A stretch of DNA of 35,550 nucleotides. It comes from Clostridia bacterium (GTDB lineage: Bacteria; Bacillota; Clostridia; Oscillospirales; CAG-272). Each line of letters begins with the position of its first letter. The first letter of the stretch is position 1. This document shows, piece by piece, positions 1 through 35,550 of the stretch. The position numbers were made by a program, and so were the translations under genes. The notes beneath the pieces were generated by a model, which was not told the origin of the DNA, ran no database searches, and saw nothing but the letters and a program-made list of their open reading frames with translations. The stretch lies in NCBI GenBank assembly GCA_017451545.1, contig JAFTOB010000049.1, positions 1-35,550 on the forward strand, read 5' to 3'.

Positions 1-610
1 GGGGCTCGTTGGCGGGATCCTCCAGATCCAGGCCCTCGTGGCTCAGATGCCACAGGTTCTTATCCTTGGAGTAGTTGGTCTCACGGCTGATCTTCAGGGG
101 CACATTGTGGGCCTCAGCGTAGTCGATCTCCTCGTCACGGGACTTGATATCCCACTCACGCCAGGGGGCAATGATCGGAATATTGGGAGCGAAGTACTTG
201 AGGGTCAGCTCAAAGCGGACCTGGTCGTTACCCTTACCGGTGCAGCCGTGGCAGATAGCGTCGGCGCCCTCCTTGATAGCGATCTCGGCAAGACCCTTTG
301 CGATGCAGGGACGTGCGTGGGAGGTACCGAGCAGGTACTCCTCGTAGATAGCGCCGGCCTTTACGCAGGGGATGATGTATTCGTCTACGTACTCGTCGGT
401 AAGATCGAGGACGTAGAGCTTGGACGCTCCGGTTTTGAGAGCCTTCTCTTCAAGTCCCTCAAGCTCGTCGGCCTGACCGACGTTACCCGAAACGGCAATT
501 ACCTCGCAATTATTGTAATTTTCCTTGAGCCACGGGATGATGATGGACGTATCAAGTCCGCCCGAATAGGCAAGGACGACTTTTTTAATATTTTCTTTGT
601 TAGTGATCAT
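1..610 (-). CDS. argG: Argininosuccinate synthase, N-terminal part (runs off the window)
   Basis: Argininosuccinate synthase joins citrulline and aspartate with ATP in the cytoplasm, the penultimate step of arginine synthesis. The first 203 codons lie in the window; the family is about 400 residues, so the 3' half is outside. Residues 12-20 read AYSGGLDTS, the ATP-pyrophosphatase P-loop. Further on are [14 protein letters not shown], the nucleotide and citrulline/aspartate binding segment, and APWREWD, both typical of ArgG. The ATG at 608-610 is preceded by GGAGG (read on the minus strand) four bases upstream, which fixes the start. It has its own consensus promoter, and a possible arginine operator lies farther upstream. 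Its divergent neighbour is trkA. No other arginine gene is visible here; argH would be expected downstream, outside the window. Confidence 0.97.
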
Positions 611-651
611 AATAGCCTCCGAAAAAAGTGTTTATCAAATAATACCCCGAT

Positions 652-680
652 ATTATATACCCGCTTTTCGTTTTTGTCAA
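652..680 (-). promoter_or_regulatory. Sigma-A promoter of argG
   Basis: Read on the minus strand, TTGACA (680-675) and TATAAT (657-652) are separated by exactly 17 bp. Transcription would start near 645 and give a leader of about 35 bases before the argG start. Confidence 0.85.
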
Positions 681-760
681 TAGGTTTTTGAAAAAAATAT
701 AAATTATTTTTGCATATTTTTGCAATGATGCGTTAAAAATGTGTATATTTTCAAAAATGC

Positions 761-775
761 GTGAATAAAATTCGA
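761..775. promoter_or_regulatory. Possible ArgR/AhrC (ARG box) half of the argG control region
   Basis: GTGAATAAAATTCGA is an imperfect palindrome close to the ARG box core TGAAT-AT-rich-ATTCA, with one base less between the half sites. It lies about 80 bp upstream of the argG -35 in an AT-rich divergent spacer. ArgR operators often come in pairs and usually overlap the promoter, and I see no good second copy, so this is tentative. Confidence 0.3.
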
Positions 776-832
776 AAAAATGCATACAAATCGGATTTTG
801 GAAGAAGCCCGGCGGTTATTTTTCGTTTGCTC

Positions 833-861
833 TTGAAAAATTCGCCGCGTAGTGTTATAAT
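833..861 (+). promoter_or_regulatory. Promoter of the trk operon
   Basis: TTGAAA (833-838) and TATAAT (856-861) are spaced by 17 bp. Transcription would begin near 868, about 27 bases before the trkA start. Confidence 0.8.
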
Positions 862-894
862 GAATATGTATATTTAGTTTGAAAGGTAATGCTT

Positions 895-2253
895 ATGAAT
901 ATAGTTATTGTCGGTGGCGGAACCGTTGGCTCTGCCATCTGCGCACAGCTTGCGCTTGAGGACCACGACGTGACCATAGTGGACGCCGACCCCGATTCTC
1001 TGGCCGAGATTGCCAACAGCTGTGACGTTTTCGGAGTCGTGGGCAACGGAGCCGAGCTTTCGGTCCTGCGCAAGGCGGGGGCAGAGAATGCCGAGCTGCT
1101 GATCGCCGTGTCCCCCGATGACGAGATCAACATTCTTTGCTGTGCCGCGGCCAAGAAGCTGGGCACGAGCCACACGGTGGCGCGCGTCCGAAACCCCGAA
1201 TACACCGAGCTTATGCGCCTTTTGCAGAGCGAGATGAACCTGTCCTTTACCATAAACCCCGAGCTGGCGGCGGCAAAGGAGATATACCGTCTGCTTCGTT
1301 TCCCGTCGGCGGCAAAGATCGACACCTTCTGCCACGGAAAGGTAGAGCTTGCCGAGATTACGGTGGCGGCCGATTCGCCCCTTTGCGGTCTGACCCTCAT
1401 CGATCTGCGCAAAAAGCTGAGCACCCGTTTTCTTGTCTGCGGCGTTCTGCGCGACGGCGAGGCCTATATACCCGCCGGTGACTTTCTGATCCGCGCGGGA
1501 GACACCATCGGCGTCACGGCTCCCGACAAGGAAATCGCCAAGTTCTTCAAGGAGATCGGCGTTTACAAAAACCCCATCAAAAACGTGCTCATCGTCGGCG
1601 GCGGCCGAACCACCTACTATCTTGAGCAGATGCTCAAGGAGGGTAAGATCAAGTCCACCGTGGTCGAGCGCGACGCCGAGCTTTGCGAGGAGCTGGCCAA
1701 CGATTACCGTGATTGCACCGTCATCTGCGACAACGGTACCCGTCAGGAGACTCTCCTTGAGGCGGGCATCGACAGAGCCGACGCCTTCCTCGCGCTTTCG
1801 GACGTGGACGAGGAGAACGCCATCATTTCGATGTACGCCAAGACCCGCGAGGTGAGCAAGATCATCACTATGATCAGCCGCATTTCCTACGTTGATTTCT
1901 TTAAGAGCGCGGGACTTGAAAGTATCGTTTCGCCCCGTTCCTCCACGGCCTCCTACATTCTGCGCTACGTCCGATCAATGGCGAACTCCGCCGATTCCTC
2001 GGCCATCGAGTCGCTCCACAAAATAATGAACGACAGGATCGAGGCGTTAGAGCTTTCGGTCAAGGACGATATCCCCGAGCTTACCAACCTTCCGCTGAAG
2101 CGGCTTCGCCCCCGCGCCGGCGTGCTTATCGCCTGCATAGTGCGCGGCGGTGACGTGATCATCCCCGGCGGTGACGATTGCATCACTAAGGGTGACTCGG
2201 TCATAATTATGAGTACGGGCAACCGTATAAACAGTCTGAAGGACATTATCTGA
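895..2253 (+). CDS. trkA: Trk potassium uptake regulatory subunit TrkA
   Basis: TrkA is the cytoplasmic NAD(H)/nucleotide-binding gating ring of the Trk potassium channel. The 452-residue protein has the duplicated form: two RCK units, each a Rossmann RCK_N domain followed by an RCK_C domain. The first dinucleotide motif, IVGGGTVG, begins at residue 4; the second, IVGGGRTTYYLE, sits near residue 230. The C-terminal RCK_C ends in a segment rich in GDxVIIPGGDD-like turns. An ATG at 889 is in frame, but AAAGG at 882-886 is only two bases from it and eight bases from the ATG at 895, so 895 is preferred. trkH starts one base after the stop codon, so the two are co-transcribed and probably translationally coupled. 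Confidence 0.95.
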   Translation: MNIVIVGGGTVGSAICAQLALEDHDVTIVDADPDSLAEIANSCDVFGVVGNGAELSVLRKAGAENAELLIAVSPDDEINILCCAAAKKLGTSHTVARVRNPEYTELMRLLQSEMNLSFTINPELAAAKEIYRLLRFPSAAKIDTFCHGKVELAEITVAADSPLCGLTLIDLRKKLSTRFLVCGVLRDGEAYIPAGDFLIRAGDTIGVTAPDKEIAKFFKEIGVYKNPIKNVLIVGGGRTTYYLEQMLKEGKIKSTVVERDAELCEELANDYRDCTVICDNGTRQETLLEAGIDRADAFLALSDVDEENAIISMYAKTREVSKIITMISRISYVDFFKSAGLESIVSPRSSTASYILRYVRSMANSADSSAIESLHKIMNDRIEALELSVKDDIPELTNLPLKRLRPRAGVLIACIVRGGDVIIPGGDDCITKGDSVIIMSTGNRINSLKDII

Positions 2254-2254
2254 T

Positions 2255-3700
2255 ATGAATTACCGTATGCTCGGATACCTTCTCGGTATCATTCTTCTGA
2301 TCGAGGCAGCACTGATGGCGTTGCCGACCGTGGTCTCGGCCATATACGGCGAAGCCGTCTGGCCCTTCCTCGTGACCATGGCCGCGCTGATAGTAATAGC
2401 CGCGCCCTTCGTTATATTCAAGCCGAAGGACACGGGCATCTATGCCCGAGAGGGCTTTGTCTGCGTCGGTGCGGCGTGGATACTTATGTCTGCCTTCGGT
2501 GCGCTGCCCTTCGTTATCAGCGGCGCGATCCCCAATTATATAGATGCGTTTTTTGAGACCGTTTCGGGCTTTACCACCACGGGCTCGTCTATTTTGCGTG
2601 CTGTGGAGGGTCTGCCCATGGGCATTCTTTTCTGGCGCAGCTTTACCCACTGGGTAGGCGGCATGGGAGTGCTTGTATTTATGCTGGCCATTATGCCCTC
2701 GGACAACGGGCGGGCCATGTATCTGCTCCGCGCCGAGGTTCCCGGCCCCACAAAGGACAAGCTGGTTCCGAAGATGCGGCAGTCGGCTCTCATACTTTAC
2801 GGCATTTACGTTATATTGACGGTCATTATGGTGGTGGCCCTGCTCTTTACGGGTATGGATCTTTATGATTCGCTGGTCAATTCCTTTGCCACGGCGGGAA
2901 CGGGCGGCTTTTCGGTCAAGAATGCCTCCATTGCGGGCTACAATAACCCCGCGGCCGAGTGGATCATCGCCGTATTTATGGTAATGTTCGGAGTAAATTT
3001 CAATATATATTTTCTGATTCTCGTAAAAAAGCTTAAAAACATTGTGAGAAACGAGGAGCTGAGAATATACTTTATTATCTGCACCGCGGCGGCCGCCGTG
3101 ATTAGCATAAATACCATCTCCTCCATAGCGGGGCTTGGCATAGCCGACGGAATCAGGAATGCCTTCTTCCAGGTGGCTACGATCATTTCGACTACCGGAT
3201 TTTCAACCGCCGACTACGCGCTTTGGCCGTCTTTGTCAAAAACCGTGTTGGTGCTTCTTATGATCACGGGAGCCTGCGCGGGTTAGACAGCGGGCGGTAT
3301 GAAAGTATCGCGTGTTATTCTTTCCGTTAAAAATATTTTTCGCAGCATAAAGCAGGTCATACGTCCAAAGTCCGTTAATCCCGTGAGAATGGACGGTGAA
3401 ACGGTTCCCGATTCGACGTTGCAGTCTACGGCGTCATACGTGTCGGTATATTTTGCGGCTATCGTTCTCTGCGTGCTGGTAATTTCTGTTGACGGCTTCA
3501 ATTTCGAAACCAACGTAACGGCCACTCTTGCCTGCCTTAATAACATAGGCCCCGGTCTCGGCGCTGTCGGCCCTACCGGTAATTTTGCCGATTTTTCAAT
3601 GCTGTCAAAGCTGGTGCTGTCCCTTGTTATGCTTGTGGGCAGGCTTGAATTTATGCCACTGCTCATTCTTTTCTCTCCCACCACCTGGAAGAGACACTGA
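2255..3700 (+). pseudogene. trkH: Trk potassium channel TrkH, interrupted by an in-frame TAG
   Basis: TrkH is the potassium-conducting membrane subunit partnered by TrkA. The frame from 2255 to 3700 encodes about 481 residues, the normal TrkH size, but codon 344 (3284-3286) is TAG. The first part (343 residues) holds three membrane-pore-membrane repeats, with filter segments SGFTTTGSS, ATAGTGGFS and ISTTGFSTA. It ends in GACAG, exactly where the family has GxCAGSTxGG, the intramembrane gating loop. After the stop the frame continues TAGGMKVSR, then the fourth repeat with filter LNNIGPGLG. The stop replaces the conserved Ser and is one base from the Ser codon TCG. Both halves look intact and under constraint, so this is a recent nonsense mutation, a readthrough or a sequence error. 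No Shine-Dalgarno precedes the ATG at 3299, which argues against a separate second gene. Confidence 0.9.
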
Positions 3701-3709
3701 GGGCGCGGT

Positions 3710-4216
3710 ATGTACGTTTACGAGCCGAAGCCCGACAGGCGCGGGGCGCACAGTTTGATCATTCTCTGCCTCAGCGCGGCTTTGATGCTGCTGTGGCCGA
3801 CGGACATCGACAGCTTTTGGCGGTCTGTCTGCATCGCGTGCGGCGCGCTTGCACTCTTCTGCGCATTTTTGCTGGCCTGCCGATATCTCCTTACGTCCTA
3901 CGTTTACAGAGTCGAGGAGCGCGACGGGTTCGGGTATGACCTGACAGTTGAGCAGATCTTCGTTAAGCGGCGGCGCACACTTTGCCGAATTGCCATCGAG
4001 GATATAGAAAGTCTTGAGGCGGTCGAGGGCAAGCGAAAGAAGAATAAAAGAAAAAAGTCCGCACCAAAGTGCGTGACTTACAAGTATTTTTCCGAGCTTT
4101 TCTGCCGCAGGTATCTTATAATGGAGCTTCCCGAGGAGGATGCGCGCGTCCGCGTGATCATCACCCCCGACGAAAAGCTGACGGGGATACTGAGGGAGCT
4201 TTCGGGGCATATGTGA
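3710..4216 (+). CDS. Small membrane protein with two transmembrane helices and a basic cytoplasmic tail
   Basis: I do not recognise a named family. The 168-residue product has two hydrophobic segments, roughly residues 15-30 and 38-58. A soluble part follows with a YRVEERDGFGYDL start, resembling the beta-strand layout of bacterial PH-like (YdbT/DUF304-type) domains. A lysine/arginine-rich patch lies near residue 105. GAGGG about six bases before the ATG serves as ribosome binding site. It begins nine bases after trkH and is the last gene before a terminator, so it belongs to the trk operon; a link to potassium uptake is inferred only from position. It is unaffected by the trkH stop except through possible polarity. 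Confidence 0.75.
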   Translation: MYVYEPKPDRRGAHSLIILCLSAALMLLWPTDIDSFWRSVCIACGALALFCAFLLACRYLLTSYVYRVEERDGFGYDLTVEQIFVKRRRTLCRIAIEDIESLEAVEGKRKKNKRKKSAPKCVTYKYFSELFCRRYLIMELPEEDARVRVIITPDEKLTGILRELSGHM

Positions 4217-4236
4217 TCTGACAATATGAATAGCAC

Positions 4237-4268
4237 AGCGGGGCTGATGATCAGCCCCGCTAAATTTT
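4237..4268 (+). terminator. Intrinsic terminator of the trk operon
   Basis: A perfect 11-bp stem, AGCGGGGCTGA with TCAGCCCCGCT around a TGA loop (4237-4261), is followed by a short T tract at 4265-4269. It sits between the convergent 3' ends of the trk operon and the WG-repeat lipoprotein gene. It is nearly identical to the hairpin at 6350-6373. Confidence 0.85.
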
Positions 4269-4273
4269 TGATG

Positions 4274-5872
4274 TTATTCTTTAGTCCATCTTACACCGTC
4301 GATTATTAAATCGTCGCCGTCCTTTTGGATCGTGTGTTCGCCGTTTCTGTCGCTTGCAATCAAACCGTGATAACGCCACATATCCAAAACAAGTCTTCCT
4401 TTTTCATTAATGTAATATTCTCCGCTGAAGGAGTTTTCTCCGTAATCCTGACCGTAATTTTCAATGTATTTTACACTTCCGTTGGAGTAGAATTCAAGTT
4501 TATCTATGTTTCCATACCAATCTACTTCCACGGAATAGCGCCCGACCAATTCGGATATCTCCATCGTCTTGGGAGCAAGCACGGTCTTGCCGGTTGTGTC
4601 AATTACTGTGGTGTAATCGATTATAGCATATCCGTCATTTCCCGTAGTAAGTATATTTTCGTATTTGGGCTGTGCCACCAATTCGCCGCGCTTGTTAATG
4701 CATCCCCACATCGTATCTTCCACTTGTACCGCGCAAAGGCCGTTAGACCCCAATGCAGTCACCTCGGTATACTGAGGCTCTATTACCCATTCACCGTGCG
4801 GATCAATAAATCCCCAAAGATAAGTTGATGCATCCTGCGCAGCACAAAGATCGTTTGAGAATGTGCAGAGGGGATCAACATAATTACTGCTATTTGTTTT
4901 AAAGGATATGTTTTTTTGAGGAGCCATAAGGACGTTGCCCTTACTGTCAACCGTTGCGTAATAGTATATATTGTCTTTGTTTTTCAAAACGACCGTTGCG
5001 ATCTGGCCCAAAGAGTTGTTGGATGATGAAACTTGATAATAGCAGTTAACCCCTTGGAAGGACTCTATTTTCTTTACGTCTACTGTCCAGGTATCGGTTT
5101 TTGGGGTGAAAGAGGGATCGTATTCGGATACGTTGAAGTAATGTGTGAAGTAGTTCTTTACCGAGCCGTCGGGCTGTACCGCTAAATTTTCATTATAAGA
5201 TACATCCGGAATTTCCGCAATTTTCCTTGCATCTTTGGCCGAATAATACGTCAGAGTGTAAACGTAACCGGTGAATTCTTCTATACGTGTTTCTACCGCG
5301 AAATATCCGTTGCTTATTTCGCCGATGGCGGAAACACCGTCTTTTCCTATTTCAAACAGTATTTTGCCGGTCTTATCGATTATTTTTGAACCGAAGGCAA
5401 CATAATTATATTCGGCAAACGAGGGGATATCAGACCATTCTCCACGGTTTGATAGTGACAAGGGAACGGAGACCTCCGGAGTAGCGATGACATTTCCGTT
5501 AATATCTATATAGCCGTATGTTTGTTTATATCCTCTCCAAGAAGAAGGAGATTGACCGCGAACTGTGAACGGAGCCACTCCGTTATTAAAGGGGCCTATT
5601 GATTCAAAGCCGGGTATGTTATAAACTTCAGCAAGATTGGAGGTACTGTTGCTGCCGCTGCTTTCTCCTTCGTTACCTTTGTTCTCGCCGTTGCCTCCGC
5701 TGACAGGGGGATCGCTGACGTCGCCGTTTTCTTTCGTTGTTTCCTTCGTTGCTTCGTTCGTTTCGCTTTCGTTTCCGTCATTGCGGTTGCTGTCTGCATT
5801 TTTGCCGGAGTCGCAGGCCACAATAGAGATGCACAGAAGCAGAGCTACGATTGCCAAAAGCAGTTTTTTCAT
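4274..5872 (-). CDS. WG-repeat lipoprotein
   Basis: The 532-residue product starts with a lipoprotein signal: a basic MKK, a hydrophobic run and the lipobox IVAC at about residues 17-20. It is therefore exported and lipid-anchored. A low-complexity linker rich in Asn, Glu, Ser and Gly follows (about 21-80), then WG-type repeats such as YGYIDINGNVIATPE, WGFIDPHGEWVIEPQY and WGCINKRGELVAQPKY. The last 90 residues form a separate beta-rich unit beginning ELVGRYSVEVD. WG repeats form propeller-like folds of unknown ligand. AAAGGAG nine bases before the ATG is a clear ribosome binding site, with a consensus promoter upstream. The gene is visibly richer in A+T than its neighbours. It is divergent from an XRE regulator with which it shares a promoter region, so it may be that regulator's target. 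Confidence 0.9.
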   Translation of the reverse strand: MKKLLLAIVALLLCISIVACDSGKNADSNRNDGNESETNEATKETTKENGDVSDPPVSGGNGENKGNEGESSGSNSTSNLAEVYNIPGFESIGPFNNGVAPFTVRGQSPSSWRGYKQTYGYIDINGNVIATPEVSVPLSLSNRGEWSDIPSFAEYNYVAFGSKIIDKTGKILFEIGKDGVSAIGEISNGYFAVETRIEEFTGYVYTLTYYSAKDARKIAEIPDVSYNENLAVQPDGSVKNYFTHYFNVSEYDPSFTPKTDTWTVDVKKIESFQGVNCYYQVSSSNNSLGQIATVVLKNKDNIYYYATVDSKGNVLMAPQKNISFKTNSSNYVDPLCTFSNDLCAAQDASTYLWGFIDPHGEWVIEPQYTEVTALGSNGLCAVQVEDTMWGCINKRGELVAQPKYENILTTGNDGYAIIDYTTVIDTTGKTVLAPKTMEISELVGRYSVEVDWYGNIDKLEFYSNGSVKYIENYGQDYGENSFSGEYYINEKGRLVLDMWRYHGLIASDRNGEHTIQKDGDDLIIDGVRWTKE

Positions 5873-5907
5873 TTGTTTTTTTCTCCTTTAACGATAAAAT
5901 CAGAATA

Positions 5908-5981
5908 ATAGGAATTATTCTTCCTGTATTATAGCATCAAAGCTCCTTTTTGTCAATAGAAATTAGAGGTATAATTCCTAT
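5908..5981. promoter_or_regulatory. Paired inverted 11-mers in the lipoprotein/XRE divergent promoter region
   Basis: ATAGGAATTAT at 5908-5918 and its exact reverse complement ATAATTCCTAT at 5971-5981 are separated by 52 bp. The first lies just after the -10 of the leftward lipoprotein promoter. The second overlaps a TATAAT (5970-5975) that could be the -10 for the rightward regulator gene. This is a plausible operator pair for the XRE protein; binding is inferred, not shown. Confidence 0.4.
5928..5956 (-). promoter_or_regulatory. Promoter of the WG-repeat lipoprotein gene
   Basis: On the minus strand TTGACA (5956-5951) and TATAAT (5933-5928) are 17 bp apart, a consensus sigma-A promoter. 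Confidence 0.85.
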
Positions 5982-6005
5982 ATAAATATGTTTGGAGGAA
6001 TTATG

Positions 6006-6332
6006 ATGCTTGTTTTTGATTTTATCGCCATCGGAAATAAATTATATTCGATTCGAAAGAAAACCGGAATGACGCAGGCTCAGGTGGCCGAAGCCGCCGG
6101 TCTTTCCGATCGGACATATGCGGACATTGAGCGCGGAAGCGTCAATATGAGGATCGAATCGTTCCTCAAAATATGCAACGTTCTGCACGTTACGCCCAAC
6201 GAGATCCTTACAGAGGAAGGAGATGCCTCCGTAGACGTAAACGGAATTTTGGGCAAGCTGGCGGCTCGGTCTCCGAAGGAGCAACAAACGGCGATGAAGC
6301 TTTTGGAGGTATATCTGAACTCTCTTGAGTGA
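6006..6332 (+). CDS. XRE-family helix-turn-helix regulator
   Basis: This small cytoplasmic DNA-binding protein has 108 residues from the chosen start. The HTH_3 domain occupies about residues 8-65: it has KKTGMTQAQVAEAAGLS followed by DRTYADIERG, the typical turn and recognition helix of Cro/CI-like regulators. A short C-terminal helix ends in LLEVYLNSLE. GGAGG at 5994-5998 lies between an upstream in-frame ATG (5988), which is therefore unlikely, and the ATGs at 6003 and 6006; spacing favours 6006. It is divergent from the lipoprotein gene and probably controls that promoter and its own. Confidence 0.88.
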   Translation: MLVFDFIAIGNKLYSIRKKTGMTQAQVAEAAGLSDRTYADIERGSVNMRIESFLKICNVLHVTPNEILTEEGDASVDVNGILGKLAARSPKEQQTAMKLLEVYLNSLE

Positions 6333-6349
6333 TGAGTAGAATAATAAAA

Positions 6350-6379
6350 ACGGGGCTGAAGGATCAGCCCCGTGAATTT
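6350..6379. terminator. Bidirectional terminator between the XRE gene and hpf
   Basis: ACGGGGCTGA (6350-6359) pairs perfectly with TCAGCCCCGT (6364-6373) around AGGA. A T tract follows on the plus strand, and an A tract precedes (T tract on the minus strand), so it can end both convergent genes. It is nearly the same sequence as the hairpin at 4237-4261. Confidence 0.85.
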
Positions 6380-6380
6380 T

Positions 6381-6914
6381 TTATTCCTCGTGTGTGGGTG
6401 TGATGAGTCCGTACTCACCGTCGGTTCTGGCGTAGACCACGCAGGTGTCGCCACTTGCGGCGTCCTCAAATACGAAGAAGCTGTGACCCAGCAGGTTCAT
6501 CTGCAGTATGGCTTCCTCGGCCGACATAGGCTTGAAGTAGAAGGATTTCTTGTGGATCACAAATTCCTCGTCCTCCTCCACTGTTTCGGGTGCGGGTGCG
6601 GCTGCGGCCTCGATCTGTGCGGCGCGGACGCGCTTGCCGAGCTTGGTCTTGAATTTTCTGATCTGGCGCTCAATTGAATCTATATCCCTATCCAGCGCGT
6701 CGCGGAAGGTGGCTTCCTCGGCCTCGCTACGGAAAAGCGTGCTTGCGACGTTGATGGTTACCTCGAGCCTTTCTTTATTGTGGCGGCGGCTGAAGGTTAC
6801 CGTCGTATCCGCTTCCTCGTAAAAATACTTATCCAGCTTTTCGAGTTTTTTGGCCACAAGCTCCTTGAGGTCCTGCGGAACGGTCATCTGTCTGCCAACT
6901 GTTGTGATCTTCAT
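6381..6914 (-). CDS. hpf: Ribosome hibernation promoting factor, long form
   Basis: Long HPF binds the 30S decoding region and pairs ribosomes into inactive 100S dimers in stationary phase. The 177-residue product has the N-terminal S30AE fold (about 1-100, beginning MKITTVGRQMTV). An Ala/Pro/Glu linker (about 102-118) follows, and then the C-terminal dimerisation domain with IHKKSFYFKPMS and AILQMNLLGHSFFVF. This layout and length are those of Gram-positive long HPF. AAAGGAGG stands eight bases before the ATG. It is a single-gene unit with its own promoter and a shared terminator. Confidence 0.96.
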   Translation of the reverse strand: MKITTVGRQMTVPQDLKELVAKKLEKLDKYFYEEADTTVTFSRRHNKERLEVTINVASTLFRSEAEEATFRDALDRDIDSIERQIRKFKTKLGKRVRAAQIEAAAAPAPETVEEDEEFVIHKKSFYFKPMSAEEAILQMNLLGHSFFVFEDAASGDTCVVYARTDGEYGLITPTHEE

Positions 6915-6968
6915 AGTTCTACCTCCTTTAGGTGTTTTGGGAGGCGGGAGGCGCCTCCCTGTAAATAC

Positions 6969-6997
6969 ATTATATCATTTTTTTGCTTTCTTGTAAA
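6969..6997 (-). promoter_or_regulatory. Promoter of hpf
   Basis: On the minus strand TTTACA (6997-6992) and TATAAT (6974-6969) are 17 bp apart, upstream of the strong hpf ribosome binding site. I saw no obvious sigma-B or sigma-H element. Confidence 0.7.
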
Positions 6998-7088
6998 TAG
7001 TCAAATAAAAAATTAAGAAAAATTTCAAAATTTTGTGTAATTTGTACAAATAAATTTCAAAAAAGATTATAAAAAAGCAAAGTCGAGA

Positions 7089-7116
7089 TTGACTTTTCGG
7101 CAAAATGTGGTACAAT
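7089..7116 (+). promoter_or_regulatory. Promoter of ligA
   Basis: TTGACT (7089-7094) and TACAAT (7111-7116) with a 16-bp spacer lie 33 bp before the ligA start. Confidence 0.6.
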
Positions 7117-7118
7117 AA

Positions 7119-9119
<2,001 letters not shown>

Positions 9120-9143
9120 TCTCAAATTTTGCTCGAGGAGTTA

Positions 9144-9168
9144 AACGGCGTTAAAGTTCACCGCCGTT
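9144..9168 (+). other. Hairpin in the spacer after ligA
   Basis: AACGGCG (9144-9150) and CGCCGTT (9162-9168) form a 7-bp stem with an 11-base loop. There is no T tract, so it is not a convincing terminator. It lies directly upstream of the repeated leader element. Confidence 0.4.
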
Positions 9169-9184
9169 GCCGATGGTTCACCCG

Positions 9185-9290
9185 TTCACGCAAGGTAAAA
9201 ACGCTTTCGGATCAAAGATCAGATCCTCGAGGCGGCTACGTTTTTTCAACAGATTTTGTACCGCCGCGAGGCGGTGGAATGGAGATTAAA
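9185..9290 (+). repeat. Repeated leader element, copy A
   Basis: Bases 9186-9236 match 24346-24396 at 48 of 51 positions, and a weaker resemblance continues to the start codon of the next gene in both copies. The shared core contains CACGCAAGGTAAAAACGC. A GGATC/GATCC stem (9209-9213 with about 9222-9226) becomes GGATT/GATCC in the other copy, where a G-U pair keeps it. Just before the Shine-Dalgarno is a CCGCC-GCGA-GGCGG hairpin (9261-9274); the other copy has a different GC hairpin in the same place. This looks like a structured 5' leader or a small dispersed element. I do not recognise it as a known riboswitch. Confidence 0.7.
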
Positions 9291-9608
9291 ATGAAAAAGA
9301 TCAGCGTTTGCGGCGTTGTGGCTGTTCCTGTTCTGGCCCTTGGCAACGTTTTGCATTTGCCGTTCAGTATATGGCTTTTTTCGGAACAGGCGCAAACCGG
9401 CTTCGGCTTCGGTACCAATATTGAAATGGGGGCTTTGTTTGTCTGGCTTGCGGAATTTCTTTGTATTCCGTTTGTTTTGGCCGGGCTTACGCTGTTCGTC
9501 ATTTCGATCGTGCGACAGGCACGTGCGCCGCTTATTGTGACAAACGCCGTTTTGCTTTCGCTTTTGCTGCTTCAAATAAGCTTGACGAATTTATTTATGC
9601 ATATATAA
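9291..9608 (+). CDS. Small hydrophobic membrane protein
   Basis: This 105-residue protein of unknown function has three hydrophobic stretches, roughly residues 5-28, 45-70 and 76-100, separated by short polar loops such as SEQAQTGFGFGTNIE. It is probably an integral membrane protein with no recognisable motif. GGAG at 9281-9284, six bases before the ATG at 9291, decides this start; a longer frame from 9129 would have to read through the repeated leader element. It is a single gene between ligA and the convergent tRNA-Gly. Confidence 0.7.
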   Translation: MKKISVCGVVAVPVLALGNVLHLPFSIWLFSEQAQTGFGFGTNIEMGALFVWLAEFLCIPFVLAGLTLFVISIVRQARAPLIVTNAVLLSLLLLQISLTNLFMHI

Positions 9609-9638
9609 AAAGCGTTGACGCCATAAAGACGCCAACGC
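9607..9638 (-). terminator. Intrinsic terminator of tRNA-Gly
   Basis: On the minus strand GCGTTG (9638-9633) pairs with CAACGC (9617-9612), with an imperfect GC-rich inner stem, and is followed by TTTTT (9611-9607). It starts three bases after the CCA end of the tRNA gene and reaches the stop codon of the convergent membrane protein gene. Confidence 0.8.
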
Positions 9639-9641
9639 CGC

Positions 9642-9715
9642 TGGAGCGGGTAACGGGAATCGAACCCGCGTGGCCGGCTTGGGAAGCCGGAGTTTTACCA
9701 TTAGACTATACCCGC
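9642..9715 (-). tRNA. tRNA-Gly (anticodon TCC)
   Basis: On the minus strand GCGGGTA (9715-9709) pairs with TACCCGC to form the 7-bp acceptor stem. The anticodon stem CCGGC/GCCGG frames the loop CTTCCCA with anticodon TCC. The T arm contains GGTTCGATTCC. The discriminator base is T and the 3' CCA is encoded (9644-9642). All arms fold, at 74 bases including CCA. Confidence 0.97.
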
Positions 9716-9725
9716 GAACAATGAT

Positions 9726-9754
9726 ATTATAAAGCTTTCTTTCTCAAAAGTCAA
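9726..9754 (-). promoter_or_regulatory. Promoter of tRNA-Gly
   Basis: On the minus strand TTGACT (9754-9749) and TATAAT (9731-9726) are 17 bp apart; the start point would fall a few bases before the mature 5' end. Confidence 0.85.
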
Positions 9755-9794
9755 GAGAAAAACGTCGATAAAATAATTTTTTAAGGAGATTAAA

Positions 9795-11513
9795 ATGTCT
9801 GACATCAAGATCCCGCGCGCAGAATATCCGCGCCCTCAGTTTGTAAGAAAAGATTGGCTCACCTTGAACGGTGAGTGGGAATACGCCACCGACCGCGCCG
9901 CCAGCGGTCACGAGCGCGGCCTGCAGAACGCAGAGTCCCTGCCCGAGCGCATCATTGTCCCCTTCTGCCGCGAGAGCAAGCTTTCGGGCATCGGAGACCT
10001 CGATTTCTGCGAGTGCTGCTGGTACCGTCGCGAGCTCTGCATTCCGAAGGAATGGCAGGGCGACCGTGTGATCCTCAATATCGGTGCCTGCGATTACCGC
10101 ACCACCGTTTGGGTCAACGGCAAAAAGATCGGCGAGCACGTGGGCGGTTTCGTGTCTTTCTCCTTCGACGTGACCGATGCGCTGAATTACGAAAAGGACG
10201 TAGTCGTCATCCGCGCATACGATGCCTGCCGCTCCATGAAGCAGGCGGGCGGCAAGCAGAGCCGCAGATATGAGTCCCACGGCTGTGACTACCGCCGCAC
10301 TACCGGTATCTGGCAGAGCGTTTGGTTGGAGCGCGTGCCGCAGGGCTATATCAAAAGCGCAAAATATTATCCTAACATAAATTCGCAGAGCCTGACCGTT
10401 GTGGCTCGCGTTATCGGCGGTGAGGGTCAGATCCTTCGTGCCGAGGCCAATTATGACGGCAAGCCTATGGGCTCTGCCGAGGGCAGAGTTTGCGCGGGGC
10501 AGGCACATCTTGTGCTTCCTCTTTCCGAGCTTCACCTTTGGGAGGTTGGTCAGGGTCGGCTTTACGATCTGAAGCTGACACTCGGTGACGACGAGGTTGA
10601 GAGCTATTTCGGTATGAGAAGCGTTGAGGCCAAGGACGGTGTGCTCTACATCAACGGCAAAAAGGTCTTTCAGCGACTTGTGCTGGATCAGGGCTTCTAC
10701 CCCGACGGTATTCTGACGGCGCAGACCGAGGCCGAGCTTTTCGGTGACATTGATCTTTCCATGGCTATGGGCTTCAACGGCGCGAGACTTCACCAAAAGA
10801 TCTTCGAGCCCCAATTCCTTTCTCAGTGCGACCGCCGCGGCTACATAGTCTGGGGTGAGCACGGCAACTGGGGAATGGATATTTCGAAGGGTGACCGTTA
10901 CATCAATTTCTCCTCCGAGTGGATCGAGGCCCTGGAGCGCGATTTCAACCACCCCGCCATCATCGGCTGGTGTCCTCTCAACGAGACGCAGAACGATCAG
11001 GATCCCGATTTCCTCCGCGCGCTCTCAAAGCTCACCCGCGAGCTTGATCCCACCCGCGCTTACATCGACACCTCGGGCTGGGCGCACGTTGAAAAGGAGT
11101 ATACCGATTTCACCGATATTCACGATTACGATCAGAACCCCGTGACTATGAAGGAAAGATACGACCGATTTGCCGCGGGTGAGTCTATCGCCATGCATAA
11201 CAGACATTGGATATATAAGGATCCCACCTTTGTCAGCGAGTACGGCGGTATCCGCCGCGGCAACGAGGGCACGGGCTGGGGCTACGGTGAGACCCCCGAG
11301 GACGATAAGGCTTTCCTCGAGCGTCTTGACGGGCTGACCCGCGTGCTTTGCGAGGACAAAAAGATCTCCGCCTTCTGCTACACTCAGCTTACTGACGTGG
11401 AGCAGGAGCTCAACGGTGTTTACACCTTTGACAGAAAGCCGAAATTCCCCGCCGAGGTCATAAGCAGGATCTTCGGTCAGACGGCGTATATCGGCGACGA
11501 AAAATTTGATTAA
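9795..11513 (+). CDS. Glycoside hydrolase family 2 enzyme (beta-galactosidase/beta-glucuronidase type)
   Basis: GH2 enzymes hydrolyse terminal beta-linked sugars with retention of configuration. The 572-residue protein has the N-terminal sugar-binding jelly roll (about 15-185, with LNGEWEYATD and TTVWVNGKKIGEH). An immunoglobulin-like domain follows (about 190-275), then a TIM barrel. The acid/base Glu397 is in the motif PLNETQ and the likely nucleophile Glu482 is in FVSEYGG. There is no signal peptide, so it acts in the cytoplasm on imported sugars. It is shorter than LacZ because the C-terminal beta domains are absent. AAGGAG precedes the ATG. No sugar transporter is adjacent. It begins a same-strand run with proA, whose ribosome binding site overlaps its stop codon. 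The exact substrate cannot be read from sequence. Confidence 0.92.
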   Translation: MSDIKIPRAEYPRPQFVRKDWLTLNGEWEYATDRAASGHERGLQNAESLPERIIVPFCRESKLSGIGDLDFCECCWYRRELCIPKEWQGDRVILNIGACDYRTTVWVNGKKIGEHVGGFVSFSFDVTDALNYEKDVVVIRAYDACRSMKQAGGKQSRRYESHGCDYRRTTGIWQSVWLERVPQGYIKSAKYYPNINSQSLTVVARVIGGEGQILRAEANYDGKPMGSAEGRVCAGQAHLVLPLSELHLWEVGQGRLYDLKLTLGDDEVESYFGMRSVEAKDGVLYINGKKVFQRLVLDQGFYPDGILTAQTEAELFGDIDLSMAMGFNGARLHQKIFEPQFLSQCDRRGYIVWGEHGNWGMDISKGDRYINFSSEWIEALERDFNHPAIIGWCPLNETQNDQDPDFLRALSKLTRELDPTRAYIDTSGWAHVEKEYTDFTDIHDYDQNPVTMKERYDRFAAGESIAMHNRHWIYKDPTFVSEYGGIRRGNEGTGWGYGETPEDDKAFLERLDGLTRVLCEDKKISAFCYTQLTDVEQELNGVYTFDRKPKFPAEVISRIFGQTAYIGDEKFD

Positions 11514-11523
11514 GGAACAAACT

Positions 11524-12774
11524 ATGGAACTTTACGATAAAATAAAGAATTTGTGCGCAGGCGCGAAGGCGGCCTCTCCCGTCCTTGCCCGCGCATCGGC
11601 TAAGCAAAAAAACGCGGCACTTCTGAAGATCGCCGAGCTTCTGTGGGCTGAGCGCGAGGTCATTCTTGCCGCCAATCGGCAGGATCTTGACCGAGCCGGC
11701 GAAAACGGCGTGCCCGCTCATATGATGGACAGACTCGCCCTGAACGAGGGCAGAATTTCGGGAATCTGCGATGCTCTGCGCGAGCTTGTGGGTCTTACCG
11801 ATCCCATCGGCTCGGGCGAGTGCTGGACCCGTCCCTCGGGCATTAAGATCCGCTGTGTCCGCGTGCCCCTCGGCGTTATCGGAATTATTTTTGAGGCCAG
11901 ACCCAACGTGACAGTTGATGCCGCCGCCCTCTGCCTCAAGACGGGTAACGCTACCGTTCTGCGCGGCGGCAAGGAGGCCATAAATACCAATATGGCGCTG
12001 GTTTCGCTGATGCAGAAGGCACTGGTCGAGGTTGGTCTTGACAAAAACGCCGTGTCCCTCATCACCGACACTACTCACGAGGGCGCGAACCTTCTGATGC
12101 AGATGACGGATTACGTGGACGTGCTGATCCCCCGCGGCTCGGCGCGCCTTATCCGCGCCGTTAAGGAAAACTCCAAGGTTCCCGTTATCGAAACCGGAGC
12201 GGGAAACTGCCACCTTTACGTGGACGAGTCGGCCGATCTTGATATGGCCGTTAAGATCGCACTCAATGCAAAGTGCCAGCGTCCTGCGGTCTGCAACGCC
12301 ATTGAGACTCTGTTGGTTCACGAGAACGTGGCGGCGCAGGTGCTTCCTATGATCGCCGAAAAGATGGCGGAATTTAAAGTTGAGTTCCGCTGTGACGCGG
12401 CCACGAAGCCCTATATCCCCGGTGCGGTGGATGCCGCCGAGAGCGATTGGGGAACCGAATACGACGATTATATTCTGGCGGTCAAGGCGGTCTCGTCTCT
12501 TGACGAGGCCATTGACCACATAAATAAGTACAATACCGGCCACAGCGAGGCTATTATCACACGTTCTTACGAGAACGGTCGCCGATTCCAGCAGGAGATC
12601 GACGCGGCGGCGGTATATATCAACGCCTCCACCCGATTTACAGACGGCGGCGAGTTCGGCTTCGGTGCCGAGATCGGAATTTCAACCCAGAAGATGCACG
12701 CGCGCGGCCCCATGGGCTTGATGGCGCTGACCTCGCAGAAATATCTGATCGAGGGCGACGGTGAGATCCGATGA
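11524..12774 (+). CDS. proA: Gamma-glutamyl phosphate reductase
   Basis: ProA reduces glutamyl 5-phosphate with NADPH to glutamate semialdehyde, the second step of proline synthesis. The protein has 416 residues, the family's usual size. It contains IFEARPNVTVDAAALCLKTGN, the catalytic Cys257 in QRPAVCNA, and the C-terminal FGFGAEIGISTQKMHARGP that is diagnostic of ProA. An in-frame ATG at 11506 lies inside the GH2 gene. AAGGA seven bases before 11524 supports the shorter start. Its usual partner proB (glutamate 5-kinase) is not adjacent, which is unusual. The 3' end overlaps the next gene by four bases (ATGA), indicating translational coupling. Confidence 0.96.
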   Translation: MELYDKIKNLCAGAKAASPVLARASAKQKNAALLKIAELLWAEREVILAANRQDLDRAGENGVPAHMMDRLALNEGRISGICDALRELVGLTDPIGSGECWTRPSGIKIRCVRVPLGVIGIIFEARPNVTVDAAALCLKTGNATVLRGGKEAINTNMALVSLMQKALVEVGLDKNAVSLITDTTHEGANLLMQMTDYVDVLIPRGSARLIRAVKENSKVPVIETGAGNCHLYVDESADLDMAVKIALNAKCQRPAVCNAIETLLVHENVAAQVLPMIAEKMAEFKVEFRCDAATKPYIPGAVDAAESDWGTEYDDYILAVKAVSSLDEAIDHINKYNTGHSEAIITRSYENGRRFQQEIDAAAVYINASTRFTDGGEFGFGAEIGISTQKMHARGPMGLMALTSQKYLIEGDGEIR

Positions 12775-13628
12775 GAGACCGAGCTCTGTTCGGCCCGGGC
12801 GGCAACAGCGATTCCTTTGCCGCAGAAGGACACAAAAGCTCGCTTGATGCCCCTGCGTGGATAGCCGCGCGCGGTCTTGATGCCTACGAGTATCAGGGCG
12901 GCAACGGCATCACGGCTTCGGCGGCCACCTTGACCGCCATCGGTGAGAGGGCAAGGGAGCAGGGAATTGCCATGTCGCTCCACGCGCCGTATTTTATATC
13001 GCTGTCGGGAACCGATCCAGAAAAAAGGCTGAAAAGCCTTGATTATATTGAAAAAAGCATTGCCGCCGCCATCTGTCTCGGTGCCACCACGGTGGTGGTT
13101 CACACGGGTAGCGCGGCCAAGATAAGCCGCGAGGAGGCTATGTCTCTTGCCGCCGACACGCTGAGCCGCGCCGCCGAAAAATTTGACGGCTGTGGAGTGA
13201 CTCTGGGTCTTGAGACTATGGGCAAGCATAATCAGCTCGGCACTCTTGACGAGGTCATCGAGCTTTGTCGCATCTCGCCGCTTTTTGCCCCCGTAGTGGA
13301 TTTCGGTCACCTGAACGCCCGAAACGTGGGCGGTCTGTTTGCCACCGAGGACGATTACCGCCGAGTGTTCGACGTGATCGGCGAGAGGCTGGGGGACAGC
13401 TATGCGAGATATCTCCACTGCCATTTTTCAAAGATCGAATACACGTCGGCAGGCGAGAAGAAGCACCTGACCTTTGAGGACTGTGCTTTTGGCCCTCCGC
13501 CCGAGCCCCTTGCGGCCGCCATTGCGCGTGAGGGCCTTTGCCCATGCATTATCTGCGAGTCGGCGGGGACTATGGCCGAGGATGCGGCCTATATGAAAAA
13601 TATATACGAGCGGGCGTTGAACGCGTGA
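12771..13628 (+). CDS. Endonuclease IV-like TIM-barrel protein
   Basis: The 285-residue protein resembles endonuclease IV (Nfo), a zinc-dependent AP endonuclease of base excision repair. It has SLHAPYFISLSGTDPEKR (the family's HAPYLINL segment), VVVHTGS, LGLETMGK and VVDFGHLNAR. The segments HCHFSKIEYT and HLTFEDCAFGP are late in the chain, and near the C-terminus is IICESAGTM. The order of His/Glu/Asp metal ligands fits the AP-endonuclease 2 superfamily. Several positions differ from canonical Nfo, so a sugar-isomerase-like role cannot be excluded. It overlaps proA by four bases and is followed 33 bases later by mnmE. Confidence 0.8.
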   Translation: MRDRALFGPGGNSDSFAAEGHKSSLDAPAWIAARGLDAYEYQGGNGITASAATLTAIGERAREQGIAMSLHAPYFISLSGTDPEKRLKSLDYIEKSIAAAICLGATTVVVHTGSAAKISREEAMSLAADTLSRAAEKFDGCGVTLGLETMGKHNQLGTLDEVIELCRISPLFAPVVDFGHLNARNVGGLFATEDDYRRVFDVIGERLGDSYARYLHCHFSKIEYTSAGEKKHLTFEDCAFGPPPEPLAAAIAREGLCPCIICESAGTMAEDAAYMKNIYERALNA

Positions 13629-13661
13629 GCCGCTTGTGATTACTGATTTAACGAGGAAAAA

Positions 13662-15050
13662 ATGTCTTATTACGATACGATAGCCGCTGTTTCCACCCCG
13701 CGCGGGTTTGGGGGCGTGGCCATGATCAGAATCTCGGGCCCCGATGCCATTGCCGTGGGCGAGCGGATGTTTGTCGGCTCTCTGCCTCTTTCGGGTGTGG
13801 AGTCCAACCGCGCGGTCTACGGAAAAATTTATCTTGAAAACGTCGACGGCTCGCGCCGCTGCGTGGACGACGGCATTGCCGTGGTCTTCCGTGCGCCCCG
13901 CTCCTTCACGGGCGAGGATACGGTGGAGATCACCTGCCACGGCGGAGTGCTGGTTACCGAGACCGTACTGACTGCCGCCTTCGCCGCCGGGGCAAGACCC
14001 GCCGAGGCGGGGGAGTTCACCCGCCGAGCCTTCGTAAACGGCAAGCTTGGCCTGACCGAGGCCGAGGCTTTGGGCTCCCTTCTCGTCGCGGGCACGCAGG
14101 ATCAGCTCGATCTTGCGCGGGGCGGTATGTCGGGCGCGCTGGCGCGCGGCATTGAGGAGATCTATGCGTCGCTTTTGGCGGTAAGCACCGCCGTCCGCGC
14201 GAAAATAGATTTTCCCGAGGAGGATCTGGCTGAGCTGACAGACGAGGAGATCCGTGTCTCTATTGAAGAGACGCTTGCTCTCATTACTAAGCTCGCGGGA
14301 ACCTACCGAACCGGTAAGGCTGTGGCGCAGGGAATACCTACTGTGATCTGCGGACGGACAAATGCGGGCAAGAGCTCGCTGTACAATCGTATGGTGGGCG
14401 AGGATGCCGCCATCGTTACCGATATTGAGGGAACCACCAGAGACGTAATAAGCGAGACGGTATCCTTCGGCGGCGTGACTCTGCGGCTCTACGATACCGC
14501 GGGACTCCGCAAGACCGACGATCCCGTTGAGAAGATCGGAATTGAGCGCGCCCGTGCCGCAATGGAAAAGGCCGAGCTTATCATAGCGCTTTTCGATGGC
14601 TCCCGCGAGCTTGACGAGGAGGATCTGAATAGTATTAATGAAATCAAAAAAATCTCTGCCGGCACCGTGGCGGTGATAAACAAAAGCGATCTGCCGAAGG
14701 GGTGCGATCTGCGACCCATATACGAGGCCTTCCCCGATGCCATCGAGATCAGCACGTTGAGCGGCGAAGGACTTGAAAAGTTGGCCGCGCGTATCGGAGA
14801 CGCTTTCATTGACCGAAGCCTTGACCTGGCCGGAGATGCAATAGTTACCAACGAAAGACAGTACGGTGCCTTGACTCTCGCCGCCCGACTTTTGCGGGGT
14901 GCCCTTGAGGCGCTGGAGATCGGCGTTCCCGTGGATGCGGTCTGCTCCGATATCGAACGGGCTATGTCGGCGGTGGCCGGAGTCGACGGACGCGAGGTCG
15001 GTGAGGACATTGTCGGCGCTATTTTCGCAAACTTCTGCGTCGGAAAATAA
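13662..15050 (+). CDS. mnmE: tRNA modification GTPase MnmE
   Basis: With MnmG, MnmE installs the cmnm5 group on U34 of certain tRNAs, using GTP, tetrahydrofolate and glycine. The 462-residue protein has the N-terminal folate-binding domain (about 1-118, beginning DTIAAVSTPRG), a helical domain, and an inserted Ras-like G domain. The G domain has G1 GRTNAGKS at 231-238, G2 DIEGTTRD, G3 DTAG and G4 NKSD. The C-terminal CVGK matches the conserved CxGK motif. GAGGA six bases before the ATG is the ribosome binding site. It is the last gene of the GH2-proA run. mnmG, rnpA and yidC, frequent neighbours in other Firmicutes, are absent here. Confidence 0.97.
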   Translation: MSYYDTIAAVSTPRGFGGVAMIRISGPDAIAVGERMFVGSLPLSGVESNRAVYGKIYLENVDGSRRCVDDGIAVVFRAPRSFTGEDTVEITCHGGVLVTETVLTAAFAAGARPAEAGEFTRRAFVNGKLGLTEAEALGSLLVAGTQDQLDLARGGMSGALARGIEEIYASLLAVSTAVRAKIDFPEEDLAELTDEEIRVSIEETLALITKLAGTYRTGKAVAQGIPTVICGRTNAGKSSLYNRMVGEDAAIVTDIEGTTRDVISETVSFGGVTLRLYDTAGLRKTDDPVEKIGIERARAAMEKAELIIALFDGSRELDEEDLNSINEIKKISAGTVAVINKSDLPKGCDLRPIYEAFPDAIEISTLSGEGLEKLAARIGDAFIDRSLDLAGDAIVTNERQYGALTLAARLLRGALEALEIGVPVDAVCSDIERAMSAVAGVDGREVGEDIVGAIFANFCVGK

Positions 15051-15076
15051 TTATTAAATAATAGTATTATTCAAAA

Positions 15077-15322
15077 TCAATATTTGTTCTTGTCATTTGG
15101 ATCAATTATCTTGACCAGCATGATCACCGAGGTGACTGTTACGATCGCTATGATCACCGCAATGACCGAAGAGGTCGTGTCGGAATCGGTCTCGCCTTCC
15201 GCTGCGTCGGGCGGTGCGCTTTCTGCGGCTTCCGCTCGTGCGTTGATCGGGGCAAAAACTGCGAGAAGAAGAGCAAGTATAAGGATTATCGGAAAAAGAA
15301 CGGATTTTTTGATAACTGACAC
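15077..15322 (-). CDS. Small membrane protein with signal peptide and C-terminal anchor
   Basis: Function unknown, 81 residues. An N-terminal hydrophobic signal (about 8-27) ends in a plausible cleavage site near INARA-EA. An acidic, Asp/Glu/Ser/Thr-rich stretch follows (about 30-50), then a second hydrophobic helix (about 51-71) and a short charged tail, KIIDPNDKNKY. This is the layout of a small type I membrane protein. The start is GTG at 15322-15320, supported by AGGAG seven bases upstream. It is divergent from the LytTR regulator and might be regulated by it or feed into it; that is inference from position. Confidence 0.65.
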   Translation of the reverse strand: MSVIKKSVLFPIILILALLLAVFAPINARAEAAESAPPDAAEGETDSDTTSSVIAVIIAIVTVTSVIMLVKIIDPNDKNKY

Positions 15323-15411
15323 GGGTATTCTCCTGTGATTTTACTCCGTATAAGTATGCCCGAGGAAAGGGATATATATTCTATATATAATTAAGGAAGG
15401 GAATTTTCGCT

Positions 15412-16110
15412 ATGATGACCGTCGCCGTATGTGATGACAGCAGATACGCCGTGTTTTTTGCCGAGGAGCTGAGGTTTTTGGCCGAGGAGGCAGGCGTGGA
15501 CGTCTCCGTGGACGTTTTTAAGAGCTACTCTTATCTGCAAACGGCTATGAAAAGTAAAAAATACGATCTTTTGCTGCTCGAAACGGTAATACGCGGCGTC
15601 AGCGGTATAGATTTCGCGCGAAATCTGCGGCTTTCGCATTGCGAGGCGGACATAATCTTCGTCAGCGCAAGCGCCGAGCACGCCCTTCCTGCCTACAGCG
15701 TTTTTCCCATAGGCTACATTCTCAAGCCTTTCCAAAGAAGAAGACTTCGCGCACCCTTCCGAAGAGCTGCCGAGAAGTACGTTAAAAAGCCTACATTAAT
15801 ATTAAGGGGAATGAATGGCGAGAAGATCACGGTGTCGCTGGAGGATCTGCTCTATATAGAAGTAATAGGTAACGAGCTTGACATTCACTGTCGTACCGGT
15901 GTGTCCAAATGCGTTGGCTCGCTGTCAGAGACTTATCTGGATCTGCCTCAGAAGCAGTTCTACCGCTCTCACCGAAGCTTTATTGTCAATCTCAATTACG
16001 TGGTGCGCGCCGCGAAATACTATTTTGTGATGGATAACGGCGACAAGGTGACCATTGCGAAGAACAGATACGCCGAGGCAAAGAGTATTCTGACCGATTT
16101 TGTCGGTTAA
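15412..16110 (+). CDS. Orphan LytTR-family response regulator with altered phosphorylation site
   Basis: The 232-residue cytoplasmic transcription regulator has an N-terminal receiver domain (about 1-120) and a C-terminal LytTR DNA-binding domain (about 130-230, with LLYIEVIGNELDIH, FYRSHRSFIVNLNYV and KNRYAEAK). In the receiver the acidic pair Asp8-Asp9, Ser85 and Lys105 (YILKPF) are present. The phosphoacceptor position, normally Asp in LDxxMPG, is Glu57 in LLLLETVIRG, and the MP motif is lost. It therefore probably does not signal by Asp phosphorylation and may be locked in an active-like state. No histidine kinase is adjacent. GGAAGGG lies about ten bases before the ATG. The next gene downstream is the giant lipoprotein, with candidate LytTR sites in between. 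Confidence 0.9.
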   Translation: MMTVAVCDDSRYAVFFAEELRFLAEEAGVDVSVDVFKSYSYLQTAMKSKKYDLLLLETVIRGVSGIDFARNLRLSHCEADIIFVSASAEHALPAYSVFPIGYILKPFQRRRLRAPFRRAAEKYVKKPTLILRGMNGEKITVSLEDLLYIEVIGNELDIHCRTGVSKCVGSLSETYLDLPQKQFYRSHRSFIVNLNYVVRAAKYYFVMDNGDKVTIAKNRYAEAKSILTDFVG

Positions 16111-16136
16111 AAATGCTGTGTGTCGACCGATGTCGC

Positions 16137-16236
16137 GTGAACGGGGCAAAAAATACCGAAAGAATGCCCAAAATAGGAAAAATACAGCAAACGAGGAAAA
16201 ACTCTGACCCGTTGGTAGCAAATAAGACCCGTTCAT
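16137..16236 (+). promoter_or_regulatory. Candidate LytTR binding sites upstream of the giant lipoprotein gene
   Basis: CCCGTTGGT (16208-16216) and CCCGTTCAT (16228-16236) are direct repeats 20 bp apart, ending ten bases before the -35 box. An inverted third copy, CCCGTTCAC, lies on the minus strand at 16145-16137. Known LytTR sites are direct 9-bp repeats with a central GTT, usually about 21-22 bp apart; eight of nine positions fit that pattern here. The regulator gene ends only 26 bases upstream of the first copy. Binding is inferred. Confidence 0.5.
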
Positions 16237-16245
16237 AAAAAACTG

Positions 16246-16274
16246 TTGAAAAAATATATGTACTGGTGTAAAAT
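16246..16274 (+). promoter_or_regulatory. Promoter of the giant lipoprotein gene
   Basis: TTGAAA (16246-16251) and TAAAAT (16269-16274) are 17 bp apart. The predicted start near 16281 excludes an in-frame ATG at 16246 and agrees with translation from 16309. Confidence 0.75.
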
Positions 16275-16308
16275 GATAGCACAATTCTTATTAAATGGAG
16301 GGTTAAGA

Positions 16309-19300
16309 ATGCTTATTTCCACTAAAAACGGAAAAACCGGTATAGTCAGAGCCATAGCTCTCGCTATCTGTGTCGTAATGCTCGTTGCATTTGCGGCAGG
16401 TTGTTCCGATGAGCATGCCCAGAGCCTTGCTAATGCTGCGCAGACTGCAGCTGATCAGGCCGCCGAAGCCGCAAAACAGGCACAGGAGGCTGCAAAGCAG
16501 GCCCAGGGAACCGCAGATCAGGCTATTAAGGATGCCGCATCTGCAAATTCGAACGCAAATTCCAAATTCACCGAGGCCCAGGTTGAGGCTGCCATTTTGG
16601 AGATCCTCAAGGACTACGTGAAGGCTGAAGATGCCGCTACCAAGGCTGAGCTGGAGGACGTTTCCAAGCAGCTCGCCAACTATCTCACCGAGGATGCCGT
16701 TAAGGCTCTCATTTCTGCCGCCGCAGCAAGCAAGGATGACCTTGATGCCGCAAAGGAGGAGATCCTTGACGAGGTTTCCAAGATCGTCACCAACCTCGAG
16801 GGCTACTACAACAAGAGCGCTATTGATGCATTTCTTGCAAAGTACTACACCTCCGAGGAAATCGACACTGCTCTCGCCGATTACTATGTAAAGTCTAAGG
16901 TTGACGAGCTTGTTGCCGGTGCTATTGATCCCACTGAGCTTGCTGCTGCTATCGGCACCAGCGAGGAGGAGGTTAAGGAGCTTATCGCTACATATGTAGA
17001 TCCTACCGAGCTCGCAACCGAGCTTGCTAAGTACTACACCAAGACCGAGATCGACGCAAAGTTCCTTGCCAACGAAGAGGCTATGAAGGAATTCGTTGAG
17101 GAGCAGCTGAAGTCTTACGTCACCAAGGATGAGCTCGCAGGCGAGCTTCAGTTCCTCTCCGGTGAGCTCAACGCTCTCGGCGGTCAGCTCAGACAGCTCC
17201 AGAGCAAGCTCATTGAGACTGCAGATAAGACTCTTGCCGATGCAGAGGCTTATGCAAGATCTCTTGTGGAGGCTTACAATGATCTCACTCCCGTTGTTGC
17301 TGAGAAGTATCTTGAGCTTCTTGCACACCAGGAGGCATACATCGATGCGAACGGCTACCTCTACGATGCAGAGGGTCTGAAGGCTGTTTACAACAAGTAC
17401 AACTACGCAACCGTTCTTCTTATCAGAGCCACCAGCCAGGAGGCTATTGACGCTGTTATGGATATCGTTAAGGAGTCCGTCGACGGTGTCGACACCATTC
17501 TTGATCAGCTCTACGACGCACTCGTTGCTGTTGAGGCTACCAAGATCGAGGGTATCAACGGTGAGAAGTACATCGCTATCGCTACCGGTACCTTCACCGA
17601 GGATTCCGGTGCTGCTATCGACGAGTGCCTCGCACTCCTCGACAAGGCTCTTGCAAACGGTATCACCGTTGAGGAGCTGAACGCATATCCCGAGATGGCA
17701 CTTGAGACTGCTACCAAGGCATACGATGCCGAGTACACCAGACTCGAGAACGCTAAGTACGCTGCCGATAACAGCGTATACGCTCAGGCTGTTGTATACG
17801 ATGCAAACCGCACCTACTACAAGCTTGAGGGTGGTGTTTACACTGCTGTTGCTGCAGCCGAGGTAAACGACACCAACTACAGCAACTACTACGTTGTTGA
17901 GAAGACCGCTGTCAACAATCTTGTAAACGCCCTCGAGGATTGGGCTGAGTACAAGAAGGAAGAGACCGTTAAGACCGTTGAGGCTCTCTATGCAAAGCTC
18001 AGCGCCGCAGAGGTTGCTTACTATGCTTGGATGGATGAGTACTTCGAGGCTTACGAGGATGAGGCTAACCCCAACATCGCTCGTCTCATTCCCGGTTGGG
18101 CTACTACTTATAAGGATGCTTCCAACCACTGGGCTGTTCTTGCCGGCATCGACGAGCTGATCGAGGACTACCTCGCAAAGATCAACGATCTTCTCGGCGA
18201 GTCCAAGACCGGTTGGGACAAGAACGATACCGTTCTTTACACTTGGCTCGAGACCATTACCGCTCTCGTAACCGAGCTTGAGGCTGACGATGATACCTAC
18301 GGTTTCATCAGCGTATATCCTGATCTCAAGACCAGATACGAGGACCTGCTTGCTGCCGAGGAGTATGCAGATGCTGCAAATGATCTCTATCTTGCATTTA
18401 TCGACGAGACCAGCGGCAAGTCGGTTTACGGCTACCTTGTTGACCTCGTAGCACTTGATCGCGAGATCACCAACTACAAGCAGTATGGCATTTGCATGGA
18501 GACATACAATGCATGGTTCTTCGACGCTACCACCGGATATCCCAACACCGACGAGGCTAACAGACTTGCTATCGTCAACTCCAATGAGGCAACTCCTGAT
18601 CTCGACAACGAGGTTGCAGCTGCTTCCGCACGCTTTGTACAGCTCAAGCAGGCTGCTGAGATGGCAGAGGAGATCATCAACCCCGCTATCGATGCATTCT
18701 ACGATGCTGAAGGTAACGTAAAGGTTACTTATAAGGACATGGACGCTCTCGAGGCACTCTGGTACTCCATCAACGGCAAGCCCGCTACCGAGACCGAGCC
18801 TGCTGTCAAGGGATGGCTCCAGATCTTTGATATTCCTTCTGATCCCAGAGCAAACGGATACTTTGCTTCTAACTACAATATGGTAGACCACGACAAGCTC
18901 ATTGCAGCTCTCGAGGCTTGCCAGAACGTCATCGGCGAGATCCTTGCTGATCCCGACGTAATCGCATTCAGCGGTATGATCGCGGCTCTCCAGGAGACCT
19001 GGTTCGAGGATGATTACCAGCTCTACTACTACAACGACTACGTAACCGCCAGAAACCTGTACACCACTTGGGCTAACAGATGGGAGATCAACGACATCAC
19101 CCTCGAGACCTTCAACGGTGGTACACAGCAGGGCGAGGTCGATAACATCGGCGCACTCTTCAAGTTCCTCAACACTGTCGGTACAGCAGTTGAGAACGAG
19201 CTCAAGGTTGCTATCGAGACTGACACCATCAACGGTGTTAAGTACGCTATCTTCAATACTGAGATGGCTAAGTTCGCTGACGGCGACTACAAGCCTGCTC

Positions 19301-20781
19301 TCGTTGGTAGCGAGTGGGTAGTTGATGCTTGGACCGTTGCTGATCTGTGGGTCAAGACTCACATCGACTTCCAGACCGAGGGCAGAGGCTTCAATGACGT
19401 TATCAAGTCTATCGACGGTCTCTTCACCGAGGACGAGTACGTAATCGTAAAGGCTGTTTACGAGGAGTACGCTGCATACGTTGCAACCGCAAAGGCAGAG
19501 CTTGAGACTCTCTTTGCCGAGCTCTCCGATTACTTCACTCTCACCGAGGGTGTATATGACTTCAACATCACTCTCATCACCGACGTTCTGCCTCTTGAGA
19601 CTCTCGAGGGCAAGTACACCGGTACTGAGGGCTGGCTCGCAGCTTACGCTGTTACCGACGAGGCTAACATCACCGATGCTGACCTCAAGGCACTTGCGCA
19701 GCAGTTCGACGCTGACCTCACCGCAGTTATGACCGAGCTCAACGCTCTCAAGGCTTCCTACGAGGCTGACCTTGCCGCTCTTGACTTCGACAACAAGCTT
19801 CTCGCTCTCGAGTCCGGCACTCTCACCATCTACAGCAACTACGTTGGCGATCTTGCAGATCTCCGCGCAGCATACAATGCATTCGCTGACAAGTACTTCC
19901 TGGGCAACAACAGCTCTGAGGCATTTGCAAACAGCATGCAGTTCACCGCTCTTAACATCTACGTAAAGAGACTTGAGGCTCTTGAGGCTCAGGTTCGTCT
20001 CCTTGAGGATGCTAAGAAGGCTGACGCCAACGAGTTCATTGCCGCTGTTGAGGCAATTCTCGCAGGTGGCGTTACTACCGATGATTACCAGGCAATTGTT
20101 GATGCTCTCGATATGTTCGCTGAGTGGTCCGCTAACATCGACACCACTTACGAGACCATGTTCGACGGTATCTATCTGACCGGTGAGCTTCTCGGCGCAA
20201 ACGGCGACCTCGTTGACGCTAAGGCTTCTATCGATGAGATCATGGATCTTCTCGAGACCGCTAAGGATGCTATCGCAGATCTCGGCGCAGCCGAGTCTCC
20301 CGCTATCAACTACACCGACAAGACTGCTCTTGATGCTTACAAGGCACTCTACGATGCAGCTGTAGCAGCAGTTGAGGCATTCAAGACCGCAAACGGCAGC
20401 CTTGGTACCACCACTCTTGCTGACGAGTACAGAATTACCGAGGCAGAGCAGGCTATCATCGCTAACGCAAAGGTTGAGATCGACTCCTACGGTTATCTCT
20501 GCAAGGCATACGAGGCATATAACGAGGCATACGGTAAGTACATTGCTGACCAGGGACTTGATCTTGAGGATGAGTTCAAGGTTGAGCTTGAGGCTACCAT
20601 TGCCAACATTAAGGGTCTTGTAGCTTCCGGCGCTGCTGACACCACTGTTCAGGCAGCTACCGACCGTCTCGCATCCGAGCTTGACACCATCGTCAAGGAG
20701 GCCGGCAATATCGGCGGAAGCGAAGCTCCCGATCCCGATGACACAGATCCTGACATCTATCCCGAGGGAACCAATCCCTAA
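16309..20781 (+). CDS. Giant alpha-helical surface lipoprotein
   Basis: The product is 1490 residues. It has a lipoprotein signal with lipobox FAAGC near residue 29, so it is exported and lipid-anchored. The mature N-terminus is an Ala/Gln heptad coiled coil (AADQAAEAAKQAQ). Then come at least seven short units of the YYTKTEIDAKF or YVTKDELAGEL type (up to about residue 290), the kind seen in trimeric phage-fibre and surface-adhesin stalks. The rest is long, acidic and mostly helical, with FIVAR-like stretches and a Pro/Asp-rich tail. There is no sortase motif or C-terminal membrane helix. GGAGG seven bases before 16309 fixes the start. Codon use differs sharply from its neighbours (GCT/GCA Ala, AAG, TAC, AGA/CGT), indicating very high expression. 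It is a single transcription unit with a strong terminator. Function is unknown; adhesin or structural surface layer is my guess. Confidence 0.85.
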   Translation: MLISTKNGKTGIVRAIALAICVVMLVAFAAGCSDEHAQSLANAAQTAADQAAEAAKQAQEAAKQAQGTADQAIKDAASANSNANSKFTEAQVEAAILEILKDYVKAEDAATKAELEDVSKQLANYLTEDAVKALISAAAASKDDLDAAKEEILDEVSKIVTNLEGYYNKSAIDAFLAKYYTSEEIDTALADYYVKSKVDELVAGAIDPTELAAAIGTSEEEVKELIATYVDPTELATELAKYYTKTEIDAKFLANEEAMKEFVEEQLKSYVTKDELAGELQFLSGELNALGGQLRQLQSKLIETADKTLADAEAYARSLVEAYNDLTPVVAEKYLELLAHQEAYIDANGYLYDAEGLKAVYNKYNYATVLLIRATSQEAIDAVMDIVKESVDGVDTILDQLYDALVAVEATKIEGINGEKYIAIATGTFTEDSGAAIDECLALLDKALANGITVEELNAYPEMALETATKAYDAEYTRLENAKYAADNSVYAQAVVYDANRTYYKLEGGVYTAVAAAEVNDTNYSNYYVVEKTAVNNLVNALEDWAEYKKEETVKTVEALYAKLSAAEVAYYAWMDEYFEAYEDEANPNIARLIPGWATTYKDASNHWAVLAGIDELIEDYLAKINDLLGESKTGWDKNDTVLYTWLETITALVTELEADDDTYGFISVYPDLKTRYEDLLAAEEYADAANDLYLAFIDETSGKSVYGYLVDLVALDREITNYKQYGICMETYNAWFFDATTGYPNTDEANRLAIVNSNEATPDLDNEVAAASARFVQLKQAAEMAEEIINPAIDAFYDAEGNVKVTYKDMDALEALWYSINGKPATETEPAVKGWLQIFDIPSDPRANGYFASNYNMVDHDKLIAALEACQNVIGEILADPDVIAFSGMIAALQETWFEDDYQLYYYNDYVTARNLYTTWANRWEINDITLETFNGGTQQGEVDNIGALFKFLNTVGTAVENELKVAIETDTINGVKYAIFNTEMAKFADGDYKPALVGSEWVVDAWTVADLWVKTHIDFQTEGRGFNDVIKSIDGLFTEDEYVIVKAVYEEYAAYVATAKAELETLFAELSDYFTLTEGVYDFNITLITDVLPLETLEGKYTGTEGWLAAYAVTDEANITDADLKALAQQFDADLTAVMTELNALKASYEADLAALDFDNKLLALESGTLTIYSNYVGDLADLRAAYNAFADKYFLGNNSSEAFANSMQFTALNIYVKRLEALEAQVRLLEDAKKADANEFIAAVEAILAGGVTTDDYQAIVDALDMFAEWSANIDTTYETMFDGIYLTGELLGANGDLVDAKASIDEIMDLLETAKDAIADLGAAESPAINYTDKTALDAYKALYDAAVAAVEAFKTANGSLGTTTLADEYRITEAEQAIIANAKVEIDSYGYLCKAYEAYNEAYGKYIADQGLDLEDEFKVELEATIANIKGLVASGAADTTVQAATDRLASELDTIVKEAGNIGGSEAPDPDDTDPDIYPEGTNP

Positions 20782-20820
20782 TCGGATCGGAAATTTTAAA
20801 GTAATAAATTAAATTACTTA

Positions 20821-20851
20821 GGGGACAGCCGCAAGGCTGTCCCCGTTTTTT
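20821..20851 (+). terminator. Terminator of the giant lipoprotein gene
   Basis: A perfect 10-bp stem GGGGACAGCC/GGCTGTCCCC with a GCAA tetraloop (20821-20844) is followed by G and six T. Confidence 0.95.
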
Positions 20852-20884
20852 GATTTGTCTATAGGGCTTTTATTGCAAAAAACC

Positions 20885-20913
20885 TTGACAGAATAAGAAA
20901 AATAGCATATAAT
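20885..20913 (+). promoter_or_regulatory. Promoter of the aspartokinase gene
   Basis: TTGACA (20885-20890) and TATAAT (20908-20913) with a 17-bp spacer form a full consensus promoter. The leader is only about 45 bases, too short for a lysine riboswitch, and none is visible. Confidence 0.9.
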
Positions 20914-20963
20914 ATAGTATTATAAGTTTAGATTTTAACTTTCACATGTACAAGGAGAACACC

Positions 20964-22286
20964 ATGGCACTCAAGGTAGTTAAATTCGGCGGAAGCTCTT
21001 TGGCTGATGCCGAGCATTTCAAGCAGGTCGCTTCAATAATCAAAGCGGACAAGGACAGAAGATACGTTGTTCCTTCTGCTCCCGGCAAGCGTTTTTCGGG
21101 AGACGAGAAGGTGACCGATATGCTTTATGCCTGCTATAATGCTGTTCGAGCGGGCGAAAATATCGATGAGCTTTACGGAAAGATTTGCGACAGATATAAT
21201 TCCATTATAGAAGGTCTTGGGCTTGATTTCGATATTTCGGGTGAGCTGAACTACGTTAAGAATACTATTCTCGGCGGTCACTCGGGCCGCGATTATGCCG
21301 CCAGCCGCGGCGAATATCTGAACGGTCTGATCCTTGCAAAGTATCTCGGTTTTGATTTTATTGATGCCGAAAACGTTATTTATTTCAAGGACGATGGCAC
21401 CTTTGATGCCGAGCTGACCCGTCAGGAGCTGAGCTCCGAGCTTGACCGTCACGAGTACGCGGTCATTCCCGGATTTTACGGAATTATGCCCAACGGAACC
21501 ATCAAGACATTTTCGCGCGGAGGCTCCGATATTACCGGCTCCATCGTCGCGGGTGCGGCTGACGCCACACTCTACGAAAACTGGACCGACGTTTCGGGCT
21601 TTATGACGGCTGATCCTCGCATCGTAACTGATCCTGTTTCCATCAGAACCGTTACTTATCACGAGCTCCGCGAGCTTTCTTATATGGGCGCGACCGTTCT
21701 GCACGATGAGTCCATCTTCCCCGTGCGTGCCGCATCAATTCCGATCAACATCAAGAACACCAACGATCCCGCCGCTCCCGGTACTATGATCGTTGAGACG
21801 ACTACCGATTACGATAAAGATCGCATCATTACCGGTATTGCCGGAAAGTGCGGATTCTCGGTCATTACCATTGAGGCCGAGAGAATGAATACCACTATCG
21901 GCTTCTCCCGCCGCGTGCTTGAGGTGCTTGAGGACTTTAATATCAACGTTGAGCATATTCCGACGGGAATCGACACTATGGGTGTTGTGGTTCGCACCGA
22001 GGAGCTTGAGGGCTGCCGCGAAAAGCTGTTCAACTCGCTCAACCGAGCGGTCAAGCCCAATATGCTGACCATTGAGGACGGACTTGCGCTGATCGCGGTC
22101 GTCGGACGCGGTATGGTCAATGCGAAGGGAACTGCTGCCAGAGTGTTTGACGCCGTTTCTTCCGCGGACATCAATATTCGTATGATCGACCAAGGCTCCA
22201 GCGAGCTTAACATTATTCTCGGTGTGGACGAGGATCATTATAAGGACACGATCCGCGCGATCTACAACGAATTTTACGGAAAATAA
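20964..22286 (+). CDS. Aspartate kinase
   Basis: Aspartokinase phosphorylates aspartate, the entry to lysine, threonine, methionine and diaminopimelate synthesis. The 440-residue protein opens with VVKFGGSSLAD. It contains VVPSAPGKRFSGDEKVTDMLY and FSRGGSDITGSIVA of the amino acid kinase fold, then tandem ACT domains from about residue 290 (GFSVITIEAERMN and ALIAVVGRGM) that give allosteric feedback. Length and the SAPGKRF segment fit the Clostridia monofunctional type. AAGGAG at 20952-20957 lies after an in-frame ATG at 20946 and six bases before 20964, so 20964 is the start. It stands alone; asd, dapA and hom are not adjacent. Which end product inhibits it cannot be read. Confidence 0.96.
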   Translation: MALKVVKFGGSSLADAEHFKQVASIIKADKDRRYVVPSAPGKRFSGDEKVTDMLYACYNAVRAGENIDELYGKICDRYNSIIEGLGLDFDISGELNYVKNTILGGHSGRDYAASRGEYLNGLILAKYLGFDFIDAENVIYFKDDGTFDAELTRQELSSELDRHEYAVIPGFYGIMPNGTIKTFSRGGSDITGSIVAGAADATLYENWTDVSGFMTADPRIVTDPVSIRTVTYHELRELSYMGATVLHDESIFPVRAASIPINIKNTNDPAAPGTMIVETTTDYDKDRIITGIAGKCGFSVITIEAERMNTTIGFSRRVLEVLEDFNINVEHIPTGIDTMGVVVRTEELEGCREKLFNSLNRAVKPNMLTIEDGLALIAVVGRGMVNAKGTAARVFDAVSSADINIRMIDQGSSELNIILGVDEDHYKDTIRAIYNEFYGK

Positions 22287-22307
22287 TAGGATATCAGTAA
22301 TTTTTAC

Positions 22308-22336
22308 TTGACAAAATCAAGGTTTTATTGTATAAT
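22308..22336 (+). promoter_or_regulatory. Promoter of the T-box leader and acyl-CoA ligase gene
   Basis: TTGACA (22308-22313) and TATAAT (22331-22336) are separated by 17 bp, placing the start near 22343. It lies 22 bases after the aspartokinase stop; no terminator is seen between. Confidence 0.9.
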
Positions 22337-22342
22337 TCTCTT

Positions 22343-22614
22343 ATATTTTTATTGGCGATACGGAAAATAGCCGTTTGCGTGACGCGACAGAGAGAGGTCG
22401 GTTGGTGCGAGACCTTGCGGAGCGTGTTCGGCAGCTCATTTCCGTCAGGGCTCGGCCCACGCTTGCCGAAGAAAGCCGCGAGTCGGTGATTAGAACGGCA
22501 CGTTTGCCCCGCGTTATGGGGATCGAGAGCATACGCGCTGTGTTTGGCGTGTATGAAACCGGGTGGTACCGCGAAATTTTTCGTCCCGGAGGCATTGCCT
22601 CCGGGACTTTTTTT
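22343..22614 (+). promoter_or_regulatory. T-box riboswitch (tRNA-sensing leader)
   Basis: All main T-box parts are present. Stem I is closed by ACGGAAA (22360-22366) with TTTCCGT (22439-22445). Distal elements AGAGAG (22389-22394) and GGTTGGTG (22400-22407) follow, with a GGTC/GACC helix. The T-box GGGTGGTACCGCG is at 22561-22573. The terminator is GTCCCGGAGGC/GCCTCCGGGAC (22583-22607) with seven T. The antiterminator bulge is TGGT (22564-22567); its variable T calls for a tRNA with discriminator A, which excludes this genome's tRNA-Gly (discriminator T). The specifier codon is not certain by eye: TTC (Phe, 22427-22429) fits one fold of the specifier loop, and GTG or GTT (Val, 22424-22428) fit others. 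Uncharged tRNA would prevent termination and switch on the downstream ligase gene. Confidence 0.93.
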
Positions 22615-22645
22615 CGGAGAGCACTCAACGAAAGGACCATGCACT

Positions 22646-24307
22646 ATGGAATTTATCAACATGACTATCGGCGAATGGATGGATAAGATCGCCGATGAAC
22701 ACCCCGACCAGCCTGCGGTCATTTTTACACACGATTTTGACTACAAGCGCACATACCGTGAATTCAACGACGAGGCCCACACAATTGCCAAGGCGTTTCT
22801 TGCTATGGGAATCAGGAAGGGAGACCACGTTGCGATCTGGGCGACCAACTATCCCCAGTGGCAGCTGACGCTTTTTGCCTGCGCCAAGATCGGTGCGGTG
22901 CTTGTTACCGTGAACACGGGCTACAAGATCCACGAGGCCGAGTATCTGCTCAAGCAGTCGGATACCAAGATGCTCGTTATGTGCGACGGCTTCAAGGATA
23001 CGAGCTACGTTGATATTATGAACCGCCTTTGCCCCGGAATCGAGACCGGCGATCGGGCGAATATAGAGTCGAAGCGTCTGCCCGTGCTCAAGAAGATCGT
23101 GACCATCGACGAGGAGAGCCACGCGGGAATGTACAATTGGCGAGAGCTTTACGCCATGGCCGATCAGGTCAGCGACGAGGAGTACACCGAGGCGCGAAAG
23201 GGTCAGGATCCCCACGACGTTGTCAATATGCAGTATACCTCGGGAACCACCGGCTTCCCCAAGGGCGTTATGCTGACTCATTATAATATTCTGAACAACG
23301 GAAAGACCATTGGCGACCGTATGAAGTTCAGCGAAAAGGACCGCCTTTGCATTACGGTTCCGCTTTATCATTGCTTCGGGCTCGTGCTTGCTACTATGGC
23401 CAGCATTACCCACGCCACCACTATGGTGCCCGTGAAGTATTACAGTCCCATCAAGGTGCTGGAGGCTCTGCAGAATGCGAAATGCACCGCAGTTCACGGC
23501 GTTCCCACTATGTTTATAGCGATGCTTGAGCATCCGAGATTTTCCGAGTTCAAGTTCTGCCTGCGCACCGGAATTATGGCGGGCTCACCCTGCCCCATTA
23601 AGGTTATGCAGCAGGTGGTGGACGATATGGGAATGCGCGAGATCACCATCGTTTACGGTCAGACCGAGGCGTCGCCCGGTTGCACTCAGACCACTACCGA
23701 CGATAGCCTCGAGCGCCGCGTAAGCACCGTTGGCCGCTCCTTCCCGGGAGTTGAGACCAAGATCGTCGATCCCGAGACGGGCGAGACTCTGGGTCCCGGT
23801 CAGGTGGGCGAGTTCTGCGCCCGCGGATACAACGTTATGAAGGGCTATTACAAGATGCCCGAGGCCACGGCGCAGGCAATCGACAAGGACGGCTGGCTTC
23901 ATACCGGCGACCTTGCCACGGTTGACGCCGAGGGCTACTACAAGATCACGGGTCGAATCAAGGATATGATCATCCGCGGCGGCGAGAACATTTACCCCAA
24001 GGAGATCGAGGACTTTATTTACACTCATCCGAAGGTCAGCGACGTGCAGGTCGTCGGCGTGCCCAGCAAGGCCTACGGCGAGGAGATCATGGCCTTCGTT
24101 ATTCCCAAGGAGGGTGAGGAGCTGACCGAAAAGGAGATCAAGGATTACGTGCTGGCTTCCATGGCCAAGCATAAGGTTCCTTCCTTCGTTTCGTTCATCA
24201 GCGAGTTCCCAATGAACGGCGCGGGAAAGATACTGAAATACAAGCTGCGCGAGATGGCTATTGAGGAAAAGAATCTCCACGATGCGGCATCCATTGAAAC
24301 CGCTTAA
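22646..24307 (+). CDS. AMP-forming acyl-CoA ligase under T-box control
   Basis: This 553-residue adenylate-forming enzyme would activate a carboxylic acid with ATP and transfer it to CoA in the cytoplasm. The P-loop motif YTSGTTGFPKG is at residues 197-207. YGQTEASPG, then GWLHTGDLA, GRIKDMIIRGGENIYPKEIE, and the catalytic C-terminal Lys528 in NGAGKILKYKLRE follow in the usual order. There is no signal peptide or membrane segment. It resembles medium-chain or FadD-type ligases; the acid is not identifiable from sequence. AAAGGA nine bases before the ATG at 22646 supports this start; an upstream in-frame ATG lies within the T-box. Regulation by a T-box is very unusual for this family and ties the enzyme to an amino acid, perhaps by activating a branched-chain or aryl acid precursor. 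Confidence 0.93.
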   Translation: MEFINMTIGEWMDKIADEHPDQPAVIFTHDFDYKRTYREFNDEAHTIAKAFLAMGIRKGDHVAIWATNYPQWQLTLFACAKIGAVLVTVNTGYKIHEAEYLLKQSDTKMLVMCDGFKDTSYVDIMNRLCPGIETGDRANIESKRLPVLKKIVTIDEESHAGMYNWRELYAMADQVSDEEYTEARKGQDPHDVVNMQYTSGTTGFPKGVMLTHYNILNNGKTIGDRMKFSEKDRLCITVPLYHCFGLVLATMASITHATTMVPVKYYSPIKVLEALQNAKCTAVHGVPTMFIAMLEHPRFSEFKFCLRTGIMAGSPCPIKVMQQVVDDMGMREITIVYGQTEASPGCTQTTTDDSLERRVSTVGRSFPGVETKIVDPETGETLGPGQVGEFCARGYNVMKGYYKMPEATAQAIDKDGWLHTGDLATVDAEGYYKITGRIKDMIIRGGENIYPKEIEDFIYTHPKVSDVQVVGVPSKAYGEEIMAFVIPKEGEELTEKEIKDYVLASMAKHKVPSFVSFISEFPMNGAGKILKYKLREMAIEEKNLHDAASIETA

Positions 24308-24351
24308 GCGTGAGACGTTGCCTTCCTGCGGTTGAGGAGATCTGCTCACGC
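24308..24351 (+). other. Hairpin upstream of leader copy B
   Basis: GCGTGAG (24308-24314), immediately after the ligase stop codon, is exactly complementary to CTCACGC (24345-24351), which is part of the repeated element. There is no T tract. It would fold the beginning of element copy B into a long-range stem. Confidence 0.4.
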
Positions 24352-24452
24352 AAGGTAAAAACGCTTTCGGATTAAAGATCCGATCCGCGAGGCGGCCGAG
24401 TTTTTCGAAAAAATATTTTTGCCGCTGTACGGGCGGCGGAAGGGAATTTGAT
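24345..24452 (+). repeat. Repeated leader element, copy B
   Basis: This is the second copy of the element at 9185-9290, with 48 of 51 bases identical over 24346-24396 and weaker similarity up to the start codon. CGGAT (24368-24372) pairs with ATCCG (24378-24382). GCCGC (24421-24425) pairs with GCGGC (24433-24437) in the position where copy A has its CCGCC/GGCGG hairpin. As in copy A, it ends at the ribosome binding site of the next gene. Confidence 0.7.
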
Positions 24453-25259
24453 ATGAAGCTTTCGTTTTCAACACTCGCGTGCCCCGATTGGAGCTTTCGC
24501 GAGGTTTATGCCGCCGCGGCCGATCTGGGCTACGACGGAATAGAGATCCGCGGCATTGCCGACGAGATCTATGCGCCCCATATTGTTAATTTTTCCGATG
24601 AAAAAATAGAGAGAGCCAAGGCTCACCTGACCAAGCGCGGGCTTGAGATCCCCATGCTGACCAGCAACGCATCGGTGCTTGACGGCGGCGATTTTGAGGC
24701 CTGCAAAAAGGAGATCCGCGATTATTGCGAGCTGGCTCAAAAGCTGGGCGTTCCCTACGTGCGCGTTTTGATGGAAAAGACTCCCGGTCCCGTTATTGCG
24801 CCCGATTTTGATTACGCGGTGAAGAAATACCGCGAGCTGTGCGCTGTGGCCGCTGAGTATAGCGTGACCCTTCTGACCGAGACAAACGGCTTTTTGGCCG
24901 AAAGTGCGGTTTGCGCACGCTTTATGAAGTCGGTGGGCGCGGAAAACGCAGGTCTGATCTGGGACGTTCACCATCCTTACAGATTTTTCGGCGAGACGCC
25001 CGCGCAGACGGCCGCAAACATCGGCGCCTACGTCAAGCACGTGCATTTCAAGGATTCGGTGAAGGGAAGTAACGGCCGCGTGACCTATATGCTGACGGGC
25101 TACGGAGATTTCCCCTTTGAGGAGGTCATCGACGAGCTGAAGCGGCTGGGCTACGACGGATATCTCTCCTACGAGTGGGTCAAGCGTTGGTCCCGCGAGC
25201 TGGCCGAGCCCGGCGTGGCGCTCTACCAGTATATCAGCTATATAAAGAGCCTGATCTGA
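24453..25259 (+). CDS. Sugar phosphate isomerase/epimerase-type TIM-barrel protein
   Basis: The 268-residue protein belongs to the xylose isomerase-like/AP-endonuclease 2 barrel superfamily. It starts MKLSFSTLACPDWSF and has LGYDGIEIRG. Metal-ligand-like residues follow in barrel order: Glu in LLTETNGF, Asp/His in IWDVHHPYRF, His in VKHVHFKDS and Glu in YLSYEWVKRW. This pattern fits hydroxypyruvate isomerase, tagatose epimerase and inosose dehydratase relatives; the substrate is unknown. AAGGG about nine bases before the ATG is the ribosome binding site. The leader is repeat copy B. The next gene starts four bases after the stop, so the two are coupled. Confidence 0.88.
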   Translation: MKLSFSTLACPDWSFREVYAAAADLGYDGIEIRGIADEIYAPHIVNFSDEKIERAKAHLTKRGLEIPMLTSNASVLDGGDFEACKKEIRDYCELAQKLGVPYVRVLMEKTPGPVIAPDFDYAVKKYRELCAVAAEYSVTLLTETNGFLAESAVCARFMKSVGAENAGLIWDVHHPYRFFGETPAQTAANIGAYVKHVHFKDSVKGSNGRVTYMLTGYGDFPFEEVIDELKRLGYDGYLSYEWVKRWSRELAEPGVALYQYISYIKSLI

Positions 25260-25263
25260 AGAT

Positions 25264-26913
25264 ATGAAAAAGAAAGGTATACCCGTTGCAGTTGCCGTTG
25301 CTATCGTCGTTGCGGCTATGCTTGGAGTTATCGGTCTTGTTGTATTTGATATGGCGCAAAGAGGATGGAAGGTGGATTCCGGAAATCTTGCGAAGGCAGG
25401 CGTTATTTTTGCGGGTCTGCTCATTACTCTCGTTAAGCTTTTGATGGGAATGGGAAATTCTCGGTCATTGAAGCTTTATGAGAGGTCTTACGCAAAGGAG
25501 ATCGGCAATGCTTTTGCCCGCTCCGACAGCAAAAAGCACCGAAAGCAGCTGCTTCGTGCGCTGGCGCTTTACAACGAAAACAAGTACGACGCGGCGCTGA
25601 AGCTGCTTGATGAGCTTGAGGGGCATTGTGACACCCGCGACGATTACTGCGCTGTGCTTTTGTTCCGTGCCATTTGCTACGCCGAGATCGGTCACCTTGA
25701 GGTGGCTGTTAAGGAATATGAGTCCCTGCTTCGGTATAACGAAAAGCAGGCCACCGCCTGGTCGAATCTCGGAAATTTGAAAACCAAGCTCGGAAAAAGA
25801 AAAGAAGCTCTGGAGTGCTATGAAAATGCGCTTCGGTATGATCCTGAAAACGCTTACGCCCACAATAATCTTGCTCAGGCGTATCTTGCGGACGGCGAGT
25901 GGCTGAAGGTTATTGCCCCTGCCGAGCGCGCGCTGGAGCTTAAAGATAATCTTTATCCCGCGGATTCGGCATTGGCCATTGCCTATCACGCACTCGGAAA
26001 CTCTGAAAAGAGCAAGCGGCATTTCGACCGCGCGGTCATGGGCGGCTCGAAGGCTGACAATATTATTTATGCCATGCGCAGCATTGACGAGGGTAAGAAT
26101 CCCTTTGGCAGCACTGCGGTAAAAAGCGATATCGATCGGGCCATTGGGTTTATTCAGCGCGACACGGCCCGTCCTATGGTTCGGATCAGCCTTCCCGCGC
26201 CCGAGGACGGCAACAAATCCCGTTTTGGCGGCGCGCCCGTTGATGAGAACGTTCCTCTTGACAGCAACGGCAAAAAGATGCATCTTCTGGCGGCCATCTG
26301 GTGCTCGGAGATCCACGGCATTCCCGATTTTCCCGAAAAGGGAGTTCTGCGCTTTTATATTGCCGACAACGATTGCTACGGTCTTGATTTCGACAATCCC
26401 ACCGCGCAGAAGGATTTCCGCGTTCTCTACGATGAGGATGAGGACAAATTTGACGAGTGTGTCGCCGACGATCCCGAAATATCGGAGAATTTCCCCGTTT
26501 CCGCCGGTCTGCACGTCAGACTTACACCGACCATGAGCAGTATGCTTTGCATGGACTACGGATTTGAGGATGCCGTTAACGCTGCTTTGCGAAAGGCGGG
26601 TATTGAGGAGGGGCTTGACGGACTTTCCGATGAGGACAGCGATCTCATATATGAGAAAAACAGCTACGGCGGTCACCGCGTGGGCGGTTATCCCTGCTTT
26701 GAGCAGGCCGATCCCCGCGAGTGCGACGACGAGCTTAAAAAGTATGACGTTCTGCTTTTGCAGATCGTGAGTCACGCCATTCCCGACGAGAACGGTCACG
26801 AAAAATATATTATTATGTTCGGCGACGAGGGCGGATGCCAATTCTTCATCCCCCGTGAGAAGCTGCGCAACCGTGATTTTTCCGATATCCTTTATAATTG
26901 GGATTGCGGTTGA
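25264..26913 (+). CDS. Membrane-anchored TPR protein fused to a YwqG/DUF1963 domain
   Basis: The protein has 549 residues. Two N-terminal transmembrane helices (about 7-28 and 42-60) are followed by TPR repeats (about 95-265, e.g. ATAWSNLGNLKTKLGKRKEALECYENAL). The C-terminal half (about 300-549) matches the YwqG/DUF1963 pattern: SRFGGAPVDE, HLLAAIWC, GFEDAVN, HRVGGYPCFEQADPR, LLLQIVSH, IMFGDEGGCQFFI and DFSDILYNWDCG. TPRs bind partner proteins; the role of YwqG domains is not established. There is no clear ribosome binding site; translation probably depends on the gene four bases upstream. The combination of membrane anchor, TPR and YwqG in one chain is notable. Confidence 0.85.
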   Translation: MKKKGIPVAVAVAIVVAAMLGVIGLVVFDMAQRGWKVDSGNLAKAGVIFAGLLITLVKLLMGMGNSRSLKLYERSYAKEIGNAFARSDSKKHRKQLLRALALYNENKYDAALKLLDELEGHCDTRDDYCAVLLFRAICYAEIGHLEVAVKEYESLLRYNEKQATAWSNLGNLKTKLGKRKEALECYENALRYDPENAYAHNNLAQAYLADGEWLKVIAPAERALELKDNLYPADSALAIAYHALGNSEKSKRHFDRAVMGGSKADNIIYAMRSIDEGKNPFGSTAVKSDIDRAIGFIQRDTARPMVRISLPAPEDGNKSRFGGAPVDENVPLDSNGKKMHLLAAIWCSEIHGIPDFPEKGVLRFYIADNDCYGLDFDNPTAQKDFRVLYDEDEDKFDECVADDPEISENFPVSAGLHVRLTPTMSSMLCMDYGFEDAVNAALRKAGIEEGLDGLSDEDSDLIYEKNSYGGHRVGGYPCFEQADPRECDDELKKYDVLLLQIVSHAIPDENGHEKYIIMFGDEGGCQFFIPREKLRNRDFSDILYNWDCG

Positions 26914-26930
26914 GTTGATGATATTTTTGT

Positions 26931-26978
26931 TCGAGAAACTTTTTGCAAAAAGCTTCTCAAACTCTTCAAAAAACTTTT
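26931..26978 (+). repeat. Palindromic repeat fragment
   Basis: GAGAAACTTTTT (26933-26944) pairs with AAAAAGCTTCTC (26947-26958) with one A-C mismatch, followed by an AAACTCTTCAAAAAAC tail. The design and sequence match the last unit of the array at 28595-28635. It could end transcription of the TPR gene weakly. The rest of the 26914-27180 spacer contains no gene I can support. Confidence 0.5.
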
Positions 26979-27012
26979 ATGCATTGATTAATTTAAATGG
27001 GTAGTTTATCCT

Positions 27013-27040
27013 TCAAAATTTGCTCGGTCGCAAATTTTGA
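27013..27040. repeat. AT-rich inverted repeat
   Basis: TCAAAATTTGC (27013-27023) and its exact complement GCAAATTTTGA (27030-27040) form an 11-bp stem with the loop TCGGTC. A weaker GTCGGG/CCCGAC stem (27082-27087 with 27099-27104) follows. The role is unknown; both lie in a 300-bp spacer without genes. Confidence 0.5.
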
Positions 27041-27180
27041 GTGGTCATATCAGCTAATTTTATCGCGCTCTCGCAGATGCGGTCGGGTGAAAACTCCTCC
27101 CGACGCGCCGTGACGGATATTTTGCTTTGCTATATTTTATGGTAAAACTTAATTGATTTCCGATTTACCGAGAGATCATC

Positions 27181-27222
27181 AATAAATAACGGCACCTGCG
27201 GGTGCAGGTGCCGTTATTTATT
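27181..27222 (-). terminator. Terminator of the HIT gene
   Basis: A perfect 19-bp inverted repeat, 27181-27199 with 27204-27222 around GGGT, has a GC-rich core (CGGCACCTGC) and an AT-rich base. On the minus strand it ends in a T-rich tract. It overlaps the last two bases of the HIT stop codon. Confidence 0.9.
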
Positions 27223-27559
27223 AACCCATATTTTCGGGGAGCTTTTTGCCGCCGAGAATGTGGAAGTGCAGGTGCTTGACGGTCTGACAGCCGTCCTCGC
27301 CGCAGTTGTTGATTATGCGGTAGCCGTTTGTCAGTCCCATCTGCGCGGCGATCTCGGGGATGGCCTCGAAGATCTTTGCGACGTACACGCTGTTTTGTGC
27401 GTCGATCTTATCGGCACAGCAGATGTGGGTCTTGGGTACGACGAGCACGTGGACGGGAGCCTGGGGGTTGATATCCTTGAAGGCGTAGACGTTTTCGTCC
27501 TCGTAGACCTTGGCCGAGGGGATGTCCCCTGCAATTATTTTACAAAACAAGCAATCCAT
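27221..27559 (-). CDS. HIT family nucleotide-binding protein
   Basis: Histidine triad proteins of the HinT type hydrolyse purine nucleoside phosphoramidates and AMP-lysine conjugates. The 112-residue product starts CLFCKIIAGDIPSAKVYED and has the triad in HLHFHILGG near residues 95-103, the HxHxH signature. The Cys pair at the N-terminus is as in Gram-positive HIT proteins. AAAGGA nine bases upstream is the ribosome binding site. It is divergent from the amidohydrolase gene; their shared spacer holds CGTGGT (27575-27580) and ACCACG (27598-27603) as an inverted repeat. Confidence 0.96.
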   Translation of the reverse strand: MDCLFCKIIAGDIPSAKVYEDENVYAFKDINPQAPVHVLVVPKTHICCADKIDAQNSVYVAKIFEAIPEIAAQMGLTNGYRIINNCGEDGCQTVKHLHFHILGGKKLPENMG

Positions 27560-27643
27560 TTTTTATTTTCCTTTCGTGGTTTATGTATTTATATTTTACC
27601 ACGGGAGGGCGGTAAAGTCAACCGAAACAGAGGAAAAAATCAA

Positions 27644-28450
27644 ATGTACAGGATCTTTGATATTCACACGCACACCTATCCTCCGGTGATCGCGCAAAAG
27701 GCGGTGACCAATCTCAACGCTTTTTACGAGTTTGTGTCCGAGGGGCAGGGAATTTACGATGAGCTTGAGGCCGAGTGGAAAAAGCACGGCGGCGTCGGTA
27801 TGCTGCTTTTCTCGGTGGCCACCAACCCTCATCAGGTGCAGAAGGTCAACGACGGCATAGCCGCCTTGGTCAAGCATTCAAAAGAAAACGGCTTTCTGAC
27901 CCGCGGCTTTGCGGGAATGCATCAGGATTTTCCCGATTTTGAGGCCGAGATCGACCGCGCCGAGCAGATAGGGCTTCAGGGCGTAAAGATCCATCCCGAC
28001 ATTCAGGGCGTGGATATTGACGACCCGCGACTTCTGAGGCTTTACGAGATACTTGAGGGTCGGATGCCCGTCTATTTCCATATGGGCGACAACCGTCCGC
28101 AGTACCGTTTTTCCGAGACCGACAAGCTGGTTCGTGTGAAAAAGATGTTCCCGAAGCTTGAGGTGGTGGCGGCTCATCTTGGCGGCTACAAGGCTTGGGA
28201 GGAGGCGCACAAGCTCGCGGATCTCGACGGCATCTGGTTTGACACGTCAAGCGCGATCTGGGCTATCACACCCGAGTACGCGGGCGAGCTTATCCATATG
28301 CTGGGCACCGAGCGGGTGATGTTTGGAACAGATTATCCCGTTATGCTTCCCGAGCACGAGATCGAGAGGCTTTTGGCCATCGACCTTACCGAAAAGGAGC
28401 GCGAGGACATTTTCTGCAATAACGCGCTGAGATTTTTGCATATAAATTGA
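27644..28450 (+). CDS. Amidohydrolase-family metal-dependent hydrolase
   Basis: The 268-residue TIM-barrel protein is of the amidohydrolase 2 type. The first metal ligands are in FDIHTHTYP (residues 5-13). Further motifs in order are GVKIHPDIQG, MPVYFHMGDN, VVAAHLGG (metal-binding His) and MFGTDYPVM (catalytic Asp). These appear in enzymes that hydrolyse or decarboxylate a range of substrates, so the reaction cannot be assigned. The ATG at 27644 is preceded by AGAGG; longer frames upstream overlap the HIT gene on the other strand and are rejected. It ends 10 bases before a hairpin array. Confidence 0.85.
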   Translation: MYRIFDIHTHTYPPVIAQKAVTNLNAFYEFVSEGQGIYDELEAEWKKHGGVGMLLFSVATNPHQVQKVNDGIAALVKHSKENGFLTRGFAGMHQDFPDFEAEIDRAEQIGLQGVKIHPDIQGVDIDDPRLLRLYEILEGRMPVYFHMGDNRPQYRFSETDKLVRVKKMFPKLEVVAAHLGGYKAWEEAHKLADLDGIWFDTSSAIWAITPEYAGELIHMLGTERVMFGTDYPVMLPEHEIERLLAIDLTEKEREDIFCNNALRFLHIN

Positions 28451-28460
28451 GCTTGTGTTT

Positions 28461-28637
28461 AGGGGGAACCCCCACTTGTGTGTTCCCCCTCTGCCAAGCT
28501 GCGCTTGTCATTCACCCCCCTCGTGGCGCTTTGAGGCATCAGGGGATTTCGCTCTCTGCGGAGAGCGACCAACGCACCGCGCGTTGGATCCGCGCAAGCT
28601 TTTTGGAAAAAGCTTGGCAAAAACTTTTCAAAAATAA
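28461..28637 (+). repeat. Array of five palindromes upstream of leuS
   Basis: Perfect hairpins follow one another: AGGGGGAAC/GTTCCCCCT (28461-28490), CAAGC/GCTTG (28495-28507), CGCTCTC/GAGAGCG (28550-28567), CCAACGC/GCGTTGG (28569-28587), and CAAGCTTTTT/AAAAAGCTTG (28595-28616) followed by CAAAAACTTTTC. The last unit has a relative at 26933-26958. This is a composite dispersed intergenic element rather than a gene. The first hairpin may help end the amidohydrolase transcript. No T-box features are present before leuS. Confidence 0.65.
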
Positions 28638-28662
28638 AATAAGTATATAAATGGAGAAAGAC

Positions 28663-31065
28663 ATGAAACACGATTTTAGAACCATTGAGAAAAAATGGCA
28701 GGATCGGTGGGATGCCGAAAAGGCATTTGCCGCCGTGGACGGCTCCGACAAGGAGAAGTTCTATGCCCTCGTTGAGTTCCCCTATCCCTCGGGCGCAGGT
28801 ATGCACGTCGGTCACATCAAGGCTTATTCGGGCCTTGAGGTCGTCTCGCGCAAGCGCCGCATGCAGGGCTACAACGTCCTGTTCCCCATAGGCTTTGACG
28901 CCTTCGGTCTGCCCACCGAGAACTACGCTATCAAAACGGGTATGCACCCCCGCACCGTCACCGACAAGAACATCGAAAAGTTCAGCTCCCAGCTTCGCCG
29001 CGTCGGCTTTTCCTTTGACTGGGATCGCGTGATCGACACCACCGAGGAGGATTACTACAAATGGACCCAGTGGATCTTCCTCAAGCTCTTTGAGAAGGGC
29101 CTCGCCTTCCGCGACAAGACACTTGTCAACTACTGCCCCCACTGCAAGGTCGTTCTCTCCAACGAGGACTCCCAGGGCGGTAAGTGCGATATCTGCCACT
29201 CCGACGTTGTGCAGAAGTCCAAGGACGTTTGGTATCTGCGCATAACCGAGTATGCCGACAAGCTCCTTGAGGGACTTGAGGAGGTGGATTATCTCCCCAC
29301 TGTCAAGCAGCAGCAGGTCAACTGGATCGGCAAGTCCACCGGTGCATTCGTCAACTTTGAGGTTCCCGGAACCGATGAGAAGCTCCGCATCTACACCACC
29401 CGTCCCGACACTCTCTTCGGCGTTACCTTTATGGTTATGGCTCCCGAGCATCCCATGCTCGATAAGTACGCCGACAGGATCGCAAATATGCAGGAGGTGC
29501 TTGATTACCGCACCGTCTGCGCCAAGAAGACCGAGTTTGAGCGTACTCAGCTCGTCAAGGAAAAGACCGGCGTGAAGCTCGACGGTCTGACCGCAAAGAA
29601 CCCTCTGACCGGCAAGGAGATCCCGATCTTTATTTCCGACTACGTTATGATGGGCTACGGAACGGGTGCTATTATGGCCGTTCCCGCCCACGATCAGCGC
29701 GACTGGGAGTTTGCAAAGAAGTTCGGCGTTGATATTATCGAGGTCATCAAGGGCGGAAATATTGAAGAAGAGGCCTACGCCGGCGACGGTGAGATGGTCA
29801 ATTCCGGTTTCCTCAACGGTTACACCAACAAAAAGGACAGCATCGCCCGCGCCATCGAGGAATTGACCAAGCTCGGTTGCGGCGAGATGGGTGTTCAGTA
29901 TAAGATGAAGGACTGGGCGTTCAACCGTCAGCGTTACTGGGGCGAGCCGATTCCAATCGTGCACTGCCCGCATTGCGGCATGGTCGGCGTTCCCTACGAG
30001 GAGCTGCCCCTGCGCCTGCCCAAGGTCGAGAACTTTGAGCCCGGCTCGGACGGCGAGAGCCCCCTTGCGAAGATCGAGTCCTTCGTCAACTGCAAGTGCC
30101 CCGTTTGCGGCAAGGACGCAAAGCGCGAGACCGACACCATGCCCCAGTGGGCAGGCTCGTCCTGGTACTTCCTGCGCTATATCGATCCCCACAACACCGA
30201 GTGCCTGGCCGATCCCGACAAGCTGAAGTATTGGATGGCGGTCGACTGGTACAACGGCGGTATGGAGCACGTTACGAGACATATGATCTACTCACGTTTC
30301 TGGTACCGCTTCCTTTACGATCTGGGCGTCGTTCCCGTTGCCGAGCCCTACAAGAAGCGTACCGCTCAGGGTCTGATCCTCGGACCCGACGGTGAGAAGA
30401 TGTCAAAGTCCAAGGGCAACGTGGTTGACCCTAACGTGGTTGTTGACGAGTTCGGTGCCGACGTGCTTCGCGTTTACATCCTCTTTATGGGTGATTACGA
30501 GAAGGCCGCTCCCTGGAACGAGAGCTCCATGCGCGGATGCAAGCGCTTCCTCGACCGTATTGCCGGCCTGACCGACATGGCAAGCGGCAAGGGCGAGACT
30601 CCCGCCATTACCAAGAGCATTCACAAGACCCTGAAGAAGGTCACAGAGGACATTGAGAACATGAAGTTCAACACGGCCATTGCCGCCATGATGACTCTGA
30701 TCAACGATATTTACGATTGCGGCAAGCTGACGAACGACGAGCTTGGCGTGGTTGCACGTATGCTTTGCCCCTTCGCTCCCCATATTTCGGAGGAGATCTG
30801 GGAGATGCTCGGACACAAGGATCTCTGCTCGCTGGCACAGTGGCCCGAGTACGATGAGACCAAGACCGTGGACAACACCGTTGAGGTTGCCGTTCAGATC
30901 AACGGCAAGCTCCGCGCCACCGTCGAGCTGCCCCTCAACTGCGACAAGGATGTTGCCATTGCCACCGCGAAGGCCGACGAGCGCGTCGCACCCCTTATCG
31001 AGGGCAAGACTATCGTAAAGGAAATTTCCGTGCCTAACCGCATTGTCAATATTGTTGTAAGATAA
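28663..31065 (+). CDS. leuS: Leucyl-tRNA synthetase
   Basis: LeuRS charges tRNA-Leu. The 800-residue class I synthetase has the HIGH-type motif HVGH at residues 48-51 and KMSKS at 579-583. The CP1 editing domain lies between, with the Thr-rich TTRPDTLFGVTF and the conserved AVPAHDQRD. Zinc-binding-like Cys clusters appear as CPHC and CDIC and again as CPHCG and CPVCG. Anticodon-binding and C-terminal domains end in RIVNIVVR. The in-frame ATG at 28651 forms part of the ribosome binding site (GGAG at 28653-28656), so 28663, six bases later, is the start. Codon use is strongly biased, as expected for high expression. Unlike many Firmicutes leuS genes it has no visible T-box leader. Confidence 0.97.
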   Translation: MKHDFRTIEKKWQDRWDAEKAFAAVDGSDKEKFYALVEFPYPSGAGMHVGHIKAYSGLEVVSRKRRMQGYNVLFPIGFDAFGLPTENYAIKTGMHPRTVTDKNIEKFSSQLRRVGFSFDWDRVIDTTEEDYYKWTQWIFLKLFEKGLAFRDKTLVNYCPHCKVVLSNEDSQGGKCDICHSDVVQKSKDVWYLRITEYADKLLEGLEEVDYLPTVKQQQVNWIGKSTGAFVNFEVPGTDEKLRIYTTRPDTLFGVTFMVMAPEHPMLDKYADRIANMQEVLDYRTVCAKKTEFERTQLVKEKTGVKLDGLTAKNPLTGKEIPIFISDYVMMGYGTGAIMAVPAHDQRDWEFAKKFGVDIIEVIKGGNIEEEAYAGDGEMVNSGFLNGYTNKKDSIARAIEELTKLGCGEMGVQYKMKDWAFNRQRYWGEPIPIVHCPHCGMVGVPYEELPLRLPKVENFEPGSDGESPLAKIESFVNCKCPVCGKDAKRETDTMPQWAGSSWYFLRYIDPHNTECLADPDKLKYWMAVDWYNGGMEHVTRHMIYSRFWYRFLYDLGVVPVAEPYKKRTAQGLILGPDGEKMSKSKGNVVDPNVVVDEFGADVLRVYILFMGDYEKAAPWNESSMRGCKRFLDRIAGLTDMASGKGETPAITKSIHKTLKKVTEDIENMKFNTAIAAMMTLINDIYDCGKLTNDELGVVARMLCPFAPHISEEIWEMLGHKDLCSLAQWPEYDETKTVDNTVEVAVQINGKLRATVELPLNCDKDVAIATAKADERVAPLIEGKTIVKEISVPNRIVNIVVR

Positions 31066-31080
31066 ATTTGCAAAATACTA

Positions 31081-31109
31081 TTGACAAGGGAAAATTTTTG
31101 TAGTATAAT
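31081..31109 (+). promoter_or_regulatory. Promoter of rpsU
   Basis: TTGACA (31081-31086) and TATAAT (31104-31109) with a 17-bp spacer lie 15 bp after the leuS stop codon. Confidence 0.9.
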
Positions 31110-31161
31110 ATAGTGTATTCGTCCGAATACATCTTCAAATGCGAGGGGAGGGAAACAGAAA

Positions 31162-31338
31162 ATGGCAGAAATTAAGGTCAGAGAGGGCGAGTCCCTTGAC
31201 AGCGCTCTGCGTCGCTTTAAGCGTCAGACCGCCAGAGACGGCACACTCACCGAGCTTCGCAAGAGAGAGCATTACGAGAAGCCCAGCGTAAAGCGCAAAA
31301 AGAAGTCCGAGGCTGCGAGAAAACGCAAGTATAAATAA
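31162..31338 (+). CDS. rpsU: 30S ribosomal protein S21
   Basis: The 58-residue, very basic protein reads [19 protein letters not shown] and ends [13 protein letters not shown], which is S21. S21 sits on the 30S platform near the anti-Shine-Dalgarno and aids initiation. GGGGAGGG about nine bases before the ATG is a strong ribosome binding site. It is monocistronic, with its own promoter and a strong terminator. Confidence 0.97.
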
Positions 31339-31389
31339 GTCGGAATCTTGTCTTGCAATGCTTTCTTTGCGAAAGCCGTCGCAAGTAAT

Positions 31390-31426
31390 AAAAAGCACGA
31401 GCGAACTTTGTTCGCTCGTGCTTTTT
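31390..31426. terminator. Terminator of rpsU
   Basis: A perfect 17-bp inverted repeat (31390-31406 with 31410-31426, loop TTT) has core GCACGAGCGAAC. It ends in TTTTT on the plus strand and begins in AAAAA, so it could work in both directions. Confidence 0.95.
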
Positions 31427-31484
31427 GCCTTCTGAAGCGCAGTTGGATTTTACAATTTTAATTGACATTTTTGCAAAAAAAGTC

Positions 31485-31513
31485 TTGACAATGTGTTGGT
31501 TGTGTGATATAAT
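31485..31513 (+). promoter_or_regulatory. Promoter of the small lipoprotein gene
   Basis: TTGACA (31485-31490) and TATAAT (31508-31513) are 17 bp apart. A second TTGACA at 31462-31467 has no matching -10. Confidence 0.9.
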
Positions 31514-31555
31514 TGTGTATACAAATCCCGTGAGGGAAAATTTATGGAGGAAAAT

Positions 31556-31897
31556 ATGAAGACTATCAGAATCACAGCTTGCGTTCTTCTTGCTGCACTC
31601 TTTCTTACCGTTATGGTAAGCTGCGGCGGAGGCAACGATCCTTCTCTTGTCGGTGAATGGGTCGCAGAGGTTGAAGGTATGGAGATGACCTTCGCGTTCA
31701 ACGAGGACGGAACCGGAACAATGGGATCTATGGGTGTAAACTTTGAAACCACCTATAAGGTTGTAGACGGTGACACTGTTGAAATTACCATGAATATGAT
31801 GGGCGAGACCGAGACCACCGAGTTTACTTACAAGATCGAGGGCGATAAGCTTTCTCTCACTGCTGATGGCGAGACCCTCGTATTCACCAAGAAATAA
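31556..31897 (+). CDS. Small lipoprotein with a beta-rich domain
   Basis: The product is 113 residues. The lipoprotein signal ends in the lipobox VMVSC near residue 23, followed by GGG and a short linker. The body is a single beta-rich domain starting SLVGEWVAEVEG, with alternating strands and a DGTGTMGS turn, like the DUF5640/lipocalin-like domains common in clostridial lipoproteins. The C-terminal unit of the WG-repeat lipoprotein (minus strand, 4274-5872) has a similar layout. GGAGG at 31546-31550 lies after an in-frame ATG at 31544, so 31556 is the start. Function unknown. It has its own promoter and terminator. Confidence 0.85.
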   Translation: MKTIRITACVLLAALFLTVMVSCGGGNDPSLVGEWVAEVEGMEMTFAFNEDGTGTMGSMGVNFETTYKVVDGDTVEITMNMMGETETTEFTYKIEGDKLSLTADGETLVFTKK

Positions 31898-31907
31898 GTT
31901 ATATTTG

Positions 31908-31946
31908 AACGAATCCCACCGTGAAATGCGGTGGGATTCGTTTTTT
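31908..31946 (+). terminator. Terminator of the small lipoprotein gene
   Basis: AACGAATCCCACCG (31908-31921) pairs perfectly with CGGTGGGATTCGTT (31929-31942), followed by a T run to 31946. Confidence 0.95.
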
Positions 31947-31970
31947 GATTGAGCGGTCGATAGATTGTGC

Positions 31971-31999
31971 TTGACAACCGGCTTGATTTGCTATATAAT
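31971..31999 (+). promoter_or_regulatory. Promoter of glnN
   Basis: TTGACA (31971-31976) and TATAAT (31994-31999) with a 17-bp spacer. The resulting leader is about 120 bases long. It contains CGGAAA/TTTCCG (about 32034-32050) and, ending seven bases before the Shine-Dalgarno, GCCGC/GCGGC (32099-32111). No terminator and no clear ANTAR-type hexaloop pair were found in it. Confidence 0.85.
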
Positions 32000-32127
32000 T
32001 ATTATGTATTTTCTCAATTAAACTTAGATTGCGCGGAAATTTATTTTCCGGTGTTGGCGGATTATTCGTCCGAACAAATGCGCTTTAAAACTATTTATGC
32101 CGCAGGGCGGCAGAATTGGAGATAAGA

Positions 32128-34206
32128 ATGAACAGCAATGTACCCGAATATTTCGGAAGTATGGTTTTTAATGAGGACGTGATGCGCGAGCGTCTGACGC
32201 CCGAGGTCTACGATGCCCTGCACGTGGCAATGGAGACGGGCGGCGGCTTGACCATCGACATCGCCAACGCCGTGGCCGCGGTCATGAAGGATTGGGCGAT
32301 AGAGAAGGGCGCGACCCACTATACTCACTGGTTCCAGCCTATGACGGGCATCACCGCCGAAAAGCACGACAGCTTCCTACGCCCCGACAAAAACGGGCAT
32401 CCCATTATGTCCTTCTCGGGCAAGGGGCTCATCAAGGGCGAGTCGGATGCCTCATCCTTTCCGTCGGGAGGTCTGCGCGCCACCTTTGAGGCTCGCGGCT
32501 ACACGGCCTGGGACCCCACCTCATATGCTTTCGTCAAGGACGGATCCCTTTATATTCCCACGGTCTTTTGCTCCTTCTCGGGTGACACGCTGGACGCAAA
32601 GACTCCGCTTCTTCGCTCGATGCAGGCTCTCTCCGAGCAGGCGGTGCGCCTTATGCGCATTTGCGGCAACCGCGACGTGAACCGTGTGGTTCCCATGGTG
32701 GGTGCCGAGCAGGAATACTTCCTCATAGATAAAGAGATGTACGACCGTCGCCCCGATCTGATCTACACGGGTCGCACCCTTTTCGGCGCGCCCTCACCCA
32801 AGGGTCAGAAGAGCGATCATCACTATTACGGAGCTATCAAGCCCCGAATTATGGCCTTTATGCAGGAGCTTGACACCGAGCTCTGGAAGCTGGGCGTTTT
32901 TTCCCAGACCAAGCACAACGAGGCCGCCCCTGCGCAGCACGAGCTTGCGCCCTTCTTTGAAAACGCAAACGCCGCTGTTGACCACAATCATATTACAATG
33001 GAGTATCTGCGCAAGACTGCCGAAAAGCACGGGCTGGTCTGCCTGCTTCACGAGAAGCCCTTTGCCTCGGTCAACGGCTCGGGCAAGCACGATAACTGGT
33101 CGATCTGCACCGATACGGGGGTAAATCTGCTTGATCCCGGTAACACGCCCGCCGAAAACGCGCAGTTCTTGCTCTTTTTCTCGGCGGTTATCAAGGCTGT
33201 GGATGAGTATCAGGATCTGCTCCGCCTTTCGGTCGCCACTCGCAGTAATGACCTGCGTCTGGGTGGCAACGAGGCACCTCCCGCGATCATTTCGATCTAC
33301 GTTGGCGAGGTTCTTGAGCATATTATCGAAAAGCTGGTGGCCAAGGAGGAATACGAGCCTGATGAAGAGCACGATATCAAGCTCGGAGTATCGGCCTTGC
33401 CGTCCTTCCCACGCGATTCCAGCGACCGAAACCGCACCTCACCCTTTGCTTTTACGGGTAACAAGTTCGAGTTCCGTATGCTGGGCTCGTCACTGAACGT
33501 GGCCAATCCCACGGCTACGCTGAACACCATCGTCGCCGAGGAGCTTCGCAAGTTTGCCGACAAGCTGGAGGCCGCCGAGGATTTCGACGTGGCACTCAAC
33601 CGCCTGATCCGTCACACTCTGCGCGACCATAAACGCATCATTTTCGGCGGAAACGGCTATTCCAAGGAGTGGGTCGAGGAGGCCAAGCGTCGCGGACTTT
33701 CGAACTACGCCACCACGGCCGACGTTCTGCCCCATTTCACCGACGAAAAGAACGTGGAGCTCTTCACGCGCCACGGAATTTACACGGTGCAGGAGATGAA
33801 TTCCCGCCGCGAGATCTCGCTGGCCACCTACGCGAGCAACGTGCGCATTGAGGCCAAGACCATGGTGGACATGGTGCGCCGCAACTATCTGCCGGCCATC
33901 GGACGTTACACGGCCGAGCTTGACCGCGCGCTCCAGCTTTCGGGCGGCCGCGCCAAGCGCGCAACCTTTGACAGGCTCATCGCCCTTGAGGACAGCGCTT
34001 TCGATACGGTCACGGCCCTTGAGGCCGCCGTTGCCGATTATACTGCTGTAAACGTTGCCGATTCCGAGGAGCTTGCCCGTAAACTCTGCGATAAGGTCAT
34101 CCCGCTGATGGATACCCTGCGTGAGACGGTGGACGAGGCTGAAAAGCTGATGCCTGCATCCGACTGGCCCTTCCCCAGCTACGGAGATATTATGTTTAAA
34201 ATATGA
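32128..34206 (+). CDS. glnN: Glutamine synthetase type III
   Basis: GSIII makes glutamine from glutamate, ammonia and ATP and forms double-ring dodecamers. At 692 residues it has the type III length. Motifs include HWFQPMTG and EKHDSF near the N-terminus, FPSGGLRATFEARGYTAW, and GAEQEYFLID (metal-binding Glu). KHNEAAPAQHELAP, VNGSGKHDNWS, GGNEAPPAII and GNKFEFRMLGSS follow. The N-terminal start is ATG 32128, with GGAG six bases upstream; a TTG start at 32116 would overlap that site. It overlaps the PfkB kinase gene by four bases. GSIII is typical of Bacteroidetes and gut Clostridia. Nitrogen control is likely through the long leader, but no known element was identified. Confidence 0.96.
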   Translation: MNSNVPEYFGSMVFNEDVMRERLTPEVYDALHVAMETGGGLTIDIANAVAAVMKDWAIEKGATHYTHWFQPMTGITAEKHDSFLRPDKNGHPIMSFSGKGLIKGESDASSFPSGGLRATFEARGYTAWDPTSYAFVKDGSLYIPTVFCSFSGDTLDAKTPLLRSMQALSEQAVRLMRICGNRDVNRVVPMVGAEQEYFLIDKEMYDRRPDLIYTGRTLFGAPSPKGQKSDHHYYGAIKPRIMAFMQELDTELWKLGVFSQTKHNEAAPAQHELAPFFENANAAVDHNHITMEYLRKTAEKHGLVCLLHEKPFASVNGSGKHDNWSICTDTGVNLLDPGNTPAENAQFLLFFSAVIKAVDEYQDLLRLSVATRSNDLRLGGNEAPPAIISIYVGEVLEHIIEKLVAKEEYEPDEEHDIKLGVSALPSFPRDSSDRNRTSPFAFTGNKFEFRMLGSSLNVANPTATLNTIVAEELRKFADKLEAAEDFDVALNRLIRHTLRDHKRIIFGGNGYSKEWVEEAKRRGLSNYATTADVLPHFTDEKNVELFTRHGIYTVQEMNSRREISLATYASNVRIEAKTMVDMVRRNYLPAIGRYTAELDRALQLSGGRAKRATFDRLIALEDSAFDTVTALEAAVADYTAVNVADSEELARKLCDKVIPLMDTLRETVDEAEKLMPASDWPFPSYGDIMFKI

Positions 34207-35126
34207 GTATGAAAAAGAAGATTTTGGTGGTCAGCTCGGCAAATATGGATTTTGTTATGGACGCGCCGTATATTCCGGCGGCAGGCGAGACAGTCATTTG
34301 CCGTGGGTCGTACAAGTATGTTCCCGGCGGCAAGGGTGCTAATTCCGCTGTAGCCTTTGCGCGCCTCGGGGCCGATTGCGCTTTTTGCACAAGGCTGGGC
34401 GCGGACGGGAATGGGAACGCGCTGTATGATGTATATAATAATGAAGGGATCGATGTGAGCCACATTCGGCGTGATCCCGAGGCACCGACCGGCCTTGCCG
34501 CTATTATGGTGGGGGATGACGGGAACAACAGGATAATGGTCTATCCCGGTGCGAATATGAGAATTGATAACGAGCAGATCTTGGAAGCTGTCGCAGAAAA
34601 GCCGGACGCGCTTTATATGCAGCTTGAGATCTCCCGGGAGGCGGTGGTCTTTGCTGCAAATGCCGCCCACGAGGCCGGTATCCCGGTGTTTATCGATGCA
34701 GGACCTGCCGATCCTGAATTTCCTTTTGATAGGCTGCCGGAGCTTGAGGTCTTTTCTCCCAACGAGAGCGAGACCGAGATACTGACGGGTATTTTCCCCG
34801 AAAGCCCCGAGGACTGCACCAATGCCGCGAAAAAGCTGGCGAAGTTGGTTGCTGCGAGGTATTACGTGATCAAGCTTGGCTCGCGAGGTTGCTACGTGAC
34901 CGACCTTGACAGGGAGTTCTTCTCGCCGTCATTCAAAACTCGTGCCGTGGATACTACGGCGGCAGGGGATTCATTCACAGCCGCTTTGACACTTGAGTAT
35001 CTGCGGAGCGGAGATATGGAGAAGGCTGCACGCTATGCCAACGCTGTCGGATCCATCGTGGTCGGGCGACCCGGAGCGATGCCTTCCATACCTACTGCCG
35101 ATGAGGTTTCTGCGTTTTTTAAATAA
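34203..35126 (+). CDS. PfkB-family sugar kinase (ribokinase-like)
   Basis: The 307-residue cytoplasmic kinase transfers phosphate from ATP to a sugar or nucleoside. It has the sugar-binding GGKGANSAVAFARLGA near residue 41 and the C-terminal PfkB signature DTTAAGDSF at 250-258, with Asp256 as catalytic base. The overall order is that of ribokinase, but the substrate is not certain. The ATG overlaps the glnN stop codon (ATGA); there is no clear ribosome binding site, so translation is probably coupled. A ribokinase-like enzyme joined to glutamine synthetase has no obvious pathway link. Base composition is slightly less GC-rich than glnN. Confidence 0.9.
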   Translation: MSMKKKILVVSSANMDFVMDAPYIPAAGETVICRGSYKYVPGGKGANSAVAFARLGADCAFCTRLGADGNGNALYDVYNNEGIDVSHIRRDPEAPTGLAAIMVGDDGNNRIMVYPGANMRIDNEQILEAVAEKPDALYMQLEISREAVVFAANAAHEAGIPVFIDAGPADPEFPFDRLPELEVFSPNESETEILTGIFPESPEDCTNAAKKLAKLVAARYYVIKLGSRGCYVTDLDREFFSPSFKTRAVDTTAAGDSFTAALTLEYLRSGDMEKAARYANAVGSIVVGRPGAMPSIPTADEVSAFFK

Positions 35127-35133
35127 GACCATA

Positions 35134-35170
35134 TCGGGCGATCTGCGGATGCAGGTCGCCCGACTCTTTT
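35134..35170 (+). terminator. Terminator of the glnN-pfkB operon
   Basis: TCGGGCGATCTGC (35134-35146) pairs with GCAGGTCGCCCGA (35151-35163), with one T-G pair and a GGAT loop, then CTCTTTT. Confidence 0.9.
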
Positions 35171-35248
35171 GGCCGAATTTTTGTGCGTTTTGTGCAAAAT
35201 ATCGGTTTACAGTATGTATAATTCGCCGATTTTTGGAAAAACTCACAA

Positions 35249-35277
35249 TTGACATTTCCTGCAGGAAATGATATAAT
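35249..35277 (+). promoter_or_regulatory. rRNA operon promoter P1 with embedded palindrome
   Basis: TTGACA (35249-35254) and TATAAT (35272-35277) with a 17-bp spacer. The spacer is almost entirely filled by the perfect 18-bp palindrome CATTTCCTG/CAGGAAATG (35253-35270). The downstream AGCTGTC after P1 recurs after P2. Confidence 0.85.
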
Positions 35278-35359
35278 ATTCAAGCTGTCTGCGAGAGCCC
35301 GACATTCGGAGCGGATCCCGGAAGCCTGAAAAAATTTTTAAAAAAATTTGAAAAAAGGC

Positions 35360-35388
35360 TTGACAAAAGGGAAACGTTGTGATATAAT
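35360..35388 (+). promoter_or_regulatory. rRNA operon promoter P2
   Basis: TTGACA (35360-35365) and TATAAT (35383-35388) with a 17-bp spacer, preceded by an A/T-rich UP-like tract (35330-35357). It is 111 bp downstream of P1, and the early transcribed AGCTGTC is the same. Confidence 0.9.
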
Positions 35389-35394
35389 GTTTGA

Positions 35395-35550
35395 GCTGTC
35401 GCGCAAGCACAGCAAACGGTCATTGAAAATTGAACAACAAGAGATAAGTACAAAGCAAAAAATTGTGTGAAGATTTATCTCGTTAATTTCTGAGAGAATA
35501 CTACTCAAACAAAAGTAAAAGAGCAAAGACAAAGCTCGAAACAGATTTTA
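35395..35550 (+). other. rrn leader: Leader of an rRNA operon (16S gene starts beyond the window)
   Basis: After P2 come a small GCTGT/ACAGC hairpin (35395-35413) and TCATTGAAAATTGAACAAC, the pre-16S motif common in Firmicutes. GAGATAA/TTATCTC (35441-35447 with 35475-35481) is a likely processing stem. The typical 16S start (GAGTTTGATCCTGGCTC) has not appeared by the end of the window. Confidence 0.8.

Follow-up and report, generated by a model that had tools for sequence, protein, structure and literature searches.

The two similar stretches found ahead of genes in the window, by which we mean the whole 35,550-nucleotide stretch of DNA analyzed here, are copies of an amplifying, modular and structured repeat of the BOX/bcr1 kind, and not a riboswitch of two genes. 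The explanation that, taken as a whole, probably accounts best for the data is a family of interspersed structured repeats amplifying within individual lineages of Oscillospiraceae-type Clostridia, each element being a non-coding, structure-conserved repeat of about 150 nt composed of three modules: module A, formed by helix P1; module B, a three-way junction built on helix P2; and module C, comprising the P3 hairpin and an SD.

The two copies in the window

Copy 1 is situated between a gene encoding NAD-dependent DNA ligase LigA (7137-9119, + strand; Pfam) and one encoding a 105-aa hydrophobic protein of unknown kind with no Pfam match (9291-9608, +). Immediately 5' of this copy the sequence contains an SD-like GAGGAG (9135-9140, +), a candidate for the original ribosome-binding site. 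In module A (9148-9191, +), P1 pairs 9148-9154 with 9185-9191 with one mismatch and closes a variable apical hairpin; in module B (9197-9245, +), P2 pairs 9197-9204 with 9238-9245, again with one mismatch, and encloses two hairpins; module C (9260-9293, +) comprises P3 (9260-9265 with 9270-9275), the SD GGAG at 9281-9284 and the ATG at 9291. Copy 2 follows a gene for an AMP-binding enzyme (acyl-CoA ligase-like; 22544-24307, +; Pfam), the stop codon of which directly abuts the start of the copy, and precedes a gene for a xylose isomerase-like TIM barrel protein (PF01261; 24453-25259, +). Its module A (24308-24351, +) pairs GCGTGAG at 24308-24314 with CTCACGC at 24345-24351, an A-T pair being compensated to G-C, and copy 1 has GCGTTAA and TTCACGC in the same positions. 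Module B of copy 2 (24357-24405, +) pairs 24357-24364 with 24398-24405 with one mismatch and also holds two inner hairpins, and module C (24421-24455, +) combines P3 (24421-24426 with 24432-24437), an SD-like AAGGGAA at 24440-24446 and the ATG at 24453. Pfam was run on these four neighbors, and all other genes mentioned below were named by reading their protein sequences.

The preliminary description of this DNA reported a 51-base core, 94% identical at two places on the same strand and ending at a ribosome-binding site. We likewise find 48 of 51 bases identical, with both places and the strand in agreement and each copy running up to the SD of the next gene. The GC hairpin that it described is seen in both copies, and the stem said to keep pairing through a G-U change corresponds to a real C-G to U-G change in an inner hairpin of copy 2 (pair 73-78, with one UG row in the alignment). 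Although both sites had been placed correctly, their extent had not: an alignment of 12 copies from the genome puts the true start of the element about 37 nt upstream of 9185 and 24345, at 9148 and 24308. The 26-base start occurs at just two sites in the window, one in each copy, and at none in 100 shuffled sequences. A terminator and promoter scan of the window copies detected no sense-strand terminator; its one terminator-like site, in copy 2, was weak and antisense. Because single-copy folding is only mildly better than that of shuffled sequences (z of -1.87 and -1.05), the structure is established by the relatives described below and not by the window copies. Elsewhere in the window, an open frame of 1511 aa (16246-20781) begins like a lipoprotein and contains coiled-coil-like repeats rich in Ala, Lys and Gln.

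Fold and distribution of the element

With 81 nt of copy 2 as the query, the window's own genome (G000; 2.38 Mb in 173 contigs) yielded 34 matches at E <= 10, of which 12 lay at E <= 8e-12 and the next at 0.09. A covariance model built from the 12 copies (R1) recovered two further intact, divergent copies, L054 and, before mreB, L055. The label of two-copy element given earlier is therefore right for the window, but the genome contains 12 close and at least two divergent copies. Judged from their sequences, the genes that follow the 12 close copies are unrelated to one another, encoding inorganic pyrophosphatase, leuA, coaD, sugar-phosphate isomerase-like proteins, an ABC exporter and small membrane proteins. 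A doubtful R1 match before pnuC (L053) was judged to be a different leader and was excluded from the counts; this leader of a pnuC-like gene (contig C137, oriented positions ~1501-1700) is made of two similar half-copies (GGTGAAGCTCATCCGATCACAAAAGGCGAAAAA and a variant), with a weak match to R1 and no Rfam match.

The alignment of the 12 copies defines a constant order, in which GCGTGAA pairs with TTCACGC to form P1, AAAAACGC pairs with GCGTTTTT to form P2 around two hairpins, and a spacer leads to the GC hairpin P3 and to GGAATGGAGATTA-NN-ATG; one of the 12 (L012) is without P3. Covariation within these 12 copies alone is modest. Across 33 distinct aligned sequences, P1 is paired in 99.6%, with compensatory changes, and in the relatives all eight pairs of P2 show changes on both sides. 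Overall, 92.4% of cells are paired, as against 70.9% in shuffled alignments and at most 51.3% in slid ones; 25 of 30 pairs are changed on both sides (17.2 in shuffles, 13 in the best slid alignment), and 202 cells carry double changes (60.8 in shuffles, at most 49 when slid). Helix 2 is weak in every count, with 37.9-59.1% paired, and was not relied on. This alignment was fitted to the covariance model and hence leans towards structure, which makes alignment-free folding the better evidence. Folded in this way, 31 representatives from 30 genomes gave a mean z of -5.4, and nearly all of them showed P1 and the three-way junction, the type found in G000 itself and that of G403 folding partly otherwise. 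The sequence of P3 is variable too; a credible hairpin ahead of the start signal is present in 26 of the 31 representatives, while two lack any P3-like hairpin and three have only spurious ones. The preliminary description had made an RNA role conditional on covariation, and covariation among the 33 distinct sequences is strong. Selection on folding, whether as RNA or as single-stranded DNA, is thus real.

Applied to four genomes, R1 detected five copies in the congener G001; G002 and G003 had none. In a family sample it identified six carriers among 295 genomes, with quite different P2 and hairpin sequences and the same topology. A second covariance model (R2), built from 12 sequences and run with nine candidates scored per genome, recovered this fold from 73 of 395 family genomes, representing 24 of 71 genera; at E <= 1e-4, it also identified six carriers in an order sample of 295 genomes, of which two belong to another family. 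The exact module A pattern was matched 65 times, in 60 stretches, in the genome_contigs collection (84,980 species), and all of these matches fall in records labeled Clostridia, Oscillospiraceae, Eubacteriales or Bacillota, exclusively gut or rumen Clostridia-type MAGs. The same pattern had no match in viral_contigs, and the exact core of the G000 type had none in genome_contigs, a collection from which the window's own genome may be absent. These counts are drawn from draft MAGs, whose contigs often end in the element, include some related species and use simple ORF calls as genes.

Searches of Rfam 15 with 28 sources (the window and 27 loci), both at gathering thresholds and at permissive E-values, returned nothing credible over the element, in line with the initial impression that it resembles no recognized riboswitch; the sole sub-threshold match noted over a copy (L121) was to a eukaryotic microRNA model, on the opposite strand.

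Amplification and landing sites

Sequence identity within module B has a median of 0.90 within genomes (132 pairs) and 0.59 between genomes (2643 pairs). In one genome of a second genus (RGIG4705, G276), the 11-base start of module A occurs 39 times, compared with three for a reversed-pattern control, and module C occurs 41 times at up to three mismatches, with none in the control. Several junctions are filled in one genome and empty in relatives. G000 carries the element at obg-ppa, a junction that is empty in G001, G002 and G003, and at rsmD-coaD, which is empty in G001 and G002. G001 carries it at spoIIIAB-AC (empty in G000 and G003), at glmM-glmS (empty in G003) and at murE-murF (empty in G000). 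In the second genus, the spoIIR site is filled in RGIG4705 and empty in all four congeners. Since the orthologous sites are empty in relatives, the element at these junctions would most simply be an addition rather than an ancestral leader lost elsewhere. This insertion polymorphism is one between species, and the relatives compared are so diverged that the insertion ends are known approximately and not to the base. Some vertical retention is also evident, L136 and L141, as well as L137 and L142, being the same sites in related genomes.

Copies also occur in tandem, head to tail, in units of about 150 nt in which the next unit begins right behind the SD of the previous one (G070, G115, G341, G061 and G342, the last with three units), giving the junction ...GGAGATTA|GCGTGAAA. 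The number of modules varies. Besides A-B-C, RGIG4705 has an A-B-A-B-C arrangement with a period of about 106 nt and two loci (L317 and L335) in which A is joined to C without B at an identical, exact junction, as if B were precisely removable or A-C moved as a unit; other forms of A-C are found in L126 and L156. Module C is also found by itself, preceding rsmD and other genes in G000 and, in RGIG4705, a glmS-like gene among others. In G000, the hairpin and SD of module C were observed alone ahead of many genes (loci L090, L098, L102-L106, L114 and L119), and could represent either decayed copies of the element or a general feature of translation starts.

The flanks of the element point to a preferred landing site. 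After setting aside eight tandem copies from 123 distinct ones, 74% of the 115 solo copies have an SD-like motif within 15 nt 5' of the element, versus 5-13% in 15-nt control windows further upstream; in most solo copies the motif starts 8-10 nt before GCGTG, and about a quarter have no SD-like motif in front. Several left flanks coincide in position with the ribosome-binding site of an empty relative. In 55 of 75 model matches, the dinucleotide TA stands directly ahead of the element; this count excludes the pattern matches, in which TA is fixed. A check for target-site duplication revealed an SD-like GGAG..TA on both sides of many copies, the right-hand one seeming to be part of the element; at obg-ppa, the right-hand SD looks like the host's own.

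On the 3' side, 39 of the 65 pattern matches are followed by an SD, a start codon and an open reading frame, seven by a tandem copy and six by the end of the contig. The other 13 include four short-period tandems (L194, L195, L203 and L206) and one with the same short-period pattern (L218), one that runs into a further copy (L191), two that look truncated (L201 and L204), and five intact ones at 3' ends or without an evident gene start after them (L205, L231, L236 and two in L228). With a simple gene caller, 42 of the 65 could be classified by orientation, 20 being too near the end of the locus and three having no flanking gene call. Thirty-seven of these 42 point at the next gene (29 co-directional and eight divergent towards the gene), four are convergent and one is antisense. 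Many copies scattered without respect to orientation had been named beforehand as the sign of a simple repeat; the copies are indeed many, but these 37 do respect it.

Competing explanations and known repeats

The preliminary description offered two readings, a regulatory RNA shared by two genes and a small mobile palindromic element that had landed before genes. Strong support for the second comes from the dispersion of the copies, their amplification in particular lineages, the tandem arrays and the orthologous sites that are empty. The first, generalized to a cis-regulatory RNA (a riboswitch, protein-binding leader or attenuator) whose copies form one regulon, would explain why the element lies nearly always 5' of a gene and in sense orientation, why its covariation is strong and why P3 sits a few nucleotides ahead of the SD in most representatives. 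We nevertheless consider it unlikely, given that the genes it would control (ppa, leuA, coaD, mreB, spoIIIAC, glmS, murF, dapA, queA, rubredoxin) are unrelated and form no coherent set, that insertion sites differ between congeners with few common to several genomes, and that the sequence is homogenized within genomes and not between them; a few intact copies, moreover, have no gene behind them, the window copies lack a sense-strand terminator and no Rfam family matches. Conservation of a fold together with a gene-proximal position is therefore not proof of a regulatory RNA, and elements of this sort will be called novel leaders in comparative RNA screens.

Still less probable, and the least so of the alternatives weighed here, is a leader-peptide device in which the upstream SD would drive translation of a short open reading frame from a GTG inside P1, this translation governing P1 and the downstream start. 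The near-ideal spacing from SD to GTG in most copies and the nearly invariant GTGAA speak for such a device, but the length of the frame is not conserved, varying from 2 to 65 codons while the other two frames scatter widely too, and the GTG is lost in four of the 75 model matches (L008, L010, L011 and L134), two of which (L011 and L134) keep the P1 pair by compensation. Elements of the IS200/IS605 type lack terminal inverted repeats, carry hairpins at their ends and insert in a fixed orientation to their target. A MITE-like derivative of such a Y1 element, moved as single-stranded hairpin DNA, would accordingly fit an element that has no terminal inverted repeats, has hairpins at both ends, keeps a fixed orientation to its target and preserves its fold while its sequence changes. 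We regard this derivation as improbable: the Y1 transposase domain (PF01797) was found in 12 of 30 genomes tested, uncorrelated with carriage, being present in some genomes with no detected element and absent from several carriers, including G000 and G001 (91-92% complete drafts), and that search yielded no mobilizing enzyme; nor was there an autonomous copy among the 26 inspected of the 39 module A starts in RGIG4705. The idea that the variable P1 loop acts as a guide matching its own flanks was also tried, and four tests on 19 copies gave permutation fractions of 0.25, 0.87, 0.18 and 0.04, which is not convincing.

Returning to the amplifying structured repeat, we infer that it would spread by transposition in trans, or by an equivalent copying process that recognizes the folded strand, and that its main point of entry would be the stretch separating an SD from its start codon. 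After insertion, the original SD would face the GCGTGAA of the element, and the element's own hairpin and SD would provide a new start signal for the downstream gene, so that insertion into an operon could be tolerated. A structural role in the 5'-UTR acquired later, in stability, insulation or translation, would be secondary and putative. The site bias could stem from targeting of the SD spacer or from random insertion followed by selection retaining harmless sites. We further suggest, tentatively and at somewhat short of an even chance, that the repeat belongs to a new class of mobile elements, copied by machinery that would target the SD-start spacer with the folded element as its recognition signal. 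Each insertion would split the initiation region and rebuild it by means of the carried hairpin and SD, a self-masking insertion that would extend to tandem copies of the element itself. Small folded repeats are normally tolerated at harmless places, such as behind genes; this family occupies the most sensitive spot of the operon, where it nevertheless appears to rebuild the start signal. It thus offers a clean system in which to study the possible targeting of translation signals by a mobile element, the agent that copies it, and the frequency of domesticated or parasitic elements among bacterial leaders.

Compared with known repeats, the insertion site and the built-in SD are the unusual aspects of the element. 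Like the pneumococcal BOX elements (boxA-boxB(n)-boxC), as described in the parts of PMC3049150 available to us, it is a small, folding, modular repeat located between genes, with a variable number of modules (A-B-C, A-C, C alone and A-B-A-B-C) and no functional class of neighbor. The same parts of that source report an excess of BOX, RUP and SPRITE between convergent genes and describe no built-in hairpin and SD end for BOX, whereas 37 of the 42 classifiable copies of our element point at the gene behind them, most of them at its SD; the likeness to BOX is one of description and not of sequence. The opposite bias favors targeting, or selection via the carried SD, but is no proof of it. The Bacillus cereus repeat bcr1 (of the series bcr1-bcr18) is, according to the accessible portions of PMC3446304 and PMC2267715, MITE-like, with a conserved secondary structure, and often found in UTRs and operon gaps; it shares with our element a conserved fold and a length of about 150 nt (bp for bcr1, from PMC2267715). 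Compared by description, bcr1 differs in host group and sequence, and the portions of those two papers seen mention no SD-adjacent insertion with a built-in SD. MITEs such as RUP, Correia and ERIC are likewise non-coding, folded, dispersed and non-autonomous, and our element is itself dispersed, amplified, non-coding and insertion-polymorphic, but it has no clear target duplication and no terminal inverted repeats, its ends GCGTGAAA and GGAGATTA not being inverted repeats on inspection. The literature consulted yielded no description of the element or of SD-spacer insertion, and an unnamed model among the 3161 candidate RNAs in the supplementary tables of PMC8040213 could possibly correspond to it.

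Other structured RNAs were observed near element loci. A T-box leader (L004, 2049-2244, - strand; 66.9 bits, below gathering and cut by the contig end) lies upstream of ridA-leuA, the junction of which carries an element copy. Gut-1 RNA (RF01706), in which hairpins recur between GUGAAAU linkers, gives no match over the element; it was found at L002 (318-395 and 407-483, -) and at L055 (2666-2736, +), with two of the three matches above gathering. Gut-1 is perhaps a repeat family of these genomes in its own right.

Follow-up and report, generated by a model that had tools for sequence, protein, structure and literature searches.

Regulators with a LytTR DNA-binding domain, including ComE, AgrA and those of the LytTR Regulatory Systems (LRS), are known to bind direct repeats just upstream of the -35 box, preferably at a distance of about 10 bp (PMC6193735); the LRS regulators have no receiver domain, share an operon with a membrane inhibitor and have the repeat in front of their own gene as well. 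In receivers that lack the phospho-acceptor Asp (aspartate-less receivers, ALRs) Glu is the commonest substitution and Gly is also common, and the Asp-to-Glu change can mimic phosphorylation or give phosphate-independent activity, often not by itself (PMC4395418, whose main text is silent on LytTR). The change can act as such a mimic in ComE, a LytTR regulator, too, where D60E as well as D60A variants still activate (PMC12323615). Among surface proteins, the Lpp/OprI alanine-zipper lipoproteins (NCBIfam NF040598) and Licanantase, described as one of the main constituents of its secretome and as having a coiled coil that is trimeric (PMC4137666), have a lipobox followed by a heptad coil with Ala at the a and d positions, and S-layer proteins, which form a two-dimensional lattice on the cell and bind the wall through SLH or CWB2 domains, are acidic, are expressed dominantly from strong promoters of their own and have a fast-evolving exposed part. 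Here we describe a locus that resembles each of these in part, in which a gene for a giant lipoprotein directly follows that of a LytTR regulator with an aspartate-less receiver. A search of open-licence papers returned no description of such a regulator-lipoprotein pair and nothing relevant on such lipoproteins. The paired regulator and its promoter site are new beyond a previous sequence-only reading of this DNA.

The window, by which we mean the complete 35,550 nucleotide stretch of Clostridia DNA that was analyzed, contains the lipoprotein gene on the + strand at 16309-20781 (stop included) as one open frame of 1490 codons, in keeping with what had been read from the sequence before, and the gene is present as a single copy in the 2.38 Mb genome (173 contigs). 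Its ATG start codon stands behind a GGAGGG Shine-Dalgarno sequence (16297-16302, +), and a consensus scan places a TTGAAA-17-TAAAAT promoter at 16246-16274 (+), of which the -10 box and the spacing are kept in relatives. A strong intrinsic terminator follows at 20821-20844 (+), with a 10-bp stem including 8 GC pairs and a T tract, and the next gene, for an aspartate kinase, has its own perfect TTGACA-17-TATAAT promoter. Given its own promoter, the strong terminator and the separate promoter of the kinase gene, the lipoprotein gene is probably monocistronic. An antisense open reading frame at 16303-19362 (1019 amino acids) was judged to be a by-product of codon bias.

The protein (P0001) begins with a lipoprotein signal peptide (16309-16404, +) that ends in a PROSITE-type lipobox match, ..AFAAGC, with the lipobox Cys at residue 32; this Cys is invariant in alignments A1 and A7. 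Residues 37-72 (16417-16524, +) form a predicted coil with Ala at every a and d position, a pattern that extends over a 42-residue stretch and was matched by none of 5000 shuffled sequences, and the a/d columns are mostly invariant across the four proteins of alignment A1. The coil is followed by a stalk of seven to eight YYTKTEID-like units at residues of about 103-281 (16615-17151, +). Seven of these, at residues 124, 165, 178, 191, 228, 241 and 269, were found by regular expression within residues 124-280, compared with 0.5 expected and a maximum of 3 per 300 shuffled residues, and the eighth, at residue 103 (DYVKAEDAATKAELE), was spotted by eye. Both the Ala coiled coil and the 'seven or so' units of the sequence-only reading are thus borne out, and trimerization, suggested at the same time, is plausible. 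The remainder, residues of about 291-1466 (17179-20706, +), is an acidic body without a clear transmembrane segment (maximum KD19 of 1.40); the mature protein has a pI of 4.05, a charge of -171 and a mass of 160 kDa, and it terminates in DPDIYPEGTNP, with no C-terminal Lys for attachment to peptidoglycan. One relative, L034, contains seven tandem repeats, each some 80 residues long. An HMM of this repeat that was seeded from L034, and that overfits that protein, detects at most faint copies in P0001, of which only two weak ones score below E 0.01.

The body had been described as about 1200 mostly helical acidic residues of no recognizable family. The acidity is clear from the pI and charge, while the helix is a prediction of low confidence: an AlphaFold2 model of residues 291-1490 computed with three sequences is mostly helix with a mean pLDDT of 43.8, and a model of residues 941-1490 reaches a mean of 56.8, with values of 58-90 across model residues 350-460. 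As to family, neither Pfam, NCBIfam nor PHROGs gave a match over cut-off and no PDB sequence match was obtained, so that the earlier statement holds; all matches for the lipoprotein and its relatives in these collections were below cut-off or unconvincing. Foldseek with the C-terminal model gave a best E of 0.29, and the top row from VIA-align combined a Z of 9.8 with an rmsd of 22. Spectrin and plakin repeats appear among the top VIA-align rows (Z of about 6.6-8.5, rmsd 4.5-11.6, covering the C-terminal model from about residue 200 to 535), although Z scores of this size are common for any helical bundle. On these models the body would be a helical rod, for which a spectrin-like arrangement is possible. 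The stalk motif had been called typical of trimeric phage fibers, but kinship of the stalk with these is unsupported by any significant tail-fiber family match: the best PHROGs match, phrog_2636, had an E of 0.079 with the full-length protein and disappeared when the N-terminal 400 amino acids were scanned alone.

In order to gauge expected expression the codon adaptation index (CAI) was calculated relative to 13 genes for ribosomal proteins, all from the S10 operon of this genome. The lipoprotein gene has a CAI of 0.792 and an effective number of codons (ENC) of 34.9; the ribosomal protein genes, each left out in turn, range from 0.53 to 0.84, and the 16 other genes of the window from 0.405 to 0.707, with leuS (0.707) and a short lipoprotein (0.681) coming closest. 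The claim that codon use sets this gene apart from its neighbors and resembles that of the most highly expressed genes therefore stands. Amino acid composition fails to explain the value, since recoding the protein with background codons lowers the CAI to 0.546 ± 0.011, and the bias spans the entire gene, being weaker only over the first 150 codons. In all 12 of the regulator-linked lipoprotein genes described below ENC is 15-27 lower than the Wright (GC3) expectation, while the deviation for their regulators is -2 to +12. That the codon extremity recurs in each of the 12 lipoproteins and not in the regulators strengthens the case for high expression as an expectation. The protein is likely to be abundant on this basis, bearing in mind that high codon bias reports selection for translation, which is distinct from measured abundance.

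The gene immediately upstream, at 15412-16110 (+), encodes a response regulator with Pfam scores of 55.6 bits for LytTR (cut-off 22.6) and 40.8 bits, also over cut-off, for Response_reg, in which Glu57 takes the place of the phospho-acceptor Asp that a phosphorylation-controlled receiver would have. Eleven of the 12 paired regulators have Glu at this position and one, L036 from genome G004, has Gly and is also missing both the acidic pair and the conserved Lys, which shows that the pairing does not depend on phosphomimicry. From these substitutions the regulator would be expected to act independently of phosphorylation. It resembles described ALRs in the residues that replace Asp and differs from them in that the substitution is fixed in a clade that is tied to one target gene.

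Between the two genes, at 16208-16233 (+), lies a direct repeat, CCCGTT-N14-CCCGTT, with a period of 20 bp. All 12 regulator-linked promoters carry the corresponding pattern, CC[CT][GA][TC]T-N14-[CA]CC[GA]TT, at the same period, with the hexamers ending 12 bp before the -35 box (13 bp in one promoter) or, if the repeats are taken as 9-mers, with a gap of 10 bp. The -35 boxes of these promoters are weak, agreeing with TTGACA at 3-5 of 6 positions. The promoters of shorter lipoproteins in one genus, g6 (genomes G008 and G144), that have no LytTR neighbor provide a contrast, limited to these two genomes: the repeat is absent, the -35 box is TTGACA or TTGACT, and ENC is about 19 below the GC3 expectation in both genes. 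We propose that the LytTR protein binds the repeat and activates the lipoprotein gene. The exact repeat occurs once in the genome of the window, and in the paired loci the site is found only between regulator and lipoprotein, with none upstream of the regulator gene that would point to autoregulation. A relaxed search of eight genomes gave 15 matches, 6 of which are the promoters considered here, compared with 11 for a reversed-pattern control; there is thus no clear excess that would indicate a wider regulon, and the simplest reading of the sequences is a regulon of one gene. Judged by its sequence the regulator belongs to the LytTR family, with an aspartate-less receiver, and is not an LRS regulator: it has a receiver domain, and there is no conserved membrane inhibitor, with a small membrane ORF beside the regulator in only 2 of 11 loci. 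It is further distinguished from LRS, ComE and AgrA by the absence of Asp from its receiver and by its proposed target, one giant lipoprotein.

A profile built from the lipoprotein was run on 246 genomes from the taxonomic family to which the genome of the window belongs. It identified nine carriers, that genome included, and in seven of these, covering four genera, a LytTR gene adjoins the lipoprotein gene. Each of the ten best public-genome matches to the regulator, all of them MAGs named Clostridia or Oscillospiraceae bacterium, is directly followed by an acidic lipoprotein of 559-1512 amino acids. Scanning 395 genomes of the family and 394 of the order with the regulator gave at least 345 bits in carriers and 266 in G076, which proved to hold a further pair, and then 213 and below. 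Five regulators examined below this gap (in G550, G522, G220, G554 and G557) retain the usual Asp and lack a lipoprotein neighbor of this kind. Counting genomes shared between the ten best matches and the family set once, the ten matches, the window and G076 make up 12 pairs from at least six genera of Clostridia, many of them of ruminant-gut origin, in MAGs of about 52-95% completeness, and in every pair the lipoprotein is large, acidic and codon-biased. Genes beyond the far side of the regulator vary between genera, so the pairing exceeds general synteny.

The lipoproteins themselves have diverged rapidly. Between the genome of the window and that of L029 the regulator is 67% identical, mnmE 68% and ligA 80%, in comparison with 31% for the lipoprotein, which divides into 49% over the first 120 residues and 29% over the body; in other pairs the regulators are 72-87% and the lipoproteins 30-50% identical. 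Several relatives have no clear Ala heptad, and in two, L037 and L038, a weak match to the Ig-like family Big_3 (E 0.0037-0.015) is located by the anchor in place of the coil. In view of this divergence and of the absence or replacement of the coil, what stays constant is the type of anchor, the acidity, the grade of codon usage and the control, and the exposed sequence varies.

Starting from the codon bias, the pairing, the promoter site and the substitution, all read directly from the DNA, we infer a surface location, abundance, wall crossing, DNA binding and activation, and with them a role as a coat. We consider it fairly probable that the lipoprotein is a major coat, or brush, protein of a Clostridia-type cell, lipid-anchored and variable, and that a LytTR protein acting independently of phosphorylation drives its expression to a very high level. 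The lipoprotein would first be exported and lipidated; Lgt is encoded in the genome and no sortase was found there (the genome being a MAG, such an absence is not proof), which makes lipid anchoring one way to the surface that is open to the protein. The Ala coil and the stalk units, together about 250 residues, could then span the wall as a pedestal that carries the long acidic helical body to the outside. The LytTR protein, freed from phospho-control by the Asp-to-Glu change, would bind the tandem CCCGTT repeat just upstream of the weak -35 box and give rise to very strong transcription of the lipoprotein gene. High output and rapid divergence of the body, with anchor type, promoter and regulator kept, would be expected if phages, predators or the host exert pressure on an exposed coat. 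In the way it works such a protein might be comparable to a major protein of a surface layer or to an Lpp-like lipoprotein of high abundance, yet it lacks defining features of both. It shares with S-layer proteins the expected dominant expression, a strong promoter of its own, acidity and a fast-evolving exposed part, and differs in its lipid anchor, with no Pfam match to SLH or CWB2 in P0001.

A dedicated adhesin, abundant for the sake of attachment and with a helical body that offers one specific binding site for plant fiber, mucus or a partner microbe, is a serious rival to the coat, if on balance an unlikely one. The long stalk and large exposed body would suit it, as would the ruminant-gut origin (sheep colon, roe-deer caecum or goat rumen) that is given in the names of 5 of the 10 best-match MAGs and the weak Big_3 matches beside the anchor in two relatives; because the models are of low confidence (mean pLDDT of 44 and 57) a ligand-binding domain in the body is also possible. 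No homologue has a recognized binding domain, however, and no conserved head or pocket is visible, identity being thin along the whole body. The sequence-only reading had proposed a major surface fiber or adhesin; the lipoprotein, its very high expected expression and a surface role are supported, but a fiber or adhesin as opposed to a general coat is not established.

We regard it as improbable that the protein, instead of forming an outward coat, serves as a structural spacer or tether between membrane and wall in the manner of a giant Lpp. Such a role draws on the Ala heptad coil together with a weak Lpp/OprI-type match (E 9.6e-05, 22.8 bits versus a curated cut-off of 43) that recurs in 4 of 7 homologues, but P0001 is far longer than Lpp, with a stalk and about 1200 more residues past the coil, it ends in TNP and not in the wall-linking Lys, and its rapid divergence would be unusual in a structural tether. 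Still less can be said for a secreted enzyme or binding lipoprotein of a family too diverged for recognition, which we consider very improbable: the poor models leave room for remote homology, but lengths that vary from 559 to 1512 amino acids, the lack of any conserved polar motif that we could see and the tandem helical repeats of L034 all argue against it.

Returning to the coat, a more ambitious form of this explanation, which we offer tentatively, is that a hypervariable lipid-anchored layer dominates the cell surface in a group of gut Clostridia. A LytTR activator of its own, independent of phosphorylation and with a regulon of one gene, would control this layer, and the whole would form a cassette with a fixed anchor, promoter and regulator and with an exposed body that is exchanged or diverges. 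How a gut bacterium looks to phages, protozoa and the host is decided by its major surface proteins, and the surface of such uncultured Clostridia is largely undescribed. The conserved arrangement of regulator, site and target leads to a testable prediction that specifies the protein, the 26 bp site and the controlled gene, and the cassette can serve as a marker for finding similar coats in other MAGs. If this is true, nature would here provide a clear-cut example of a phosphate-free receiver state that has become fixed along with a single target gene. One SLH protein is encoded elsewhere in the genome, so another surface layer may also be present.

Two of the 11 loci examined carry, between mnmE and the LytTR response regulator gene, a divergent gene for a small secreted or single-TM protein (window 15077-15322 and, in the related locus L034, 9650-9949, both on the minus strand). 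By analogy with the membrane proteins of the LytTR Regulatory System (LRS), the small protein could serve as a signal partner of the regulator. An extra LytTR-type site is present in the intergenic region of L030/G061, giving two copies in all that are mutually inverted, at L030 10779-10804 (-) and 10911-10936 (+).

In the regulator-linked lipoproteins of L037 (10878-13472) and L038 (10876-13359) a weak Big_3 Ig-like segment takes the place of the Ala coil, so that relative to the Ala-coil lipoproteins the control is the same but the pedestal is different. At the other end of the chain, the lipoproteins of the window (..TNP, with NP encoded at 20773-20778), L029 (..GPNP) and the genome G008 (..PTNP) have C-terminal residues NP in common, possibly a terminal signal; that of L034 ends in ..NNPEA.

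Opposite the giant lipoprotein gene runs an antisense ORF of 1019 aa (window 16303-19362, minus strand), and a comparable one of 1344 aa lies opposite the G001 gene. Because the ribosomal operon is likewise filled with long antisense ORFs, the 1019-aa frame is likely a by-product of codon bias. Codon adaptation is high too (CAI 0.68, relative to 13 ribosomal protein genes of the same genome) for a 117-aa lipocalin-like (DUF5640) lipoprotein at window 31544-31897. Elsewhere in the window, an in-frame TAG (3284-3286) breaks the trkH reading frame immediately ahead of the motif TAGGMKVSR, owing either to a nonsense mutation or to an error in the assembly.
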